Assembly (NCBI GenBank): GCA_017410375.1
Contig: JAFQQW010000050.1
Coordinates: forward strand, 1 to 64,000
Reading direction: 5' to 3'
Origin: Clostridia bacterium
GTDB taxonomy: Bacteria; Bacillota; Clostridia; RGIG6154
DNA: 64,000 nucleotides
The notes under the pieces: model-generated
The model's input: the letters and a program-made list of their open reading frames with translations, nothing else
Databases searched by the model: none
What the model was told of the DNA's origin: nothing
Part shown: one piece after another, positions 1-64,000 of the stretch
Numbering within the stretch: the first letter of the stretch is position 1
Layout of the letters: every line of letters begins with the position of its first letter
Position numbers and translations under genes: made by a program

Positions 1-69
1 TGATAGGTCGGAGGTGGAAGTGTGGTAACACATGTAGCTGACCGATACTAATAGGTCGAGGGCTTAACC
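1..69 (+). rRNA. rrl: 23S ribosomal RNA, 3' end (partial)
   Basis: The first 69 bases match the conserved 3' terminus of bacterial 23S rRNA, including the ACCGATACTAATAGGTCGAG stretch that closes the molecule. The gene is cut by the left window edge, so only its end is visible. It is followed after about 65 bases by 5S rRNA, the usual order of an rRNA operon. Confidence 0.95.
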
Positions 70-134
70 AACACAGAGTTAGATTTGTGTGCAGCAAGGA
101 ACGTAAGTAACGTTTCATCAGTGTCATTATTAGT

Positions 135-253
<119 letters not shown>

Positions 254-265
254 CAATTTAATACA

Positions 266-298
266 AAAAGAACTCAACTTACGTTGGGTTCTTTTTTT
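266..298 (+). terminator. rRNA operon terminator
   Basis: An inverted repeat (AGAACTCAAC...GTTGGGTTCT) is followed by seven T residues. This is an intrinsic terminator that closes the rRNA operon just after 5S. Confidence 0.85.
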
Positions 299-350
299 CA
301 TTGCAAAAAAACAAAAACTGTGGTAAACTGTTAGTAGATTAACATTTTTT

Positions 351-380
351 CCTGGGTTGACAAAAGTCGAATTGTGTCGA
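351..380 (+). promoter_or_regulatory. Promoter-like element, copy 1 (paired with 1611-1641)
   Basis: This segment begins CCTGGGTTGACAAAAGTCGA and contains a TTGACA -35-like hexamer at 357-362. A closely similar segment with the same spacing of TTGACA, AGT and TGTCGA lies before the next accessory gene at 1611-1641. No good -10 box sits at 17 bases in either copy, so promoter function is an inference. The sequence similarity is direct. Confidence 0.45.
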
Positions 381-429
381 AAATATAAAATTTATACTGA
401 TAATTAGATATGGAAAGGATAATATTTTA

Positions 430-1437
430 ATGATTCTTATTCGTGGAATAAAAGGCGAAACTTACGCTCGAAAAATAGAAAAAGGGATTGTTGATTGTAG
501 GGATATTCTGTCCGCATTATTGAAGCCACCAGTTACTGGTTATGAATACTCGGATTATTATGAAAAAAATTTGGTTAAAGCATTGACTAATTTCACAAAA
601 AAAGATGCTAAAGAACTTCATTCGCCTCAATTTTTATATTCTATATTAATTGATTATTTTATTCCACATATTTACCTGACATATTTTCATGTTTTGAACG
701 AGCGTTCGTTAGAATGGTTGGACAAGTTTGATGATGATTATCAGTTTATTGCATTAAATGTCAAACTTGATAGAAATACTCACACTATGATTGGAAATGA
801 ATTTTTCGGTGCTAAAATGTCATATGTGGATAGTATTAGTACGCTTAGTCAAGATGGTTTTAAAGACTTTCATGCGGCCTGCATGTGTTCAATAGAAAAT
901 TTATTTACAAATATAGAGGATATGTTGATACCTCTTCAGATTTACAACACATTATCTTTTGCACTTTTATGTAGAGAGCAAGATGAAAAATTCACAGATA
1001 TAGAAAATGAATTTAGACTAATAGCATATGACTGCCCTAGAATACAAAATGGAATTATGCAACAAAAAACTAGAGAGGTGACTGTTTTAGGAAAGTCTGG
1101 TATTGAATATAAAGGTGTGTTAAACGCAGGAAAAAATTCTTTTCTTAAAAGCAATCTTTGTGTATTGAAGGATCCCTATAAGTTATTGTATGATATTCTT
1201 ATTGAAGAGCAAGGAATGGTTACTTTAAATAGTCAATTTAAGTCTATTAATATACGTGATATTGCTGATGAGTATGTATATTTGGGTGGGAAAATAGATT
1301 GCAAAAACTATATTGAAAAAATGGTTAACTGTCGACCGAAAGATATTTATGTAGATAAAACTGTAATTCGGAAGTATAAAAAAAGCGACATTCCAGATGC
1401 TAAATTTGCACCTAGTTATCAAAAAGTGGAATATTAG
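430..1437 (+). CDS. Hypothetical protein, possibly DUF2971-like
   Basis: This is a 335-residue soluble protein with no signal peptide or membrane segment. The ATG is preceded by GGAAAGGA about 11 bases upstream. I do not recognise it firmly. The middle of the protein (about residues 180-205) reads REQDEKFTDIENEFRLIAY, which resembles the E-x-E-x-R-L-I segment near the C-terminus of DUF2971 proteins. That is a weak, motif-level match only. The coding sequence is clearly more AT-rich than topB downstream. Together with the neighbouring lipoprotein gene it sits alone between the rRNA operon and topB, and its flanking non-coding segments resemble those of that neighbour. This suggests the pair was acquired or duplicated as accessory DNA. 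Confidence 0.6.
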   Translation: MILIRGIKGETYARKIEKGIVDCRDILSALLKPPVTGYEYSDYYEKNLVKALTNFTKKDAKELHSPQFLYSILIDYFIPHIYLTYFHVLNERSLEWLDKFDDDYQFIALNVKLDRNTHTMIGNEFFGAKMSYVDSISTLSQDGFKDFHAACMCSIENLFTNIEDMLIPLQIYNTLSFALLCREQDEKFTDIENEFRLIAYDCPRIQNGIMQQKTREVTVLGKSGIEYKGVLNAGKNSFLKSNLCVLKDPYKLLYDILIEEQGMVTLNSQFKSINIRDIADEYVYLGGKIDCKNYIEKMVNCRPKDIYVDKTVIRKYKKSDIPDAKFAPSYQKVEY

Positions 1438-1471
1438 ACAAAGTTTAATTACTTGTATTTTGATTATAATA

Positions 1472-1497
1472 GTTTGCCGATTTATAATATTTACATA
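1472..1497 (+). repeat. Downstream repeat segment, copy 1
   Basis: The segment reads GTTTGCCGATTT, then a short A/T run, then ATATTTACATA, and lies 35 bases after the stop codon of the hypothetical gene. A near-copy lies 55 bases after the next gene (2128-2152). It contains no terminator-like T tract, and its function is unknown. Confidence 0.6.
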
Positions 1498-1561
1498 TAC
1501 TATCGGATGCGAGAAAATCCAGTATTCTCGCGGGTTCTAAGGAAAAGTGTTTAAGAAAAAT

Positions 1562-1607
1562 ACAGTGAAAAAATCAGGAAAAAATAGTAGGTCCTTTTAT
1601 TCACTGT
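1562..1607. other. Long imperfect inverted repeat
   Basis: ACAGTGAAAAAATCAGGA pairs with TCCTTTTATTCACTGT across a 12-base loop. There is no T tract on either strand directly after the stem, so it is not an obvious terminator. It sits just upstream of the TTGACA-containing element of the lipoprotein gene. It could be an RNA structure or a protein-binding site. A second smaller hairpin, GCGAGAA...TTCTCGC, lies at 1509-1531. Confidence 0.5.
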
Positions 1608-1610
1608 TCT

Positions 1611-1641
1611 CCTGACTTGACACGAGTAAAATTCTTGTCGA
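1611..1641 (+). promoter_or_regulatory. Promoter-like element, copy 2 (paired with 351-380)
   Basis: It starts CCTGACTTGACACGAGTAAA, with TTGACA at 1617-1622, and ends in TTGTCGA as copy 1 does. It lies 34 bases before the lipoprotein start codon. The shared layout suggests that the two accessory genes are controlled in the same way. Confidence 0.45.
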
Positions 1642-1674
1642 ATAAGGTTGAATGATGTTGAAAGGAGTAGTTTT

Positions 1675-2073
1675 ATGAAAAAAATTCTAGCGATTGTAAT
1701 GTTCTTGATATGTGCTTTGATTTTTGTGTCATGTGGAGTAAAATCTACAGAAGAATATGACTTGTATTGTTATGAAATCAATAAAATAATCAAAGATATT
1801 GATTTTGACAATGGTAATATTACTGACGGGAAAATTGTTTTATATAATGACGGTTCAGAAGTGTTTAATCAAGATTATGAAAACTTTAATAGTGATTTTA
1901 ACATAAAATATATCCGCAAAGAAGATAGTAAAATATTTTTTGTATTAAATGCATCTGTTGATGATGACGAGGGTATTGTGTTTGTTAATGATGATACAAA
2001 TGGTTTAATGGATGGACTTGGTTCTTTGGAAAGAATAAATGGAAATTCTTATAAATATAAAACATTCAAATAA
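1675..2073 (+). CDS. Small putative lipoprotein
   Basis: This is a 132-residue protein. An upstream in-frame ATG exists at 1648, but the start at 1675 has AAAGGAG 8 bases before it and yields a proper signal peptide: M-K-K, a hydrophobic stretch to residue 19, and a lipobox-like FVSC with the Cys at about position 20. Processing would anchor it to the outer face of the membrane. The mature part is acidic (many D and E) with no recognised domain. It follows the hypothetical gene in the AT-rich insert before topB, and no function can be assigned. The lipobox has Phe at -3, which is less common than Leu. Confidence 0.7.
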   Translation: MKKILAIVMFLICALIFVSCGVKSTEEYDLYCYEINKIIKDIDFDNGNITDGKIVLYNDGSEVFNQDYENFNSDFNIKYIRKEDSKIFFVLNASVDDDEGIVFVNDDTNGLMDGLGSLERINGNSYKYKTFK

Positions 2074-2127
2074 GACAACATTGAATCACATTTTACTTGT
2101 GTCAAGTCCATACAATTTAAAAGATTC

Positions 2128-2152
2128 GTTTGCCGATTTTGATATTTACATA
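2128..2152 (+). repeat. Downstream repeat segment, copy 2
   Basis: This is a near-copy of 1472-1497, GTTTGCCGATTTTGATATTT followed by ACATA, again placed shortly after the stop codon of an accessory gene. The recurrence suggests gene-plus-flank duplication or a cassette boundary. Confidence 0.6.
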
Positions 2153-2215
2153 ACAGGATCGACCTGCAGAGTTAGGATTGAAATGGAATTAAAACAATAA
2201 GGGGAGGACATTAAG

Positions 2216-4321
2216 ATTAAACTGATTATTGCGGAAAAGCCGTCGCTGGCACGAAACATTGCGGCGAGCTTGGGAAACTTAAAAAGAGCCGACGGTTTTA
2301 TGTACGGCGATGAATATATTATAACCTGGGTGTTTGGGCACTTGTTTTCACTGCGGGATGTGGATTATTATGCGCCGAATCCCGATGGAAGTGCACGTTG
2401 GACCAACGAAAACTTACCATGTTTTCCTGAAGAATTCGCGTTTGAACTGAAAAAAGACCCGATATCCAAAAAGGTAGATAATGGCGTGCAAAAGCAGTTT
2501 GAAACCATCAAGGCTTTGATTCACAGAGACGATGTGGATATGATTATCAACGCAGGGGACGCTGACCGTGAGGGTGAAATTATTGTGCGTACCTGTGTGC
2601 GTGAAGCCCTGATGGAGGGCAAAAGCTTTAAGCGATTGTGGCTTCCCGACCAGACGCCCGAAACCATCCGTGCGGGCTTAGAGGAAATGAAAGACGAAAC
2701 CGACTACGAAAATCTTGCCAACGAGGGGTATGCCAGAACGTATATTGACTGGTTGTACGGCGTAAACTTAACCCGTTATGCCACCTTGAAAAACGGAAAG
2801 CTTCTGCGTGTGGGCAGAGTGATTGTGCCTATTGTGAAAGCCATTTACGAGCGAGATATGGCAATCAAAAATTTCAAAAGCGATATATACTATGCAGTGG
2901 TGAGCAAAGCCGAAACCAACGGGGAAGAGGTAGAGCTTGTCAGCAAAGAGCAGTTCGATAAAAACGAACTGGCAAAGGCACAGGCACTTTGCGACAAATA
3001 CAATCAGGCAGAAGCGATTGTCGTTTCCAAAAAGAAGAAAAAAGACACCATGAAGCCGGGCAAGCTGTTTTCACTCACAAAGCTGCAGAATGTTTTGGGT
3101 AAAAAGCACAAAATGAGCATGGAGAAGAGCTTGAAAATTGTGCAGGATTTGTACGAAAAGGGGTATCTGACCTATCCCAGAACCAACTCCGAGTACCTTG
3201 CCACCGCCGAAAAGGGTAAGATTAAAACCATTTTGGAGGCGGTTTCCAAAATCGGGTATCCGGTTAAATTCAAGGATGGAAAAAACATCTTTGATGACTC
3301 TAAAATCGAGTCGCACTCGGCTTTGACACCCACCTATAAAATTCCGAAAAAGACAGACCTCTCGGACGAGGAGTTTATTGTGTATTCCACCGTTATGCGT
3401 CGGTTTGTGGCGGTGTTCTGCAGTATGGATTGTGTGGTGGAAAAAACAGAAATTACCATTGATGTGGGTGGCTTTGAGCAGTTTACCTTAAAGGGAAATG
3501 TCATCGTAGAGCCGGGCTGGACCAAGTATGACGATTACTCCAAAAAAGATAAAGTTTTGCCTTTGCTTGAAAAAGGCGACAAGGTCAACACGGCGTTCTC
3601 GCCTGTGGAAAAAGAGACACAACCGCCTAAGCATTATACCATTGAAACGCTGAACAATTATCTCAAAAACCCTTTCCGTGAGGATAAAAAGAAAGCGGAC
3701 GAGGAAAACGACGAGGAAGAATACAAGGCGATTTTTGAAGGTCTGGAGCTTGGTACTGAGGCAACCCGTACGGGGATTATCGACAACGCCAAGCGAAGCG
3801 GATATATTGAACTTAAAAAGGATGTATACAAAATTCTGCCCGACGGCATAAACTTAGTGGAATCTTTGGACAGAATGCGTATCAATATGGACAAATACAA
3901 GACTGCCGAAGTCGGCAAGGCGCTTAAAAAAGTGTTCCGCGGAGAATTTTCGGTGGACGACAGTCTTGCCATTGCAAAAAAGGAAATCGGCGAGGTGTTT
4001 GTAAAAAGAAACGAACCGCCCGAAATAGATACCGATGACGGTTTTGTCGGGGATGAGGTGGGAGATTGCCCCCTTTGCGGTGAAATGGTGCGCCGTACAG
4101 GTTTTGGTTACGGTTGTACCGGCTTTAAAGAGCGCGGCTGTAAGTTTTCGGTCAGTAATGTGATTTGCGGACGTGTTATCTCCTTGCAGAACGCAAAAAA
4201 ACTTCTGGAAACGGGAAAAACTTATAAAATTCAGGGGTTTGTTTCGCAAAAGACGGGCAAAAGCTTTGACGGCTACTTAAAGCTTGAAAACGGCAGAGCT
4301 GTGTTTGATTTTAATGATTAA
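2216..4321 (+). CDS. topB: DNA topoisomerase III, apparent ATT start
   Basis: This is a type IA topoisomerase of 701 residues that relaxes negatively supercoiled DNA and decatenates replication and recombination intermediates. The N-terminal TOPRIM domain has Glu7 in IIAEKPS and the metal-binding D115-A-D117 in NAGDADREGE. The active-site Tyr is about residue 320 in LTYPRTNSEY. A C-terminal four-Cys cluster (about 617-645, CPLC...GC...GC) and a short tail domain follow. The start is unusual. The conserved N-terminus (K-L-I-I-A-E-K-P-S) extends upstream of any ATG, GTG or TTG, and an in-frame TAA lies at 2198. GGGGAGG at 2201-2207 sits 8 bases before ATT at 2216, which stands exactly where homologues have Met. 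A downstream TTG at 2270 would remove the catalytic Glu. It is followed by a terminator and is probably monocistronic. Confidence 0.93.
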   Translation: MKLIIAEKPSLARNIAASLGNLKRADGFMYGDEYIITWVFGHLFSLRDVDYYAPNPDGSARWTNENLPCFPEEFAFELKKDPISKKVDNGVQKQFETIKALIHRDDVDMIINAGDADREGEIIVRTCVREALMEGKSFKRLWLPDQTPETIRAGLEEMKDETDYENLANEGYARTYIDWLYGVNLTRYATLKNGKLLRVGRVIVPIVKAIYERDMAIKNFKSDIYYAVVSKAETNGEEVELVSKEQFDKNELAKAQALCDKYNQAEAIVVSKKKKKDTMKPGKLFSLTKLQNVLGKKHKMSMEKSLKIVQDLYEKGYLTYPRTNSEYLATAEKGKIKTILEAVSKIGYPVKFKDGKNIFDDSKIESHSALTPTYKIPKKTDLSDEEFIVYSTVMRRFVAVFCSMDCVVEKTEITIDVGGFEQFTLKGNVIVEPGWTKYDDYSKKDKVLPLLEKGDKVNTAFSPVEKETQPPKHYTIETLNNYLKNPFREDKKKADEENDEEEYKAIFEGLELGTEATRTGIIDNAKRSGYIELKKDVYKILPDGINLVESLDRMRINMDKYKTAEVGKALKKVFRGEFSVDDSLAIAKKEIGEVFVKRNEPPEIDTDDGFVGDEVGDCPLCGEMVRRTGFGYGCTGFKERGCKFSVSNVICGRVISLQNAKKLLETGKTYKIQGFVSQKTGKSFDGYLKLENGRAVFDFND

Positions 4322-4346
4322 TTGTAATAAAAAATTTATAAATTGT

Positions 4347-4373
4347 AAAAAAGCGCCCAAAAGGTGCTTTTTT
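4347..4373 (+). terminator. Terminator after topB
   Basis: AAAAAGCGCC pairs with GGTGCTTTTT around a CAAAA loop, with a T run following. Intrinsic terminator. Confidence 0.8.
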
Positions 4374-4385
4374 ATGCTTTTGAAA

Positions 4386-4414
4386 TTGACATTTAAAAAG
4401 CAGGGTGATATACT
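4386..4414 (+). promoter_or_regulatory. Promoter of the GH2-isomerase operon
   Basis: TTGACA (4386-4391) and TATACT (4409-4414) are separated by 17 bases and lie about 30 bases before the GH2 start. Sigma-A type by consensus. Confidence 0.75.
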
Positions 4415-4446
4415 AAAACTGATTTTAAACAAAAAGGAGCATGGCT

Positions 4447-6159
4447 ATGGGACGTTTATTTGATGAACATGCAAAACGAAAGGTACAAAGCCTTGACGGT
4501 GCATGGAAATTTCGTTTGGATAAAGAAAATATTGGCGAAAAAGAAGGCTGGCAAGAGGGTCTTGAAAATGCCGAGACGGTGCTTGTTCCTTCAGTGTGGA
4601 ATACAAAGCAGGGTCTTTTGACGTATGAAGGCGTTGCGTGGTATGAAAAAAGCTTTTATACCCGGGGCGGAACAATGCGCTTTTGTTTTGGTGCGGTGAT
4701 GACGGTTGCTGATGTGTGGCTGGACGGCGAATATTTAGGCAATCACTACGGTGGTTTTTGTCAGTTTGATTTTATCAAAACAGACGTTAAAGCAGGTGTG
4801 CACAGACTTACGGTGCGTGTGGATAACCGTTTTGATGAACAGTCTGTTCCGCAGGTGCATGTGGACTGGTATAATTACGGCGGTATCACCAGAAGTGTAA
4901 CGGCAGAAACCTTAGAAGGTATCTGTATCTTAAGCAGCAAATTAGATTACACTTTATCCGAAGACATGAAAAACGCAACCTGCGACTTCACCTTAAACCT
5001 TTACAATGCAAGTGGCGTACAGGAATGCTCTGCACTTAACGTATCGTTAGGCGAAAACACAGTATATAATAGTGAAGTGTGCTTAGACGGGAATGCTGAA
5101 AAAGTACTGAAAATTCCTGCATTTGAAGCAGAAAATGTCAAGCTCTGGGACGAGGGCGTTCCCAATCTTTATACCGTTTCCATGCAAACCAAAACAGACG
5201 ATTTGTTTGACCGTGTGGGCTTTAGAAAAATCTGGACGAAAAACGAAAAAATATATTTAAACGGAAAAGAATTGCAAATCCGTGGTGTAAACAGACACGA
5301 AGAACATCCCGAATTCGGTTTCGCATTCCCGCCCGCGCTCATGAAAAGAGATATTGATTTAGCACTCGAAATGGGTTGTAATGCGTTCCGTGGTTCGCAT
5401 TATCCGAATGCGCAGGAATTTTTGGATTTCTTAGACGAAAACGGTGTTTTGTTCTGGAGCGAAATTCCTATCTGGGGCTGTGGCTTTTCGGAAGAAGCTT
5501 TAGCAGACCCCGTTGTGGTTGAGCGCGGTCTTAACATGCACAAGGAAATGGTTAAGCATTATTTTAACCATCCTTCCATTGTGTTCTGGGGTATGCATAA
5601 CGAAATTCAGTCCAACAAACCGGCAGGCTTTGAAATGACCAAGACTTACCAAAAATTCTTAAGGGAAAACGGCGGTAACCGTTTAATTGTTTTTGCATCC
5701 AACCATGCGTTAAATGACATCAGCTATGAATTCACAGATGTTATTTGTATCAATGCATACTTGGGATGGTACAGCGATTCCGTGGAGGATTGGGGTAATT
5801 TTATTGAAGAACTGGTTGCTTACCGTAATGAACTGGGCTTTTCGGACAAACCGATTCTGATGGGTGAATTTGGTGCAGCTGCTATTTACGGTTGGCACGA
5901 TGACGAAAATATTCTGTGGAGTGAAGAGTATCAGGCAAAGCTTATATCCTATTGCTTAGAGCTGTTTCATAAAACACCTGCAATGGCCGGCACATTTATC
6001 TGGCAGTTTTGCGACATCCGAACCAGTAAAGATATGGGCTTAAATCGTGCCAGAAGCTTTAACAACAAGGGTCTTTTAAACGAATACCGCAAGCCAAAGC
6101 TTGCATACCGTGCAGCGAAAAATCTGTATCTACAGTTTAAAGCGGAGATGGAAAAATGA
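4447..6159 (+). CDS. Glycoside hydrolase family 2 (beta-glucuronidase/beta-galactosidase type)
   Basis: This is a cytosolic GH2 enzyme of about 570 residues with no signal peptide. An N-terminal jelly-roll sugar-binding domain (about 10-170) and an Ig-like domain (about 175-265) precede a TIM barrel. The catalytic acid/base is the Glu of GMHNEIQ (about residue 386) and the nucleophile the Glu of MGEFGA (about 474). The GVNRHEEHPEFG and FRGSHYPN motifs are typical of the family. AAGGAG ends only 2 bases before the ATG at 4441 but 8 bases before the ATG at 4447, so the second is preferred. The length fits beta-glucuronidases, but the substrate cannot be fixed from sequence. The next gene overlaps it by 4 bases, so the two are translationally coupled. 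Confidence 0.9.
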   Translation: MGRLFDEHAKRKVQSLDGAWKFRLDKENIGEKEGWQEGLENAETVLVPSVWNTKQGLLTYEGVAWYEKSFYTRGGTMRFCFGAVMTVADVWLDGEYLGNHYGGFCQFDFIKTDVKAGVHRLTVRVDNRFDEQSVPQVHVDWYNYGGITRSVTAETLEGICILSSKLDYTLSEDMKNATCDFTLNLYNASGVQECSALNVSLGENTVYNSEVCLDGNAEKVLKIPAFEAENVKLWDEGVPNLYTVSMQTKTDDLFDRVGFRKIWTKNEKIYLNGKELQIRGVNRHEEHPEFGFAFPPALMKRDIDLALEMGCNAFRGSHYPNAQEFLDFLDENGVLFWSEIPIWGCGFSEEALADPVVVERGLNMHKEMVKHYFNHPSIVFWGMHNEIQSNKPAGFEMTKTYQKFLRENGGNRLIVFASNHALNDISYEFTDVICINAYLGWYSDSVEDWGNFIEELVAYRNELGFSDKPILMGEFGAAAIYGWHDDENILWSEEYQAKLISYCLELFHKTPAMAGTFIWQFCDIRTSKDMGLNRARSFNNKGLLNEYRKPKLAYRAAKNLYLQFKAEMEK

Positions 6160-6929
6160 GAGTCGGCATTAATTTATATGGTGGGTTCCCTTACGAACAG
6201 GTGATAGAGGCTTTCAAAGAAAACGGCATTGACCATACCTTTGTTTGCATTGAGCATCCGCAGTTTGAAGCGGTTATGCAGGCATTGCAGGAAGCAAAAA
6301 TCAAGGTGGATAGTTTTCATGCCCCCTATAAAAAGCAAAACCTTATATGGACAGAAGGGGATACGGGTGAAGAAATGCTCGCTATTTTCTTAAAAAGCAT
6401 AGATTACTGCGTGCAATACGGTGTAAAAACCATGGTCATGCATGTTTCAAACGGCAGACCCATGCCCGAAATTTCCGAAACCGGCGTCAGACGGTTTGAT
6501 AAGCTTATGTCTTATGCCAAAGGGAAAGGAATTACGGTTGCTTTTGAAAGCCATCGTTACTTAGAGAATGTGAAGTTTATGATGGAGCGGTATCCCGAGG
6601 CAGGCTTTTGCTTAGACACTGCGCATGAGCACGCATTCACCCCGGGGCTTAAGTATATGCCTTTTTGGGGACACAGATTGGTGGCAACCCATATAAGTGA
6701 TAATGATTGCCTTTGTGATAAGGATATGCACATGCTTCCCTTTGACGGCATCATTGACTGGGAAACCACCGCAAAAGAGATTGCAGAATGCGGAAGAGAT
6801 GTCACCTTAATGCTTGAAATCAAGCCCGGGAACCATGAAAAATATAAAGATTTATCTGCAAAGGAATACTATGCAGAGGCAACGAAGCGGGTGAAAAAGC
6901 TTTCAGAACTTGTGGATTCTGCCCGGTAA
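6156..6929 (+). CDS. Sugar phosphate isomerase/epimerase family (TIM barrel)
   Basis: This 257-residue protein belongs to the xylose-isomerase-like/AP endonuclease 2 TIM-barrel superfamily. Likely metal ligands are the Glu of VAFESH (about 131), the Asp/His of LDTAHE (about 154-157), the His of ATHISDND and the Glu of LMLEIKPG (about 221). Members isomerise or epimerise keto/aldo sugars or inositol derivatives. The start codon overlaps the GH2 stop (ATGA), so the protein probably acts on the monosaccharide released by that hydrolase or on a derivative of it. The exact reaction is unknown. Confidence 0.85.
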   Translation: MRVGINLYGGFPYEQVIEAFKENGIDHTFVCIEHPQFEAVMQALQEAKIKVDSFHAPYKKQNLIWTEGDTGEEMLAIFLKSIDYCVQYGVKTMVMHVSNGRPMPEISETGVRRFDKLMSYAKGKGITVAFESHRYLENVKFMMERYPEAGFCLDTAHEHAFTPGLKYMPFWGHRLVATHISDNDCLCDKDMHMLPFDGIIDWETTAKEIAECGRDVTLMLEIKPGNHEKYKDLSAKEYYAEATKRVKKLSELVDSAR

Positions 6930-6970
6930 GCAGAATAGATGTTATGCTCAAAAGAAGAATAAGTGAATAA

Positions 6971-7145
6971 TCGAAAAAGTTGTTCTACCGCATCGTCACA
7001 ACAAGACCTTTTTATTCGCCGTACTTCTTGTACGGCTCTTTTTTCGGTCTGTTGTTCCTTTTTTGTGAAAAATTTTCTTGGAAATGCTTTTTACGAGCGC
7101 TCACTACGTTTGCATTTTTTGTCATTCTGAACGAAGTGAAGAATC
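6971..7145. repeat. Intergenic repeat modules (copy 1, related to 15059-15120)
   Basis: The 423-base gap 6930-7352 holds no gene. Two short modules in it recur at 15 kb. The first begins TCGAAAAAGTTGTTCTACCG (6971-6992). The second contains GTCATTCTGAACGAAGTGAA and runs into GAATC (7116-7145). At 15 kb they differ by only a few bases and keep their order, though their spacing is shorter. The modules look like a dispersed intergenic repeat family of this genome. A terminator (7018-7044) lies between them. Confidence 0.6.
7018..7044 (+). terminator. Terminator downstream of the GH2-isomerase operon
   Basis: GCCGTAC-TTCTT-GTACGGC is followed by TCTTTTTT. It lies about 90 bases after the isomerase stop codon. 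Confidence 0.7.
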
Positions 7146-7272
7146 CCATACATAGATGTACTTTTGCTTGCAACACCCAAAATTGCCTGCTCTCATGAGG
7201 CGCAAGTTTGGGTGTGGCGCACGGATTTGACAAAACAGTCTGCCGAACCTTTTTCAGCCCCTTTTTGGGAAT

Positions 7273-7332
7273 AAACGTCGCGTTACAGGGAACAAACGTC
7301 TATTGACAGAGCTGTTTCGTGTATGCTAAAAT
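7273..7332 (+). promoter_or_regulatory. Promoter with 33-bp element shared with 13541-13573
   Basis: Bases 7273-7305 match 13541-13573 at 30 of 33 positions. Inside the element, AAACGTC occurs twice as a direct repeat with a 21-base period (7273 and 7294). The element ends in the -35 box TTGACA (7303-7308), and TAAAAT at 7327-7332 is a plausible -10 with an 18-base spacer. The position against -35 suggests an activator or repressor site. The downstream gene codes for an exported SLH protein, and the other copy precedes another exported protein. Confidence 0.65.
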
Positions 7333-7352
7333 ATGGGTAAAGGGGTGATTGT

Positions 7353-9242
7353 ATGAAAAAGCGAATTGCATTTGTTTTGGCTTGTCTACTTTGCTTTATG
7401 GTTTTTGCACCTGTTACGCGTGGCATGAGTCATTGGGCAAAGGATGAGATAAAAAAAGCAGAAAGCGCCGGACTTTTAGATGTAGAAAAGACATACGCGT
7501 ATCAAAAGCCGATTACCCGTGAAGCATTTTGCGATTTGCTGTATGCCTACGTCTGCAAAACAAGTTATTTTACAGATGTAAGCAATGGGGATTTGCCGTG
7601 GTCGCCTAAAATGCCTTTTTCCGACACTGGGAATTATCGTGTGCACGAATTACATGACCATGATTTTGTAACAGGGAAAAGCGAAACCGCGTTTTGCCCC
7701 GATGACTTTTTAACCCGTGGAGAAGCGGCAACGCTTATCATCCGTGCTGTTTCGCGCACCATGCCCGATGTGCAGGTGGAGAAAGAGGTCTCTTATGCAG
7801 ATATAGATGATGTTTCGGCGTGGGAACGGTACTATATACTGTTTGCCGGCGGTATAGGGCTTATGCACGGCGTTGGCAATAACCGTTTTGCACCAAAGGA
7901 GAATATTACCACACAAGAGGCGATTCTTTTAATCTACCGTCTGTACGAACGCTATAAAAAGGAAAAATGCACAACCGATACAACTCCTGACATTTTAGTA
8001 GAGTATGGTATTGTGGATGTCGAGGATTTTGCAAAGCAAGGCAATATAACCGTTTTGGAAGCGCTTTCAACACTGGATAAGGCAGAGGGTGCAAGTTTAT
8101 CCGTTAATATTAAGGATTGGTATGTAGGGGACAGCCTTGCGCACATGGATGACTTGTCAGATGATGACAAAAAAATGTTGCTTCGCTTGAGAGATTCGGT
8201 TGTTACCTATAAAGAATTACCCGAACTGGATTTGGATGCAGAAATCACCAATTACCAGGCACTTTTGTATGTACTCCGTTTAATTGTGGACGCGCATGGC
8301 TGTATCGGGCCCTGGATTGACACTGTAAGTACAGATGTTACTTATGTGTTTGATAAGGCAAAAGGCGAGTTCCTAATTGAAAGCAACGATACATCTAAAG
8401 CAAATGAACCCATTTCAAGACAGGATTTTTATGCCATTGTGCATAAAGCTTTATACAATGTACATGGTGCAGGTGGTTATGCAGGTGGCACTGTCCGTCT
8501 GATTGACTATCATATTGAAAAGGCAAATAGACCTCCAAAACCGGAAGCACCTCCGGAAGAATATATTGAGATAAAAACGGATGTTCATGCGGATGCTGAT
8601 TTGAATTACACCTGGAGCTTACCGGATGCATATAGCTTTATTGAAACGGATGAATACTGGACAAATTATGCTTTTATTTTAAAGGACGGTACCGAAGATT
8701 GGATACAAACAAGTACAGGTACCGATACAAGGATTGACGCAGAATTCCTGATTGAAAGTCTGTTGGCGGAGAAAACGGGCAATTGGGATAAAATGCGTAT
8801 GACTTACTACACACCTGAAGATCAAGTGCATCGGTATTATGTGGATGTGGACATTTCAAACGTCCGCATAGAAGAAGCGGGTACAGCCCCAAAACCCGGA
8901 AAATATATCCGCTTTAAAGATTCCTGGTGTGCCAAGGAAATTACCCTGGCAAAGGGCGAAAAATATGATACGGATTGCTATTATGTTCTGGTGGACATTG
9001 AATCTGTATACCGAAAGCCGGAGTTTAACCGGGTGATTCGGGAATGCTTCAAACCGACAGATGCATCTGATACATTTATTGCACCCACAAACCGTAGCTT
9101 TGGTGTGTCGGTTATGGAAGAAGTGCGATTGCAAAAGGTAACGGTCAGCGGAAACGGGAAAGATGGCTTTTTGCTTACCGCAACTCCTTGGTCGGAAAAT
9201 ACATTTATTGTAGAGGAATCAGAACAAAAGAAAACGTATTAA
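7353..9242 (+). CDS. Secreted S-layer homology (SLH) domain protein
   Basis: This 629-residue exported protein begins with a signal peptide (MKKRIAFVLACLLCFMVFAP, cleavage near residue 24). Three SLH repeats follow at about 25-70, 85-130 and 138-185. They are recognised by HWAKDEI, the TRE/TRG motifs and the closing F-x-P-x-x-x-x-T-R pattern. SLH domains bind pyruvylated wall polysaccharide and hold proteins at the cell surface. The remaining 430 residues have no domain I recognise. There is a P-rich linker near residue 395 and a predicted beta-rich C-terminal part. AGGGGTGAT precedes the ATG. It is transcribed alone, with its own promoter and terminator, and may belong to the same regulon as the gene at 13630. 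Confidence 0.85.
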   Translation: MKKRIAFVLACLLCFMVFAPVTRGMSHWAKDEIKKAESAGLLDVEKTYAYQKPITREAFCDLLYAYVCKTSYFTDVSNGDLPWSPKMPFSDTGNYRVHELHDHDFVTGKSETAFCPDDFLTRGEAATLIIRAVSRTMPDVQVEKEVSYADIDDVSAWERYYILFAGGIGLMHGVGNNRFAPKENITTQEAILLIYRLYERYKKEKCTTDTTPDILVEYGIVDVEDFAKQGNITVLEALSTLDKAEGASLSVNIKDWYVGDSLAHMDDLSDDDKKMLLRLRDSVVTYKELPELDLDAEITNYQALLYVLRLIVDAHGCIGPWIDTVSTDVTYVFDKAKGEFLIESNDTSKANEPISRQDFYAIVHKALYNVHGAGGYAGGTVRLIDYHIEKANRPPKPEAPPEEYIEIKTDVHADADLNYTWSLPDAYSFIETDEYWTNYAFILKDGTEDWIQTSTGTDTRIDAEFLIESLLAEKTGNWDKMRMTYYTPEDQVHRYYVDVDISNVRIEEAGTAPKPGKYIRFKDSWCAKEITLAKGEKYDTDCYYVLVDIESVYRKPEFNRVIRECFKPTDASDTFIAPTNRSFGVSVMEEVRLQKVTVSGNGKDGFLLTATPWSENTFIVEESEQKKTY

Positions 9243-9243
9243 G

Positions 9244-9273
9244 AAAAAACGGATGCATAAGCGTCCGTTTTTG
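9244..9273 (+). terminator. Terminator after the SLH gene
   Basis: AAAAAACGGATGC-ATAA-GCGTCCGTTTTT forms a stem-loop with T tail directly after the stop codon. Confidence 0.8.
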
Positions 9274-9400
9274 GTTTCAAAGAAATGGGCAGAAAAACGC
9301 GGAAAAATAGGCAAAAACGGAGAAAAGGAAAGAATTGGTAAAAGAGGTTTACATATTTTTGCAAAAAAGTTGTAAAAGTGCAAAAAAACGTCGAAAAAGG

Positions 9401-9429
9401 TTGACAATACCCTAAAAAGGTAGTATAAT
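9401..9429 (+). promoter_or_regulatory. Promoter of the small HTH gene
   Basis: TTGACA (9401-9406) and TATAAT (9424-9429) with a 17-base spacer form a consensus sigma-A promoter. Confidence 0.85.
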
Positions 9430-9480
9430 TGCAATCAAGTTTAGCACAGAAAGTATTTTGACAATTACGGAGGGCATCTG

Positions 9481-9777
9481 ATGACACAAATTAATAGTGC
9501 AGTTGAGAATATGCAGTTGAAAATTAAGGAAATTCGTACTTTGTTTGGCATCTCCGTTACTAAGTTTTCGATTATGATGGGTGTAACGCGACAAACAATT
9601 TATAACATCGAAAATTTTAAAACCAAGTTGGCACAGGTTCAGTTTTTGGCAGTTTGTACACTTTTAGACAATTTGCTGGATAACCATCCCGACAAAGAAA
9701 AGGCGCTGATTGCAATTTGGGAACGTGACTTTAAAAAAGTGCAGAAAAAACATGTAAGCAGAATTAAATGGTTCTGA
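9481..9777 (+). CDS. Small helix-turn-helix protein (XRE-like)
   Basis: This 98-residue protein has a single HTH: about residues 14-50 read LKIKEIRTLFGISVTKFSIM followed by GVTRQTIYNIE, the spacing of a Cro/XRE DNA-binding domain. The tail is short and basic (KKVQKKHVSRIKWF), with no sensory domain. The ATG has GGAGGG 6 bases upstream and a consensus promoter, and the gene is closed by its own terminator, so it is a strongly expressed single-gene unit. Its targets are unknown. Gene context (SLH gene before, trmK after) does not suggest a partner. Confidence 0.75.
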   Translation: MTQINSAVENMQLKIKEIRTLFGISVTKFSIMMGVTRQTIYNIENFKTKLAQVQFLAVCTLLDNLLDNHPDKEKALIAIWERDFKKVQKKHVSRIKWF

Positions 9778-9788
9778 AAAATTTTAGT

Positions 9789-9816
9789 GGCTTGCTTTAT
9801 GCAAGCCCTTTTTATT
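9789..9816 (+). terminator. Terminator after the small HTH gene
   Basis: GGCTTGC-TTTAT-GCAAGCC is followed by CTTTTTATTTT. Confidence 0.85.
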
Positions 9817-9822
9817 TTATAC

Positions 9823-9851
9823 TTGAAAAGTCTTTTAAAATATGTTATACT
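9823..9851 (+). promoter_or_regulatory. Promoter of trmK-nif3
   Basis: TTGAAA (9823-9828) and TATACT (9846-9851) with 17 bases between them lie 30 bases before the trmK start. Confidence 0.7.
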
Positions 9852-9880
9852 GAATCGAAAGAAAAAACGGAGGTCGGTCA

Positions 9881-10561
9881 ATGGGTGCGCTAATCCTTTC
9901 TCCGCGACTGGAATGCGTTGCGGATTTTGTTTCAAATAAGACTGTTGCGGACATCGGTACCGACCACGGTAAGCTTTTAATTGCCCTTGCGCAAAATGGA
10001 AAGCTTAAAAAGGGCATCGGCTCGGATGTGGCAGAGGGTCCTGCTTCTGCGTGTCGCAGTAATGTTTTGTCTTTCGGATTTTCGGATATAATCGAAATTC
10101 GTGTAGGGGACGGTTTGAAAACACTTGTTCCCGGCGAAGCGGAAACGGTTGTGATTGCCGGTATGGGCGGTGAGCTGATTGCCAAAATTCTCGGCGCTTG
10201 CCCCGAAACAGTAAGAAGCGCCAAAGAGTTTGTCTTACAACCCATGACCAACACAGATAAGTTTCTTGCGCTCCTTCCCAAATTGGGGATAAAAGTCACC
10301 GACGGCTGTCTTGCAAAAGAAGGGGATAAGCTGTATCGCATATTTAAGTGCATGCCCGGAAAATCCGAACTTACACCGTTTGAAACGGTGATTTGTCCCG
10401 TTTTTAAAAATGACCCGTTGCTTTCGTTGTTGCTTGCGCAGGAACTGAGCAAAGCGCAAAAGAAGCTTTCGGGACTGCAAAACGGAAAAAACGATGCAAA
10501 GGCAGAATGTGATGCCTTGCGTGCATTGATAAAGGAATTGGAAAATTATGAAACTAACTGA
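9881..10561 (+). CDS. trmK: tRNA (adenine(22)-N1)-methyltransferase
   Basis: This 226-residue SAM-dependent methyltransferase methylates N1 of A22 in the D-loop of certain tRNAs. The Rossmann-fold SAM motif is VADIGTDHGKL (residues 22-32), and the family-specific IAGMGGELI follows at about 94-102. A C-terminal coiled coil (about 185-225, rich in K, E and L) is typical of TrmK. CGGAGG lies upstream of the ATG. The gene overlaps the following Nif3-family gene by 14 bases, a pairing widely conserved in Bacillota. Confidence 0.92.
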   Translation: MGALILSPRLECVADFVSNKTVADIGTDHGKLLIALAQNGKLKKGIGSDVAEGPASACRSNVLSFGFSDIIEIRVGDGLKTLVPGEAETVVIAGMGGELIAKILGACPETVRSAKEFVLQPMTNTDKFLALLPKLGIKVTDGCLAKEGDKLYRIFKCMPGKSELTPFETVICPVFKNDPLLSLLLAQELSKAQKKLSGLQNGKNDAKAECDALRALIKELENYETN

Positions 10562-11291
10562 AATCTTAGAAATTTTAGAAGCCTTTGCGCCTGCTGAAAC
10601 CGCAGAAGAGTGGGACAACGTAGGTTTACTGATTGACAGAGAGGGCGACGAAATTCAAAAAATACTGGTGTGCTTAGACTTTACGGCAGATGTACTGGAG
10701 CAGGCAATAGAGGGTGGCTTTCAGATGATTGTAACCCATCACCCCGTTATTTTTAAACCTCTTTCAAAGCTTAACAACCCGACGCTTTTAAAGGCGATAC
10801 GCAAAAACATCTGTGTATACTCGGGTCACACCAATATCGATGTGGCAGCAGGTGGTGTAAACGACGTGCTGGCACAAAAATTAGAGCTTGTAAATGTGAC
10901 GGCAGACGGTATTTTGCGTGTTGGTGAATTGAAAGAACCCCTTTCCGAAACCGAATTTGCAAAACACGTTTGTAAAATGTTGGATGTGCCTGCAGTGCGC
11001 ACCGTACCTTTGAAAAAACAAATCAAAAAGGTAGGACTTGTGGGTGGCGCCGGCGGTGACTTTTTGGAAAACGCAAAGCTTTTAAATTGTGATGCGTATG
11101 TTACAGGTGAGGTTTCCTACCACACCGCGCAGGCAGCAGAAAATATGGATTTGTTTTTGGTTTGTGCAGGGCATTTTGAAACCGAAGCACCTGTTGCAGA
11201 GGCGTTAACAAAGCTTTTGAATCAAAAATTAACCGATGCAAAAGCGGAATGTGCCGTATTGCAAAATCCGTTTTTGGTTACAACTGAATAA
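10548..11291 (+). CDS. Nif3-like dinuclear metal-centre protein (YqfO/YbgI family)
   Basis: This 247-residue Nif3-family protein (often annotated GTP cyclohydrolase 1 type 2) is the short form without the PII-like inserted domain found in Bacillus YqfO. Metal-binding residues are visible: H64-H65 in VTHHP, the His/Asp of GHTNIDVA (about 98-103), and the His/Glu of CAGHFETE near the C-terminus. It is coupled to trmK by a 14-base overlap. The biochemical role of the family is still unsettled. The neighbourhood only supports a link to tRNA modification or metal handling. Confidence 0.9.
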   Translation: MKLTEILEILEAFAPAETAEEWDNVGLLIDREGDEIQKILVCLDFTADVLEQAIEGGFQMIVTHHPVIFKPLSKLNNPTLLKAIRKNICVYSGHTNIDVAAGGVNDVLAQKLELVNVTADGILRVGELKEPLSETEFAKHVCKMLDVPAVRTVPLKKQIKKVGLVGGAGGDFLENAKLLNCDAYVTGEVSYHTAQAAENMDLFLVCAGHFETEAPVAEALTKLLNQKLTDAKAECAVLQNPFLVTTE

Positions 11292-11301
11292 GACTGAATA
11301 T

Positions 11302-11644
11302 GAGCAGGTCAGACGATCGCGGGTACAAAGCCGAAAGGCTGTACATGAGGAAAGTCCGGGCTCCGCAGGGCAGGGTGCCGGGTAACTCCCGGTAGAGGCG
11401 ACTCTCAGGATAGTGCAACAGAAAATAAACCGCTGTATTTTATACAGTAAGGGTGGAATAGTGAGGTAAGAGCTCACTGGGAAGCAGGTAACTGCTTCTT
11501 TCGTGTAAACCCCACTTGGAGCAACACCGCATTAAGAAGAATACATTGGCCCGATGCTTCTTGGGTAGGTGGCTTGAGCGGTGCAGAGATGCATCGCCTA
11601 GATAGATGATCGTTTAATACAGAACCCGGCTTACAGATCGGCTC
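11302..11644 (+). ncRNA. rnpB: RNase P RNA, bacterial type A
   Basis: The conserved catalytic-core pieces of RNase P RNA are present: GAGGAAAGTCCGGGCTCC near the 5' end (P4 5' strand), GGTAGAGGCGACTCTCAGGA-like and GTGCAACAGAAA segments, and ACAGAACCCGGCTTACAG at the 3' end (P4 3' strand and J2/4). The ends pair (GAGC with GCTC, and GATC). The RNA matures tRNA 5' ends. A terminator follows directly. The end points were chosen by P1 pairing. An open frame crossing it is a shadow. Confidence 0.95.
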
Positions 11645-11656
11645 ATTTTCATATAT

Positions 11657-11687
11657 CATAAAACCCACCTTGAACGGTGGGTTTTAT
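11657..11687 (+). terminator. Terminator after rnpB
   Basis: ATAAAACCCACC-TTGAA-CGGTGGGTTTTAT is a strong intrinsic terminator and may work in both directions. Confidence 0.85.
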
Positions 11688-11690
11688 GTC

Positions 11691-11719
11691 TTGACAAACC
11701 TTTTAAAAAGAGGTATAAT
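11691..11719 (+). promoter_or_regulatory. Promoter of thrS
   Basis: TTGACA (11691-11696) and TATAAT (11714-11719) are spaced by 17 bases. Only about 33 bases lie between the -10 box and the start codon, so there is no room for a T-box leader. Confidence 0.85.
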
Positions 11720-11752
11720 AAATTATTATTATAGTTTAAAGGAGAGTTTTTT

Positions 11753-13501
11753 ATGGAACAGAACGAATTGCAGATATTGCGTCACACAGCATCCCATGTT
11801 CTGGCTCAGGCTGTACTGCGTCTATATCCCGGAACAAAATTAGGTATTGGTCCTGCCATTGACACAGGATTTTATTATGATTTTGATACCGAGACTCCTT
11901 TGACCCAGGAAGATTTGGAAAAAATCGAAGCGGAAATGAAGAAGATTGCCAAGGAAAATCTTAAAATTGAAAGATTTGAATTGCCCCGCGATGAAGCGTT
12001 GGAATTGATGAAAGACCAGCCCTATAAGGTAGAGCTTATTGAAAACCTGCCTGAGGGTGAGCCGATTTCATTCTATAAACAAGGTGAATTCACCGATCTT
12101 TGTGTAGGTCCGCACTTGGGCTACACCGCAAAGGTTAAGGCGTTTAAGTTGCTTTCTGTAACCGGTGCATACTGGAGAGGCGATGAAAAGAACAAGATGC
12201 TCCAGCGTATTTACGCAACCGCATTCCAGTCCAAAGACGAGCTGAATGCACATTTAGAGCAGTTGGAAGAAGCAAAAAAGAGAGACCACAACAAATTAGG
12301 TCGCGAACTGCATCTTTTTACAACCGTAGATTCTGTCGGTCAGGGTCTGCCTATCCTGTTGCCTAAGGGTGCAAAAATGATTCAGATTCTGCAGAGATTT
12401 GTAGAAGACACCGAAGCAAAGCTCGGCTGGCAGATGACCAAAACTCCGCTGATGGCGAAAAGTGACCTTTACAAAATTTCGGGTCACTGGGATCATTATA
12501 AAGACGGTATGTTTGTAATGGGCGACGAAGAAACCGATAAGGAAGTATTTGCGCTCCGTCCCATGACTTGTCCGTTCCAGTATCAGGCATATTTGAACGA
12601 AATGCGAAGCTATAGAGATTTGCCCCTCCGTTACAGTGAAACCTCAACCCTTTTCCGTAACGAAGCATCGGGCGAAATGCACGGTCTTATCCGTGTTCGT
12701 CAGTTCACCATTTCGGAAGGTCATTTGATGTGCCGTCCTGACCAGTTGGAGGACGAATTCAAGCGTTGCTTGGAACTTACCACCTATATGCTTAAAACCT
12801 TGGGTCTTTATGAAGATGTATCCTACAGATTCTCTCAGTGGGATCCTGAGGACCGTGGAAAATATATCGGTACCGAAGAACAGTGGGATGAAGCACAGGG
12901 TATCATGAAAAATATCCTAGACAAGCTTGAAATCCCGTATGTAATCGGTGTTGGCGAAGCGGCATTCTATGGCCCGAAGCTGGATATCCAGATTCGCAAC
13001 GTATTCGGTAAGGAAGATACCTTAATTACCATTCAGATTGACCAGATGCTGGCTGAAAAGTTCGGTATGGAATACATGGATGCAGACGGTACCAAGAAGA
13101 ACCCCTATATCATCCACAGAACCTCTATCGGTTGCTACGAAAGAACTCTTGCATTGCTGATTGAGAAGTATGCAGGTGCGTTCCCGTCCTGGATGGCGCC
13201 TGTACAGGTAAAGGTTATCCCGATTTCCGAAAAGCATGCAGACTATGCAGAGCAGGTAAGCAAAGCTTTAAAGGACAAAGGATTCCGCGTAGAAACCGAT
13301 TACAGAAACGAAAAAATCGGCTACAAGATTCGCTCGGCGCGTATGGAAAAAGTACCTTACATGCTGGTTATGGGCGATAAGGAAATTGAAGAGGGCAAGG
13401 TATGCGTGCGTACCCGCGGTGTAGAAGAAACCGAAACCATGACGGTTGAGGAATTTGCCGCAAAGCTGGATGCAGAACAAATCAACAAAGTATACAGATA
13501 A
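11753..13501 (+). CDS. thrS: Threonyl-tRNA synthetase, lacking the TGS domain
   Basis: The 582-residue enzyme charges tRNA-Thr with threonine. The protein starts directly at the editing (N2) domain: H11-x-x-x-H15 and C117-x-x-x-H121 are the editing-site residues. The catalytic core has the zinc ligands C273, H324 and H455. The class II motif 2 region (FRNEASGEMHGLIRVRQF) is intact, and the anticodon-binding domain occupies about the last 100 residues. The usual N-terminal TGS domain of some 60 residues is absent. The ATG follows AAAGGAGAG and the promoter is close, so this is not a mis-called start. Editing should be retained. There is no T-box upstream. Confidence 0.95.
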   Translation: MEQNELQILRHTASHVLAQAVLRLYPGTKLGIGPAIDTGFYYDFDTETPLTQEDLEKIEAEMKKIAKENLKIERFELPRDEALELMKDQPYKVELIENLPEGEPISFYKQGEFTDLCVGPHLGYTAKVKAFKLLSVTGAYWRGDEKNKMLQRIYATAFQSKDELNAHLEQLEEAKKRDHNKLGRELHLFTTVDSVGQGLPILLPKGAKMIQILQRFVEDTEAKLGWQMTKTPLMAKSDLYKISGHWDHYKDGMFVMGDEETDKEVFALRPMTCPFQYQAYLNEMRSYRDLPLRYSETSTLFRNEASGEMHGLIRVRQFTISEGHLMCRPDQLEDEFKRCLELTTYMLKTLGLYEDVSYRFSQWDPEDRGKYIGTEEQWDEAQGIMKNILDKLEIPYVIGVGEAAFYGPKLDIQIRNVFGKEDTLITIQIDQMLAEKFGMEYMDADGTKKNPYIIHRTSIGCYERTLALLIEKYAGAFPSWMAPVQVKVIPISEKHADYAEQVSKALKDKGFRVETDYRNEKIGYKIRSARMEKVPYMLVMGDKEIEEGKVCVRTRGVEETETMTVEEFAAKLDAEQINKVYR

Positions 13502-13503
13502 TT

Positions 13504-13536
13504 AAAAAAGGTTTCCCAATCGGGAAACCTTTTTTG
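13504..13536 (+). terminator. Terminator after thrS
   Basis: AAAAAAGGTTTCCC-AAT-CGGGAAACCTTTTTT forms a perfect stem with T tail immediately after the stop codon. Confidence 0.9.
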
Positions 13537-13540
13537 GTAC

Positions 13541-13599
13541 AAACGTCGCGTTTTGGGGAACAAACGTCTATTGCAATTTATTTCAGCGTATGTTATAAT
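13541..13599 (+). promoter_or_regulatory. Promoter with 33-bp element shared with 7273-7305
   Basis: The 13541-13573 element repeats AAACGTC at 13541 and 13562 (21-base period) and runs into TTGCAA (13571-13576). TATAAT at 13594-13599 completes a promoter with a 17-base spacer. It differs from the element before the SLH gene only in three central bases. Confidence 0.65.
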
Positions 13600-13629
13600 A
13601 AAAATACAGAAAAACAAGGAGGGATTTAT

Positions 13630-15024
13630 ATGAAAAGATTTATTGCATTGTTGGTGGCACTTATGATGCTGTTTTCGGTAACCGCAGGTGCGGCACCTGC
13701 ATTTTTGTCAGAGCTGTACACCAATTACACAAGCAACGCTTCCATAACCTTTAAGCTTGAAAATGTGGACGGCTTGATGAATGTGCTGGAAGAGGCAGGC
13801 GTGCTAGAAGAGATAGAAAAACATGTGGATATCAGAAGCCTTTTGTCTGACTTTACCTATGGGGGAAGCACGACAGCGAAAGTGGATATTTCAAACGACT
13901 TTAAAACGGTTAAAATGCATACCGCGTCGGATGTAAATCTTGCTGTTTCGCTGAATCCGAATATGAGTGCAAACGCAAATTTAAAAGCTCAGAGCTGGAT
14001 AATGCTTGATATTTCGGATGCAGAAAATCCTGTTTTTAAAGTGATTCAGAAATCACCCATACATAACAAATATGAGTATGTAGACATCGCGGCACAGTTC
14101 TCGCAGGAGGATAAGCAGGCAATGGTGCTGGCTTTGAGCACGGTATTGGACAAAGATTTTCTTACCGGTCTTGTTGCAAAGGGCGCAGCGCTTTTGGAAA
14201 AATACGCGACAATTGACTTAACCGATTCCGAATGCGTTATCCGCATTGACGATGCAGGTATAAAAGCAATTGTGGCTGAGGTTTTGAATTTGCTCGCAGT
14301 ACAGCTTGGTGCGGATGTGGAAACACAAATGGAAATTCAAGAGTTCCTGGATGAATTTAAAGAAATGGACTTCCGCATTTTAGGTGAGGACGGAATTGTG
14401 TGCAAGTACAGCTTAGAAAACGGAAAGCCTAAGGATGTATATGAAGCAATAGATATTTCACTGGATCTTACTGAGCTTGCAGGAACAGAATCACCGTTTA
14501 CACTGGACATACAGATTGAGGGAAATGGTACCATTTCCGATATCGGCACGACGGTTGTGGAATTTCCTGAACTGACCGAAGAAAATTCTTTTGACGGTAC
14601 AATTCTCTATGAAGCATACGAGGATTACGAAATTTATGAGGAAGAAAAAGAGTATCCCATCTGGAATCTGGATAACTATACAGAGTATCTGCCTGTTGTA
14701 AACGGTGAGGTATATGCACCATTCCGCCAGATTATGAAGGAAGCCTTTGAAGAAAATGTACAGATTGGGTATGACAACGGTGTGATTACCGCTGCCTGCG
14801 ATTACTTCCCAAGCTATAAGGAAGTAAAGTTCACGGTTGGCGAAAACACGGTATACACCGATGGCATTGCACATACCATTTCGGGTCCTGCTGTGATTGA
14901 AAACGGCGTAACCTACGTTTCTAAATCCTTTATCGAAGAAATCTTAGGCTGGGATTATTTCTATGCAGAATACAATCTGATCGAAAAAGTGTACAGATAC
15001 GATATTTACACAAATAGTTATTAA
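13630..15024 (+). CDS. Secreted protein with C-terminal copper-amine-oxidase-like stalk domain
   Basis: This is a 464-residue exported protein. Upstream in-frame codons exist from 13534, but they read through the promoter. The ATG at 13630 follows AAGGAGGG and starts a signal peptide (MKRFIALLVALMMLFSV, cleavage near residue 22). The central 300 residues are unrecognised. The last ~110 residues (VVNGEVYAPFRQIM, VTYVSKSFIEEILGW) match the copper amine oxidase N-terminal-like stalk domain common in clostridial surface proteins. This is a structural module and is not evidence of amine oxidase activity. The gene shares its upstream element with the SLH-protein gene, so both may be expressed together as cell-envelope components. 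Confidence 0.8.
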   Translation: MKRFIALLVALMMLFSVTAGAAPAFLSELYTNYTSNASITFKLENVDGLMNVLEEAGVLEEIEKHVDIRSLLSDFTYGGSTTAKVDISNDFKTVKMHTASDVNLAVSLNPNMSANANLKAQSWIMLDISDAENPVFKVIQKSPIHNKYEYVDIAAQFSQEDKQAMVLALSTVLDKDFLTGLVAKGAALLEKYATIDLTDSECVIRIDDAGIKAIVAEVLNLLAVQLGADVETQMEIQEFLDEFKEMDFRILGEDGIVCKYSLENGKPKDVYEAIDISLDLTELAGTESPFTLDIQIEGNGTISDIGTTVVEFPELTEENSFDGTILYEAYEDYEIYEEEKEYPIWNLDNYTEYLPVVNGEVYAPFRQIMKEAFEENVQIGYDNGVITAACDYFPSYKEVKFTVGENTVYTDGIAHTISGPAVIENGVTYVSKSFIEEILGWDYFYAEYNLIEKVYRYDIYTNSY

Positions 15025-15334
15025 GCTTAAAAGTCTCCCCAAGGGAGACTTCAGACTGTCGAAAAAGTCGTTCTACCGCAAACAAAGAACTTTTTGTCAT
15101 TCTGAGCAAAGCGAAGAATCTCTGGGTTGAACAGATGTTGAATGGAGCGGAATCCATCGAGGATTCCGCTCCATTGTTTGCTTTTTGCCAATTTGAACTC
15201 TACCGTACCTTTGTACGCCGACGAATTCAAATTGACAAAATATAACTTCCTTTTTCTTAAGTCTACAGCGTGTCGATAGGTTTATCGACACGCTGAAGTC
15301 TCCCAAAGGGAGACTTTTTTGTTTGTAAAAACAC
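15025..15334. repeat. Hairpin-rich intergenic repeat region
   Basis: No gene is seen here. Palindromic modules are packed together: AAGTCTCCCC-AAG-GGAGACTT (15031-15051), TGGAGCGGAATCC...GGATTCCGCTCCA (15142-15172), CAGCGTGTCGATA...TATCGACACGCTG (15265-15294), and a second AAGTCTCCCAAAGGGAGACTT with T tail (15296-15320) that can serve as a terminator. The first and last modules are near-identical and bracket the rest. The modules at 15059-15080 and 15091-15120 also occur at 6971-7145. The layout resembles a nested set of small dispersed repeats. Confidence 0.65.
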
Positions 15335-15363
15335 TTGAAAAGGATTTCAATTTATGGTATACT
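15335..15363 (+). promoter_or_regulatory. Promoter of rluB
   Basis: TTGAAA (15335-15340) and TATACT (15358-15363) are separated by 17 bases, 30 bases before the start codon. Confidence 0.7.
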
Positions 15364-15392
15364 AAAGTGATTAAGTTTGAAAGGTGAAGGAC

Positions 15393-16112
15393 ATGGAAAA
15401 AGTCAGATTACAAAAGGTGATTGCAGAAGCCGGTTTAGCCTCACGCCGTAAAGCGGAAGAATGGATTGAAGCAGGTCAGGTCAAGGTGAACGGCAAGGTG
15501 GCACATCTTGGTGAAAAGGTTGACCCCGAAACAGATGAAATCTATTGCCGCGGTGAAAAAGTCAAGGCAGTTACCAAAAAATATTATATTATGCTCTACA
15601 AGCCCGAGGGTTGTGTAACCACCGTGCAGGATGAGTTTGACAGACCCACCGTTATGGAATATGTAAAAGACGTGCCTGCACGTCTGTATCCCGTGGGAAG
15701 GCTTGACTATAATACCGAAGGCTTGTTGCTCTTTACCAATGACGGGGACTTTGCCAACGGCATTACCCATCCCAAAAATAAAATCCAAAAGACTTATCTT
15801 GCCCATGTCAAGGGTGGAGAATTTACCAAAGAACAACTGGCACAGCTGAAAAAAGGCGTAAAGCTTGAGGATGGCATGACACAGCCTGCAAAGGTAAGAG
15901 TAGACACCATCTATAACAACGGCACAACGCTTGTGGAAATCTCTATTACAGAGGGCAGAAACCGTCAGGTGCGTCGTATGATGGAAGCGGTGGGGCATCC
16001 GGTGCTTGCTTTAAAGCGTATCAGCATCGGTGAGGTACATTTGGGGAACTTGCCCTACGGAAAATGGCGACATATGAACCCTAATGAAATAAATTCTTTA
16101 AAAAGTAAATAA
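15393..16112 (+). CDS. rluB: Ribosomal large-subunit pseudouridine synthase (RluB/RsuA family)
   Basis: This 239-residue pseudouridine synthase has an N-terminal S4 RNA-binding domain (about 5-65: LQKVIAEAGLASRRKAEEWI) and a catalytic domain with D105 in VGRLDYNTEGLL, the conserved nucleophile. The RNRQVRRMMEAVGHPV motif closes the active site. The family isomerises a single uridine, usually U2605 of 23S rRNA (RluB) or U516 of 16S rRNA (RsuA). RluB is the usual Bacillota assignment. A GTG at 15384 is in frame, but the ATG at 15393 stands at a better distance from AAGGTGAAGG. Confidence 0.9.
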   Translation: MEKVRLQKVIAEAGLASRRKAEEWIEAGQVKVNGKVAHLGEKVDPETDEIYCRGEKVKAVTKKYYIMLYKPEGCVTTVQDEFDRPTVMEYVKDVPARLYPVGRLDYNTEGLLLFTNDGDFANGITHPKNKIQKTYLAHVKGGEFTKEQLAQLKKGVKLEDGMTQPAKVRVDTIYNNGTTLVEISITEGRNRQVRRMMEAVGHPVLALKRISIGEVHLGNLPYGKWRHMNPNEINSLKSK

Positions 16113-16295
16113 AAAAGAGGAAAAAAGAATTTTTTGCAGAATAATAGAAATAAGCGGTAATTTGGGACTTTTTTCAAATTCTGCTTACATAAAATGTTAA
16201 ATTTGCTGAAAAAATTCGGGTTGCTTCGGGATTTTTTCGGCCTTTATGTGTTTTAAAATGCTGTTACTGCGTTGCAGTAGAAACGGAGGAAGAAA

Positions 16296-17768
16296 ATGGC
16301 AGAAAAAAGTAAGATTGAACTGCTTCGTTCCATCAAGGCAAAAGCGAAGAAGACAGACGGAACTGAGCAGAAGCAGGCAGGAAAGCTTACTGCAAGACAG
16401 AGAATTGCGGAGCTTTTCGACGAAGGCACATTCGTGGAAGTTGGCGCGTTGGTTCGTGCTAAAACTGCAAACATTGCAGATGCTCTGGATGCTTCTACCG
16501 AAGGTGTAATCACCGGTTACGGCTCTGTAGACGGCAGACTGGTGTTTGCGTATGCACAGGATGCAACTGTTTTAAACGGTGCAGTAAGTGTAATGCACGC
16601 AAAGAAGATTGTACGTATTATGGAAATGGCAAAAAAAGCAGGCGCAGTACTGATTGGCATTGCTGATTGTGGCGGCGGTGTGCTGGAAGAAGGCATTGAG
16701 CTTTTGGAAGCATACGGCGACATCATGACCAAGGCTATGGAAATCAGAAGCTCTGTTCCGCAGATTACCGTAGTTGCAGGCTACTGCACAGGTATCTCTG
16801 CAATGATTGCTCAAATCAGTGATATTGTGATCATGGCGGACAAGGGTGCAAAGATGTACCTGCAGGCAGGTCAGTGCTTTGGTATTACCGACGAAAGCTT
16901 TGGCGATGCAAAGTCTGCATTAAAAGACGGTACTGCACATTTAATCGCAGATACCGATAAAGATGCATTGGCTCTGGCAAAGGATGTTTTGGCATTTTTA
17001 CCGGACAACCTCTTAACCGAAGCTTTTGTAGAAGTTAACGAAGATGATGTAAACCGTGGCTGTGCAGTTGCTGCGGCTATGGCTGAAAGCAATGTATATG
17101 ATGCAAAGGCAGTTTTAGCTGACATTGCAGACGCAGGTTCTTTCTTAGAACTTAAGAGCGAATATGCAAAAGAAGCGGTTATCGGCTTTGCACGCATGGA
17201 CGGTAAAGCAGTTGGTATGGTTGCCAACAACCCCGAAGTGAACGAGGGTGCACTTACCGCTGAATCCATGGCTAAAATGGAAGAATTTGTAAATGCATGT
17301 GATGGGTTGAATATTCCGGTTGTGACTTTGGTAAATACCAAGGGCTACGAATTCAAGCCCGAAAATGCAAAGGCAATTATCGATGGTGCAGTTTCCTTAA
17401 ATGCTGTTTATAAGAGTGCAGGCGTGCCGAAGATAACCGTCATTGCAGGTAAAGCTTACGGCAGTGCGTACCTTACCATGGGTAACGGTGCACTGGGCTC
17501 GGATGTGGCGTTTGCGCTCCCGAATGCAGAAATTTCGGTCATCAATCCTGCAGGTGGTGCGGATATCTTCTTTGCAGATACCATCAAGGGTGCAAAGGAT
17601 CCTTATACAGGCAGAAAAATGGCAGAAGACAAGTACAGAGATGTTTACAACAATCCGTATGTTGCAGCGGCAAAGGGATTGGTTGATGATGTGGTAGATC
17701 CTGCAGAGCTTCGTCCGATCTTGGTTACAACCTTAGATATGCTTGCCTCTAAGATGGATATGGAATAA
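16296..17768 (+). CDS. Carboxyltransferase subunit (MmdA-like acyl-CoA carboxyltransferase)
   Basis: This 490-residue protein of the carboxyl transferase domain (crotonase-like) family is related to methylmalonyl-CoA decarboxylase alpha and propionyl-CoA carboxylase beta. It should move CO2 from an acyl-CoA to biotin on the carrier encoded two genes downstream. Features seen are the N-terminal KLTARQRIAELFDEGTF, the oxyanion-hole Gly-rich segment DCGGGVLEEG (about 128-137) and a second repeat from about residue 290 with YGSAYLTMG. It is somewhat shorter and more divergent than well-studied MmdA, so the acyl-CoA is uncertain. A strong GGAGGAAG precedes the ATG. It is the first gene of a five-gene operon with all partners of a membrane decarboxylase. 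Confidence 0.85.
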   Translation: MAEKSKIELLRSIKAKAKKTDGTEQKQAGKLTARQRIAELFDEGTFVEVGALVRAKTANIADALDASTEGVITGYGSVDGRLVFAYAQDATVLNGAVSVMHAKKIVRIMEMAKKAGAVLIGIADCGGGVLEEGIELLEAYGDIMTKAMEIRSSVPQITVVAGYCTGISAMIAQISDIVIMADKGAKMYLQAGQCFGITDESFGDAKSALKDGTAHLIADTDKDALALAKDVLAFLPDNLLTEAFVEVNEDDVNRGCAVAAAMAESNVYDAKAVLADIADAGSFLELKSEYAKEAVIGFARMDGKAVGMVANNPEVNEGALTAESMAKMEEFVNACDGLNIPVVTLVNTKGYEFKPENAKAIIDGAVSLNAVYKSAGVPKITVIAGKAYGSAYLTMGNGALGSDVAFALPNAEISVINPAGGADIFFADTIKGAKDPYTGRKMAEDKYRDVYNNPYVAAAKGLVDDVVDPAELRPILVTTLDMLASKMDME

Positions 17769-17791
17769 GCTTTGAAACGGAGGAATAGTTT

Positions 17792-18097
17792 ATGGAATTA
17801 ACTTTTGCAGAAAGAGCATCCCATATGTTTACCGGTACGGTTATCGGTATTTTAACAGTTTTTGCTATTCTGATTTTCCTTTGGGGACTTTTGGTTGTCA
17901 TGAAGCTTATTTTCGACCGTCAGCCTAAACCGAAAAAGGTAGAGGAAACAAAAACTGAAGCTGTAGCACAAACATCTGCTCCGCAGAATGATACACAGTT
18001 GATTGCAGTTTTGACTGCCGCGGTTGCATGCATGCTGGAAGCACAAGGTGCCCCTGCCACAAGCTTTAAAATCAAATCTTTCAGAAGAACAAACTAA
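17792..18097 (+). CDS. Small membrane subunit of sodium-pump decarboxylase (OadG-like)
   Basis: This 101-residue protein has one N-terminal transmembrane helix (about 15-41, TVIGILTVFAILIFLWGLLV), a P/K/E-rich linker and a hydrophobic C-terminal segment. Size, topology and position between carboxyltransferase and biotin carrier are those of OadG/MmdD, the subunit that holds the soluble carboxyltransferase to the membrane beta subunit. Confidence 0.8.
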   Translation: MELTFAERASHMFTGTVIGILTVFAILIFLWGLLVVMKLIFDRQPKPKKVEETKTEAVAQTSAPQNDTQLIAVLTAAVACMLEAQGAPATSFKIKSFRRTN

Positions 18098-18124
18098 TTT
18101 TAAGTTAAGAAAGGAATTTTAGTC

Positions 18125-18484
18125 ATGAGAAAATTTATGATAAATGTAAATGGTACTTCCTATGAAGTAGAAGTAGAAGAAATCGGCGGTGCTACAGCAT
18201 CTGCTCCTGTAGCAGCAGCTCCTGCAGCAGCACCCGCAGCAGCTCCTGCGCCTGCAGCAGCACCTGCAGGCGGTACAAAAGTAAATGCCCCCATGCCCGG
18301 CACCATTGCTGACGTAAAGGTAGCAGTTGGCGACACCGTTACCAAGGGTCAGGTTCTGGTTCTTTTGGAAGCTATGAAAATGGAAAACGAAATCATGGCT
18401 CCTGCTGACGGCAAAGTAACCGCAGTGCTTGCAAATAAAGGCGCATCTGTAAACACAGGCGACGCATTGGTGGTTTTAGGCTAA
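18125..18484 (+). CDS. Biotin carboxyl carrier protein (decarboxylase gamma subunit)
   Basis: This is a 119-residue carrier. A short N-terminal domain is followed by a flexible Ala/Pro hinge (about 28-50) and a biotinyl/lipoyl domain. The biotin attachment lysine is K85 in EAMKMENE. It shuttles CO2 between the carboxyltransferase(s) encoded at 16296 and 19670 and the membrane beta subunit. The hinge repeats (alternating AAP) give a low-complexity, GC-richer stretch at 18195-18270. Confidence 0.93.
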   Translation: MRKFMINVNGTSYEVEVEEIGGATASAPVAAAPAAAPAAAPAPAAAPAGGTKVNAPMPGTIADVKVAVGDTVTKGQVLVLLEAMKMENEIMAPADGKVTAVLANKGASVNTGDALVVLG

Positions 18485-18511
18485 TTTACATGTAAAGGAA
18501 TGAGAAAATAA

Positions 18512-19654
18512 ATGATAGATGCTATTCAGAATTTTTTAAGTAGCACCGGTTTCTCTGCAATTTCATTGCAACAGATTGTCATGATTCTGGTATCCTTTTT
18601 ATTGCTTTATCTTGCAATTGTAAAAGAATACGAACCGTTGTTGCTTTTATCCATTGCTTTCGGTATGCTTCTGGCAAATTTGCCGTTGGCAGGTCTTGGC
18701 TCCAATGACGAAGGTGGCTTGCTGTACTATCTGTACAGAGGTGTAAAGATGGGTATTTACCCACCCCTGATTTTCTTAGGTGTTGGTGCGATGACCGACT
18801 TTGGTCCCCTGATTGCAAATCCTAAAAGCATTCTTCTTGGTGCGGCATCACAGATTGGTATCTTTATTACCTTTATCGGTGCACTGTTCTTAGGGATGAT
18901 TCCGGGTATTGATTTTGGTGTAAAAGAAGCGGCTTCCATCGGTATCATCGGTGGTGCAGACGGTCCTACAGCTATTTTTGTAACATCTAAGCTGGCACCG
19001 CATTTGCTTGGACCTATCGCGGTTGCGGCATATTCGTATATGGCGCTGGTTCCGATTATCCAGCCGCCTATTATGAAAGCGCTGACCACCAAAAAGGAAA
19101 GAGCAATTGTTATGGAACAGCTCCGTCCCGTAAGCAAAACCGAAAAAATCATTTTCCCGATTGCTATTACCGTAATCGTGTCTTTGATTTTGCCGGATGC
19201 GGCATCCTTGGTAGGTATGCTGATGCTTGGTAACCTCATGAAAGAATCGGGGGTTGTGGACAGACTTTCCAAAACCGCCCAGAACGAATTGATGAACATT
19301 GTAACCATCTTCTTGGGTATCACCGTTGGTGCTACTGCTTCGGGCGATGTGTTCTTAAAGCCGGATACATTAGGTATTTTAGTGCTCGGCCTTGTTGCAT
19401 TCAGTATTAGTACTGCTTGTGGTACCTTGTTCGGTAAGCTGATGTGCAAGCTTTCGGGCGGTAAAATCAATCCGCTTATCGGTTCTGCAGGTGTATCTGC
19501 CGTTCCTATGGCAGCACGTGTATCGCAAAAGGTTGGTCAGGAAGAAAATCCGTCCAACTTCCTGCTCATGCATGCTATGGGTCCGAACGTAGCCGGTGTT
19601 ATCGGTTCTGCCGTTGCGGCAGGTGTATTCATGGCGCTGTACGGCGGTATGTAA
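18512..19654 (+). CDS. Sodium ion-translocating decarboxylase beta subunit (OadB/MmdB/GcdB)
   Basis: This 380-residue polytopic membrane protein has about nine hydrophobic helices. It carries the family signature [13 protein letters not shown] (about 146-158), whose Asp is essential for coupling carboxybiotin decarboxylation to Na+ export. A second conserved region is near the C-terminus ([25 protein letters not shown]). The subunit decarboxylates carboxybiotin and pumps Na+ out of the cell. It is placed between the biotin carrier and the OadA-type gene. Confidence 0.93.
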
Positions 19655-19669
19655 TTTAAATGGAGGTAA

Positions 19670-21079
19670 ATGAAAATGGCAAATAAAGTTGGTATTACAG
19701 AGACCATATTAAGAGACGCACATCAGTCGCTGATTGCTACCCGTATGACCACCGAAGAAATGTTGCCCATTATCGAAAAAATGGACAAAATCGGTTATCA
19801 TTCTTTAGAAGCATGGGGCGGTGCAACCTTTGATTCCTGCCTGCGTTTCTTAAATGAAGATCCCTGGGAAAGATTAAGAAAAATTAAAGACAAAGCAAAA
19901 AACACCCCTCTGCAGATGTTGTTCCGCGGTCAGAATATCTTAGGCTACCGCCATTATGCAGATGATGTGGTTGAATATTTTGTACAGAAGTCTGTGGCAA
20001 ACGGTATCGACATCATCCGTATCTTTGATGCGCTTAACGATGTTCGCAACTTGGAAACTGCCATCAAGGCTTGTAAAAAAGAAAAGGGTCATGTACAGGG
20101 CACCGTTTGCTACACCATCAGCCCTGTGCACAACATTGAATCCTTTGTAACTTTAGCAAAACAGTTGGAAAACATTGGTGCAGACTCCATCTGCGTAAAG
20201 GATATGGCAGGCTTGCTCACACCTTATGTGGCATATGACTTGATTTCTGCATTGAAGAAGAATGTTAAAATCCCGATTCAGTTGCATACCCATTATACCG
20301 CAGGCGTTGCTTCTATGACCTACCTTAAGGCAATTGAAGCAGGGGTAGACGTGGTAGATACTGCTCTTTCGCCCTTCTCTATGGGTACTTCTCAGCCTGC
20401 AACCGAACCCTTGGTTGCTACACTTCAGGGTACACAGTATGACACAGGCTTGAAATTGGCTGCACTTTCTGATTTGGCAGATTACTTTAAACCCTTGCGT
20501 GAAAAATACTTAGCAAGCGGAACTCTTAACCCGAAAGTTATGGGTGTTGACATCAATACACTTTTGTATCAGGTTCCCGGCGGAATGCTTTCTAACCTTG
20601 TTTCTCAGCTTAAGGAACAGGGCAAGGAAGACAAGTTTGATGAAGTGTTAAAAGAAGTTCCGCGTGTGCGCGAAGACTTCGGTTTCCCGCCCCTCGTTAC
20701 CCCTTCCAGCCAGATTGTTGGTACCCAGGCAGTATTAAACGTATTGATGGGCGAGCGCTATAAGATGATTTCCAAAGAATCCAAGGCAATCGTTCGCGGG
20801 GAATACGGTAAAACTCCGGTAGACATTAAGCCGGAAATCGTAGAAAAAATCATCGGTAATGAAGAAAGAATTACTTGCCGTCCTGCAGATAAAATTAATC
20901 CCGAGCTTAAGAGACTGCGTGACGAAATCAAGGAATACATCCAGCAGGATGAAGATGTGCTGACTTATGCTCTGTTTGAACAGGTTGCACTCAAATTCTT
21001 TGAAAACCGCAAGGCTAAGACTTTGAAAACCGATCCGAACTTAAAAGATACACAGCAGAAAACCCATCCGGTTTTGTAA
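19670..21079 (+). CDS. Oxaloacetate decarboxylase alpha/transcarboxylase 5S-type subunit
   Basis: This 469-residue carboxyltransferase belongs to the pyruvate carboxylase subunit B/OadA family. It has a TIM barrel with ETILRDAHQSLIATRM at the N-terminus (metal/active-site Asp and His), the Lys of ICVKDMAGL (about 183) that is carbamylated in this family, and QLHTHYTAG (metal-binding His). It lacks its own biotin domain, so it must use the separate carrier at 18125. It would transfer CO2 between oxaloacetate and biotin. With the MmdA-like gene at the other end, the operon has two carboxyltransferases and one carrier, a make-up like transcarboxylase (12S, 5S and 1.3S) plus a sodium pump. Confidence 0.9.
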   Translation: MKMANKVGITETILRDAHQSLIATRMTTEEMLPIIEKMDKIGYHSLEAWGGATFDSCLRFLNEDPWERLRKIKDKAKNTPLQMLFRGQNILGYRHYADDVVEYFVQKSVANGIDIIRIFDALNDVRNLETAIKACKKEKGHVQGTVCYTISPVHNIESFVTLAKQLENIGADSICVKDMAGLLTPYVAYDLISALKKNVKIPIQLHTHYTAGVASMTYLKAIEAGVDVVDTALSPFSMGTSQPATEPLVATLQGTQYDTGLKLAALSDLADYFKPLREKYLASGTLNPKVMGVDINTLLYQVPGGMLSNLVSQLKEQGKEDKFDEVLKEVPRVREDFGFPPLVTPSSQIVGTQAVLNVLMGERYKMISKESKAIVRGEYGKTPVDIKPEIVEKIIGNEERITCRPADKINPELKRLRDEIKEYIQQDEDVLTYALFEQVALKFFENRKAKTLKTDPNLKDTQQKTHPVL

Positions 21080-21090
21080 AAGCATTTAAT

Positions 21091-21122
21091 AGCGGGTGCA
21101 AGAAATTTTTCTTGCACCCTGC
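21091..21122 (+). terminator. Stem-loop after the decarboxylase operon
   Basis: GGGTGCAAGAAA and TTTCTTGCACCC form a 12-bp perfect stem with outer AGC/GCT pairing. The T tract after it is poor, so it may only attenuate transcription. Confidence 0.65.
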
Positions 21123-21173
21123 TTTGCCGTAAGTGTGCAAATTCCAAATGTTGTAAAAAGAGAGGCTTTTACC

Positions 21174-22037
21174 GTGAATAACGATAATTTGTTAACCGTA
21201 ATTGAAGAATCCTATAAGTCCTACAGTAAAGGACAAAAGAAAATTGCAGATTTTATCTTAAATCAGTATGACAAAGCGGCATTTATGACCGCATCCAAGC
21301 TTGGCAAAGAGGTTGGGGTCAGCGAATCGACCGTTGTGCGTTTTTCCAACGTGCTCGGCTATGAAGGCTATCCCGAATTGCAGGCGGCATTGGGCGAAAT
21401 TGTAAAAAACCGTCTGACTTCCTTGCAGAGAATCGAAATCGCCCACGACAAAATGGCAAACGAAGACATTTTGTCCAAGGTTATCAACTCGGATATCAGC
21501 AAAATGCGTTCCACTCTGGAAAACATCGACAAAAAGGCGTTTGACAGAGCTGTAGAAGAAATTATGAACGCAAAAAAGCTTTATATATTAGGGGTGCGCT
21601 CCGCATCCGCCATTTCCGGCTTTATCGGATTTTATTTCAACCTGCTTTTCCCGGATGTGCGTATTGTAAACACTTCCTCAGCAAGCGAAATGTTTGAACA
21701 GATTCTGCGTGTGGGAGAGGGCGATGTGGTCATCGGCGTAAGCTTTCCCCGTTATTCCAGACGAACCATTAAGGTGCTCGAATACGCAAAGCGCAAGGGC
21801 GCAACGGTTATCGGTATTACCGATACAGAGCAGTCTCCCATCGCAGAGCGCTCGGACATCGCGCTGTTTGCCAAAACAGATATGGTGTCTTTTGTAGACT
21901 CTCTGGTGGCACCTTTAAGTCTTGTCAATGCCCTGATTGTTGCCATTGGCGTACGCAAAAAAGAGGAAATTACCAACACATTGGGCGAATTAGAGCAAAT
22001 CTGGGCAGAATACAATGTGTATAATCAGGAGAACTAA
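21174..22037 (+). CDS. MurR/RpiR family transcriptional regulator
   Basis: This is a 287-residue regulator. An N-terminal HTH_6 domain (about 1-77: FMTASKLGKEVGVSESTVVR followed by FSNVLGYEGYPEL) precedes a SIS sugar-phosphate isomerase-type sensor domain (about 110-250: YILGVRSASAISGF, GVSFPRYSRRT). Members sense phosphosugars. The GTG at 21174 is preferred because AAAGAGAGG lies 8 bases upstream and homologues begin at this point. The open frame extends back to 21096 across the stem-loop. Its targets are not evident. It is immediately followed (0 bases) by the BaiN-like gene. Confidence 0.88.
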   Translation: MNNDNLLTVIEESYKSYSKGQKKIADFILNQYDKAAFMTASKLGKEVGVSESTVVRFSNVLGYEGYPELQAALGEIVKNRLTSLQRIEIAHDKMANEDILSKVINSDISKMRSTLENIDKKAFDRAVEEIMNAKKLYILGVRSASAISGFIGFYFNLLFPDVRIVNTSSASEMFEQILRVGEGDVVIGVSFPRYSRRTIKVLEYAKRKGATVIGITDTEQSPIAERSDIALFAKTDMVSFVDSLVAPLSLVNALIVAIGVRKKEEITNTLGELEQIWAEYNVYNQEN

Positions 22038-23279
22038 ATGAAAAAGTATGATGCAATCGTCATCGGTGCCGGACCTGCCGGTATGATGGCGGCAGGCAGA
22101 GCAGCAGAGCTGGGACTTTCGGTTTTGTTGCTTGAAAAAAACAATCTGCCGGGCAGAAAACTGCGGATTACAGGCAAGGGCAGATGTAATATCACCAATA
22201 ACGCAGACATTTCTGAATTTTTTCAGAATATTCCGCGCAATCCTAAATTTTTATACAGCGCACTTTACAATTTTACCGGGCAGGATGCCATTTCGTTTTT
22301 TGAGGCGTTTGGTGTACCTTGTAAGGTAGAGCGAGGACAAAGAGTTTTCCCGGTTTCCGACCGGGCGCATGATGTGGCAGAAGCTCTTTTTCGCTATGTA
22401 AAAAGTGGAAAGTGTGATTATGTGCAATGCAAAGTAAAAGATATTTTGTATGACGAAGGAAAGGTTACGGGTGTTCTGACCGACAAAGGCAAGTTTGATT
22501 GTAATTTTGCGGTGGTTGCCACCGGCGGTAAATCCTATCCTTTAACCGGCTCGACCGGAGACGGCTATCGTTTTGCGCAAAAAGTAGGACACACCATTGT
22601 AGAGCCAAAAGGCGCATTGGTACCTATGGAATCCAAAGATACCGCCTGCAAAGCTTTACAGGGATTGACACTTAAAAATGTAGCGGTTACCTTGCAGGAC
22701 GGGCAGGGCAAAAAGCTTGGCGAAGAATTTGGCGAAATGCTGTTTGCTCATTTCGGTGTGACAGGTCCCGTGATTTTGTCTTTAAGCTCGTTTGTGCCCC
22801 AAAGTGAGAGTTGGAAAATTGTGATTGACCTAAAGCCCGCACTTTCTGCAGAACAGCTGGACGCAAGGGTATTGCGGGATTTTGCTAAATTTTCCAACAA
22901 ACAGCTTATCAATGCTTTGCAGGAGCTGTTGCCGAAAAAGATGATTCCGGCGGTTTTGCAAAAGGCGGAATTGGATGAAAGAAAGCCCGTACACAGTGTA
23001 ACGAAAGAAGAACGAATAAAGCTGATTACAGTGCTCAAAAGCTTTGAAATAGAGTGCTATAAACTTCGTCCCATTGATGAGGCGATTATCACCTCGGGCG
23101 GTGTTTCGGTGAAAGAAGTCAATCCGTCCACCATGGAATCCAAAAAGGTACAGGGACTGTATTTTGTGGGCGAGGTTTTGGATGTGGACGCTTTTACGGG
23201 CGGATTTAATTTACAAATTGCTTATGCCACCGCACGGCTTTGCGGAGAGAGCATGGCAGAGAAAAAAGAGGAGTTTTGA
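22038..23279 (+). CDS. NAD(P)/FAD-dependent oxidoreductase, HI0933/BaiN family
   Basis: This is a 413-residue flavoprotein. The N-terminal FAD dinucleotide-binding motif is VIGAGPAGMMAAGRAAELG, followed by LLEKNNLPGRKLRITGKGRC, which is diagnostic of the HI0933 family. A second conserved site, ATGGKSYPLTGSTGDGY, lies at about 167-183, and the C-terminus has GEVLDVDAFTGGFNLQIAY. BaiN of Clostridium scindens has been linked to bile-acid ring reduction, but most homologues are uncharacterised, so that function must not be assumed. The ATG directly follows the stop of the regulator gene. Confidence 0.88.
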   Translation: MKKYDAIVIGAGPAGMMAAGRAAELGLSVLLLEKNNLPGRKLRITGKGRCNITNNADISEFFQNIPRNPKFLYSALYNFTGQDAISFFEAFGVPCKVERGQRVFPVSDRAHDVAEALFRYVKSGKCDYVQCKVKDILYDEGKVTGVLTDKGKFDCNFAVVATGGKSYPLTGSTGDGYRFAQKVGHTIVEPKGALVPMESKDTACKALQGLTLKNVAVTLQDGQGKKLGEEFGEMLFAHFGVTGPVILSLSSFVPQSESWKIVIDLKPALSAEQLDARVLRDFAKFSNKQLINALQELLPKKMIPAVLQKAELDERKPVHSVTKEERIKLITVLKSFEIECYKLRPIDEAIITSGGVSVKEVNPSTMESKKVQGLYFVGEVLDVDAFTGGFNLQIAYATARLCGESMAEKKEEF

Positions 23280-23281
23280 TT

Positions 23282-23962
23282 ATGCAAATTGCAATTGACG
23301 GCCCTTCCGGTGCGGGTAAAAGCACCCTTGCCAAAACCCTGGCAAAAAATCTGGGATTTATCTATATCGATACCGGTGCAATGTACCGTTCTATCGGTCT
23401 TTATGCGTTGCGCAAAGGGATTGATATTCCGAACGAGCCGGAAAAGGTGGCGGCAATGCTTGATGAGGTACAGCTTTCCATCCGTCACATTGACGGCACA
23501 CAGCACATTTTCTTAAATGGTGAGGATGTGTCGGAGGAAATCAGAAAGCCTGAGGTATCTATTGCGGCATCCAATGTGGCGGTTTTGCCTGCAGTTCGTT
23601 TGAAGCTTGTGGATTTACAGCGCATGCTTGCCAACAAAAATAATGTGATTATGGACGGCAGAGACATCGGTACATACGTTTTGCCGGATGCAGAGGTGAA
23701 AATTTTCCTGACCGCATCGGTAGAAGACCGGGCACAGCGTCGTTTTGAAGAATTACAGCAAAAGGGAACAAAAACCACCTATGAAGAGGTGCTGAAAGAC
23801 ATGAAATTCCGTGACAAAAACGACAGCTCCAGAGATTTTGCACCCTTAAAGCCGGCAGAAGATGCAGAGCTGATGGATACCACCGGCAATACACTTGAAC
23901 AGTCGGTAAAGCAAATGGCAGAGCTGGTACACAAAAAAATGAATGAGGAGAAAAAGGCATGA
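23282..23962 (+). CDS. cmk: Cytidylate kinase
   Basis: This 226-residue kinase phosphorylates CMP and dCMP with ATP. The P-loop is GPSGAGKST at residues 7-15, followed by IDTGAMYRSIGLYALRKG. The NMP-binding insert and DGRDIGTYVLPDA motif (about 121-133) are present. The start at 23282 follows AGAGGAG. The open frame extends upstream into the previous gene but without homology. It overlaps plsC by 4 bases. The order cmk-plsC-ispH-rpsA is a common clostridial operon. Confidence 0.95.
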   Translation: MQIAIDGPSGAGKSTLAKTLAKNLGFIYIDTGAMYRSIGLYALRKGIDIPNEPEKVAAMLDEVQLSIRHIDGTQHIFLNGEDVSEEIRKPEVSIAASNVAVLPAVRLKLVDLQRMLANKNNVIMDGRDIGTYVLPDAEVKIFLTASVEDRAQRRFEELQQKGTKTTYEEVLKDMKFRDKNDSSRDFAPLKPAEDAELMDTTGNTLEQSVKQMAELVHKKMNEEKKA

Positions 23963-24549
23963 AATTAGGTGTAGTCATCCGTGCAATTATAAAACCGTTT
24001 TATAAGCTGTTTTATCCGCTTAAAATCGAAGGCTTGGAAAACTTTGAGAAAGACAGTCCCTTTGTACTTTGTGCAAACCATAAAAGTAACTGGGACGTGG
24101 TGGCGCTGTATGTGGCATCGCCCAAGCCGATTTGCTTTATGGCAAAGGAAGAGCTGTTCCGTTTCAAGCCCCTCGGCTGGCTTTTAAAAAAGCTTGGTGC
24201 GTTTCCTGTTAAACGGAATCAGTCGGATTTGAATGCAATTAAAACAGCGGTTGCGACATTAAAAAGAGGCGATGTTTTGGGTATTTTTCCGCAGGGCACC
24301 CGTACCGACGATATGGACGACGATGCGGCAAAGGCTGGCGCAATTGTGGTTGCAAATATGGCACATGTGCCGATTTTACCTGCGGCAATTATTTCGGATT
24401 ATAAATTATTCCATAAAACCACCGTTAAATTCGGCAAGATGTATCACTTTAACGAAGAACGGAAAAAGCTCAGCAATGAAGAGCGTCAGGCACTTGCGGC
24501 TGACCTGATGCATGAAATCCGCGCTCTTTGGGAGGAAGAACAAAAGTGA
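23959..24549 (+). CDS. plsC: 1-acyl-sn-glycerol-3-phosphate acyltransferase
   Basis: This 196-residue membrane-associated acyltransferase makes phosphatidic acid. The catalytic NHKSNWD motif (N40-H41...D46) and the substrate-binding GIFPQGTRTDD motif (about 111-121) are present. A hydrophobic N-terminus allows membrane contact. The start overlaps the cmk stop and its own stop overlaps the ispH start (GTGA), so all three are translationally coupled. Confidence 0.92.
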   Translation: MKLGVVIRAIIKPFYKLFYPLKIEGLENFEKDSPFVLCANHKSNWDVVALYVASPKPICFMAKEELFRFKPLGWLLKKLGAFPVKRNQSDLNAIKTAVATLKRGDVLGIFPQGTRTDDMDDDAAKAGAIVVANMAHVPILPAAIISDYKLFHKTTVKFGKMYHFNEERKKLSNEERQALAADLMHEIRALWEEEQK

Positions 24550-26534
24550 AGATACGTTTAGCTGAAACCGCAGGCTTTTGCTATGGCGTAGACCGTGCGG
24601 TGACTTTGGCGCTTACCGAAGCGGAAAAAGAAAATCAAAAAGGTATGTATACCTTAGGTCCTATTATTCATAACCCTGCTGTTGTTTTGCAGTTGCGGGA
24701 AAAAGGGGTAGCGGTTATAGACTGCGCAGAGGACGCACCCGAGGGAAGTAAGGTTGTTATCCGTTCCCACGGTATATCCAGACAGCAGGTAGAGGTTTTA
24801 AGAGCAAGAAACTGCGAAATTGTGGATGCAACCTGTCCCTTTGTGAAAAAAATCCACAACACGGTGGAAAGCTATTCTCAAAAAGGGTATCGCATTGTGA
24901 TTGTTGGGGATGAAAACCATCCGGAGGTGCAGGGTATCTTAGGCTGGTGCGAAAATGCGACGGTTATTTGCGACGAAACAGAGGTCAGCGAAGCGATTTT
25001 TCCCGATGAGAAAGTCTGTGTTGTGGCACAAACCACATTTGAACAAAAAAAATGGCAAGAAATTAAAAAGAAAATATTGAAAATTGAATCAAAGTGTGTT
25101 ATAATAGATACGATATGTAACGCAACGCACAAAAGACAAGCTGAAGCGGAGGCGGTTTCAAAGGAATCCGATGCAGTTATCGTGGTGGGCGGACGGGAAA
25201 GCTCGAACACCAAAAGGCTTGCACAGGTTGCCGGAAAGTATTGCGGAAACATATATTTAATTGAACGTGCGGATGAAATTTCCGATGTGGATTTTTCGAA
25301 GTACCATTCGATTGGTGTTACCGCAGGTGCATCTACGCCTGCGAGCATAATAAAGGAGGTCATTACCATGGTAGAAGAAAAAACAATTATTAATTTTGAG
25401 GAGGAGCTCGAGAAGACTTTAAAGCCTTTGAATAATCGAGATATCGTAAAAGGTACAGTTATCAGAATCACACCTACTGAAGTTTACGTAAACTTAGATG
25501 CAAAATCCGACGGCGTTATTCCGGTTAGCGAAGTTTCCTGCGACCCGAATGCAGATGTAAATTCCATTTTGTCTGTTGGTCAGGAAATCGAAGCTTTTGT
25601 TGTTCGTGTAAACGATGTTGACGGTTATGTAACCTTGTCCATGAAGAAGCTTGAATCTTTGGCAGGTCAGAAGCAGTTGGAAGAAGCTTATGAAAACGGC
25701 ACACCTATCACTTCCAAAATTGTTGAAGTGGTTAAGGGCGGCGTTGTAGCATATGCGTTTGGTTCTAAAGTATTCATTCCTGCATCTCAGGCTGCAGAAA
25801 GATATACCGAAGATTTAGATTCCCTGCTCGGTACAGATGCAACCTTCAAAATCATCAACTACGACAGAAGACGCCGTAAGATTGTTGGTTCTGTTAAAAC
25901 CTTAGCTGTTGCAGCAAGAAAAGAAAAGGCAGAAGCTTTCTGGGCATCTGCAGAAGTTGGTCAGAAGATCAAGGGTGTTGTTAAATCCGTAACAAACTTC
26001 GGTGCATTCGTAGATGTTGGCGGTGTTGACGGTTTGGTTCATGTTACCGAGCTTTCCTGGCTCCACATCAAGAACCCTGCAGAAGTTGTAAAACCGGGCG
26101 ACATCATGGAAGTTGTTATTTTGGAACTTGACAAAGAAAACAACAAGGTTTCCTTGGGTCACAAATCCTTGGAAGAAAACCCCTGGACAAAGGTACAGTC
26201 CATGATTAAAGCTGACGATGTTATCAAATGTAAAATCGTTCGCATTGTTCCCTTTGGTGCATTTGCTGAAATTATCCCCGGCGTTGACGGCTTGATTCAT
26301 ATCTCTCAGATTGCAAACAAGCACATCGCAAAGCCCGAAGATGTTTTAGCTGTTGGCCAGGAAGTGGAAGCAAAGGTTGTAGAAGCAAACTGGGAAACAC
26401 AGAAAATCGGCCTCAGCATGCGTGCTCTTGAAGAACCCGCTCAGGAAGAAGCCGTTGAAGAAGTGGCAGAAGAAGCAACAGAAGTTGTTGAAGAAGCTGC
26501 TGCAGAAGTTGCAGAAGAAGCAACCGAAGAATAA
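24546..26534 (+). CDS. ispH: IspH (HMBPP reductase) fused to ribosomal protein S1
   Basis: This is a 662-residue fusion. Residues 1-272 are 4-hydroxy-3-methylbut-2-enyl diphosphate reductase of the MEP isoprenoid pathway, with iron-sulfur ligands C12 (GFCYGV), C97 (DATCPFV) and C191 (TICNATHKRQ). From about residue 297 there are four S1 RNA-binding repeats (near 297-370, 385-450, 467-537 and 553-625) and an acidic Glu/Val/Ala-repeat tail. The fusion is known in Clostridia. The GTG at 24546 has GGAGG 10 bases upstream and gives the expected N-terminus. A near-perfect ribosome binding site lies inside, ahead of an in-frame ATG (residue 275), and could yield S1 alone. Confidence 0.95.
   Translation: MKIRLAETAGFCYGVDRAVTLALTEAEKENQKGMYTLGPIIHNPAVVLQLREKGVAVIDCAEDAPEGSKVVIRSHGISRQQVEVLRARNCEIVDATCPFVKKIHNTVESYSQKGYRIVIVGDENHPEVQGILGWCENATVICDETEVSEAIFPDEKVCVVAQTTFEQKKWQEIKKKILKIESKCVIIDTICNATHKRQAEAEAVSKESDAVIVVGGRESSNTKRLAQVAGKYCGNIYLIERADEISDVDFSKYHSIGVTAGASTPASIIKEVITMVEEKTIINFEEELEKTLKPLNNRDIVKGTVIRITPTEVYVNLDAKSDGVIPVSEVSCDPNADVNSILSVGQEIEAFVVRVNDVDGYVTLSMKKLESLAGQKQLEEAYENGTPITSKIVEVVKGGVVAYAFGSKVFIPASQAAERYTEDLDSLLGTDATFKIINYDRRRRKIVGSVKTLAVAARKEKAEAFWASAEVGQKIKGVVKSVTNFGAFVDVGGVDGLVHVTELSWLHIKNPAEVVKPGDIMEVVILELDKENNKVSLGHKSLEENPWTKVQSMIKADDVIKCKIVRIVPFGAFAEIIPGVDGLIHISQIANKHIAKPEDVLAVGQEVEAKVVEANWETQKIGLSMRALEEPAQEEAVEEVAEEATEVVEEAAAEVAEEATEE
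25352..25370 (+). promoter_or_regulatory. Internal ribosome binding site and ATG inside ispH-rpsA
   Basis: AAAGGAGGT at 25352-25360 is followed after 7 bases by an in-frame ATG (25368, Met275), exactly at the linker between the IspH and S1 parts. Initiation here would make a 388-residue stand-alone S1 protein. The codons underneath encode IKEV, a sequence that IspH proteins often have here, so chance is possible. Confidence 0.5.
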
Positions 26535-26542
26535 TAACAAAA

Positions 26543-26587
26543 GACTACATAACGGGGTGGGTAGCTATACTCACTCCTTTTGTAGTC
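26543..26587 (+). other. Extended hairpin between rpsA and punA
   Basis: GACTACA and TGTAGTC form the outer stem, and GGGGTG(GG) with (CT)CACTCC the inner stem around TAGCTATA. Only TTTT falls within the 3' arm, so it may be a weak terminator of the cmk operon or an RNA element in the leader of punA. Confidence 0.5.
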
Positions 26588-26625
26588 ATTAGGCGGAAAA
26601 ATTTTTAAGGGAGGAGCAGGCAAAT

Positions 26626-27438
26626 ATGCAGAAAAAAATCAGTGAAACCGCATTGTTTTTGCAGAAAAAATTCAATACGGTTCCGGATACCGTTCTGATT
26701 TTGGGAACGGGTCTTGGCACCTTTGCCGAAAAGCTTTCTGACACCGTTTCTGTTTCCTACAGCGAAATTCCGCACTTTCCCGTGTCTACTGTGCAAGGAC
26801 ACAAAGGCATGCTGATTAAAGGAAAAATCAGTGAAAAAGAAATCTTAGTGATGCAGGGACGCTTTCATTACTATGAGGGTTATTCCATGCAACAGCTTGT
26901 TTACCCCGTTCAGGTTTTTGCAAAAATGGGGGTTAAAACATTGATTGTTACGGCGGCTGCCGGGGCAATTAATGAGAGGTTCAAGCCCGGAGATATCATG
27001 GCGGTAACCGACCATATCAAGCTAACGGCAGACTGTCCCTTACGGGGGGCAAATCCTGAGGATTTAGGTCCCCGGTATTTTGATATGTCAAAAGGTTATG
27101 ATAAGGACTTGATTCAGCTTGCAGATTCAGCCGCAGAAAAATGTGGCTTTTCTATACAAAAGGGCGTTTACGCTTTTATGGGTGGTCCCAATTTTGAAAC
27201 ACCTGCAGAAATACGCATGCTTAAAGTTTTAGGTGCAGATGTGGTGGGTATGTCCACCGTGCCCGAGGTTTTGGCGGCAAACCATGCAGGGATGAAGGTT
27301 TTGGCACTGTCATTTTGCAGTAACATGGCAGCAGGCATTACAAGTATGCCTCAAAGCCAGGAAGAGGTTTTGGAAACTGCAGAAAAAATGGGCTTCCGGT
27401 TTGAAGCTCTGGTGACCGAAATTTTAAAACAAATGTAA
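26626..27438 (+). CDS. punA: Purine nucleoside phosphorylase (trimeric type)
   Basis: This 270-residue phosphorylase cleaves inosine, guanosine and related nucleosides with phosphate. The phosphate-binding LGTGLG and QGRFHYYEGY, the GGPNFETPAE Glu and the base-binding Asn of CSNMAAGI are all present. The usual TNAAGG stretch reads TAAAGA here (about residue 109-114), a small deviation in an otherwise intact active site. GGGAGGAG precedes the ATG. It is next to ahcY, so the pair may recycle nucleosides derived from S-adenosylhomocysteine. Confidence 0.92.
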   Translation: MQKKISETALFLQKKFNTVPDTVLILGTGLGTFAEKLSDTVSVSYSEIPHFPVSTVQGHKGMLIKGKISEKEILVMQGRFHYYEGYSMQQLVYPVQVFAKMGVKTLIVTAAAGAINERFKPGDIMAVTDHIKLTADCPLRGANPEDLGPRYFDMSKGYDKDLIQLADSAAEKCGFSIQKGVYAFMGGPNFETPAEIRMLKVLGADVVGMSTVPEVLAANHAGMKVLALSFCSNMAAGITSMPQSQEEVLETAEKMGFRFEALVTEILKQM

Positions 27439-27458
27439 TTTTGAAAGGATGTAAATGT

Positions 27459-28697
27459 ATGAGTATTATCCGTAACGCAGCGCTTGCAAAAGACGGTCAG
27501 TTGAAAATTGACTGGGTTAAAAAGAATATGCCCCTTTTAAACGCGATTGAAAAGGATTTTTCGGAGCATAAATACTTTGACGGCTTGAAAATTACCATGT
27601 GCATTCATGTGGAAGCAAAAACCGCTTATCTGGCACAGGTGTTAAAGGCAGGCGGTGCAAAGGTTGCGCTTACCGGCTGTAATCCGCTTTCTACACAGGA
27701 TGATGTGGCGGCAGCGCTGGCTAAAACCGGCATTGATGTGTATACCTGGCACGGTGCAACCCAGACAGAATATTTTGACCACTTAAAAAAAGCTCTGGAG
27801 TTTTCACCGGACATCTTTATTGATGACGGCGGTGATATTACCCAGATTTTACATGATGAATTTAAAGATATGCCCGTATGGGGCGGCAGTGAAGAAACCA
27901 CAACCGGTGTACACCGTCTGCGTGCCAGAGAAAAAGCGGGTGCACTGCGCTTCCCGGTGGTTTCTGCAAACGATGCAAACTGCAAATACCTTTTTGATAA
28001 CCGATATGGCACAGGTCAGTCGGTTTGGAATGCCATCAACAAGACCACAAACTTAATCGTGGCAGGTAAAACGGTTGTTATTGCAGGCTATGGCTGGTGC
28101 GGTAAGGGCTGTGCCATGCGTGCAAAGGGGCTTGGTGCGAAAGTTGTGATTTGCGAAATCAATCCGGTGCGTGCCATGGAAGCGGTTATGGACGGCTTTT
28201 CGGTTATGCCCATGGACGATGCGGCAAAGGTTGGCGATGTATTTATCACCGTTACCGGTTGTGAGCATGTTATTTTTGACAGACATTTCAAAGTGATGAA
28301 GGACGGTGCCATTTTGTGTAACGCAGGTCACTTTGATGTGGAAATCTGCATCCCTGAGCTGGAAGCACAGGCTGTAGAGGTTAAAGAAGTGCGCCAGAAC
28401 ATTATGGGCTATAAAATGCCCGACGGCAGATGGATTAACATTTTAGCTGAAGGCAGACTTGTAAATCTTGCGGCAGGGGACGGACATCCGGCTGAAATTA
28501 TGGACATGAGCTTTGCCATTCAGTCTCTTTCTATGAAATATCTGTTGGAAAACCATGATAAAATGGAAAACCGTGTATATGTAGTGCCTGAAGAAGTGGA
28601 CAACTTCGTAGCAGGACTGAAACTGAAAACAATGGGTGTCTCTATCGACACACTGACAGAAAAACAAAAAGCTTATTTGGATTCTTACGCCGAATAA
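27459..28697 (+). CDS. ahcY: Adenosylhomocysteinase
   Basis: This 412-residue NAD-dependent enzyme splits S-adenosylhomocysteine to adenosine and homocysteine. The NAD-binding segment is VIAGYGWCGKGCAMRAKGLG (about 203-222), and the substrate site has ANDANCKYLFDNRYGTGQS and GHFDVEI. It is the shorter bacterial form without the ~40-residue insert. The start at 27459 follows AAAGGATG. An upstream in-frame TTG would add an unlikely Cys-rich leader. It follows punA by 20 bases and precedes lon by 19. Confidence 0.93.
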   Translation: MSIIRNAALAKDGQLKIDWVKKNMPLLNAIEKDFSEHKYFDGLKITMCIHVEAKTAYLAQVLKAGGAKVALTGCNPLSTQDDVAAALAKTGIDVYTWHGATQTEYFDHLKKALEFSPDIFIDDGGDITQILHDEFKDMPVWGGSEETTTGVHRLRAREKAGALRFPVVSANDANCKYLFDNRYGTGQSVWNAINKTTNLIVAGKTVVIAGYGWCGKGCAMRAKGLGAKVVICEINPVRAMEAVMDGFSVMPMDDAAKVGDVFITVTGCEHVIFDRHFKVMKDGAILCNAGHFDVEICIPELEAQAVEVKEVRQNIMGYKMPDGRWINILAEGRLVNLAAGDGHPAEIMDMSFAIQSLSMKYLLENHDKMENRVYVVPEEVDNFVAGLKLKTMGVSIDTLTEKQKAYLDSYAE

Positions 28698-28716
28698 GCG
28701 CAGGAAGGAATAAAAC

Positions 28717-31107
28717 ATGGAATTTAAGACATTACCGGTATTGCCACTTCGTGGCGTAGTGCTTTTTCCGCATCAGATTGCCCATTTTGATGTGGGCAGA
28801 GATGTCTCTGTAGAAGCAATAACCCGGGCTTTAAAAACGGAAAATACGGTTTTCGTCACCTCACAGCAGGATGCGTTGGAAGAGGTGCCTACCGTAGACA
28901 ATATTTACGATTGCGGTACGGTTGCGGCAATTCGTCAGATGATTCGCATCGGCGAAAAAACCTATCGCGTGATTTTAGAAGGTTTATACCGTGCACAATC
29001 CGTGCATTTTACCGCAGAGGACAACTGCTTATATTCCGAGACGGTTCGTATTTACGAATTCAAGGCGGATATGAGCAAGATGGAAAACATTTCTGCAATG
29101 CGCCTTTTGCGTAACGGCTTTTCCGATTACTTTGACAGGGTCAAAAAAATTGCTATTGAGCCTTATTCGGATGTGGGACTTTGTGAAGAACCGGATGTAT
29201 TAACCGACTTAATTGCAGGTCAGCTTTTGATTGATATAGCAGAACGGCAGGAGCTTTTGGCAGAGCCTGCCGTGGAAAAGAGAATGGAACGCCTGCTTGC
29301 AATCTTAGACAGAGAAAAGCAGATTCTGGAAATCGATATGGACATTTCCGAAAAGGTGCATCAGGAGCTGGATTTGCGTCAGAAGGAATATTTCCTAAAC
29401 GAAAAAATTCGTGCCATCCGCGAAGAACTGGGTGATCCGCAGGATGTGGATGACGAGCTTGACAACTTTGCTGCATCCATTGAAAAATTAGGTTTAGCAC
29501 CCGAGTACGAAGAAAAACTCATGCGTGAACTAGACCGTATGGCGCGTTTTTCGCCCCAGTCTCCCGAAGCAGGGGTGATTCACTCGTATCTCACTACCGT
29601 TTTGGATTTGCCCTGGAATGTATACACCGAAGAGACGGTGGACATGGAAAAGTCAGAAATGATCTTGGAGCGAGACCATTATGGCTTGCAGGATGTAAAA
29701 GAACGGGTGCTGGAATTTTTTGCAGTTAAAAAATTGGGGGGCGACCCGAAAGGCTCTATTTTGTGTTTGGCAGGCCCTCCGGGGGTCGGCAAAACCTCTA
29801 TTGTAAAGTCTGTGGCAGAAGCATTAGGCAGAAAATATGTGCGCGTATCGTTAGGCGGTGTGCGTGATGAAGCGGAAATCCGCGGTCACCGCAAAACCTA
29901 TATCGGCTCTATGCCCGGCAGAATTATGGCGGCTGTGAATCAGGCAAAAACCTCCAATCCGCTCATTTTGCTCGACGAAGTGGATAAGCTTTCCAATGAC
30001 TATAAGGGTGACCCGTCCTCTGCACTGTTAGAGGTGCTGGACAAAGAACAAAACAACACCTTTACAGACCATTATATCGACATTCCCTTTGATTTGTCCA
30101 AGGTGCTGTTTATCACAACCGCAAATGATGTGGGCGCAATTCCGCCTGCATTGAAAGACCGTATGGAAATCATCGAAATCGCAGGCTATACCTACGATGA
30201 AAAAGAAGAAATCGCCATGCGACATCTGATTCCCAAACAGCTTGCCGTGTACAACTTGAAAAATGTAACCATCACAAGAGATGCCATTGAACGGGTAATA
30301 CTGGAATACACCAAAGAAGCGGGCGTTCGTACCATGGAACGTCTGATTGAAAAAATCTGCCGTAAGGCGGCACGTCTGATTGTGGGCGGACAAAAGTCTG
30401 TCAAGGTAACCAAAAGTAACCTTCAAAAGTTCTTGGGTATTCCGAAATTCACGCAGGACCATACCGATAAAAAAGACAGAATCGGTATCGCAACCGGGCT
30501 TGCATGGACACAGGTCGGCGGTGAAACCCTTTGCATTGAAATCAATGTGATGGAGGGAAGCGGTAAGCTGCAGTTGACCGGTTCTCTGGGTGATGTAATG
30601 AAGGAATCTGCTCAGGCGGCGTATTCTTATGTGCGTGCCAATGCGGACAGCTTAAATATTCCGGCGGATTTCTATAAAAAGACAGATATTCACATTCATG
30701 TGCCCGAGGGTGCTGTGCCCAAGGATGGTCCCTCTGCAGGTGTTACCATGACCACCGCGCTTGTTTCCGCACTCAGCGGAAGAAAGGTGCGCTATGATGT
30801 GGCAATGACCGGTGAAGTGACGTTGCGAGGCAGAGTGCTTGCCATCGGCGGCTTAAAAGAAAAGACCTTAGCGGCATTGCAGTATGGTGCAAAAACCGTC
30901 ATCGTGCCGAAAGAGAATAAAAAGGATTTGGAAGAAATTCCCTCCATTGTAAAAGACAACATCCGTTTTGTTCTGGCAGAGCATGTCAGCGAAGTGCTGG
31001 AGTGTGCACTCCTGCCTGAGGCGGACGCGGCACATAAAAAGAGAATCAGACGTATTGTGGAGCGCAAATCCGAAATGCAGTCTGCAGCAACAAATGTTTT
31101 AAATTAA
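28717..31107 (+). CDS. lon: ATP-dependent protease La (LonA)
   Basis: This 796-residue cytosolic AAA+ serine protease degrades damaged and regulatory proteins. The N-terminal LAN domain (about 1-195) and a helical linker precede the ATPase: Walker A GPPGVGKTS (K359) and Walker B LILLDEVDKL. The C-terminal protease domain has catalytic S673 in PKDGPSAGVTM and a Lys in GGLKEKT (about 714-716). GCAGGAAGG precedes the ATG. The engB gene follows directly, as in many Bacillota. Confidence 0.96.
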   Translation: MEFKTLPVLPLRGVVLFPHQIAHFDVGRDVSVEAITRALKTENTVFVTSQQDALEEVPTVDNIYDCGTVAAIRQMIRIGEKTYRVILEGLYRAQSVHFTAEDNCLYSETVRIYEFKADMSKMENISAMRLLRNGFSDYFDRVKKIAIEPYSDVGLCEEPDVLTDLIAGQLLIDIAERQELLAEPAVEKRMERLLAILDREKQILEIDMDISEKVHQELDLRQKEYFLNEKIRAIREELGDPQDVDDELDNFAASIEKLGLAPEYEEKLMRELDRMARFSPQSPEAGVIHSYLTTVLDLPWNVYTEETVDMEKSEMILERDHYGLQDVKERVLEFFAVKKLGGDPKGSILCLAGPPGVGKTSIVKSVAEALGRKYVRVSLGGVRDEAEIRGHRKTYIGSMPGRIMAAVNQAKTSNPLILLDEVDKLSNDYKGDPSSALLEVLDKEQNNTFTDHYIDIPFDLSKVLFITTANDVGAIPPALKDRMEIIEIAGYTYDEKEEIAMRHLIPKQLAVYNLKNVTITRDAIERVILEYTKEAGVRTMERLIEKICRKAARLIVGGQKSVKVTKSNLQKFLGIPKFTQDHTDKKDRIGIATGLAWTQVGGETLCIEINVMEGSGKLQLTGSLGDVMKESAQAAYSYVRANADSLNIPADFYKKTDIHIHVPEGAVPKDGPSAGVTMTTALVSALSGRKVRYDVAMTGEVTLRGRVLAIGGLKEKTLAALQYGAKTVIVPKENKKDLEEIPSIVKDNIRFVLAEHVSEVLECALLPEADAAHKKRIRRIVERKSEMQSAATNVLN

Positions 31108-31116
31108 GGAGTGCTT

Positions 31117-31695
31117 ATGAATATTCATAATGTGCAATTTGAAATATCCGCAGTAGCGGAAAAGCAATATCCCCAAAAAGGACTTGTGGAAATTGCCATG
31201 GTCGGGCGTTCCAATGTGGGAAAAAGCTCTCTTATTAACAAGGTTTTAAACCGAAAGAATTTTGCAAGAGTCAGCTCCAAGCCCGGAAAAACCGCAACCA
31301 TCAATTTCTATAATCTGGATAATTGCCTGTATCTTGTGGACCTGCCCGGCTACGGCTATGCAAAGGTATCTAAGCAGGAAAAGGAAAAATGGGGCAAAAT
31401 GATTCAGCATTACTTAGATGTACGGGATGCATTAAAGCACATTTTTCTGCTGGTGGATGCAAGACATGCCCCCAGCGAGGATGATTTGATGATGTTGGAA
31501 TGGATTCGCTATTTTAACAAGCCCTGCACCGTAATTGCCACAAAATCCGATAAATTAAAGCCCTCTCAAAGGGAAGCGGCGTTTGATTTAATCGCAGAAA
31601 CCTTAGACATTGACCGGGAAGATTTAATTACCTTTTCGGCAGAAAACGGCGAAGGCAAAGACAAGGTTCTGGCAATTTTAGAAGCGATGTACTGA
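31117..31695 (+). CDS. engB: Ribosome biogenesis GTPase EngB/YsxC
   Basis: This 192-residue GTPase takes part in late 50S subunit assembly. G1 is GRSNVGKSS (K36), G3 DLPGYGYA and G4 TKSDK. The start at 31117 was chosen over the GTG at 31111 because TTAAGGAG overlaps the latter. It lies 9 bases after lon, the classical lon-engB arrangement. Confidence 0.95.
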   Translation: MNIHNVQFEISAVAEKQYPQKGLVEIAMVGRSNVGKSSLINKVLNRKNFARVSSKPGKTATINFYNLDNCLYLVDLPGYGYAKVSKQEKEKWGKMIQHYLDVRDALKHIFLLVDARHAPSEDDLMMLEWIRYFNKPCTVIATKSDKLKPSQREAAFDLIAETLDIDREDLITFSAENGEGKDKVLAILEAMY

Positions 31696-31725
31696 AAATA
31701 TCAGAAGTAAAGGAGAGTAAAAAAC

Positions 31726-32991
31726 ATGGGCGCAAACAAAATTACGGCTCCGAAAGGAACCCATGACGTTTTGCCGGGCGAAGTACATATCTGGCAATAC
31801 CTGGAAAAACAAATGCACAAAACCTGTCGTGAATACGGATACAAGCAAATCCGTTTTCCGGTGTTTGAGCATACCGAGCTTTTTAACCGCGGTGTAGGTG
31901 ACACCACCGACGTAGTGCAAAAGGAAATGTACACCTTTTTAGATAAGGGTGACCGTTCCATCACACTCCGTCCTGAGGGTACTGCTTCTACCGTAAGAAG
32001 CTATATTGAAAACAATTTATACGCAAATCCCTTGCCGGTTAAGCTTTTCTATACTATCACCTGCTACCGTTATGAAAGACCGCAGGCAGGCAGATTCAGA
32101 GAATTCAATCAGTTCGGTATCGAAAACTTCGGCAGTGATTCGGCACTTACCGATGCGGAGGTTATTTCGCTTGCCATGCTTTTGTTAAAGCGTCTGGGTG
32201 TAGAGGGTCTTACCCTTTACATCAACTCTATTGGCTGTCCCGATTGCAGAAAGAAATATAACGAAACCTTAAAGGCGTTCTTAAAAGCAAACGAAAGCAA
32301 TCTCTGTGACTTGTGTATCGATCGTATGGACAGAAATCCGCTCCGCGTTTTGGATTGCAAAAATCCGGATTGCCAGGCGGTATTAAAGGATGCCCCGACT
32401 GTGGATTCCGTGCTTTGCGATGACTGCGTAGCACATTTTAAGCAGCTTCAAAAATCCCTTACCGACATCGGTATTTCCTATGAGGTGGATACCTCTTTGG
32501 TGCGCGGTCTGGACTATTATACCAAGACGGTATTTGAAATCAAATCGGGTGATTTGGGTGCCCAGTCTACCGTTTGCGGCGGTGGTCGTTATGACGGATT
32601 GGTTGAACAGCTAGGCGGCGTAAGCACACCGGGTATTGGTTTCTCTTTGGGTATGGAGCGCTTAATCAGTATTTTAGAAAAACAAAACAAGCTTCCCGAA
32701 GCACAGACTGCATGTGATTTGTATATCGGCTCTATGGGCGAAAATGCGGCAGCTTTTGCTTTTAAGGCATGCTACGCATTGCGCGAAAACGGTATTGCAG
32801 CAGAATTTGACCATTTGGGTAAGAGTGTAAAGGCACAAATGAAATACGCGGATAAAATCGGTGCTGCCTACAGCGTTGTCATCGGTGATGATGAACTGGA
32901 AAAAGGCGTTGCAACCTTAAAAAATATGCAAAACGGTGAAACGAGCGAAATTCAACTTTCCGATCTGCTTGCCGGAAATTTTAATGCATAA
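31726..32991 (+). CDS. hisS: Histidyl-tRNA synthetase
   Basis: This is a 421-residue class II synthetase. Motif 2 region is RPEGTASTVRSY, with TICYRYERPQAGRFREF-like sequence (here TITCYRYERPQ) following. The histidine-binding motifs LVRGLDYYTKTVFE and GGGRYDGLVEQLGG (about 287-300) are intact. The last ~95 residues form the anticodon-binding domain. AAAGGAGAG precedes the ATG. The usual hisS-aspS pairing is not present, and an ABC system follows instead. There is no T-box in the 30-base spacer. Confidence 0.95.
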   Translation: MGANKITAPKGTHDVLPGEVHIWQYLEKQMHKTCREYGYKQIRFPVFEHTELFNRGVGDTTDVVQKEMYTFLDKGDRSITLRPEGTASTVRSYIENNLYANPLPVKLFYTITCYRYERPQAGRFREFNQFGIENFGSDSALTDAEVISLAMLLLKRLGVEGLTLYINSIGCPDCRKKYNETLKAFLKANESNLCDLCIDRMDRNPLRVLDCKNPDCQAVLKDAPTVDSVLCDDCVAHFKQLQKSLTDIGISYEVDTSLVRGLDYYTKTVFEIKSGDLGAQSTVCGGGRYDGLVEQLGGVSTPGIGFSLGMERLISILEKQNKLPEAQTACDLYIGSMGENAAAFAFKACYALRENGIAAEFDHLGKSVKAQMKYADKIGAAYSVVIGDDELEKGVATLKNMQNGETSEIQLSDLLAGNFNA

Positions 32992-33028
32992 TTAAAAAAC
33001 TTTCCTTCTACAGAAAGGATTTTTCAAA

Positions 33029-33970
33029 ATGATAAAGGTTACAAATTTAACAAAAAAATACGGAAATCACACCGCGGTCAACGGAATCAGCTTTGAAATC
33101 GGTGACAATACGGTTTTAGGCTTTTTAGGGCCTAATGGCGCAGGAAAAACCACCACCATGAACATGGTTTGCGGTTATATTGCAAGCACCGACGGTGAAA
33201 TTCTGATTGACGGACATGATATTCTGCAGGATCCTATTGCAGCTAAAAAATGCATCGGGTATCTGCCCGAGCATCCGCCCCTTTATTCGGATATGCTGGT
33301 TTCAGAGTATCTGGCATTTGTATATGAGCTTAAAAAAGTAAAGGGAAAAGATAAAAAAGAAAAGGAAGCACATCTTGCGGATGTTATGGAAAAGGTAGGA
33401 CTTACCCATGTAAAGGACAGAGTCATCAAAAACCTTTCCAAAGGCTATCAGCAACGTGTGGGCTTTGGTCAGGCACTTGTGGGTGACCCGAAAATTCTGA
33501 TTTTAGACGAGCCGACGGTTGGCTTAGACCCCAATCAGATTGTGGAAATCCGAAGCTTAATCCGAAGCCTTGGCGATAACCACACGGTTGTTTTAAGCTC
33601 GCATATTCTGTCTGAAATCAGTGCAGTTTGTGATGAAATTATCATTATCAATAAGGGTAACATTGTGGCAACCGGCGAAACAAAGGAACTGCTTGAAAAT
33701 GCGACCAAGGCAGGTGCAGTTAAGCTTACTGCCATGCAGTCGGCAGAATCCGTTTTGTCTGAACAACCCTTTGTGAAAGCGTATGAAACCCTTTCTGAGC
33801 AGGAGGATGCGTTTACATATCAGGTAGAGCTTGAGGATGAATCCAAGTTAAAGGATTTGAGTGTTGCACTTTCGAGTGCCGGCATTGCGGTGCTTGAAAT
33901 GCACAAAAACGAAACCAGCTTAGAGCAGTTGTTTGCACAGCTTACGACAGAAGAGGAGGGGAATCAATAA
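33029..33970 (+). CDS. ABC transporter ATP-binding protein (GldA-like)
   Basis: This 313-residue ATPase has Walker A GPNGAGKTT (K40), the signature LSKGYQQRVGFGQAL (about 140-154), and Walker B ILILDEPTVGLDP. The C-terminal extension of about 95 residues is typical of drug- or gliding-type exporters. It is the first gene of a four-gene set (ATPase, permease, GldG-like, DUF4340) with overlapping or near-touching ends. Such sets are widespread in Clostridia and Bacteroidetes. The cargo is unknown, and the GldA name does not imply gliding. Confidence 0.9.
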   Translation: MIKVTNLTKKYGNHTAVNGISFEIGDNTVLGFLGPNGAGKTTTMNMVCGYIASTDGEILIDGHDILQDPIAAKKCIGYLPEHPPLYSDMLVSEYLAFVYELKKVKGKDKKEKEAHLADVMEKVGLTHVKDRVIKNLSKGYQQRVGFGQALVGDPKILILDEPTVGLDPNQIVEIRSLIRSLGDNHTVVLSSHILSEISAVCDEIIIINKGNIVATGETKELLENATKAGAVKLTAMQSAESVLSEQPFVKAYETLSEQEDAFTYQVELEDESKLKDLSVALSSAGIAVLEMHKNETSLEQLFAQLTTEEEGNQ

Positions 33971-34674
33971 TGAAAGCCATCTTTAAACGCGATTTTGAGA
34001 GCTATTTCAATTCTCCCATCGGCTATTGTTTTGTAGCCATGATTCTTGCCATCACAGCCTTTTTCTTCTATCATTACAACTGTGTAGGCAGAGCAATCAG
34101 CTTAAACTCTGTGTTTTATGATTCGGTTGTGGTATTTATCTTTGTGGTGCCGTTGCTTTCGGTAAAAATGCTTTGCGAGGACCGCAAAACAAAAACCGAC
34201 CAGATTCTGATGACCGCACCGGTAACCACCACCGAGATTGTGCTTGGCAAATACTTTGCCGCTCTTGGGGTGTATGGTGTATCGCTTCTTGCGACCGGCA
34301 TCTATGTAATCGTTCTGGCATTGTTCGGTAAACCTGCATACGGTGAAATTCTTACAGTATATATCGGTTTTGCTCTTTTGGGTGCGGCGTTTATCAGTGT
34401 GGGACTTTTTATTTCCTCCCTGACCGATAACCAGTTTCTGGGCGTGCTTTTCAGCTTTATTACTTTGTTTGTCATGTTTTTACTGGGAAGTGTGTTGAGC
34501 TACATCACAAACCCGATTTTACACGCAATTGTAGGATGGTTTGCCATTTCGGTTAAGTTCAGCCCCTTTGCAAACTGTTTGCTGGCTTTGGATTCTATTG
34601 TATATTACATCAGTTTTTCTGCGGTGTTTATCGTGCTGACGATATTCTCCGTAGAAAAAAGAAGATGGCGCTGA
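33970..34674 (+). CDS. ABC transporter permease (GldF-like)
   Basis: This 234-residue membrane protein has six hydrophobic helices, including about 15-35, 52-72, 100-125, 135-158, 165-188 and 205-228. The segment CEDRKTKTDQILMTAPV between helices 2 and 3 is typical of ABC-2 type permeases. The start overlaps the ATPase stop by one base (TAATG). It would form the membrane part of the transporter. Confidence 0.88.
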   Translation: MKAIFKRDFESYFNSPIGYCFVAMILAITAFFFYHYNCVGRAISLNSVFYDSVVVFIFVVPLLSVKMLCEDRKTKTDQILMTAPVTTTEIVLGKYFAALGVYGVSLLATGIYVIVLALFGKPAYGEILTVYIGFALLGAAFISVGLFISSLTDNQFLGVLFSFITLFVMFLLGSVLSYITNPILHAIVGWFAISVKFSPFANCLLALDSIVYYISFSAVFIVLTIFSVEKRRWR

Positions 34675-34689
34675 GGAGGGGAAACAGAA

Positions 34690-36066
34690 ATGCGAAAAAA
34701 TAAAAAATTCGGTCTTTTCTCTGTCCTTTTGGCGGTATTTATGATTGCAATCATCATTTTAGCCAATTATGGTGCAGAATTGCTTTGTAAAAGATATCCC
34801 TTAAAAGCGGATATCAGTGAAAATAAAATGTATTCGTTATCCGAATATACTAAAACGGCACTCAAAGATTTAGAAAAAGAAGTCGATGTGTTTGCCATTT
34901 ACAGTACCGGCTCGGAAAACGATTTTATACTTGAAATCCTTTACCGCTACCAGAGAGAAACGGAAAAAGTTAACGTTTCGGTGGTCGGAGAAAAAGAAAT
35001 GCCTGAGTTGTCGTATAAATATGACAAGGGAAATAACGGCTTAAGCAACGGTTCGTTTATCTTTGTTTGCGGGGATAAATTCCGCATCGTAACCGAAAAC
35101 GACTTGAGTGACTATAATCTTTACACCAGACAAGAAACCGAAATGTATGCCGAAGAGCAGTTTACCCAGGCAATACTGGAGGTAACCTCCGACGCGACAA
35201 AAACGGTGTATACTATATCGGGTCACGGCACAGATGATGGCGGTTTGGACGGAATTTTAAGCAAAAACGGCTATGTAAAAAAGGAAATTTCGCTGGTAAA
35301 CAACGAAATTCCGGAGGATTGCACCGTTTTGATGCTTCGGAATCCTGCTACCGACCTCTCGCAGACAGAGCTTGCGGCACTGGATGAATATCTCTACAAC
35401 GGCGGAAGTCTGCTTTTGCTGTTTAATCCCGCAGTTTATGACCTTTCGGGAACCTATGCATATCTTTCATCCCGATGGAATATCAATGTCACCAACGAAT
35501 TGGTTGTGGAAATGAATCCCAATCGTACCCAGAACGGACGTGAATTCTTCGCTTCCGGCGCAGGGCACGAAATTGGTAAAAATATTTTGGATGTAAACGA
35601 TGCAAACGGCTATGTCCTGGCATCTTTCAGCAAATCTGTTGAACCTATCGCCGGTACAAAAGCAAAATGCGTGATGCGTACCACCGAATCCGGCTTCAAA
35701 ATTCCCTTCGGGATGATTGAAAACGAAGAGGATATGATGGAATCCATTTATGCGGCAGGTCAGGCATCTATTGCGGCTACCTCTGAAATGAACGAGGGTA
35801 AGATTGCGGTGTTTGGCTCTTCGTACTATTTTGTGGATTCTGTATTCGAAAATCCTGATTTTGTAAACAAAGAACTGTTTTTAAATACCTTAGAATGGTT
35901 GCACGGAAACAAAATCAATACAGGCATCCGTCCCAAGAGCCTTATTGGTAAAACCTTAACCATCACGCAGGCACAGCAAAATATTATCACGGTTTTGATT
36001 GTTTTGTTCCCACTCCTTATTCTTGCCTACGGCATTTATACCTGGATAAGGAGAGTGCATAAATAA
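34690..36066 (+). CDS. GldG-like ABC transporter auxiliary protein
   Basis: This 458-residue protein has an N-terminal transmembrane helix (about 8-30) and another close to the C-terminus (about 431-451), with a large extracytoplasmic domain between them. The domain begins LKADISENKMYSLSEYTKTALKDL, a pattern of the Gldg/ABC-type auxiliary family, and contains a ThuA/GATase-like region (ISGHGTDDGGLDGIL). It is coupled to the permease upstream and to the DUF4340 gene downstream (overlap of one base). Confidence 0.85.
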   Translation: MRKNKKFGLFSVLLAVFMIAIIILANYGAELLCKRYPLKADISENKMYSLSEYTKTALKDLEKEVDVFAIYSTGSENDFILEILYRYQRETEKVNVSVVGEKEMPELSYKYDKGNNGLSNGSFIFVCGDKFRIVTENDLSDYNLYTRQETEMYAEEQFTQAILEVTSDATKTVYTISGHGTDDGGLDGILSKNGYVKKEISLVNNEIPEDCTVLMLRNPATDLSQTELAALDEYLYNGGSLLLLFNPAVYDLSGTYAYLSSRWNINVTNELVVEMNPNRTQNGREFFASGAGHEIGKNILDVNDANGYVLASFSKSVEPIAGTKAKCVMRTTESGFKIPFGMIENEEDMMESIYAAGQASIAATSEMNEGKIAVFGSSYYFVDSVFENPDFVNKELFLNTLEWLHGNKINTGIRPKSLIGKTLTITQAQQNIITVLIVLFPLLILAYGIYTWIRRVHK

Positions 36067-37385
36067 TGAAACAGAAGAAAATGTTACTGATTTTGCTTTG
36101 TGTGCTGATTGTTTTGGTTTTGGGGATACTGTTTTTGCTAAAAGAAGATAAACCAAACCCGACGAATCTGCAGAACGATGCAGAAACAGAAGAACGCTTG
36201 GTTGTGTTTACCGCAAAGCAGGAGGATATTCAAAGCGTCACCTATACCCATCCCGAAGAACAGTTCACGTTAGAGCTTACAGACGGAATATGGTTGATTA
36301 AAGAACAGCCAAAGCTTCCGGTTTCACAGCCCCGTGCCGATGGTGTTGCCTATGATATGGCAGAATTCATAGCCCGGGAGGTTGTGGAGGAAGATGCTGA
36401 AAATATTGAAAAATACGGGCTGTTACCTGCACAGATTACCACAACTTTAACATTTAAGAATGGAAAAGAAGTTCCATTTTATGTAGGTGCTAAGGTGCAG
36501 GGGGAAGAGCAGTATTATGTAAAAATCGGCGAAAGTAACACGGTGTACGCGGTTGACGTTTCCCAGTGTGAATCCATTACATATACCATGCAGGATCTGA
36601 TGGCAATGACCATGCTGGAGCTTTCTCAGTCAGAAATTGCTTCTGTGGAGGTTACCCAAAAGGACGGAGCGCATTTCTGCGTTACAAAAAGCGCAGAAGA
36701 TGGTTTTGAACAGTGGTTCTTCACCGAGCCGTTCAGCTGGGGCGTGGATGAAACGGTTATTGAGCAAAAGCTTCTGACATTTCTGTACAGAATTGATGCT
36801 TTTTCCTATGTGACCGATAAATCGGATGCTGAGCTTGGGCTTGCCAATCCGCAGGCAACCGTAAAAGCGAAGCTGACCGACGGAACAGAGCGAACCGTTC
36901 AGGTGGGCAATGTAGATGCCGAGACAGGAAATGTTGCGGTAAAAGTAGACGGTATTTCGTATCCCGGTATCGTGGATTTGCAAATAATACAGTTGACAAA
37001 ACTTACAAAATTTGATATTATAGATAAGACGGTTGAAATTGCGGACTATAACGATATCGACAAGGTAGAACTTGAAGGGGAAGCGGAGGCAACATTGGTT
37101 TACAGCGACCCGTGTTCCTTAAACGGAAAGTCTGCATCAAAGGAAACCGCCATCAAGCTTTACAGCGATATCTGTGAGCTGAAAATTGATGCAGAGAATG
37201 GCTCTGTATCGGGCGCACCGGTGATGACGGTGACGCACACCTATAAAAACGGCAACACGAAAAGCTATAAGATATATCAGCAGGATGCGTTCAATTATGT
37301 AGTCACTGCAGATGACAAGGCATACTTTGTCATTTTCAGAGATGCATTTATGGCATGGAAAAAGCAAATTGAAGCATATCTGTAA
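36066..37385 (+). CDS. DUF4340 domain protein, ABC-associated
   Basis: This 439-residue protein has an N-terminal membrane anchor (MLLILLCVLIVLVLGILFLL, residues 5-25) and an exported beta-rich region in which the DUF4340 repeat pattern (LELTDGIWLIKEQP, YVGAKVQGEEQYYVKI, VQVGNVD) is seen twice. It always travels with GldG-like proteins in this kind of operon and is probably a surface partner of the transporter. Molecular function unknown. Confidence 0.83.
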   Translation: MKQKKMLLILLCVLIVLVLGILFLLKEDKPNPTNLQNDAETEERLVVFTAKQEDIQSVTYTHPEEQFTLELTDGIWLIKEQPKLPVSQPRADGVAYDMAEFIAREVVEEDAENIEKYGLLPAQITTTLTFKNGKEVPFYVGAKVQGEEQYYVKIGESNTVYAVDVSQCESITYTMQDLMAMTMLELSQSEIASVEVTQKDGAHFCVTKSAEDGFEQWFFTEPFSWGVDETVIEQKLLTFLYRIDAFSYVTDKSDAELGLANPQATVKAKLTDGTERTVQVGNVDAETGNVAVKVDGISYPGIVDLQIIQLTKLTKFDIIDKTVEIADYNDIDKVELEGEAEATLVYSDPCSLNGKSASKETAIKLYSDICELKIDAENGSVSGAPVMTVTHTYKNGNTKSYKIYQQDAFNYVVTADDKAYFVIFRDAFMAWKKQIEAYL

Positions 37386-37405
37386 GAATTTAGGAGGAAC
37401 TCTGA

Positions 37406-38623
37406 ATGAGCAAATATGAAGAACTGTTGGCGCGCGGTCTGGTTGCACAAACTACCCACGAGGCAGAAATCAGAGAATTGATTGACAACGGAAAGGCAAC
37501 CTTTTATGTTGGCTTTGACCCCACGGCAGACAGCCTGCATGTAGGTCACTTGCTGGTTATGATTGGCATGAAGCACTTGCAGGAAGCAGGAAACAAGGTT
37601 GTAGCTTTAATCGGCGGCGGTACCGTTATGGTTGGTGACCCCACCGGTAAAACCGACATGAGAAGAATCATGGGCAGAGAAGAAATTGATAAAAACTGTG
37701 CCCGTTTTAAGGAACAGCTTTCCAGATTTATTGATTTTACCGATGACAAAGCCATTATGGTCAATAACGGTGACTGGCTGTTAAATCTCAATTATATTGA
37801 ATTTTTGCGTGAGGTTGGCGTACATTTTTCGGTAAACAAAATGCTTACCGCGGAATGCTTCAAAACTCGTCTGGCACGCGGTCTGTCCTTTATTGAATTT
37901 AACTATATGCTTATGCAGAGCTATGACTTCTACAAACTGCATAAAGACTATGGCTGTAACTTAGAGGTTGGCGGTGACGATCAGTGGTCGAATATCTTAG
38001 GCGGTGTTGAACTGGTTCGCCGTATGGACAGCGAAGAAGTTTACGGCTTAACCTTGCCGTTGCTTACCACTTCCGATGGCAGAAAAATGGGTAAAACCGA
38101 AAAAGGTGCTCTCTGGCTGGATAAAGAAAAATGCTCGCCCTATGATTTCTATCAGTACTGGAGAAATGTGGACGACGCAGACGTTGTCAGCCTGATTAAA
38201 AAGTTCAGCTTCAAGCCTTTGGAAGAATTGAAGCAGTTTGAAACTATGGAAGGTGCAGAGCTTAACAAAGCAAAGGCTTTCTTAGCTTACGAAATCACCG
38301 AACTGGTACACGGCAAGGAAGAAGCGGACAAAGCCAAAGCAGCTTCCGAAGCAGCTTTTGGTGGCGGTGCAAATGCCAATATGCCTTCTGCAGAAATTGT
38401 GTCGGCTGATGTGGGTAATGTAACCGTTTTGGATTACATTGCAAACGCAAAGCTTACCCCTTCTAAGGGCGAAGGCAGAAGACTCATTCAGCAGGGCGGT
38501 CTGTACTTAAACGATGTCCGTGTTGAAGATGTTGACCGCGTATTTGGTGCAGATGACTTTAAAGACGGCACCGCGGTATTAAGACTTGGTAAAAAGAAGT
38601 ATTTCAGAATCACAATTGCATAA
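37406..38623 (+). CDS. tyrS: Tyrosyl-tRNA synthetase
   Basis: This is a 405-residue class I synthetase. It has the HIGH-type motif HVGH (45-48), the KMSKS-type motif KMGKT (227-231), tyrosine-binding [10 protein letters not shown] and GGDDQWSN, and a C-terminal S4 RNA-binding domain (about 345-400). GGAGG precedes the ATG. No T-box is found in the 20-base spacer, so it is either read from the ABC operon or from a promoter within DUF4340. Confidence 0.95.
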
Positions 38624-38626
38624 AAT

Positions 38627-38650
38627 AAAAGGGAGAAATCTTTCTCCCTT
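38627..38650 (+). terminator. Stem-loop after tyrS
   Basis: AAGGGAGAAA-TC-TTTCTCCCTT forms a perfect stem. It lacks a good T tail and lies only 6 bases before the tRNA gene. Confidence 0.55.
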
Positions 38651-38655
38651 AATAT

Positions 38656-38732
38656 GCACTCGTAGCCCAGCTGGATAGAGCGTCAGACTCCGACTCTGAA
38701 GGCCGCAGGTTCGAATCCTGTCGAGTGCGCCA
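38656..38732 (+). tRNA. tRNA-Arg (anticodon CCG)
   Basis: This 77-base cloverleaf has acceptor stem GCACTCG/CGAGTGC with discriminator G and encoded CCA. The D-arm GCCCAGCTGGATAGAGC has one C-A mismatch. The anticodon arm TCAGA-CTCCGAC-TCTGA gives anticodon CCG, and the T-arm is GCAGG-TTCGAAT-CCTGT. It reads CGG codons. The last 18 bases are repeated at 48052-48069, which marks this gene as a likely past integration site. Confidence 0.97.
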
Positions 38733-38735
38733 CAT

Positions 38736-38775
38736 AAGGACAACAACTTTGATAGAATTGTTGTCCTTTTATTTT
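38736..38775 (+). terminator. Terminator after tRNA-Arg
   Basis: AAGGACAACAA pairs with TTGTTGTCCTT around CTTTGATAGAA, followed by TTATTTTT. Confidence 0.8.
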
Positions 38776-38880
38776 TGCCTTTATTTAAGCCTTTTTCGGG
38801 CTTCCCATTATAATTTCACATACAAAAATACCGCTATCCGAGCGTAAAATTCCGGGTAGCGGTTATTTTTTTATATTCAA
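38759..38880. repeat. Intergenic repeat with hairpin, copy 1 (of 56130-56252)
   Basis: Most of this stretch recurs at 56130-56252: TTGCCTTTATTTAAGCCTTT, then CATATACAAAAA-like sequence, then an ACCGCTATCCG...CGGGTAGCGGT hairpin (about 38830-38863) with T-rich tail. Both copies run straight into ATCGT-type repeat units: five units here, but a single shortened one in the other copy. It may be the end of a mobile element. Confidence 0.65.
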
Positions 38881-38982
38881 ATCGTGAAATTTATAGGGTA
38901 ATCGTCAAACTTATGGGGTAATCGTGAAATTTATATGGTAATCGTTAAATTTATGGTGGTATTCGTGAAATTTTTGAGTAAT
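38881..38982 (+). repeat. Direct-repeat array A, 20-bp period, five units
   Basis: Units of the type ATCGTGAAATTTATAGGGTA begin at 38881, 38901, 38921, 38941 and about 38962, so they have a strict 20-21 bp period with variation inside each unit. There are no spacers, which excludes a CRISPR array. Two degenerate units in the same orientation recur at about 39397-39430. The two-helical-turn spacing fits cooperative protein binding, such as a transposase or repressor at an element end. Confidence 0.75.
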
Positions 38983-39004
38983 AGTGATAAAATGTACCCT
39001 ATAA

Positions 39005-39122
39005 AATGGACACTTTAAAAGTGTGAATCCATAATAATGGACATGTTAAAAGTGTGAATCCCAATCTATGGACATACTGAAAGTTTGAATCCTGGGTTAT
39101 GGACATAATAAAGATTGTAAAT
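39005..39122 (+). repeat. Direct-repeat array B, 31-bp period, four units
   Basis: Units with the core ATGGACA, then TTAAAAGTGTGAATCC, start near 39006, 39037, 39068 and 39099. The period of 31-32 bp is three helical turns, and the last unit is degraded. One more unit lies at 39435-39460. The array directly precedes a small ORF with strong ribosome binding site (39166), as an operator or transposon end would. Confidence 0.75.
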
Positions 39123-39165
39123 GAAAAAAACGATGATATAATTGATTAAAAGGAGGAATTTAAAA

Positions 39166-39291
39166 ATGGCTTTGAATTATTTTACTCAGGATGAAGTGCA
39201 TGAACTTTTGATGAATCCATATACACGATGGAATACTCACTTTGATAGAAAGTGGGTATTCTGTTTTTTTGCTCAAAATCCCTTTTTTTAA
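39166..39291 (+). pseudogene. Truncated IS-type ORF (possible IS3 OrfA-like N-terminus)
   Basis: ATG at 39166 follows AAAGGAGG and codes for 41 residues. The first 20, MALNYFTQDEVHELLMNPYT, resemble the start of clostridial IS3-family OrfA proteins (YFT-x-x-E-V-x-x-L-x-x-NPY). After that the frame runs into the hairpin repeat at 39231 and stops. It is most simply the stump of a transposase gene whose body was lost by deletion. The family match is from memory of the pattern and is not a search result. Confidence 0.45.
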
Positions 39292-39412
39292 GGGTTTTAC
39301 GGCACTTCCAACGATTTTGAAGCACTGCAACTCGAACTGAATTTGGTGTTTTTTCCATTTCATTTTGCAAAAATAAACACACGCTCTTCAGCACCCGTCA
39401 AATTTATGGTGT
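39231..39412. repeat. Hairpin repeat plus flank, copy 1 (of 48075-48256)
   Basis: A terminator-like hairpin, GAATACTCACTTT-GATAG-AAAGTGGGTATTC (39231-39261) with T run and GCTCAAAAT, is followed by about 130 bases that recur with many substitutions at 48106-48256. These include the ends CTCTTCAGCACCCGTCAAAT here and CTCTTCAGCACACTTCAAAT there. A third copy of the hairpin only is at 60439-60486. Confidence 0.7.
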
Positions 39413-39460
39413 ATTTGTGAAATTTTTTCAGTGTAATGGATACCTTTAAAGTGTGAATTC

Positions 39461-40171
39461 TTATAAATTGTTTTTCCGGTATTTCGACGGAGAAATATGA
39501 TAATGTTTTTTAAAACAGTTGCTGAAATAGTAAAGATTTTCAAATCCGCATTTTTCAGCAATTTCGCTGATGGATAATGTGGTGTTGAAAAGCAAATCAG
39601 TTGCAAGATTTAAGCGGTATGTACAGATGTATTCTGTGGGCGTTTTTCCTGTCTCTTTTTTAAATTTCAGTAAAAAACCGGTGTGCGTCATGTGAACATG
39701 GTCAGCAAACTGCTTTATTGAGATGGATTCTTTATAATTTTCAGAGACAAAATCATAAAAAGCAATCGTTTCATTTGAAACGGAGTTATAGTGTTGCTGT
39801 ATCTCGGAAAAAGATTGTGCCGCCAAATCTATTGCAAAATGTTCACATAAATCGTTTTGGTTATTTTTTACGGCATCATATAAAAGTGAAATGGTACTGT
39901 TTTTTCTGAAAACATCTTTGTAAGATAAAACACCGCTTGTGAAAGGAAGTGTGTTTACATATTGTACATAAATTATTTTCAATGGTTGTAAGATATGACG
40001 CTTGAAAGAAACACCTTTTTCAAAAAATAAAACTGATTTTTCGTGCACAATCGTTTTCTTTTGATTTATTGTAAGTTCAAAGCTTCCTTCCAACACAATT
40101 ATTAAAACATTTTCAGCGTGCGAGCCTTCTTCTATCACAAATTTGTTTCTTTTTATGATACCAAACAGCAT
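39461..40171 (-). CDS. AraC family transcriptional regulator
   Basis: This is a 236-residue regulator on the minus strand. It has an N-terminal cupin-like sensing domain (about 1-110) and a C-terminal double HTH (about 135-236: ISIKQFADHVHMTHTGFLLK and LSISEIAEKCGFENLYYFSN, then FKKHYHISPSKYR). The start at 40171 is preferred over an upstream in-frame ATG because AGAGG lies just ahead of it and the extra leader is hydrophobic and A/T driven. It is divergent from the FAD oxidoreductase gene and shares the 117-base AT-rich gap with it, so it probably controls the 40289-47319 genes. Its 3' end abuts a repeat unit. Confidence 0.88.
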   Translation of the reverse strand: MLFGIIKRNKFVIEEGSHAENVLIIVLEGSFELTINQKKTIVHEKSVLFFEKGVSFKRHILQPLKIIYVQYVNTLPFTSGVLSYKDVFRKNSTISLLYDAVKNNQNDLCEHFAIDLAAQSFSEIQQHYNSVSNETIAFYDFVSENYKESISIKQFADHVHMTHTGFLLKFKKETGKTPTEYICTYRLNLATDLLFNTTLSISEIAEKCGFENLYYFSNCFKKHYHISPSKYRKNNL

Positions 40172-40288
40172 AACGAACCTCTTTTTTAGAATTATTATAA
40201 AAATATTATAAAACAATGTATTTAATTTGTCAATTATAGAATGTATAATTATGGTAGGATGTTAAAATTTTTATAAAAGGGTGATATT

Positions 40289-41566
40289 ATGTTGTATACA
40301 AATGAGTTGGAAACTATATTTTTTGCGGATGTTGTAGTTGCAGGCGGCGGACCTTCCGGTATTGCGGCTGCAATTTCAGCGGCAGAAATGGGAAAAAAGG
40401 TTTTGGTGCTTGAACGGGCAGGTGTTGTGGGCGGATGCTTAACTATAGGACATGTTTCACCAATTTCGGGTGGTCACGGTGAAAATACCATGGCGAACCG
40501 CATCAACACATATCTCGCTGATACAACTAAGTATGGCGTAAACAATTTTGAAAACACAAAAATCAAGCTTACAGACCTATTGGACAAAAAAGGAGTAGAC
40601 GTATTTTTAAACACTTCTGTGTGCGATGTTATCCGTGAGAATGGCGAAATCAAGGCGGTTGTTATTTCTACACAAAGCGGCTTAAAAGCGGTAGAAGGGA
40701 AAATGTTTATTGATGCAACAGGTGATGGCGTGCTTTCTTATCTTGCTGAAGAAAACGTTGAATACGGCAGAGACGACGGTTTGGTACAGCCTACATCTGT
40801 AATGTTTACGATAACTGGTGTAGATGAAAATCAGCCTTTGCTTTGTCACCATGAGGCAATGGATACTGTGCTTAAAAAAGGCAATTACTTGCAGATGTGT
40901 AAGGATGCTTGCAAAAACGGTGTTTTGCCTCCTGAAATTGATATTGTGCGACTTTATGCCGGAACGAATAAAGGAGACAGAGTTGTAAATGCAACCCAGG
41001 CTAACGGCTTCAACCCACTTGAACCTGCTGATTATACCAAAGCGCAGATTAAATTAAGAAAACAAATTGCGATTGTTGTAAAGTTTCTCAAAGAAAATGT
41101 TGAGGGCTTTGAAAATATCAGCGTAAAGGACAGTTCGGAGGGGATTGGTGTCAGAGAATCAAGAAGAATCAAAGGCATGTATACAATTTGTGCACAGGAT
41201 TTGATTGACGGGAAGCGTTTTGAAGATGTAATTGTTCATAACGCGAATTTTCCGATTGACATTCATAATCCGAACGGTGCAGGGCAGGCAGAAAGCGAAA
41301 CATTACCGGTGAAAGCAAAGCCATATGATGTTCCGTTTCGGGCGATTGTTCCGCTAATCAATAATAATCTGTTTACAGCAGGCAGATGCATAAGCGGTTC
41401 GCACAGAGCACACGCATCCTACCGAGTTATGAATATCGCTATGAACATCGGTGAAGCGGCAGGGGTTGCGGCATCGCTTTGTCTGGATTGTAATATGACA
41501 AACAAAGAACTTGACTATAAAAAAGTGCAGGAAGTACTGACAGGAAGAGGAATTGAATTATTTTAA
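40289..41566 (+). CDS. FAD-dependent oxidoreductase (FAD_oxidored family)
   Basis: This 425-residue flavoprotein has the FAD-binding motif VVVAGGGPSGIAAAISAAEM (15-34) and LVLERAGVVGGCLT. A C-terminal FAD-contact segment reads FTAGRCISGSHRAHASYRVM. Members of this family are often encoded beside glycoside hydrolases and may oxidise sugars or carry out redox steps in deglycosylation, but the substrate is unknown. There is no signal peptide. AAAAGGGTGAT precedes the ATG. It is the first gene of an apparent operon with the large secreted protein and the GH27 gene. Confidence 0.85.
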   Translation: MLYTNELETIFFADVVVAGGGPSGIAAAISAAEMGKKVLVLERAGVVGGCLTIGHVSPISGGHGENTMANRINTYLADTTKYGVNNFENTKIKLTDLLDKKGVDVFLNTSVCDVIRENGEIKAVVISTQSGLKAVEGKMFIDATGDGVLSYLAEENVEYGRDDGLVQPTSVMFTITGVDENQPLLCHHEAMDTVLKKGNYLQMCKDACKNGVLPPEIDIVRLYAGTNKGDRVVNATQANGFNPLEPADYTKAQIKLRKQIAIVVKFLKENVEGFENISVKDSSEGIGVRESRRIKGMYTICAQDLIDGKRFEDVIVHNANFPIDIHNPNGAGQAESETLPVKAKPYDVPFRAIVPLINNNLFTAGRCISGSHRAHASYRVMNIAMNIGEAAGVAASLCLDCNMTNKELDYKKVQEVLTGRGIELF

Positions 41567-41582
41567 AGAGGTGAATTGATAA

Positions 41583-44500
41583 ATGAAAAAATTACTTTCA
41601 CTTGTTCTTGCTATAGCTTATTTGTTCAGTGTTATTGCTCCGATGAGTGTTGCAGCGGAACAAAAACTGTTTACTGATTTTGAAGCATTTGATCTGGTAG
41701 TTGGCAGGCAAGGCGGACAAGGCGAAACGCTTCGTTTCGTGGTTCGCAAAGAAAATATTCCTTTTGACGCCGCGGATAAAAATTTATTGGGACTTAAAGT
41801 GGCGGGTAGTGTGAAAATTGACGGAAAAGATGTTGCATTCAACAGTAAAATTACGGCAGTTGAAATTGCAGACTCTACCGTAACTTTTTCTGTTGCACAA
41901 ACCAATGAAGTGCCGCGTGCTGCATATGATAAAACGGCATTCAGTCTTAAAGTTTATCCGGAATTGTATATAGAAGAAGCTGTTAACGATGAACCAATAG
42001 CACAAGAAATGTCTCGTCCTGCAGCTGCACGTCCTGAAACTGAAATTGCAGTTTCTTTTAATGGTGAATGGATGCAGTTTGATGTAAATCCTGTTATTAT
42101 AAATGGCAGAACTATGGTGCCTATGCGTGCAATCTTTGAGGCGCTTGGGTGCACAGTACACTGGATGGATGAAGCACAGACAGCGGTAGGTATACGAAAC
42201 GGTAAAACTGTATTTTGCACCATAAACAGTATGGATGCTATGGTAGACGGTGTGGCAACTGTTATTGACCAACCGGCAGTTCTTTTAAACAATCGTACTA
42301 TGGTGCCGTTACGATTTGTTTCCGAAGCGTTTGGCTGTACTGTGGAATGGGAAGAAAGTACACAGTCTGTGTACATTCAGTCTGAACAGGTGCCTGCAAT
42401 TTACTATGTTGTACATGATGATTTTGAAACGCTCGGTACGTGGACAATCAAAACGGACGATAAATATTTGCAGGGGATTTCAGTAGCGGAGAACGAAGGC
42501 AAAGAATTTAAAGATTACAAACCTGCGATTGCAAAAATCCGCGTGCAGAAAAGCGGTAAATATAAACTTTGGGTTCATGCGAGAGATTACGCAAAATCGA
42601 AACCCGGTACTCGTTTCTTTAATGTTGCGATTGACGGCGAAGTGGCAAAATCTACCTTTGGTAAACACGGCACGGAAGGCTTTGCGTGGGAAGACGGAGG
42701 TGTGGTTGAACTCTCTGAAGGTGTGCACACCATATCTTTGCTTGATACATCCGGGTTTTATGCCCGTTGCAAAGGTATTCTTTTGACAGATGATTTGTCT
42801 TTTGTTGTACCCGGCGAGGAAGAACTTGAAAAAACAGTAAAACCGTTCAGTGTCGCTGATGAGAAATCGTGGACGTTTTATCCGCAGTACACAAAAGAAA
42901 TTTTTGAAGCACACAAAACAGTATCTATTGAAAACAACAACAATAAAGTTGTTTTTTATCAGGGAAATTCATCAAAGGGTGCTTTGGTGCAGTATGAAAT
43001 TTTTACTAAAAATCCGAGCACGGGTGAATGGATTTATACCAGAAAACGTAACGAGGAATCGGGTGTGTTGTTAAAATATGCAGATACTGCCTCGTTCATT
43101 TCAGGAAAAGAAGGCGGTGTTGCTGTTTCTGCAACCGTGAATGCAGACGGTGTTGACATTTCTAATAACACAACCAATTTTTATGAATGGGGACAGTCTG
43201 AATGGTTTTTCCCGTATGATTTCGAGGTTGTAACTGAAAATAAGATTAAACTGTTTTATGCTGACGGTAACCGCGCAACATTGACACAAACTTTTGAATT
43301 TGACGGACTTACCGATGATTTGAAAGTAACATCTGATGCAATATTTAAAACAGATGGTGCCTATTCCTTTGCTTTTTATGCAAATGATGGTGTAACCAAG
43401 AGCCAATATGATACAGTTACAGCACCTATTCTGTATAACAAGCACGCTGTGCCCGACAGTCCCGTTGTTTTACCCGAAGCATATATGTATACACCTATGA
43501 ACACATTGTACTTTACAGCAGATAACAATGTAAAAACACCGGGTATTGCATTGACGCAAGGTCTTGCGGTTGACCCGGAAAGTACAGTTCAGGATTTTAA
43601 TCACCCCGACAGTGCACTGTACGGCACTACATTTTATGCGCCCAATAATAAAGTTCGACCGCAACTTGTTGCACCTGTAATGGGTACTGAAAACGCGAAT
43701 TTTAAAGCAGGAGAGTGCTATACATTCTCTTACAGAGTGCTCAACCGCTTTGAATACTGGTATGATACTTTAAAGCATGTTGCTGTTGATATGTATAACT
43801 GCAATGATATCAGAACCAATTACTATGGTTCCGTAAATAATCTGATTTACAATACAACCGACTTAATGATGGATGATGCATATGGCGGTTGGGATAAAGA
43901 GTTCATGGGACATTACAATATGGAAGGGCAGAACTTTGTTTCTCATGCAAACATAATGAGTGCATATCAGAGATATTTGATGACAGAAGACGAAGAGCTT
44001 TTGGAAGCACGCGTTGTTCCTACCATTGCGTATGCACTTTCAAGAGACACTGTGCATTATGCACCTACGAACGAAAATGACGGACTTACTTTAAATTATG
44101 CAAAAAATGCACCAACACCGCTTACAAATGAGACTATTGCGGCTTACGGCGCATCTGTGTTCGGTGGTCTATATGAAATGAGCCAAGGAAGAATGCCGTA
44201 TCTGTTGGATTTTGCTTTAAACCGAAAGAAACCCAATTCGGTGTTCGATGCAGGCGCTTTTTATAAGTATACAGGAGATGAAGCGTACAAGCAGGAAATC
44301 ATAAAACAGGCAGATAACTTTATTGCAAGCTATCCCAATGCGCCTGAAAACAGGGATACCTATATGCTGAGTACATTTGTATACGGTGACTACCTAAAAA
44401 TGGTTTCTGTTACACTTGCGGCATATGAATTAACGGGTGAACAAAAATATCTTGACATTGCAGAAGAAGCGGGTAGACTTTTGATGTGCGTTGTGTGGAC

Positions 44501-46172
44501 AACCGGTTATCAGAATGATTTTGCACAAAACACATATCGTGTTGAACAGTCGAAGGTAGCAGAGCGTCCGCTTAATGTTGATGTAACCGGGCATTCGTTT
44601 TTCTGGCATGGTAAACATAAATGGCGTCTCGGCAATGTGGATGGTGAAGCAAAACCGGCACAACAGCTTATTGCAGAAGGGAAAAAATCCATCCCTTCGG
44701 AAACGGTTCCGGGGTGGTTGCCGGCTGTTACCGGTATGGGAGCTGAGCATCCTTCAACACCGGGCAACGGAGTTGCAATCACAATGAATAACTGGTTGGG
44801 GGCTATGGTTCGTCTTTCTGAATACACCGGCGATCGTTTCTTTGAAACACAAGCCAGAAATGCGATTATAGGCAGATATCAAAATTATCCAGGTTACTAT
44901 GTGAGCCGTTATATGACGCATCACATGCATGAGAATTATCCGTATGAAGGTCCGGATTTTACATCAGTTTACTGGCATCACATTCCTGTGTATTTGTCTA
45001 TGGTTGAGGATTTCTTAATCAACGAAGCGTGGGCAAAATCAAACAGAAATATTGATTTTCCCGCGCTCTATCAGAAAGGATACGCATACTTTTATTCCTA
45101 TCAATTCGGTCAGGCGCCCGGTAAATTCTATACAGAGGATGATGTATGGCTTTGGCTGAAAGAAGGTGTGGTTGAACCTGATAATATCAATATTGATTAT
45201 ATTACTGCAAGAAAAGATGGCGTGCTTTGCATTGCGCTTATGAACGAAGATAATGCCGAAGTTAGCACTACTGTTAAATTGGGTAAAGAAGTTGGTGAAA
45301 ATATCAACACAACGGCAGTTCTTTTGGATGCAGACGGAAATGCATCTGAAATTTCTGTTGTAAACAGTCAGTTTACTGTAAATGTTCCGTCTAAAGGTAT
45401 TAAGAGTGTAATCATCAAAGGGGTAGATTCTGTTAAAAAACCGGCTTTTGCGAAAGAGTATGTTTACTCTACACAGATAGGACAAACAGTGTCTGCACAT
45501 ACCAATGGTTATGGATATGTAATCCAACCTACTGCGGATAAATACTGGGCATACATATATATTACCGATATGCATGAAGCGGATGCTGTTGCAACGCTTA
45601 CCTATACAGTTGACGGCAAAACCCAAACGCTTACCGATACAACACAAGGCTATGAATGGCTTGTAAAAGTTGAAAATCCTGATAGCGAATTTACATATAC
45701 TGTAGATGTAATAAAGGGCGATGGTACAAAAGTAAGCTACGGTGGCGGCACACTTAAGGCTTTGGAAAGTACGGATGTCGAGGAGAAAGTAACGGTTGGG
45801 AAATCTTCTGTTCCTGTAGCAGGCACAACAGGTACTACAGCTGCGATAAATAAGCTTGTTTTCAAACCATTTGATTTTAAATATTCTACACAAGGCTCAA
45901 GCGGGACAAAGTTCCGATTCGTTTGCAGATTGGATAGTTTTCCGTTTGAAGTGACCGAAAACAGCTTAACAGGACTAAAACTTTCGGGTACATTCATTGA
46001 CGGAGATAAAAAAATTCCTTTTGAAGGATATGTTCTCGGCAATGAAATGAGAAACAACAATGCAACTGTTGTGATTATATCTGAAACAGCTGATGTTAAG
46101 GCATCCGATTACAAGACAGGTACCGACAGGAATCATGTGTTTGATTTGCAGATGCTTCCACAGCAACAATAA
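41583..46172 (+). CDS. Large secreted multidomain protein with stalk, carbohydrate-binding-like and alpha-toroid regions
   Basis: This is a 1529-residue exported protein with signal peptide MKKLLSLVLAIAYLFSVIAP (cleavage near 25). In order it has: domain X (about 28-130, FRFVxR...IPFD...LxGLKxxG pattern), a two-unit copper-amine-oxidase-like stalk (about 165-275, NGRTMVPMRAIFEALGCTV and NNRTMVPLRFVSEAFGCTV), and a beta-sandwich resembling a carbohydrate-binding module (about 280-405). Then come a long unassigned beta-rich part, a helical region about 770-1200 that looks like an alpha/alpha toroid of glycosidases or lyases (GASVFGGLYEMSQGRMPYL, HHMHENYPYEG), and a second copy of domain X at the C-terminus (about 1430-1525). 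No enzyme family is assigned. It lies between the FAD oxidoreductase and GH27 genes, 13 bases before the latter. Confidence 0.75.
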   Translation: MKKLLSLVLAIAYLFSVIAPMSVAAEQKLFTDFEAFDLVVGRQGGQGETLRFVVRKENIPFDAADKNLLGLKVAGSVKIDGKDVAFNSKITAVEIADSTVTFSVAQTNEVPRAAYDKTAFSLKVYPELYIEEAVNDEPIAQEMSRPAAARPETEIAVSFNGEWMQFDVNPVIINGRTMVPMRAIFEALGCTVHWMDEAQTAVGIRNGKTVFCTINSMDAMVDGVATVIDQPAVLLNNRTMVPLRFVSEAFGCTVEWEESTQSVYIQSEQVPAIYYVVHDDFETLGTWTIKTDDKYLQGISVAENEGKEFKDYKPAIAKIRVQKSGKYKLWVHARDYAKSKPGTRFFNVAIDGEVAKSTFGKHGTEGFAWEDGGVVELSEGVHTISLLDTSGFYARCKGILLTDDLSFVVPGEEELEKTVKPFSVADEKSWTFYPQYTKEIFEAHKTVSIENNNNKVVFYQGNSSKGALVQYEIFTKNPSTGEWIYTRKRNEESGVLLKYADTASFISGKEGGVAVSATVNADGVDISNNTTNFYEWGQSEWFFPYDFEVVTENKIKLFYADGNRATLTQTFEFDGLTDDLKVTSDAIFKTDGAYSFAFYANDGVTKSQYDTVTAPILYNKHAVPDSPVVLPEAYMYTPMNTLYFTADNNVKTPGIALTQGLAVDPESTVQDFNHPDSALYGTTFYAPNNKVRPQLVAPVMGTENANFKAGECYTFSYRVLNRFEYWYDTLKHVAVDMYNCNDIRTNYYGSVNNLIYNTTDLMMDDAYGGWDKEFMGHYNMEGQNFVSHANIMSAYQRYLMTEDEELLEARVVPTIAYALSRDTVHYAPTNENDGLTLNYAKNAPTPLTNETIAAYGASVFGGLYEMSQGRMPYLLDFALNRKKPNSVFDAGAFYKYTGDEAYKQEIIKQADNFIASYPNAPENRDTYMLSTFVYGDYLKMVSVTLAAYELTGEQKYLDIAEEAGRLLMCVVWTTGYQNDFAQNTYRVEQSKVAERPLNVDVTGHSFFWHGKHKWRLGNVDGEAKPAQQLIAEGKKSIPSETVPGWLPAVTGMGAEHPSTPGNGVAITMNNWLGAMVRLSEYTGDRFFETQARNAIIGRYQNYPGYYVSRYMTHHMHENYPYEGPDFTSVYWHHIPVYLSMVEDFLINEAWAKSNRNIDFPALYQKGYAYFYSYQFGQAPGKFYTEDDVWLWLKEGVVEPDNINIDYITARKDGVLCIALMNEDNAEVSTTVKLGKEVGENINTTAVLLDADGNASEISVVNSQFTVNVPSKGIKSVIIKGVDSVKKPAFAKEYVYSTQIGQTVSAHTNGYGYVIQPTADKYWAYIYITDMHEADAVATLTYTVDGKTQTLTDTTQGYEWLVKVENPDSEFTYTVDVIKGDGTKVSYGGGTLKALESTDVEEKVTVGKSSVPVAGTTGTTAAINKLVFKPFDFKYSTQGSSGTKFRFVCRLDSFPFEVTENSLTGLKLSGTFIDGDKKIPFEGYVLGNEMRNNNATVVIISETADVKASDYKTGTDRNHVFDLQMLPQQQ

Positions 46173-46185
46173 AGGAGAATAAGAA

Positions 46186-47319
46186 ATGTTAGCGAAAACA
46201 CCACCTATGGGTTGGAACACATGGAATACTTTTGCAAATAATATAAACGAGCAGTTGATTAGAGAAACGGCAGACCTTTTTGTTGAGTTTGGATATAAGG
46301 ATTGCGGTTATGAGTATATCGTTATTGATGACTGCTGGGCTGAAAAACAGCGTGACGAAAACGGGCTTTTGGTTCCTGATAAAGAGAAATTCCCAAACGG
46401 CATCAAAGCTGTATGTGATTATGTACACAGCAAGGGTTTGAAGTTTGGTATCTATTCTTGTGCAGGTATTCGTACCTGTGCAGATTATCCGGGAAGTTTC
46501 GGACATGAATTTTCAGATGCAAAACAGTTTGCTGAATGGGAAGTTGATTTTCTGAAATATGATTATTGCAATGTTCCGGGATATATTAATGCCGAAATTG
46601 CTTATGCAACTATGAGCATGGCTCTTAAAGCTTCAGGAAGAGAAATTCTTTTTTCTGCCTGTAATCATGGCAAAGAAAATCCTTGGAACTGGATGCGTTC
46701 GATAGGTGCACACATGTACCGTTCAACACGGGATATTTTGGACAATTTTGTTTCGTATCATGATATTGCTGAAAGTCAGATTGATAAGCTTTCCATGTCC
46801 TCAACAGGTTGCTGGAATGATTTGGATATGCTGATTGTTGGTATGCATGGCAAAGGGCATGTTGGTATTGAAGATGGGTGTACTGAGGAGGAATATAAAA
46901 CACATTTTGCTCTATGGTGCCTGTTTAATACGCCTTTAATGATTGGCGGAGATATTCGTGCATTAAGTGAAAATTATAAGAAGCTCCTGCAAAACAAACA
47001 TCTTATTGCCATCAATCAAGATAAAGAGGGAAGACCGCCTTTTGATATTAACAACTCTTATTTTAATACATACGACACCAAAATTTTCTTTAAACATCTT
47101 TCGAATAATGAATTTGCAATAGGCATGTTTAATTTTTCAGAGCATGATAAAGAACTGACGGCAACATTCCATAGTGCCGGTTTGCCTTATTACACAAACA
47201 TAGGTTTTGAATTGATTGATGTTTTTTCAGGTGAAAACTTAGGTGTATATAAGGATAGTTACACCAGATATATTCCGTCTCACGGCTGTGCAGTGCTTAG
47301 GTGTAAATTTGCTGAATAA
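46186..47319 (+). CDS. Alpha-galactosidase, glycoside hydrolase family 27
   Basis: This 377-residue intracellular enzyme starts with the family's hallmark TPPMGWNTWNTFANNI and IVIDDCWAE. The nucleophile is D126 in FLKYDYCN, and the acid/base is the second Asp of WNDLDML (about D214). The C-terminal beta domain is short (about 290-377). It removes terminal alpha-1,6-galactose (or a related sugar such as arabinopyranose) from oligosaccharides. AAAGGAG precedes the ATG. It is last in the operon that starts at 40289. Confidence 0.93.
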   Translation: MLAKTPPMGWNTWNTFANNINEQLIRETADLFVEFGYKDCGYEYIVIDDCWAEKQRDENGLLVPDKEKFPNGIKAVCDYVHSKGLKFGIYSCAGIRTCADYPGSFGHEFSDAKQFAEWEVDFLKYDYCNVPGYINAEIAYATMSMALKASGREILFSACNHGKENPWNWMRSIGAHMYRSTRDILDNFVSYHDIAESQIDKLSMSSTGCWNDLDMLIVGMHGKGHVGIEDGCTEEEYKTHFALWCLFNTPLMIGGDIRALSENYKKLLQNKHLIAINQDKEGRPPFDINNSYFNTYDTKIFFKHLSNNEFAIGMFNFSEHDKELTATFHSAGLPYYTNIGFELIDVFSGENLGVYKDSYTRYIPSHGCAVLRCKFAE

Positions 47320-47730
47320 TCAACTTGAAACCATAGACATTCAAAGTTTCCGTGTAACGCGGACAGATATGTTAAACAAATTTTTAAAGTATAGAGGCGT
47401 AAAAAAGAGTGGTGCACCCCCTTTTTGATTTGCACCCTCCGGGTGAAACGATTCTTTGAATTGAACTAAATATGTTAATTCTGCATCGTTTCTTCTTTAT
47501 TTAAAGGCGTTGCCGAATCGTACAATAAAATGAATTTGTACTGAAAATGAGTATAGTTTGAATAAAAAAACAATCGAACCGGATGTGTTCGATTGTTTTT
47601 TATATTATTGGCTTTGTTTAGCGAAAAACATGCTTTATGCTTTGTTGGGTGTACGATTATTTGCGTAAGAGTGGGGGTGGACATTGTTATGTCTCACGGA
47701 ATCAAGACTTTTCTGACAATAATGATATTT
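47320..47730. other. Intergenic region without gene; terminator and C-rich units
   Basis: No coding region is supported here. Two units of a C-rich repeat (TGCACCCCC and TGCACCCTCCGGGTG, at about 47411 and 47429) match the family of the array at 55787-55857. A bidirectional terminator lies at 47564-47603. The rest is unremarkable AT-rich DNA. Confidence 0.6.
47564..47603. terminator. Bidirectional terminator
   Basis: AAAACAATCGAAC-CGGATGT-GTTCGATTGTTTT has A and T runs on its two flanks. Confidence 0.75.
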
Positions 47731-47850
47731 GAAACCGCACCTTTTAAAATGAAACCATAATTACTTAAATGAAACCGCACCTTTAAAAATGAAACCGTAT
47801 TTTTGAATTTGAAACCATACGGGTTAAAGATGAAACTTTCTATTAAAGTT
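47731..47850 (+). repeat. Direct-repeat array C, 20-bp period, six units
   Basis: Units of the type GAAACCGCACCTTTTAAAAT start at 47731, 47751, 47771, 47791, 47811 and about 47832. The first six bases, GAAACC, are kept in the first five units, and the rest of each unit varies. There are no spacers and no associated cas genes. The period equals two DNA turns, as in array A, although the sequence is unrelated. The array ends near a GC-rich hairpin (CCCCACC-ATAT-CGGTGGGG, about 47873-47892). Confidence 0.75.
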
Positions 47851-47907
47851 GTGGTCTTTACCCAAACGAAAAGCCCCACCATATCGGTGGGGTTGTTCGT
47901 TTGTTAA

Positions 47908-48045
47908 GAAAAGAAGGATTCGAACCTTGAGAAGGCACGAGGCGAGAAACAAAACAGTCCAGTGGACTGTTTTGGCGACGAGTGTTGCGCAGACGGGTAC
48001 TGCGAGCAAAGCGGAGCGGTCGTCAAGCAGAGCAGATGCGAAGCA
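47908..48045. repeat. 138-bp perfect repeat, copy 1 (of 55888-56025)
   Basis: All 138 bases are identical to 55888-56025. The repeat is GC-richer than its surroundings. It opens with GGATTCGAACC, the reverse complement of a tRNA T-arm, holds the near-perfect palindrome AAAACAGTCC-AG-TGGACTGTTTT, and then a run of AGC-rich sequence. Both strands are open in some frames, but no start or ribosome binding site supports a gene. Such identity in non-coding DNA means recent copying. Confidence 0.9.
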
Positions 48046-48051
48046 TATGCC

Positions 48052-48069
48052 ATCCTGTCGAGTGCGCCA
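48052..48069 (+). repeat. Duplicated 3' end of tRNA-Arg (att-like)
   Basis: ATCCTGTCGAGTGCGCCA is an exact 18-base copy of the end of the tRNA-Arg gene (38715-38732), in the same orientation and 9.3 kb away. Duplicated tRNA 3' ends are typical of attL/attR pairs made by tyrosine recombinases. No integrase gene lies between the copies, so if this is an island the integrase has been lost. Confidence 0.7.
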
Positions 48070-48074
48070 TAACG

Positions 48075-48256
48075 GAATACTCACTTTGATAGAAAGTGGG
48101 TATTCTTTTTTTTGCTCAAAATTCCTTTATTTCAAGGGATTTGTGGCACTTTCAATGATTTTAAAACGGTGCAAACTGAGCTGGATTCGTTGCTTTTTCC
48201 ATTCCGGTTTACAAAAACAGACACACACTCTTCAGCACACTTCAAATTTATGGAGA
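48075..48256. repeat. Hairpin repeat plus flank, copy 2 (of 39231-39412)
   Basis: The hairpin GAATACTCACTTT-GATAG-AAAGTGGGTATTC (48075-48105) with an eight-T run is followed by about 150 bases resembling the flank at 39262-39412. The copy begins 6 bases after the duplicated tRNA end. Confidence 0.7.
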
Positions 48257-48379
48257 TATTATTGAAGGGTGTTTTGCTTTAGAAAAATTAATTAGCTGTT
48301 GAAATACTAATAAAAATATGGTAAAATTAAATTGAAATCTATACTATGAGACGAGATATTAGCGGTAAAACAAAAAAAC

Positions 48380-48408
48380 TTTACTTTTTAAATGAAGTTT
48401 GTTATAAT
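48380..48408 (+). promoter_or_regulatory. Promoter of the LacI-type gene
   Basis: TTTACT (48380-48385) and TATAAT (48403-48408) are spaced by 17 bases. The promoter at 53578 has the same TTTACTTTT beginning and an A/T-rich spacer. Confidence 0.65.
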
Positions 48409-48440
48409 ACTATAAAAGAAAATTTTTAGAAGGGGAAGCT

Positions 48441-49463
48441 ATGGTACAAAAGCTGACAATAAAACAAATTGCTGATATGGTGGGGGTGTCGGTTGCCGCT
48501 GTTTCGTACGCTTTAAATGGGAAAAAAGGCATCAGTGACGAAACTCGCGAACGGATACTTGATGTTGTTAATAATACTAATTATACTCCGAATGTTAATT
48601 CGAGAAGGTTAATTCTGCAACGTAGTTTCAATATCTTGCTTGTGATTGACTCTGAAGATTCTCCGTTTAATAATTTCTTTTATGTGGAAGTTATAAATTC
48701 TATTGTTGAGCATTGTACTGCTGCCGGGTATAATACTGTATTAGTAAAGTTGACAGATGACTTTGACTCATCAATATTGAAAAATACGCTCCTACAGCAC
48801 AATGCTGACGGAATTATATTTTTATGTGATATCAGTGATGAGCTTCGGGGAAATATCAGCAAATTGGGAGCACCTTTTGTCGTTGTCGATTCGCAAAGAA
48901 AGGAACCACCTTATCCCAGTGTTTATGCTGATTACTCTAAAGCATCATATTGTGCGGTAAAGTATCTGATAGAAAGCGGACATAAGAATGTAGCTATGCT
49001 TGATTCAGGAGATGTTCCGGAATATTTCATGTGTACACTTGAAGGCTACAAGCAAGCATTGTCAGAAAGTGGTATTGCATTTAATTCTGATTGGGTTAAG
49101 TCAGGGATTTCTGCAGAAACCGATATGCAAATTTTTATGGAAAAAATCACCGGAAAATCTGATGCGCCTACGGCAATATTTTGCTCGAGCGATTTTGTGG
49201 CAATTAATGTGATGAATTATCTTCAGAGGAGAGGGTATGTGTTGCCGGATGATTTTTCAGTATGCAGTATAGACGATATTGTTTTGGCGAGATATCATTT
49301 TCCCGCACTTACTACAGTTAAAATTGATAAAGTATCAATGGGTAAACTGGCTGTGGAAATGCTTGATAAAATAATCAACGAAGAAGAAACAAAGACGAGT
49401 ATTGCTATGCCTTCTTGTGAATTGATTGTCAGAGATTCCGTAAAAAAAATAGAATTACAATAA
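48441..49463 (+). CDS. LacI family transcriptional regulator
   Basis: This 340-residue repressor-type protein has an N-terminal HTH (about 5-55: TIKQIADMVGVSVAAVSYAL followed by NGKKGISDETRERIL) and a hinge at about 50-60. The periplasmic-binding-protein-like ligand domain (about 60-335) includes IFCSSDFVAINVMNYLQRRG and FSVCSIDDI. AGAAGGGGAAG precedes the ATG. It lies directly upstream of the 49613 gene, whose promoter carries a LacI-type palindrome, so it most likely represses that cluster until a sugar effector is present. Confidence 0.92.
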   Translation: MVQKLTIKQIADMVGVSVAAVSYALNGKKGISDETRERILDVVNNTNYTPNVNSRRLILQRSFNILLVIDSEDSPFNNFFYVEVINSIVEHCTAAGYNTVLVKLTDDFDSSILKNTLLQHNADGIIFLCDISDELRGNISKLGAPFVVVDSQRKEPPYPSVYADYSKASYCAVKYLIESGHKNVAMLDSGDVPEYFMCTLEGYKQALSESGIAFNSDWVKSGISAETDMQIFMEKITGKSDAPTAIFCSSDFVAINVMNYLQRRGYVLPDDFSVCSIDDIVLARYHFPALTTVKIDKVSMGKLAVEMLDKIINEEETKTSIAMPSCELIVRDSVKKIELQ

Positions 49464-49468
49464 TAAAG

Positions 49469-49511
49469 ACTTGCTTTTTGGCGCTTGAATGCCGTAAAGC
49501 AAGCCTTTTTG
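49469..49511 (+). terminator. Terminator after the LacI-type gene
   Basis: ACTTGCTTT...AAAGCAAG(C) pairs across a GGC...GCC inner stem and is followed by CCTTTTTG. Confidence 0.65.
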
Positions 49512-49536
49512 TTTTAGAAAATTTTTTAAAAAAATA

Positions 49537-49588
49537 TTGACAAACCATGGTGTTTGTGGTATCATTTAAGCGACTTAAACGATTAAGT
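49537..49588 (+). promoter_or_regulatory. Promoter and LacI-type operator
   Basis: TTGACA (49537-49542) and TATCAT (49560-49565) are spaced by 17 bases. ACTTAAAC-GATTAAGT at 49573-49588 is a 16-bp palindrome with central CG and one mismatched pair. It covers the expected transcription start. A central CG palindrome overlapping +1 is the usual form of LacI/GalR-family operators. Confidence 0.75.
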
Positions 49589-49612
49589 TAATACTTAAAT
49601 GGAGGGATTTTT

Positions 49613-51418
49613 ATGCCACTGTATGAAGATAAGCACAATGCAGAAAATTATGTAAAAGTAGGAGATTCTGCTTTGTCGCAAACATGGATTGGAAATCAAA
49701 AGGTTATTGGTAAGCTTGCCGAACTTATTGCTGAAGGAAAGAGTAAAATCTCCTTTGATGGTTGGTACGGTGTAGACTTTGAGGGCGTTGTTGATGGATT
49801 GAAAAATATGCTTGAGGGTGACAGCACTCTGTTTATCCCTGCATATACACTCTTTAAAAGCGTTGAACAGCTTAAAGAGTACAAGCAACCGAATATTACT
49901 GATGATCCCGGATTTGGTTATGTAAACTCAGACGGAAAAATTGAAGATTTAATGGACGATAATAAGGTAGAAGAGCTTTGTAATAAAATCAAAGCTTCGA
50001 AAGAAACAATTATTGTTTATGGCTACGGTGCTGCAACTGAGAAGTTGATTGAATGTATGGATTCTGTTGTTTATTTTGACAAAACTATGCAATCAATGCA
50101 GTGGCAGATGTGGGATGGAGAAATGATACCATTCGGTATGGATAAGCCTGACGATACATATAACTGGAAAGAATTTAATTATTGCGATTTTTACTTGCTG
50201 TACAGACACAAGAAAAATCTTTACACAAAGATGGACTACTATGTAGAAGCAGTTGAAAAAGATAATATGAAAATGGTCAGCAGAGCTGCTTATGATGAAA
50301 TTATTTCAAAGATTGTAAAACAGCCGATTAAACAGGTTCAGATTTTCCAGCCGGGTCCGTGGGGAGCATACAGATACCGTGATTTATGGGATATTCCCGG
50401 TCTTGAGTGTAGCGCCTGGAACAAAATGTCAGGTCCTGAAATGAGCGTTGTTATAGACTTTGGCGCTTCTGATACTCTTAACATCCCATTGATTAACCTG
50501 CTTCAGTACAACGCCGAGGTAACAGGACCTAAAGTCAGCCGTAAGTATCCTGATCTTTTCCCGCTTGATATTTGGCTTGACGACGGCTATTTTGAAAAGC
50601 CGCAGCCTGCAGAACGCATTTCAATGCCTATTCATAATCATCCTGACAGCAGCTATGTGGAAAGACATTTTAATGAGCCATTGGGAAGATATGAAACTTA
50701 TTATATTGCTGAGGCTTATGAAGGTGCAAATACATGGATGGGTTATTATGATGACTGCGATCTGGAAGCATGGGAAAGAAAGTGCAGAGAGTCTAACAAT
50801 TTAGTTCCTATTGAAGATTGGAAAGAGTATGTTTGTAACTGGAAATCCAATGTGGGAGACTTGTATCTTATACCGCCCGGCACAGCTCATGGTCACGGTG
50901 GAAATCAGATGGTGCTTGAAATGGACACATCTCCATCTATAGCAGGTACTGAATATTCATTCTTCCAGTATGATTTTGCCCGCAATTCATGGGATGACAA
51001 TACAAAAACAATGACAGGAAAACCCCTTAAAATGCATCTTGAGCATGGCTTCGATAATGAACGTTATCGCAGAGAAAGCTTTGTTAAGGATAAACTCCGT
51101 GCAAGACCTGAAATTGTAAGCTGGAACAAGGAATGGTATATGGACCGTTATTCTACACTTGATGAAATGCCTTTTGATGTAGAGCGTCTTTTCTTTGATA
51201 AGCGTGCAGAAAACACCACAGATGGAAGATTTCTGCAGATTCTGACATTGACAGTAGGACATAACGTAACAATTCGTTCAAAGTCTAATCCTGAACTTTC
51301 AGCAAGTATAGAGCGTCTGCAGTGTATCGCAATTCCTGCGTGCTTCGGTGATTATGAGATTATCAGCGAAGATGGAAGTGCCTGCACAGTTGTATGCTTC
51401 CACCTGAAGGATTGCTGA
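49613..51418 (+). CDS. Long class I mannose-6-phosphate isomerase-like protein
   Basis: This 601-residue cytosolic protein has a C-terminal half (about 320-600) that is a cupin-type class I mannose-6-phosphate isomerase domain. Putative zinc ligands are the two His of MPIHNHPDS (about 338-341), the Glu of YETYYIAEAY and the His of PPGTAHGHGG (about 425). The N-terminal 300 residues (VYGYGAATEKLIECMDSVVY, KTMQSMQWQMWDGEM) resemble the extra domain of long Bacteroides-type homologues, which has no settled function. GGAGGG lies 6 bases before the ATG. It is first in the LacI-controlled cluster and could interconvert a hexose phosphate from the hydrolases downstream. The substrate is unproven. 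Confidence 0.75.
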   Translation: MPLYEDKHNAENYVKVGDSALSQTWIGNQKVIGKLAELIAEGKSKISFDGWYGVDFEGVVDGLKNMLEGDSTLFIPAYTLFKSVEQLKEYKQPNITDDPGFGYVNSDGKIEDLMDDNKVEELCNKIKASKETIIVYGYGAATEKLIECMDSVVYFDKTMQSMQWQMWDGEMIPFGMDKPDDTYNWKEFNYCDFYLLYRHKKNLYTKMDYYVEAVEKDNMKMVSRAAYDEIISKIVKQPIKQVQIFQPGPWGAYRYRDLWDIPGLECSAWNKMSGPEMSVVIDFGASDTLNIPLINLLQYNAEVTGPKVSRKYPDLFPLDIWLDDGYFEKPQPAERISMPIHNHPDSSYVERHFNEPLGRYETYYIAEAYEGANTWMGYYDDCDLEAWERKCRESNNLVPIEDWKEYVCNWKSNVGDLYLIPPGTAHGHGGNQMVLEMDTSPSIAGTEYSFFQYDFARNSWDDNTKTMTGKPLKMHLEHGFDNERYRRESFVKDKLRARPEIVSWNKEWYMDRYSTLDEMPFDVERLFFDKRAENTTDGRFLQILTLTVGHNVTIRSKSNPELSASIERLQCIAIPACFGDYEIISEDGSACTVVCFHLKDC

Positions 51419-51491
51419 TTTGACTGCTTGATGCAGACAGGGTTTTATGGCTCAGATGAAACCGATAAATAAGTGCCATGGGAGGAAAACT

Positions 51492-53516
51492 GTGAAAAAA
51501 TATGAATCGTTATTCGAAACAAACATATATCGTTTTGATGGGGAAAAAAGCATATTAGAAGATAAGGACCTGGGAATATGTACAGATATTGCCTCAGTAT
51601 TAACTCCCGGAAGCTATGTTACGGTTTGTGATTGCTTTCAGGGATGCCCTTATACTGATACAGGTTTTCATCTTGATATAATCACAGATGGCGAAAGACG
51701 TGTTAAAACTCAAAAATGGGTATGGTTGCCCAATGCAATGCTGAGGACAGGAAGCACGGATAATTTTGACATAGAAAGCATCACTGCGGTTATTCCCGGA
51801 ACACGTGCTTTTGTTTTGAAGATAACTTATAAAAGTAAATCAGATGAAGATATAACTGTTCCTTTGCAGGCTGAATATCGCAGTAATCCGCGTAAAGAAA
51901 GCAACTGGAAATTTAGCATACCGGAGGCAAGGCCTGGAAAACTAAGTGACTACTACGAAGCGGACGGATGTGTTTTTTGTGAAACTGACACTGCCAAGGT
52001 GTGTATGAAATCATCTGTTGAAAATATGAAGATGTTTCCCGAAGCATACCTTTGGGAGGGAGAAATAACAATTCCTGCCGGGGGAGAAAAAACAGTATAT
52101 TTTTCTGCTCATTTAGGAAGTAAGGATGCAGAGTTTGAAAATTCAGATTATGAATCAATGCTTAAGAAATCCTTTGACTGGTTGGTGAAAGAATCCGATA
52201 GAATATACAATAATTTACCTAGGTTTTCTTCGTCAGAGCCTGAACTTACAAATCTATACTACCGTTCATTGGTAACATATATGCTTTGCCGTTGGGAAAA
52301 CCCGGATTTGTGCGTAATGCCTTATTTTAGCACAGGTAGCATAAATGGTTCGTGTATGTGCTCATACCTTTGGGATTATTGCGGCGGACTTATGATGCAT
52401 CCTTTGTATGATACTTATGGAAATAAGGAGGCGCTCAAGGCGTATTTGAGAAACGATCTTACAGTATCTTATGCACTTAATCCGTTTACATCTGAAGGGA
52501 TAGGACCATGGTATCAGGTTAATCAGGAAAAGGTTATTTGTATGGTTTATTACCATGTTTTGTTTACGGGAGAGAAGGAATTTCTCTTTGAAAAGGCAGC
52601 AGATAAAACAGTTCTTGAGTGGATGAGATACCATGCGTATGTATGTGACGATGTAACAAAAGATGTTGAGCTGTATGATTATGGTGAAGGTGGAAGAGAC
52701 CACTTGGAACTTCGAAGGGAGTATCTGTATACAGGGGTTATGCCTGATTTGAATGCACGCAGGTATATGAATTACATGCGTGTTTATGAGCTTACGAAAA
52801 TAGCGGGACAACCTGATGAAATGTTGCTTGAGCGTGCAACTGGGCTAAAGGAAAAGTTAAAAGACCTTTGGAACGAAGAAGAAAAGTGGTATAATTTTAT
52901 AGACCATACCGGCAAACGTGACATAAGATGGACAGTGCAGATGTTCAAGTTTTTAAATAGTCCTGTTATTGGCGATGAAGAACGCACCGGACTGATATCG
53001 CACCTTAACGAGAATGAATTTCTTTCTAAATTCGGTCTGCACAGTATGTCAAAGCTTGACCCTGCATACCACCAGGATGATATAGATAATGGCGGTGGCG
53101 GTATTTGTACACATTTTACTATGCAAATATGTGCGCAACTCTACGAAATGGGTTATGATGCTCTGGCAACGGATATTTTGAGGCGGGTTTACTGGTGGGG
53201 CACACGTATGCCTTATATGGGGGATTCTTGTGCCGCCAATATGATGATGAACCGCGAAGATACACCGCTCCAGGGAGATATAAGTTCTGTCTCTGCAGCA
53301 CAAATGATATTTTACTATATGTTTGGAATTCGTGCTGATTTTAAAGGGAATATAACGATTTCTCCGGTGAAAAATCGTCCTGCAGATAAAATACACATTG
53401 ATCATGCACGACTTTGCGGTAAGGTGTTTTCAGTTGATGTTTGCGGAGATAAATTCTCGGTTGAAACTGAAGGAATAACACATAATGCAATGATAGGTGA
53501 AAAAGTTAAAATTTAA
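51492..53516 (+). CDS. Glycoside hydrolase-like protein, (alpha/alpha)6 toroid
   Basis: This is a 674-residue protein without signal peptide. The frame is open from an ATG at 51447, but that start has no ribosome binding site, whereas the GTG at 51492 has GGGAGG 6 bases upstream. The N-terminal ~210 residues are a beta-sandwich. From about residue 240 a helical toroid follows with SYLWDYCGGLMMHPLYDTYG and DYGEGGRDHLELRREYLYTG, and the C-terminal ~60 residues are beta again. This architecture is shared by GH63, GH37, GH78 and GH95-like enzymes, and I cannot choose the family. It lies 73 bases after the isomerase-like gene in the same presumed operon. Confidence 0.7.
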   Translation: MKKYESLFETNIYRFDGEKSILEDKDLGICTDIASVLTPGSYVTVCDCFQGCPYTDTGFHLDIITDGERRVKTQKWVWLPNAMLRTGSTDNFDIESITAVIPGTRAFVLKITYKSKSDEDITVPLQAEYRSNPRKESNWKFSIPEARPGKLSDYYEADGCVFCETDTAKVCMKSSVENMKMFPEAYLWEGEITIPAGGEKTVYFSAHLGSKDAEFENSDYESMLKKSFDWLVKESDRIYNNLPRFSSSEPELTNLYYRSLVTYMLCRWENPDLCVMPYFSTGSINGSCMCSYLWDYCGGLMMHPLYDTYGNKEALKAYLRNDLTVSYALNPFTSEGIGPWYQVNQEKVICMVYYHVLFTGEKEFLFEKAADKTVLEWMRYHAYVCDDVTKDVELYDYGEGGRDHLELRREYLYTGVMPDLNARRYMNYMRVYELTKIAGQPDEMLLERATGLKEKLKDLWNEEEKWYNFIDHTGKRDIRWTVQMFKFLNSPVIGDEERTGLISHLNENEFLSKFGLHSMSKLDPAYHQDDIDNGGGGICTHFTMQICAQLYEMGYDALATDILRRVYWWGTRMPYMGDSCAANMMMNREDTPLQGDISSVSAAQMIFYYMFGIRADFKGNITISPVKNRPADKIHIDHARLCGKVFSVDVCGDKFSVETEGITHNAMIGEKVKI

Positions 53517-53577
53517 ATAATAAATCTGTAGTACCTTTATAAATATCAAAAAAGTTTGCATTTGACAACAAAATCTA

Positions 53578-53606
53578 TTTACTTTTAAATTGAGATATGC
53601 TATAAT
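53578..53606 (+). promoter_or_regulatory. Promoter of the DUF4838-type gene
   Basis: TTTACT (53578-53583) and TATAAT (53601-53606) have a 17-base spacer. The sequence resembles the LacI-gene promoter at 48380. Confidence 0.65.
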
Positions 53607-53657
53607 TCATGCGAATCAGCAATAAAACAGACATATAGCAAGAAGGGTGAGAAAATC

Positions 53658-55547
53658 ATGATTATCAAAGCATTATCAGACAACAGAACCGTTCTGTTCG
53701 CAAAAGCTGAACTGGAAAAATATTTGTTTTTATTAGACAAAAAAATCCCGGATACATTTGTTACAGAATTGGGCTTCATGGACAAAACTGATGATGAAAT
53801 TGACACGGTTGAAGTAAACATTGGTAAAAACGGAGGAACACTTAAAGGCTCTAATCCGAGAAGCGTTCTGTTTGCTGTGTATCAGTATTTGGAAGCACTC
53901 GGTATCCGTTGGGTGCGTCACGGTGAGGACGGGGAATATATCCCTGAAGGTGTTAAGGTTAATGAGAAGGAAGTTTCATTTACTCACACGGCTACAAGCA
54001 AATACCGTGGCACATGCTTAGAGGGGGCAACCTCTCTGGAAATGCTCCTTACCAACATTGACTGGGCAGCAAAGATGGGACTTAATGTGTATTTTATGCA
54101 GTTTACCAATCCTTACGGATTTATGAATCGTTGGTATAAGCATCAAAGAAACGGATATCGCCGTGATGAAAACCTTCAGCCTTTTGATGCAATCCGTTTT
54201 AAGGATAAGGTTGCAGTTGAAATTAAAAAGAGAGGTCTTTCGTTCCATGATGTAGGACACGGCTGGACCAATGCGCCGTTAGGTTTGGAAGAGCATACGA
54301 AGGAAGGGCAGGAACCCGAGGATGTGAAGCAGTATATGGCAACCGTAAAGGGAAGACCGAGAATGCTCTGGGGTAGCGCAGCAAATACGCAACTTTGCTA
54401 TTCCAACCCTGTTGTCTGTACGAAAATGGCAAACTGTATTGCAGATTACGCGGAAAATCACCCCGAGGTGGATGTAATTCATTTCTGGCTGGCAGACGGT
54501 GAACACAATCATTGCGATTGTGATGCCTGCATGCAGAAAAGACCGTCAGACTGGTATGTGATGATTTTAAATGAATTAAATGACGTACTTACTGCAAGAA
54601 ATCTTAAAACAAAAATAGTGTTTTTGGCATACATTGACCTTTTATGGGCGCCCGTGCAGGAAAAAATCAAAAATTTAGACAGAGTTATTTTAATGCTTGC
54701 GCCCATCGGCAGAAATTATGTGGAAAGCTATGCGGATGTGCATAATCTGCCGGAGGAAATTCCGTATGTCAGAAATGAAATGAAAAATCCAGTCTCGGTA
54801 GAAGAAAATGTGGCACATTTAAAGCGTTGGCAGGCAGTTTCTCCCGTGGACACCTTCAGCTACGAATACTACTGTTGGAGAAGTGCAAAACAGCACTACG
54901 GAGATTTCGGTACATTTAATCTCTCTAAAGTGATTTATGATGACATTGTGAATCTTAAAAATGTAGGGCTTTCAGGGATTGTTAGCTGTCAGGCACAGCG
55001 TGCATTTATGCCAAACGGTTTCGGACAGTATGTGATGTGCAAAACAATGTGGGATGAAAATATCACATTTGAAGAATTGACAGATGCATATTTTGAAGCG
55101 GCATTCGGCTCTATGGCTGATGATTTTAAAGGCTACTTTAAAAGACAGTCGGAAAATTCAAAAGCAGTAATTAACCGCACAAAGGAAATGTCCCTTGCTA
55201 TTAAGCTGGAAGCAGAGAAAATGCTTGCTTTCTTAAAAGAAAAGCAGGACGAAATCAATGCTTTGCCCTATGCAAAGCGTAAGTCGGTATTTTACGCAAA
55301 ATTTCACATGCAAATGCTTCTGAAATATATGACAGCCGAAATGGCAACAAGTGACAGCGGATATGAAGAGTCTTTAGATAAATGGGAGAATTTACTCCGC
55401 TTTATCAGTATTTCAGAGCCCGAAATGCAAATGGCATTTGATTTAGACCTGTTTTTAATTGATTTGGGAGTTATTCATCCCGAATTGAAAAAGTTCCCGA
55501 AGTTTGGTTTGGCCAAAGGCGGTGTTGCAGAGTTTATTCCTGATTGA
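53658..55547 (+). CDS. DUF4838/GH67-like glycosidase-family protein
   Basis: This is a 629-residue cytosolic protein. The N-terminal ~100 residues form an alpha/beta domain as in GH20/GH67-type hydrolases (NPRSVLFAVYQYLEALGIRW). It is followed by a TIM-barrel-like DUF4838 region with HFWLADGEHNHCDCDACMQK, where the Cys cluster suggests metal binding, and DTFSYEYYCWRSAKQHYGDF. The C-terminal ~120 residues are helical. DUF4838 proteins sit in polysaccharide utilisation loci and are presumed glycosidases without an assigned activity. AGAAGGGTGAG precedes the ATG. The gene has its own promoter and terminator but follows the LacI cluster in the same direction. Confidence 0.75.
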   Translation: MIIKALSDNRTVLFAKAELEKYLFLLDKKIPDTFVTELGFMDKTDDEIDTVEVNIGKNGGTLKGSNPRSVLFAVYQYLEALGIRWVRHGEDGEYIPEGVKVNEKEVSFTHTATSKYRGTCLEGATSLEMLLTNIDWAAKMGLNVYFMQFTNPYGFMNRWYKHQRNGYRRDENLQPFDAIRFKDKVAVEIKKRGLSFHDVGHGWTNAPLGLEEHTKEGQEPEDVKQYMATVKGRPRMLWGSAANTQLCYSNPVVCTKMANCIADYAENHPEVDVIHFWLADGEHNHCDCDACMQKRPSDWYVMILNELNDVLTARNLKTKIVFLAYIDLLWAPVQEKIKNLDRVILMLAPIGRNYVESYADVHNLPEEIPYVRNEMKNPVSVEENVAHLKRWQAVSPVDTFSYEYYCWRSAKQHYGDFGTFNLSKVIYDDIVNLKNVGLSGIVSCQAQRAFMPNGFGQYVMCKTMWDENITFEELTDAYFEAAFGSMADDFKGYFKRQSENSKAVINRTKEMSLAIKLEAEKMLAFLKEKQDEINALPYAKRKSVFYAKFHMQMLLKYMTAEMATSDSGYEESLDKWENLLRFISISEPEMQMAFDLDLFLIDLGVIHPELKKFPKFGLAKGGVAEFIPD

Positions 55548-55587
55548 TTGAAGGATAGATACTGTCGACTTATTTAAAAATCATGTA

Positions 55588-55637
55588 CAAACGAACACCA
55601 TCCGAGACAAAAATCTTGGATGGTGTTTGTTTTTTAT
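55588..55637 (+). terminator. Terminator after the DUF4838-type gene
   Basis: ACAAACGAACACCATCC pairs with GGATGGTGTTTGTT, followed by TTTTTATTT. Confidence 0.85.
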
Positions 55638-55786
55638 TTGAAGGCGTGTGTTTTAAAATGCTTGTTTTTTGTAATTACTTGACAAGTTACCTACGACCCC
55701 GTCCATCGCACTTACAGGAAACTTGGGGAAGTAGTAGGGCATGCTTTTAGCGTTGGCTTGAAGCTGAAAATGACAAATTAATAGGC

Positions 55787-55857
55787 TTGCACCCATTTGC
55801 ACCCCCTATAGGTGATTTACACCCCCCTAGGTGCGTTTTGCACCCCCCTGGGGGAAA
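55787..55857 (+). repeat. C-rich direct-repeat array D
   Basis: Units of TTGCACCCCCCTAGGTG type start near 55787, 55797, 55816 and 55837, the later ones about 20 bp apart. The GGTG or GGGGG at the end of a unit can pair with the CACC or CCCCC at its head, so each unit is a small palindrome. Two related units lie at 47411-47440. The 739-base gap 55548-56286 holds no gene; it contains this array, the 138-bp repeat and the 56130 repeat. Confidence 0.65.
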
Positions 55858-55887
55858 TTCTATTAAACTCATACATACAACACAAAC
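55850..55887 (+). repeat. Short repeat, copy 1 (of 60400-60436)
   Basis: GGGGGAAATTCTATTAAACT and the following CATACATACAACACAAACG recur, with a few changes, at 60400-60436. Here the segment links array D to the 138-bp repeat. At 60.4 kb it links to the hairpin repeat. Confidence 0.6.
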
Positions 55888-56025
55888 GAAAAGAAGGATT
55901 CGAACCTTGAGAAGGCACGAGGCGAGAAACAAAACAGTCCAGTGGACTGTTTTGGCGACGAGTGTTGCGCAGACGGGTACTGCGAGCAAAGCGGAGCGGT
56001 CGTCAAGCAGAGCAGATGCGAAGCA
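55888..56025. repeat. 138-bp perfect repeat, copy 2 (of 47908-48045)
   Basis: Identical over 138 bases to copy 1, in the same orientation and 8 kb away. The flanks differ: copy 1 is followed by the tRNA-Arg 3' end, copy 2 by GACTGTCGAGTCTCGAATGAG-like sequence that shares only CTGTCGAGT with it. Confidence 0.9.
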
Positions 56026-56129
56026 GATTGGACTGTCGAGTCTCGAATGAGTGATTTTTCGGGTATTGCCAAGGGCAGTCCGAAAAATATGAAATGCAGA
56101 GCCTCCCTACCCTCAAAAATCAAAGGTGG

Positions 56130-56252
56130 TTGTCCTTTTGTTTTTGCCTTTATTTAAGCCTTTTTGGGACTTTTTACAATAATATCATATACAAAAACAC
56201 CGCCATCCGAGCGTAAAATTCCGGGTGGCGGTTAATTTTTATATTAAAATCG
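56130..56252. repeat. Intergenic repeat with hairpin, copy 2 (of 38759-38880)
   Basis: It repeats TTGCCTTTATTTAAGCCTTT and the hairpin ACCGCCATCCG...CGGGTGGCGGT (56199-56231). The hairpin carries compensatory changes relative to copy 1 (CTA/TAG becomes CCA/TGG), which keep the stem paired. It is followed by one AATCGTTAAAATTTTGAGTA unit, matching only the last, modified unit of array A. Confidence 0.65.
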
Positions 56253-56286
56253 TTAAAATTTTGAGTAATCTATGCATAAGCGATGC

Positions 56287-57462
56287 TTAAAGAACTGTAT
56301 CATCTTCAAATACGGCATTTTTATATAAATGCTTAATTTCACCATTGTTGACAACCATCGGCATTTTTTTGCTTTCGGTATGATTTTCGGTTGTAATGTT
56401 ATCCAAAATCATCTGTTCTATTATAGTATCATCTCCTACAAAAATGGTTTCGACCGGAACATTTTCTTCTCGGCGGTTTAAATTTGAAATTTTAAGGGCT
56501 TTGATATACAATTTATTCTGAATATAGATAAGGGGATACACGTACGATGTGGCAGGTTTTCCGTAAACAGGTAAGCGGACTGCCTTGCTCGCATAAATAT
56601 TATCTATAGTAATGCCGTCAAAAAAGCCTTTGCCTTCAGTTGGATAAAATCTGGTAATTCCAATACAATACTGATAATATGTGCCAAAGACATTAGTAAT
56701 ATGTACATTTTTGACCGGATGATTTGCGGAAAGCAAGCGCACTGCACTATGACAATCTTCTGCATAAATTCCGTCTATTAAAACATTTGAAATTTCACCG
56801 ACAGAACCTTCATCGGCATTTAATGCCACTAAGTCATCATGACAAGCACCCTTTAAATTCCGGATTTCACCGAAATGGCAGTTTCCGTTTAAGTGTATAC
56901 CATCCATATTGGTTGCTAAAGGATTCCCATAGTTAAAATCGAAAACGACGTTGTCTACTGTAAAATAAGAAACGCTATCTAAAGTAACCGCAAATGTAAC
57001 CGGGTCTTTTAATGTCAGCGAAGAAATTCGAAGCCCTTTTACATTGTAGAATAAAAACATGAATCCTCTGTAGCCGCTTTGATCATAGTTACCGCTCAAA
57101 ATAGGATTTTCTGTCTGTTCTTTGTTATTAAAATTCCATATACCCCCCTCTACCTCAATGTTTTTACAAGGGTAATCGGGCGAATATTCGTTTATAAAAT
57201 CAAATAATTCAAGAGCAACTCTTTTCGAACAATCGGTTACGGTTTTGTTTTTAAGCATTACACAGTTTGAAGCCTTTGCAAGCTTTATTTCCGCATAGCG
57301 AGGTAATTTTAACTTGAAGTTTGAAGGTAATTCCAGAGGTTTTGAAATCAAATAATGTACATCGGGCATTGGCAGATACAATTCGTTATCTGATGTATCA
57401 ATCAATTCCTGTAAGCCTTTTGTATCGTCATGGATACCATCACCGTATATTTTATTCATCAT
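56287..57462 (-). CDS. GH28-like right-handed beta-helix protein
   Basis: This 391-residue protein is on the minus strand. It starts with the YGDGIHDDTKGLQELID motif common to pectate-lyase-fold and GH28 proteins, and N-rich beta-helix coils continue to about residue 370. Candidate catalytic acids are D187 in TNMDGIHLNG and D209-D210 in GACHDDLVALNADE, which resemble the N-x-D and D-D positions of GH28 polygalacturonases. There is no signal peptide, so it would act on imported oligosaccharides. GGGAGGAATGT precedes the ATG. It is the last gene of a minus-strand operon with a GH5 enzyme and a DMT transporter. Confidence 0.75.
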   Translation of the reverse strand: MMNKIYGDGIHDDTKGLQELIDTSDNELYLPMPDVHYLISKPLELPSNFKLKLPRYAEIKLAKASNCVMLKNKTVTDCSKRVALELFDFINEYSPDYPCKNIEVEGGIWNFNNKEQTENPILSGNYDQSGYRGFMFLFYNVKGLRISSLTLKDPVTFAVTLDSVSYFTVDNVVFDFNYGNPLATNMDGIHLNGNCHFGEIRNLKGACHDDLVALNADEGSVGEISNVLIDGIYAEDCHSAVRLLSANHPVKNVHITNVFGTYYQYCIGITRFYPTEGKGFFDGITIDNIYASKAVRLPVYGKPATSYVYPLIYIQNKLYIKALKISNLNRREENVPVETIFVGDDTIIEQMILDNITTENHTESKKMPMVVNNGEIKHLYKNAVFEDDTVL

Positions 57463-57529
57463 ACATTCCTCCCGTTTTATAAAAAGATATTCAAGCAGGT
57501 AGAAAAATCAACCGGGGTTGACATATTTA

Positions 57530-58390
57530 TTATGTGCATGTTATCAAAAGAATAGCTGTAATCCCAAGAATAAGAACAGCCAAATCTTTTCTTGAGATTT
57601 TTTCTTTAAATAAAACAACGCCTGCTATAATAGAAAATAAAATTGTACCAATATTTAGTACAGGAAAAAACACAGCACTGTCAAGCTTACCGGCAAGAAC
57701 GGTGTTCAGTAGATTTGAAAGTCCGAAAGCGACGCCAACGCCTGCACCGGAAAACAGTTTTTTCTTAAGTTTTATTTGCATATCTCCTTTTGCAAATAAA
57801 GAAATTAAAAACGAAATAATGCTCGCAAAAGCAAACGCTGATATCAAAAAGCAAGTCTTTTCATCCGGATAGGGTGAGTTTTGCTGAATTTTTTGTACAA
57901 CTCCAAGACCGCCAGATGAAAGCATCGCAATAAGCAAAGGTGTGATGTAGTTATCGCCACTTTTTTGTTGTGTGTTCCGAGATGATCCGGACACAATAAT
58001 TGCCGGAATTACCATAAGGATACCTAAAATCTTAAGCAACGTTAGTTTTTCATTCCAGAACAAGCTTCCTGACAATGTTGGAAAAATAAATCCCAAAGAA
58101 TATACGACCGAACAGATGCCGACATTTCCTTTTTTAAGAGCCACAGTATAGCAATATTGTGCAGACAAGAGCAAAAGGCTATAAATGATTGCATAAATGC
58201 TTGTTAACAAAGACGTGCTGTCAAAGTTGTAGCTTGTAGCAAATACCAGAATAAGGCTTCCACAGGCAAAAATACACGATTGTATAATAAAAAATTGCTT
58301 TGTACCAAAGTTCAAATCGGATATGCTTTTGGAAAGAATGTTGCGTACACTTGATAAGATGATGCTTGAAATCAGAAAAAACATTGTCAT
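57530..58390 (-). CDS. DMT superfamily (EamA-type) transporter
   Basis: This 286-residue protein has about ten hydrophobic helices in two five-helix halves, the second beginning near residue 150. The closing region IAGVVLFKEKISRKDLAVLILGI and its first-half counterpart LFWNEKLTLLKILGILMVIP are the paired EamA signature. It overlaps the GH5 gene by 4 bases (ATGA). DMT proteins move small metabolites or sugars. The substrate here may be a product of the neighbouring hydrolases, and the direction is unknown. Confidence 0.85.
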   Translation of the reverse strand: MTMFFLISSIILSSVRNILSKSISDLNFGTKQFFIIQSCIFACGSLILVFATSYNFDSTSLLTSIYAIIYSLLLLSAQYCYTVALKKGNVGICSVVYSLGFIFPTLSGSLFWNEKLTLLKILGILMVIPAIIVSGSSRNTQQKSGDNYITPLLIAMLSSGGLGVVQKIQQNSPYPDEKTCFLISAFAFASIISFLISLFAKGDMQIKLKKKLFSGAGVGVAFGLSNLLNTVLAGKLDSAVFFPVLNIGTILFSIIAGVVLFKEKISRKDLAVLILGITAILLITCT

Positions 58391-59478
58391 TGGGTTTCGC
58401 CTCGGATGATTCTCGACAATCTGTCACTTAATATTATGCGTGTATCGTCATCAACAAGACTGAACCGGTTGCCGTCATTCGGCGTACTCAAATAATTCCA
58501 TACACAGTAGGGGATGTCCCATTCCTTTAATATTGTTATCATATCGTGCATCCAGTTTTCGCGCCACTTTATATTACAATGACGAATTGTACCGAATTCA
58601 CCGCACCATAGAATTTTATCGGGATGTTTCTCGATAAATCTTTTTGCCGGCTGCAAATACTGTCTTAAAAATTCAATATCTATCTTTTCAATATTGCTGT
58701 AAACATCGTTTTCCCCGAAGAGTCTGTGATAATCTCTGTAACGTTCAATATCATCGGACGGATATGGCATTTTTCGGTTATAATACATAGGCCCTTCATG
58801 TAACACGCCCTGTTGATGCGTAAATTCCTGCGGTGCATAGCAATGAAATGTATAAATGATATTTTTGTCATCATGTACCTTGATGTAATCAAGTCCGGGA
58901 GGGTTATTCCACATTATACCTCCTACTATTATCAATCGTTCTTTGTTAAGGTTTCTGATGGCATTAATTGTTTTTTCAGCAACATAATTCCATTCGTCGG
59001 CTGTTGCATTGACAACCTCGTTTAAAAGTTCAAAAGCGACAGTGCTATCGTCCGCAAACAGTTCCTCAATCTTTACCCATACAGCTATAAACCTATCTTG
59101 CAACACTTTGTTCTGCATAAGTCCTTTTTCGTCTAAAATATCGCAATAGTTGCCGAGAGCCTTATGCATATTCAAAACCAGACGTAAATTATATTTTCTG
59201 CACCAGCAGGAAAACGCCTTTAGAATATCCAGTATTTTTTCTCTGTATTTGTATGCGCTTTCCTCAACTACGATTTGGTCAAAACCTAAACGGATATGGT
59301 CCATTCCGAGTGATGCTATGTATGCAACATCCTTTTCGGTAATATAGCTTTCAAAATGTTCCATGTCACCTATTGTAATTTTCATTCTTTTATCCCGAGA
59401 CAAAACATTAAAGCGTTTGTAATTTGTAAGCCAACCACCAATACCTATGCCTTTTTGAAAGTTTTTTATCTGTTTCAC
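58387..59478 (-). CDS. Glycoside hydrolase family 5 (cellulase-type) enzyme
   Basis: This 363-residue TIM-barrel hydrolase is on the minus strand. It opens with GIGIGGWLTNYKRFN and HIRLGFDQIV. The acid/base is E154 in FELLNEV and the nucleophile E294 in LWCGEFGT. A His of FHCYAPQEFTHQ lies between them, as in GH5. There is no signal peptide, so it probably acts on imported beta-linked oligosaccharides. The start is GTG with AGGAGGGG ahead of it. It is first of three genes, and the AraC gene at 59593 is divergent, with about 115 bases of shared control region. Confidence 0.88.
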   Translation of the reverse strand: MKQIKNFQKGIGIGGWLTNYKRFNVLSRDKRMKITIGDMEHFESYITEKDVAYIASLGMDHIRLGFDQIVVEESAYKYREKILDILKAFSCWCRKYNLRLVLNMHKALGNYCDILDEKGLMQNKVLQDRFIAVWVKIEELFADDSTVAFELLNEVVNATADEWNYVAEKTINAIRNLNKERLIIVGGIMWNNPPGLDYIKVHDDKNIIYTFHCYAPQEFTHQQGVLHEGPMYYNRKMPYPSDDIERYRDYHRLFGENDVYSNIEKIDIEFLRQYLQPAKRFIEKHPDKILWCGEFGTIRHCNIKWRENWMHDMITILKEWDIPYCVWNYLSTPNDGNRFSLVDDDTRIILSDRLSRIIRGETQ

Positions 59479-59548
59479 AACACCCCTCCTTATGTGCTTA
59501 TTCTAACATGTGTAATTATATAAACACTATGGTATTTCATAATAAAAC

Positions 59549-59577
59549 TTGTATAAAACATATATTTGTGATATAAT
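59549..59577 (+). promoter_or_regulatory. Promoter of the AraC gene at 59593
   Basis: TTGTAT (59549-59554) and TATAAT (59572-59577) are spaced by 17 bases. The implied transcript start (about 59584) lies after the first in-frame ATG at 59581, which supports the later ATG at 59593. Confidence 0.6.
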
Positions 59578-59592
59578 CACATGGGTGATATT

Positions 59593-60342
59593 ATGAATTT
59601 GCAAATCAATTGCACGCCGGACGGAATAATAACATATCCTATGCACAGACACAACAATTATGAGATTATGTTTTATCTTGAAGGAACTGGATATCTTCGT
59701 ACACAAAGCACAAATTATCCTTTTTTGCCGGGAAGTATTATTATAGTACCTCCGGGAACTGAGCACGGTTCAATTTCAAAAAACGGATTTAAGAATATTT
59801 CAGTCAGCGGTAATTTTGAAAACACTCTACATTTTAAAGACACGGTGACTTTATTCGATAATGCACAAAATGAAGGAAAATTGCTTGCTGAAATGCTTTA
59901 CAATAACCGTCATAAAAACAATGACTTTCTTTCTAAATTATGCCTTGCGTACATACATTTTATTCTGCAATTTACGACTGTTACAGACAGTATTATCGTA
60001 TCCACCAACAAAATTATAAATGAAATAGCAGACAATTTTTGCGATTATAATATTAATTTAAGTCACATACTTCAAAAAAGTGGCTATGCAGAAGATTATA
60101 TAAGAGCCAAATTTAAAAAAATTACAGGTAAAACGCCAAACGCATTTTTAACCGAGTTGAGAATAAAGCATGCCACTTTTTTGATTGAAATATATGCAAA
60201 TACATTTTCCCTTCAACAGATTGCAGAACGATGCGGATATACAGATTACATATATTTTTCAAAAAAGTTCAAGGTCGTAATGGGCATGTCGCCGAGTGAA
60301 TATAAAAAGATGCATTTAAATGCCGCCATTGAAAAAATATAG
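59593..60342 (+). CDS. AraC family transcriptional regulator
   Basis: This is a 249-residue regulator with an N-terminal cupin domain (about 5-90; MHRHNNYEIMFYLEGTGYLR, then SIIIVPPGTEHG) and a C-terminal double HTH (about 150-245; CGYTDYIYFSKKFKVVMGMS). The ATG at 59593 follows GGGTGAT and is the only one compatible with the mapped promoter elements. It is divergent from the GH5-DMT-GH28-like operon and probably controls it in response to a sugar. Confidence 0.88.
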   Translation: MNLQINCTPDGIITYPMHRHNNYEIMFYLEGTGYLRTQSTNYPFLPGSIIIVPPGTEHGSISKNGFKNISVSGNFENTLHFKDTVTLFDNAQNEGKLLAEMLYNNRHKNNDFLSKLCLAYIHFILQFTTVTDSIIVSTNKIINEIADNFCDYNINLSHILQKSGYAEDYIRAKFKKITGKTPNAFLTELRIKHATFLIEIYANTFSLQQIAERCGYTDYIYFSKKFKVVMGMSPSEYKKMHLNAAIEKI

Positions 60343-60399
60343 TTTAATACAGACACCCGGGGGATATTATCTTGCCAAAGCAAAAAGACACTACCACTG

Positions 60400-60486
60400 G
60401 AGGAAATTCTATTAAACGCATACATTCAACACACGATGGAATACGCACTTTGATAGAAAGTGGGTATTCTGTTTTTTGCTCAAAAT
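60400..60486 (+). repeat. Composite repeat: linker plus third hairpin copy
   Basis: The 60343-60636 gap holds no gene. GGAAATTCTATTAAACGCAT (from 60402) and its continuation match 55850-55887. Directly after, at 60439-60469, is the hairpin GAATACGCACTTT-GATAG-AAAGTGGGTATTC with T run and GCTCAAAAT, the third copy of that at 39231 and 48075. A lone CACCCGGGGG unit at about 60354 recalls array D. Confidence 0.65.
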
Positions 60487-60580
60487 CTTTTCTAAATATG
60501 CAATTTTGTGTTTAATTCCGGCGATATTGCTAAATACAATGTGCTAATAAGAAAACAGGAAGGGGGAATGCATTTTTTTG

Positions 60581-60608
60581 TTGACAAGAAAAGAAAAAAG
60601 AGTATAAT
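60581..60608 (+). promoter_or_regulatory. Promoter of the 60637 gene
   Basis: TTGACA (60581-60586) and TATAAT (60603-60608) have a 16-base spacer. Confidence 0.75.
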
Positions 60609-60636
60609 GAAATAGGTAAGTTGAGGAGGGGATAAA

Positions 60637-61836
60637 ATGGTATCTGTTTTAAAAGCATGGAACACGGTTTTTGAGCGATTTTATTGCAGGGATACAAACT
60701 TGCTTTATGATTATGTGACAGATGTTTCTGTAAACAACTGGAACCATTTACCAACGCCTGAAGAGATTAATTCATGTATTCCCAATCCGCGTGGCTGGGG
60801 GACCGGAATGGAGGATTCGGCATTAAACGGCGGATGTCTTCTGGAGGCTCTTGTTTCGGCATATTCCTTGTGTGGCGATGAAACACTTAGAAAAACAGCA
60901 AGAAACGTGGCAGAAGGACTTTTGAGCTTAGAAATGAACGGATTTGTGGCAAGAAGTATTTCGCCAGAAGATAAAAAAAGCTTTTACCCCGAAAGCTCAC
61001 GAGACCAGTACACGCATTATATATACGCACTTTTGGTTTATGCCCAATCAAAGCTTTGCGACGATATGTATCGTGAAAGAATAAAAGCATCATTTGTGCG
61101 AATTGCGGATAAATGTGAGAGGGACATTGTACCTGAAAATGAATACCATCTGCTCCGTGCTGACGGGAAAATAGGCATAGTCGGAAAAATGTGGGGAGAA
61201 CTGGGCGCGCATGAGTGGCTTCGCCTGTCTATGTTTTATTTGGCAGCATACCGTGTGTCGGGAATGATTCACTATAAAGAAATGTACGAAAAGTACAGAG
61301 ATGAGGCAATTGAAAAATCTTTTCTGCCCATGTCCTCAAAAAGATGTTACTGCTATCTTCAGATGCAATACGCAATGCGAATGATTTATGACTATGAATC
61401 AGATGAAACGGTAAAAAGCAAACTTATGACTCTAATGCGTAAAAATGCTGAATACGGCTTTAAAAAGTCAGTAGAATGCAGTCTCGAGTTTACTAAACCT
61501 GAACATAAGCAGCATCTTGCATATCGATTTGTGAAGTTTGATGCGTTAGAGCCTCTTGCAACAAGCATTGAACATGGTGTTCATTGCTATAACACAGCGC
61601 AAAGTGAGCGGTGGAATGATAACCCTGCTTTTTATCCTGTAAGAGAAGTAGCCGAAGGGGCAATGCTTGTTGCACTGTGTCCGGAGGAAAAAATTCCTGA
61701 GGAGTTGATACAGGCAATTCAGAATATGGCTGATGCCATAGATTTCGATAACTACTATTCGGTGTATGCACCGCTTTTACTGCCATGTGCTTATATTTCA
61801 TGCATAGAAAAAATCCGTAACACTTATGCAGCGTAA
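60637..61836 (+). CDS. Unrecognised helical protein, possible alpha/alpha-toroid hydrolase
   Basis: This is a 399-residue cytosolic protein, almost entirely alpha-helical, with repeated helix pairs and aromatic-rich turns (NPRGWGTGMEDSALNGGCLL, SSRDQYTHYIYALLVYAQSK, MWGELGAHEWLRLSMFYLAA). This pattern suggests an alpha/alpha-barrel as in unsaturated glucuronyl hydrolases or related glycan enzymes. I cannot assign a family, and no catalytic residues can be named with confidence. GAGGAGGGG precedes the ATG and a consensus promoter lies upstream. A strong bidirectional terminator follows. Context in a glycan-degradation region supports an enzyme role. Confidence 0.65.
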   Translation: MVSVLKAWNTVFERFYCRDTNLLYDYVTDVSVNNWNHLPTPEEINSCIPNPRGWGTGMEDSALNGGCLLEALVSAYSLCGDETLRKTARNVAEGLLSLEMNGFVARSISPEDKKSFYPESSRDQYTHYIYALLVYAQSKLCDDMYRERIKASFVRIADKCERDIVPENEYHLLRADGKIGIVGKMWGELGAHEWLRLSMFYLAAYRVSGMIHYKEMYEKYRDEAIEKSFLPMSSKRCYCYLQMQYAMRMIYDYESDETVKSKLMTLMRKNAEYGFKKSVECSLEFTKPEHKQHLAYRFVKFDALEPLATSIEHGVHCYNTAQSERWNDNPAFYPVREVAEGAMLVALCPEEKIPEELIQAIQNMADAIDFDNYYSVYAPLLLPCAYISCIEKIRNTYAA

Positions 61837-61851
61837 TCTTAAGGACAGTTT

Positions 61852-61884
61852 AAAACCCGAAACAAAATTTTGTTTCGGGTTTTG
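61852..61884. terminator. Bidirectional terminator
   Basis: AAAACCCGAAACAAAA and TTTTGTTTCGGGTTTT form a 16-bp perfect stem between convergent genes. Confidence 0.9.
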
Positions 61885-61964
61885 TTGTATAAGATCTTAG
61901 GATAATCCTAAAGCTGCGGAAGATGGTACACATCTTCCCTGCTCGTTACAGTAACGGACACCAA

Positions 61965-62765
61965 TCATATATGGGATATCCTGTATTCAGTCGGAGAAAT
62001 TCCGGTATGTTTTTTAAAGCAATGACTAAAACTGTAAATATCACTAAATCCACATTGCAGTGCAATATCTGATATTTTTTTTGATGTATATAATAATAAA
62101 ATTTCAGCTTTATTTATACGAAGTTTCTGTAAATATTCATAGGGCGTCTGGTTATATACATCATAAAAGATTCGCCTGAAATGTTTTTCGCTCATATATA
62201 CTTTATCTGCCAGATCACTTATTTTTAATTCCGGAGAATCATAGTGTTTATTCAAATATTGAATTCCGGCTTCTATCCGTTGCATTTTTGTGTATTTTGC
62301 AATATCAGTATTATACTCATTATATAAATAACCTATTATTTGCATAACATAGCCATTACATATTGTGATATACCCCGGAGTTTTCAAAGCATAATGATTC
62401 AATGCATCTTTAAATAACTTTTCATAATTATAGACGAGTCCCTGAGAGCAAAGTGTTTTAAACGGAAGTGTTTTTGTGGGTGATTTATTTCCTTTGTCAA
62501 ACGAAAAGTTAACAGCTATATACGAAACATCCTCACATAAATACGCCGAGCTTTTATCTGATGCTCCTCTTGCAATGTAGCCAACCTGACCGGTCTCTAT
62601 TACTTCTTTCGTATCCCCATTTTCATATAACAAAGTTCCGTTTGTAACCAAGAAAATACTTTCGTGGTTTCTTGGAGTTTTAGCAATACACGGGGAACCT
62701 TTTTTCAGTGTGTCAGTAAAAACAATGGTGTCATCAGAGAGTTGATAGTTAAAAATATTGTTCAC
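61965..62765 (-). CDS. AraC family transcriptional regulator
   Basis: This is a 266-residue minus-strand regulator. The N-terminal cupin-like domain (about 20-105) is followed by a long linker and a C-terminal double HTH (about 165-264; ISDLADKVYMSEKHFRRIFY, ISDIALQCGFSDIYSFSHCF). The start is GTG with AAGGAGGGG 7 bases ahead. It is divergent from the SDR gene at 62913 over an AT-rich 147-base gap, so it probably controls the SDR and the following gene. Confidence 0.88.
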   Translation of the reverse strand: MNNIFNYQLSDDTIVFTDTLKKGSPCIAKTPRNHESIFLVTNGTLLYENGDTKEVIETGQVGYIARGASDKSSAYLCEDVSYIAVNFSFDKGNKSPTKTLPFKTLCSQGLVYNYEKLFKDALNHYALKTPGYITICNGYVMQIIGYLYNEYNTDIAKYTKMQRIEAGIQYLNKHYDSPELKISDLADKVYMSEKHFRRIFYDVYNQTPYEYLQKLRINKAEILLLYTSKKISDIALQCGFSDIYSFSHCFKKHTGISPTEYRISHI

Positions 62766-62912
62766 AATTTTCCCCTCCTTAATTTTTAATTATACCACAC
62801 ATTAAAAAAAATGGCAACAGAAAAATGTCCTTTTTTAACAAAAATAAGACAATATAAACATTTCATTTAATATTTGTATTTGCTATAATATGAAAAAATG
62901 GAGGTGTTTGAT

Positions 62913-63653
62913 ATGTTAAAAGGAAATAAAGCAATCGTTACAGGAGCAAGCAGGGGTATAGGTTTTGCAATAGCGAAAGAGCTTGCAAAAAACGGATGCA
63001 GTGTTGTAATTACAGGAAGAAACATTGAAACTCTGCAACAAGCAGCAGAAAAAATGGAGGGAAATGTTATTCCGATGGTCTGGGATGCTTCTAAAGTTGA
63101 AATAGCTGACAGTAAAATCAACGAAGCCGCAACGCTTATGGGCGGTCTTGATATAGTTGTAAATAACGCAGGTATATTTGCTCAGCGCAGTGAATGGAAC
63201 AAAAAAACACTTTTAGAAACTACAGTTAACGAGTGGGAGTCTGTTATGAAGACAAACACAAGCTCTATATTTTTTACAATGCAGTCAGCAGTGAAATATA
63301 TGCTTGAAAATAACATAAAGGGTAATATATTGAATGTAACCTCCGTGGCAGGCTACGAGCCTGTATACGGTGCATACGGAGCATCAAAAATCGCATCAAC
63401 AGGGCTTACAAGAGGCTGGGGTAAAATGTTCGCAAATGACGGAATCACAATAAACGGAATTGCACCCGGACCTGTTGCAACTGAAATGAACAACTGGCAT
63501 GAGGGAGACCCCATGAATCACGCCCGTATCCCCTTTGGAAGATTTGCAACAATTGAAGAGATTGCAAGTCTTTCGATGTACCTTTTGAGCAAAGAAGCAG
63601 AAATGGTTTGCGGAGAAACGGTAGTTTTAGACGGTGCATATGCAATTCGCTGA
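62913..63653 (+). CDS. Short-chain dehydrogenase/reductase (SDR)
   Basis: This 246-residue classical SDR has the cofactor-binding TGASRGIG (10-17) and NNAG (about 85-88). The catalytic Ser lies in NVTSVAGYE, and Y155-x-x-x-K159 in GAYGASKIA. The C-terminal PFGRFATIEEIASLSMYLLS is typical of sugar or polyol dehydrogenases and 3-oxoacyl reductases alike. The ATG at 62913 has GGAGGTG 5 bases upstream. An earlier ATG at 62898 overlaps the ribosome binding site region. It is followed after 15 bases by the possible glycyl-radical gene. Confidence 0.9.
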   Translation: MLKGNKAIVTGASRGIGFAIAKELAKNGCSVVITGRNIETLQQAAEKMEGNVIPMVWDASKVEIADSKINEAATLMGGLDIVVNNAGIFAQRSEWNKKTLLETTVNEWESVMKTNTSSIFFTMQSAVKYMLENNIKGNILNVTSVAGYEPVYGAYGASKIASTGLTRGWGKMFANDGITINGIAPGPVATEMNNWHEGDPMNHARIPFGRFATIEEIASLSMYLLSKEAEMVCGETVVLDGAYAIR

Positions 63654-63668
63654 CAGGGGGTGTATATT

Positions 63669-64000
63669 ATGAATGAAAGAATAAAAATCCTGACAGAAAA
63701 GACTGTTAAGGGCGAGATGTGGGTTGAGCCTGTAAAAACAGAATATGACAGGACAGATTTGTTTCTATCGCATGTAAAAATGACAGGCAAAAGGGTTTGT
63801 GAGTATATTGCAAATCAGGATATAATGATTCTGGAGGAATCCTGTTTCACAGGACTTATGAGATTTGACGACAGTTTGGATGGAGATATATTTAATCGGA
63901 AAGGACACCAGAATTTCCAAACTGCCAAGCGGAATTTTTACAATAAACCGGTTGATAATTTATTGACTTTTGAATGGCAACATTCGGTTGGTAATTTTGA
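63669..64000 (+). CDS. N-terminal part of a possible pyruvate formate-lyase-like enzyme (partial)
   Basis: The ATG at 63669 follows GGGGGTG. About 110 residues are visible before the window ends. The segments TEKTVKGEMWVEPVKTEYDR, FDDSLDGDIFNRKGHQNFQT and KPVDNLLTFEWQHS recall the N-terminal region of uncharacterised pyruvate formate-lyase-like glycyl-radical proteins of gut anaerobes. The diagnostic Cys and Gly-loop motifs would lie beyond the window edge, so the call is tentative. It is probably in one operon with the SDR gene under the divergent AraC regulator. Confidence 0.45.
   Translation, partial: MNERIKILTEKTVKGEMWVEPVKTEYDRTDLFLSHVKMTGKRVCEYIANQDIMILEESCFTGLMRFDDSLDGDIFNRKGHQNFQTAKRNFYNKPVDNLLTFEWQHSVGNF

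Follow-up and report, generated by a model that had tools for sequence, protein, structure and literature searches.

CIMEs keep their att sites, have lost their recombination genes and are found in tandem at the 3' ends of genes (PMC7563491). In the tyrosine-integrase attP of ICEMlSymR7A, five arm-type sites are all required for efficient integration (PMC11963761). Features comparable to both are found in the DNA of a Clostridia bacterium (lineage RGIG6154; GenBank assembly GCA_017410375.1), of which we analysed a window of 64,000 nucleotides (contig JAFQQW010000050.1, positions 1 to 64,000).

The locus resembles the CIMEs and microCIMEs of Streptococcus salivarius (PMC7563491), since sites of the end or att type are kept at both sides (L1, R3 and YCCA at three tRNA loci), recombinase and transfer genes are lacking among the proteins scanned, accretion is in tandem at gene 3' ends and carbohydrate-metabolism cargo is common. 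Moreover, the gene-free units of 130-220 bp described there resemble a unit of ~190 bp behind a tRNA-Arg gene of a congener (G002). It differs from CIMEs in its CCA-only core, its inverted 24 bp termini, its subterminal 20 bp arrays and the terminators within its end, as well as in its longer module chains, for which no parent ICE or IME is known. Like tRNA islands (Islander, PMC4383910) and tycheposons (as described in PMC10872708), the modules are anchored at a tRNA gene, leave the target whole and carry a large metabolic cargo; unlike in these, no integrase was found among the ORFs scanned, and long tRNA-fragment repeats occur at some borders only. Several repeated sites away from the crossover are shared with the attP of ICEMlSymR7A (PMC11963761), whereas the units described here are 20 bp long, tandem and variable in number. 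Multiple direct repeats near inverted termini also recall the ends of IS21 and Tn7-like elements (PMC10122671), but a transposase, TG..CA termini and a consistent 5 bp duplication are missing here and the site behind the tRNA is fixed. The locus is probably best explained by decayed integrative modules without a recombinase that accreted in a CIME-like manner at tRNA 3' ends, with two repeat arrays, A and B, situated in the left end.

The left end L1 and the arrays A and B

The left part of the locus contains the following features, all on the forward strand.

38656-38732, +: tRNA-Arg(CCG), found by ARAGORN and Rfam; predicted integration target whose 3' CCA is the left border
38733-38881, +: L1 leader, beginning with CATAAGGACAACAAC; sharp left border at CATAAGG in 14 genomic copies
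38880-38982, +: array A, five units of 20-21 bp, AATCGTGAAATTTATGGGGT
38983-39004, +: spacer between A and B (ending in GTGATAAAATGTACCCTATAA), also at C51:64539 and partly at C51:132090
39005-39124, +: array B, units of 31 bp, AATGGACANNNTNAAAGTNTGAATC, three good and one degenerate
39115-39142, +: promoter-like TTGTAA-N16-TATAAT with TG before the -10 box, adjoining the last B unit
39166-39228, +: truncated ORF start, MALNYFTQDEVHELLMNPYTR, with first codons common to the C51 copy and then broken
39228-39460, +: second left end L2, with terminator hairpin GGAATACTCACTTTGATAGAAAGTGGGTATTC (z -8.0) and A-like and B-like units

A DNA search revealed 14 copies of L1 in the genome of this bacterium, distributed over the contigs C50, C51, C16 and C21. 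When aligned, they have a common border between CA and CATAAGG, to the left of which the sequences are unrelated; one copy lacks the first bases of the end. To the right of the border the copies have in common a terminator-type hairpin, a spacer and a second hairpin. L1 measures about 150 bp, with array A following the second hairpin, and folding placed the two hairpins of the window at 38736-38768 (z -4.8) and ~38830-38862 (z -4.3). The homology ends at varying points, mostly in or just past array A, where the cargo starts. All 14 copies have the same orientation, and L1 and L2 ends are without exception directed away from the tRNA of their contig. Three of the copies stand directly behind tRNA genes, most others between modules consisting of an AraC regulator and a glycoside hydrolase operon.

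The presence of two adjacent arrays had been claimed in the original prediction and is borne out by their spacing and frequency. The units of array A start at 38882, 38902, 38922, 38942 and 38963 (spacings of 20, 20, 20 and 21 bp), and their pattern has five sites in the window, with 0.69 expected and three as the largest count in shuffled sequence. In array B, TGGACA recurs at 39007, 39038 and 39069 with a degenerate fourth unit at 39100, corresponding to a period of 31, and the pattern has four matches in the window (three in the array and one on the far side of the truncated ORF) against 0.01 expected. The array periods are near whole helical turns, as had been pointed out before.

Array A, of which nine of the 14 L1 ends have some 2-7 clear units, lies mostly ~149 bp from the recombination border, and its unit types are shuffled between copies; since five ends do without it, it seems dispensable for the keeping of the end. 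The variable number of units, their shuffling and the ends without an array would suit a mere minisatellite beside the double terminator, driven by slippage and having no protein partner. We regard this as improbable, since the right ends have their own 20-21 bp arrays of other sequence (array C, and GCACCCCCC at 55795) and slippage alone gives no explanation for periods that all lie near whole helical turns.

Array B behaves differently from array A, which is a part of L1. Elsewhere in the genome there is one copy of array B, at C51:64539, bringing the total to two, and both copies come with a promoter and a gene start, never alone. Since the combination of array B with the start ATG GCT TTG AAT is found beyond the window only at C51:64539, array B seems to travel with the gene start. 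In ~85,000 species genomes, the two-unit pattern of array B gave one chance match, in coding sequence of an alphaproteobacterium, and among 390 relatives of the class a pattern of this type was found only in the genome itself, apart from one chance match with three mismatches. The promoter-like sequence is weak evidence, as the region holds five such matches with 3.6 expected and they are hardly rarer in shuffles.

Right ends and borders at tRNA genes

The cargo and the right part of the locus are composed as follows.

39461-47319, both strands: cargo, with an AraC regulator (-) and FAD oxidoreductase, 1529-aa protein and alpha-galactosidase (+)
47727-47850, +: array C, units of ~20 bp, TGAAACC-N13, inside the right end
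47834-47864, +: right end R3, AACTTTCTATTAAAGTTGTGGTCTTTACCCA, related in inverted form to the initial 24 bp of L1
47865-48051, +: displaced tRNA-downstream sequence, with a terminator-type hairpin and then tRNA-derived inverted sequence
48052-48069, +: exact 18 bp repeat of the tRNA-Arg 3' end (ATCCTGTCGAGTGCGCCA), with another L2 end behind it

Array C, which differs from array A in sequence, leads into AACTTTCTATTAAAGTTGTGGTCTTTA (47727-47864). When the reverse complement of the R3 terminus is compared with the first 24 bp of L1, 20 of 24 positions agree, which was reached in 0 of 100,000 shuffles. Five R3 ends are known, each with YCCA directly after it. R3 is joined straight to L1 (R3-YCCA-CATAAGG) in two places, and this is also the junction that would be expected for a circle. 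Five right ends of a second type, R-D (AAATTCTATTAAACGCATACATTCAA followed by CACA), lie on C50 and C51, and the sequences behind them differ. The R-D end at 55795 is preceded by the ~21 bp GCACCCCCC array; at 55795-55884 lies a third terminal array, with units of ~21 bp, GCACCCCCCTAGGTG, ending in AAATTCTATTAAACTCATACATACAACACA.

L1 adjoins, without a gap, the CCA of three tRNAs: tRNA-Arg(CCG) in the window, tRNA-His on C51 and tRNA-Arg(CCT) on C16. At all three loci the tRNA is left intact and the border lies exactly at its 3' end (CCA, then CATAAGG). The sequence after R3 in the window, CCCAAACGAAAAGCCCC with the hairpin and the inverted sequence, stands in the congener G002 immediately behind the CCA of tRNA-Arg; the junction reads CCAAACAAAAC in G002 and CCCAAACGAAAAG at R3 of the window. 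CCACAAATAAAAAGGATACC is what comes after R3 on C51. In the same genome, a fragment on C21 has 25 nt from the 3' end of tRNA-His and then AATAAAAAGGATACC, which is the sequence behind R3 on C51, and in the family member G005 the tRNA-His junction is CCACAAATAA, the tRNA being followed by CCACAAATAAGAACGC. Since R3 thus abuts the normal tRNA-downstream sequence of empty sites, the stretch from L1 to R3 represents an insertion between the tRNA and its terminator, and the inserted L1 end would, judged by its predicted hairpin, provide a new terminator for the tRNA.

The comparison of the borders left only CCA in common, as the left border reads CCACA everywhere and the right one CCACA, CCAAA or CCAAG. 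As for a target duplication, which the original prediction had named as support, five identical base pairs (CCACA) stand on both sides of the tRNA-His island, whereas the sequences differ at two of the three loci, the tRNA-Arg islands (CCACA/CCAAA and CCACA/CCAAG). Conservative recombination fits a CCA-only border better than a 5 bp target duplication does; CCA itself may be a 3 bp target duplication. The same short border counts against our preferred explanation, because it is short for a tyrosine integrase that targets tRNA genes. Arm-type sites are usually shorter and few, so that the varying number of array A units (~2-7) and the five L1 ends without an array count against it as well, as does the failure to find a recombinase that uses these ends.

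These borders also bear on whether the ends belong to a DDE transposon of the IS21, Tn7 or IS3 kind, the arrays being transposase sites and the cargo modules non-autonomous copies with a short CCA duplication. Inverted 24 bp termini with subterminal direct repeats at both ends are in line with this, as is the CCACA on both flanks of the tRNA-His island, and IS21 and Tn7 ends do have several direct repeats bound by transposase (PMC10122671). We consider it unlikely nevertheless, since the right borders of the two tRNA-Arg islands argue against a 5 bp duplication, the termini are not TG..CA, the assembly is devoid of an rve-type transposase and the collections searched gave no intact element.

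Displaced tRNA fragments are of different lengths. At R3 there is CCA alone, and the repeats of 18 bp (48052) and 25 bp (C21) mark other borders. The 18 bp direct repeat (38715-38732 and 48052-48069) marks a separate tRNA-type border beside R3. A sequence of 156 bp at 47908-48063, in which a tRNA T-arm stands inverted (AAGGATTCGAACCTTGAGAAGGCACGAGGC), recurs at 55888-56041 with 96% identity, and relatives of it lie at the ends of contigs C31 and C45 and, in G002, immediately after tRNA-Arg. The G002 version is a unit of ~190 bp between repeats of the tRNA 3' end, which is microCIME-like.

The ORF stump between two left ends

The ORF behind array B starts with an ATG at 39166 that is preceded by an AGGAGG box, continues for 21 codons in its own frame and then enters the terminator hairpin of L2. 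It had been described as an IS-type ORF, and it may resemble an OrfA of the IS3 type or excisionases. The stump does not bear out the IS label: it had no match in Pfam and NCBIfam, tblastn against plasmids and phages gave no match, and no credible match was obtained in 98 relatives. Weak matches of the stump peptide, which lay in or beside unrelated genes (one of them resembling ornithine carbamoyltransferase), were rejected. None of the nine array-A copies has an intact ORF and two of the nine have a trace of its start.

Degenerate units of both types beyond the stump, in the orientation of arrays A and B, had been predicted and were indeed found at 39395-39459: two A-like units (39395-39432) and one B-like unit (39435-39459). 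They had been taken, together with the arrays, for the two ends of one element around the stump, a reading that does not hold. L2 is homologous at 39228-39421 to the L2 ends at 48074 and 88943, with the hairpin only at 60438, and the A-like unit at 39395 falls within this homology block. By this homology, the stump lies between two tandem left ends, L1 (38733) and L2 (39228), and the far-side units share the orientation of the arrays because they belong to the second of these ends. The outer element has its true right end 9 kb away, in R3 at ~47864.

Search for a recombinase and accretion of cargo modules

Pfam scans of the cargo proteins revealed no recombinase in the C16 element or in the window modules, and recombination and conjugation genes were absent from both among the proteins scanned. 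Pfam scans of part of the ORFs, combined with tblastn, gave no integrase gene in the islands; the tblastn searches, with two serine recombinases and one tyrosine recombinase as queries, had no match there. The assembly had no match for a DDE/rve transposase (PF00665). The original prediction of a full element with the arrays flanking a transposase found no support, as the genome search yielded no intact copy; moreover, arrays found mainly without the ORF had been named beforehand as speaking against a simple transposon, and this is the case in the nine copies. The search for an intact copy was equally negative in 40-60 relatives, IMG/VR, phages and plasmids, and a parent ICE or IME was not found in relatives, IMG/VR, phages and plasmids. 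The assembly is a fragmented draft of 69 contigs from which an intact copy may be missing.

In IMG/VR, the L1, R-D and array-A motifs had no match, spaced TCGTGAAA arrays occurred in two contigs and TGAAACC arrays in 32; many of these arrays were discarded because they are coding repeats or, probably, iterons. Two prophage-type contigs (L200:5200-5300 and L215:140-220) have terminal TGAAACC arrays that look like array C; near the one of L200 lie two large serine recombinases and a gene with a NADAR domain, which is a lead only. Arrays of TACCATGAAACCAGCAACA with a period of ~20 bp in L195, L214, L216, L217 and L224 are probably iterons, and several such viral-contig arrays adjoin a 293-aa gene resembling plasmid repA.

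It could be argued that arrays A, B and C are themselves iterons or partition sites of a plasmid-like element with a rep gene after B, integration being secondary. Arrays of the array-C type (TGAAACC, ~20 bp) do stand beside a repA-like gene in L195, L216, L217 and L224, and array B adjoins the promoter region of a first gene, as iterons or operators of rep genes can. Such an origin is nonetheless highly improbable, given that array A occurs at nine ends without a rep gene and mostly at the fixed distance of ~149 bp from the border, that the stump has no replication-protein match in Pfam and NCBIfam and that A and C differ in sequence.

In the modules behind the tRNAs, an AraC gene is often turned towards the end, with an operon diverging from it. 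The scanned cargo comprises alpha-galactosidases, GH2, GH95, an FAD oxidoreductase and large proteins with a copper amine oxidase N-terminal domain, among them the 1529-aa protein of the window. A complete single element from L1 to R3, 18.5 kb in length with AraC, GH2, GH36 and GH95 cargo, is present on C16. Very large proteins (~1500-2200 aa) with signal-like starts recur in many modules of C16, C50 and C51 (in the window at 41583-46172), at least one of them with a copper amine oxidase N-terminal domain.

According to the CIME-like explanation, site-specific recombination would have placed the element behind the 3' CCA of tRNA-Arg and ahead of the terminator that belongs to this tRNA. The element would have brought a new terminator in L1, the old one being displaced ~9 kb downstream, behind R3. 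Modules of this kind, which lack a recombinase of their own where examined, could then have been inserted time and again, so that chains of sugar-catabolic cassettes grew in one direction behind at least three tRNAs. Because integrase arm sites typically form a series of repeats at some distance from the crossover, array A at the left end and array C at the right end are probably arm-type or directionality-factor sites of a lost recombinase, and array B probably served the first gene of the element as operator or promoter region. We were able to show the borders, copies, orientation and empty sites in the assembled DNA, and the lack of a recombinase among the scanned proteins; mobilisation in trans, the recombinase itself and the binding roles of the arrays are what we infer. 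Of the idea that the arrays are protein-binding sites at the end of an element, the mobile-type end has been confirmed and accessory sites are the best guess for array A, but the transposase as their partner is not supported. A bolder possibility, to which we give limited credence, is a cassette system unlike integrons, in which chains of regulator and operon would grow one way behind tRNAs with L1/L2 and right ends, one recombinase would act in trans at the CCA border and the variable arrays would be its docking sites.

Little is known of how uncultured Clostridia-type bacteria acquire and shuffle glycan-use operons. In the single genome studied here, module borders at 14 places can be told by a short and recognisable end, from which the site and direction of cargo addition can be read, and the locus would be a case in which tRNA termination is kept by a terminator within a mobile end. 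The L1 end is a concrete signature by which cassette chains and their recombinase may be found.
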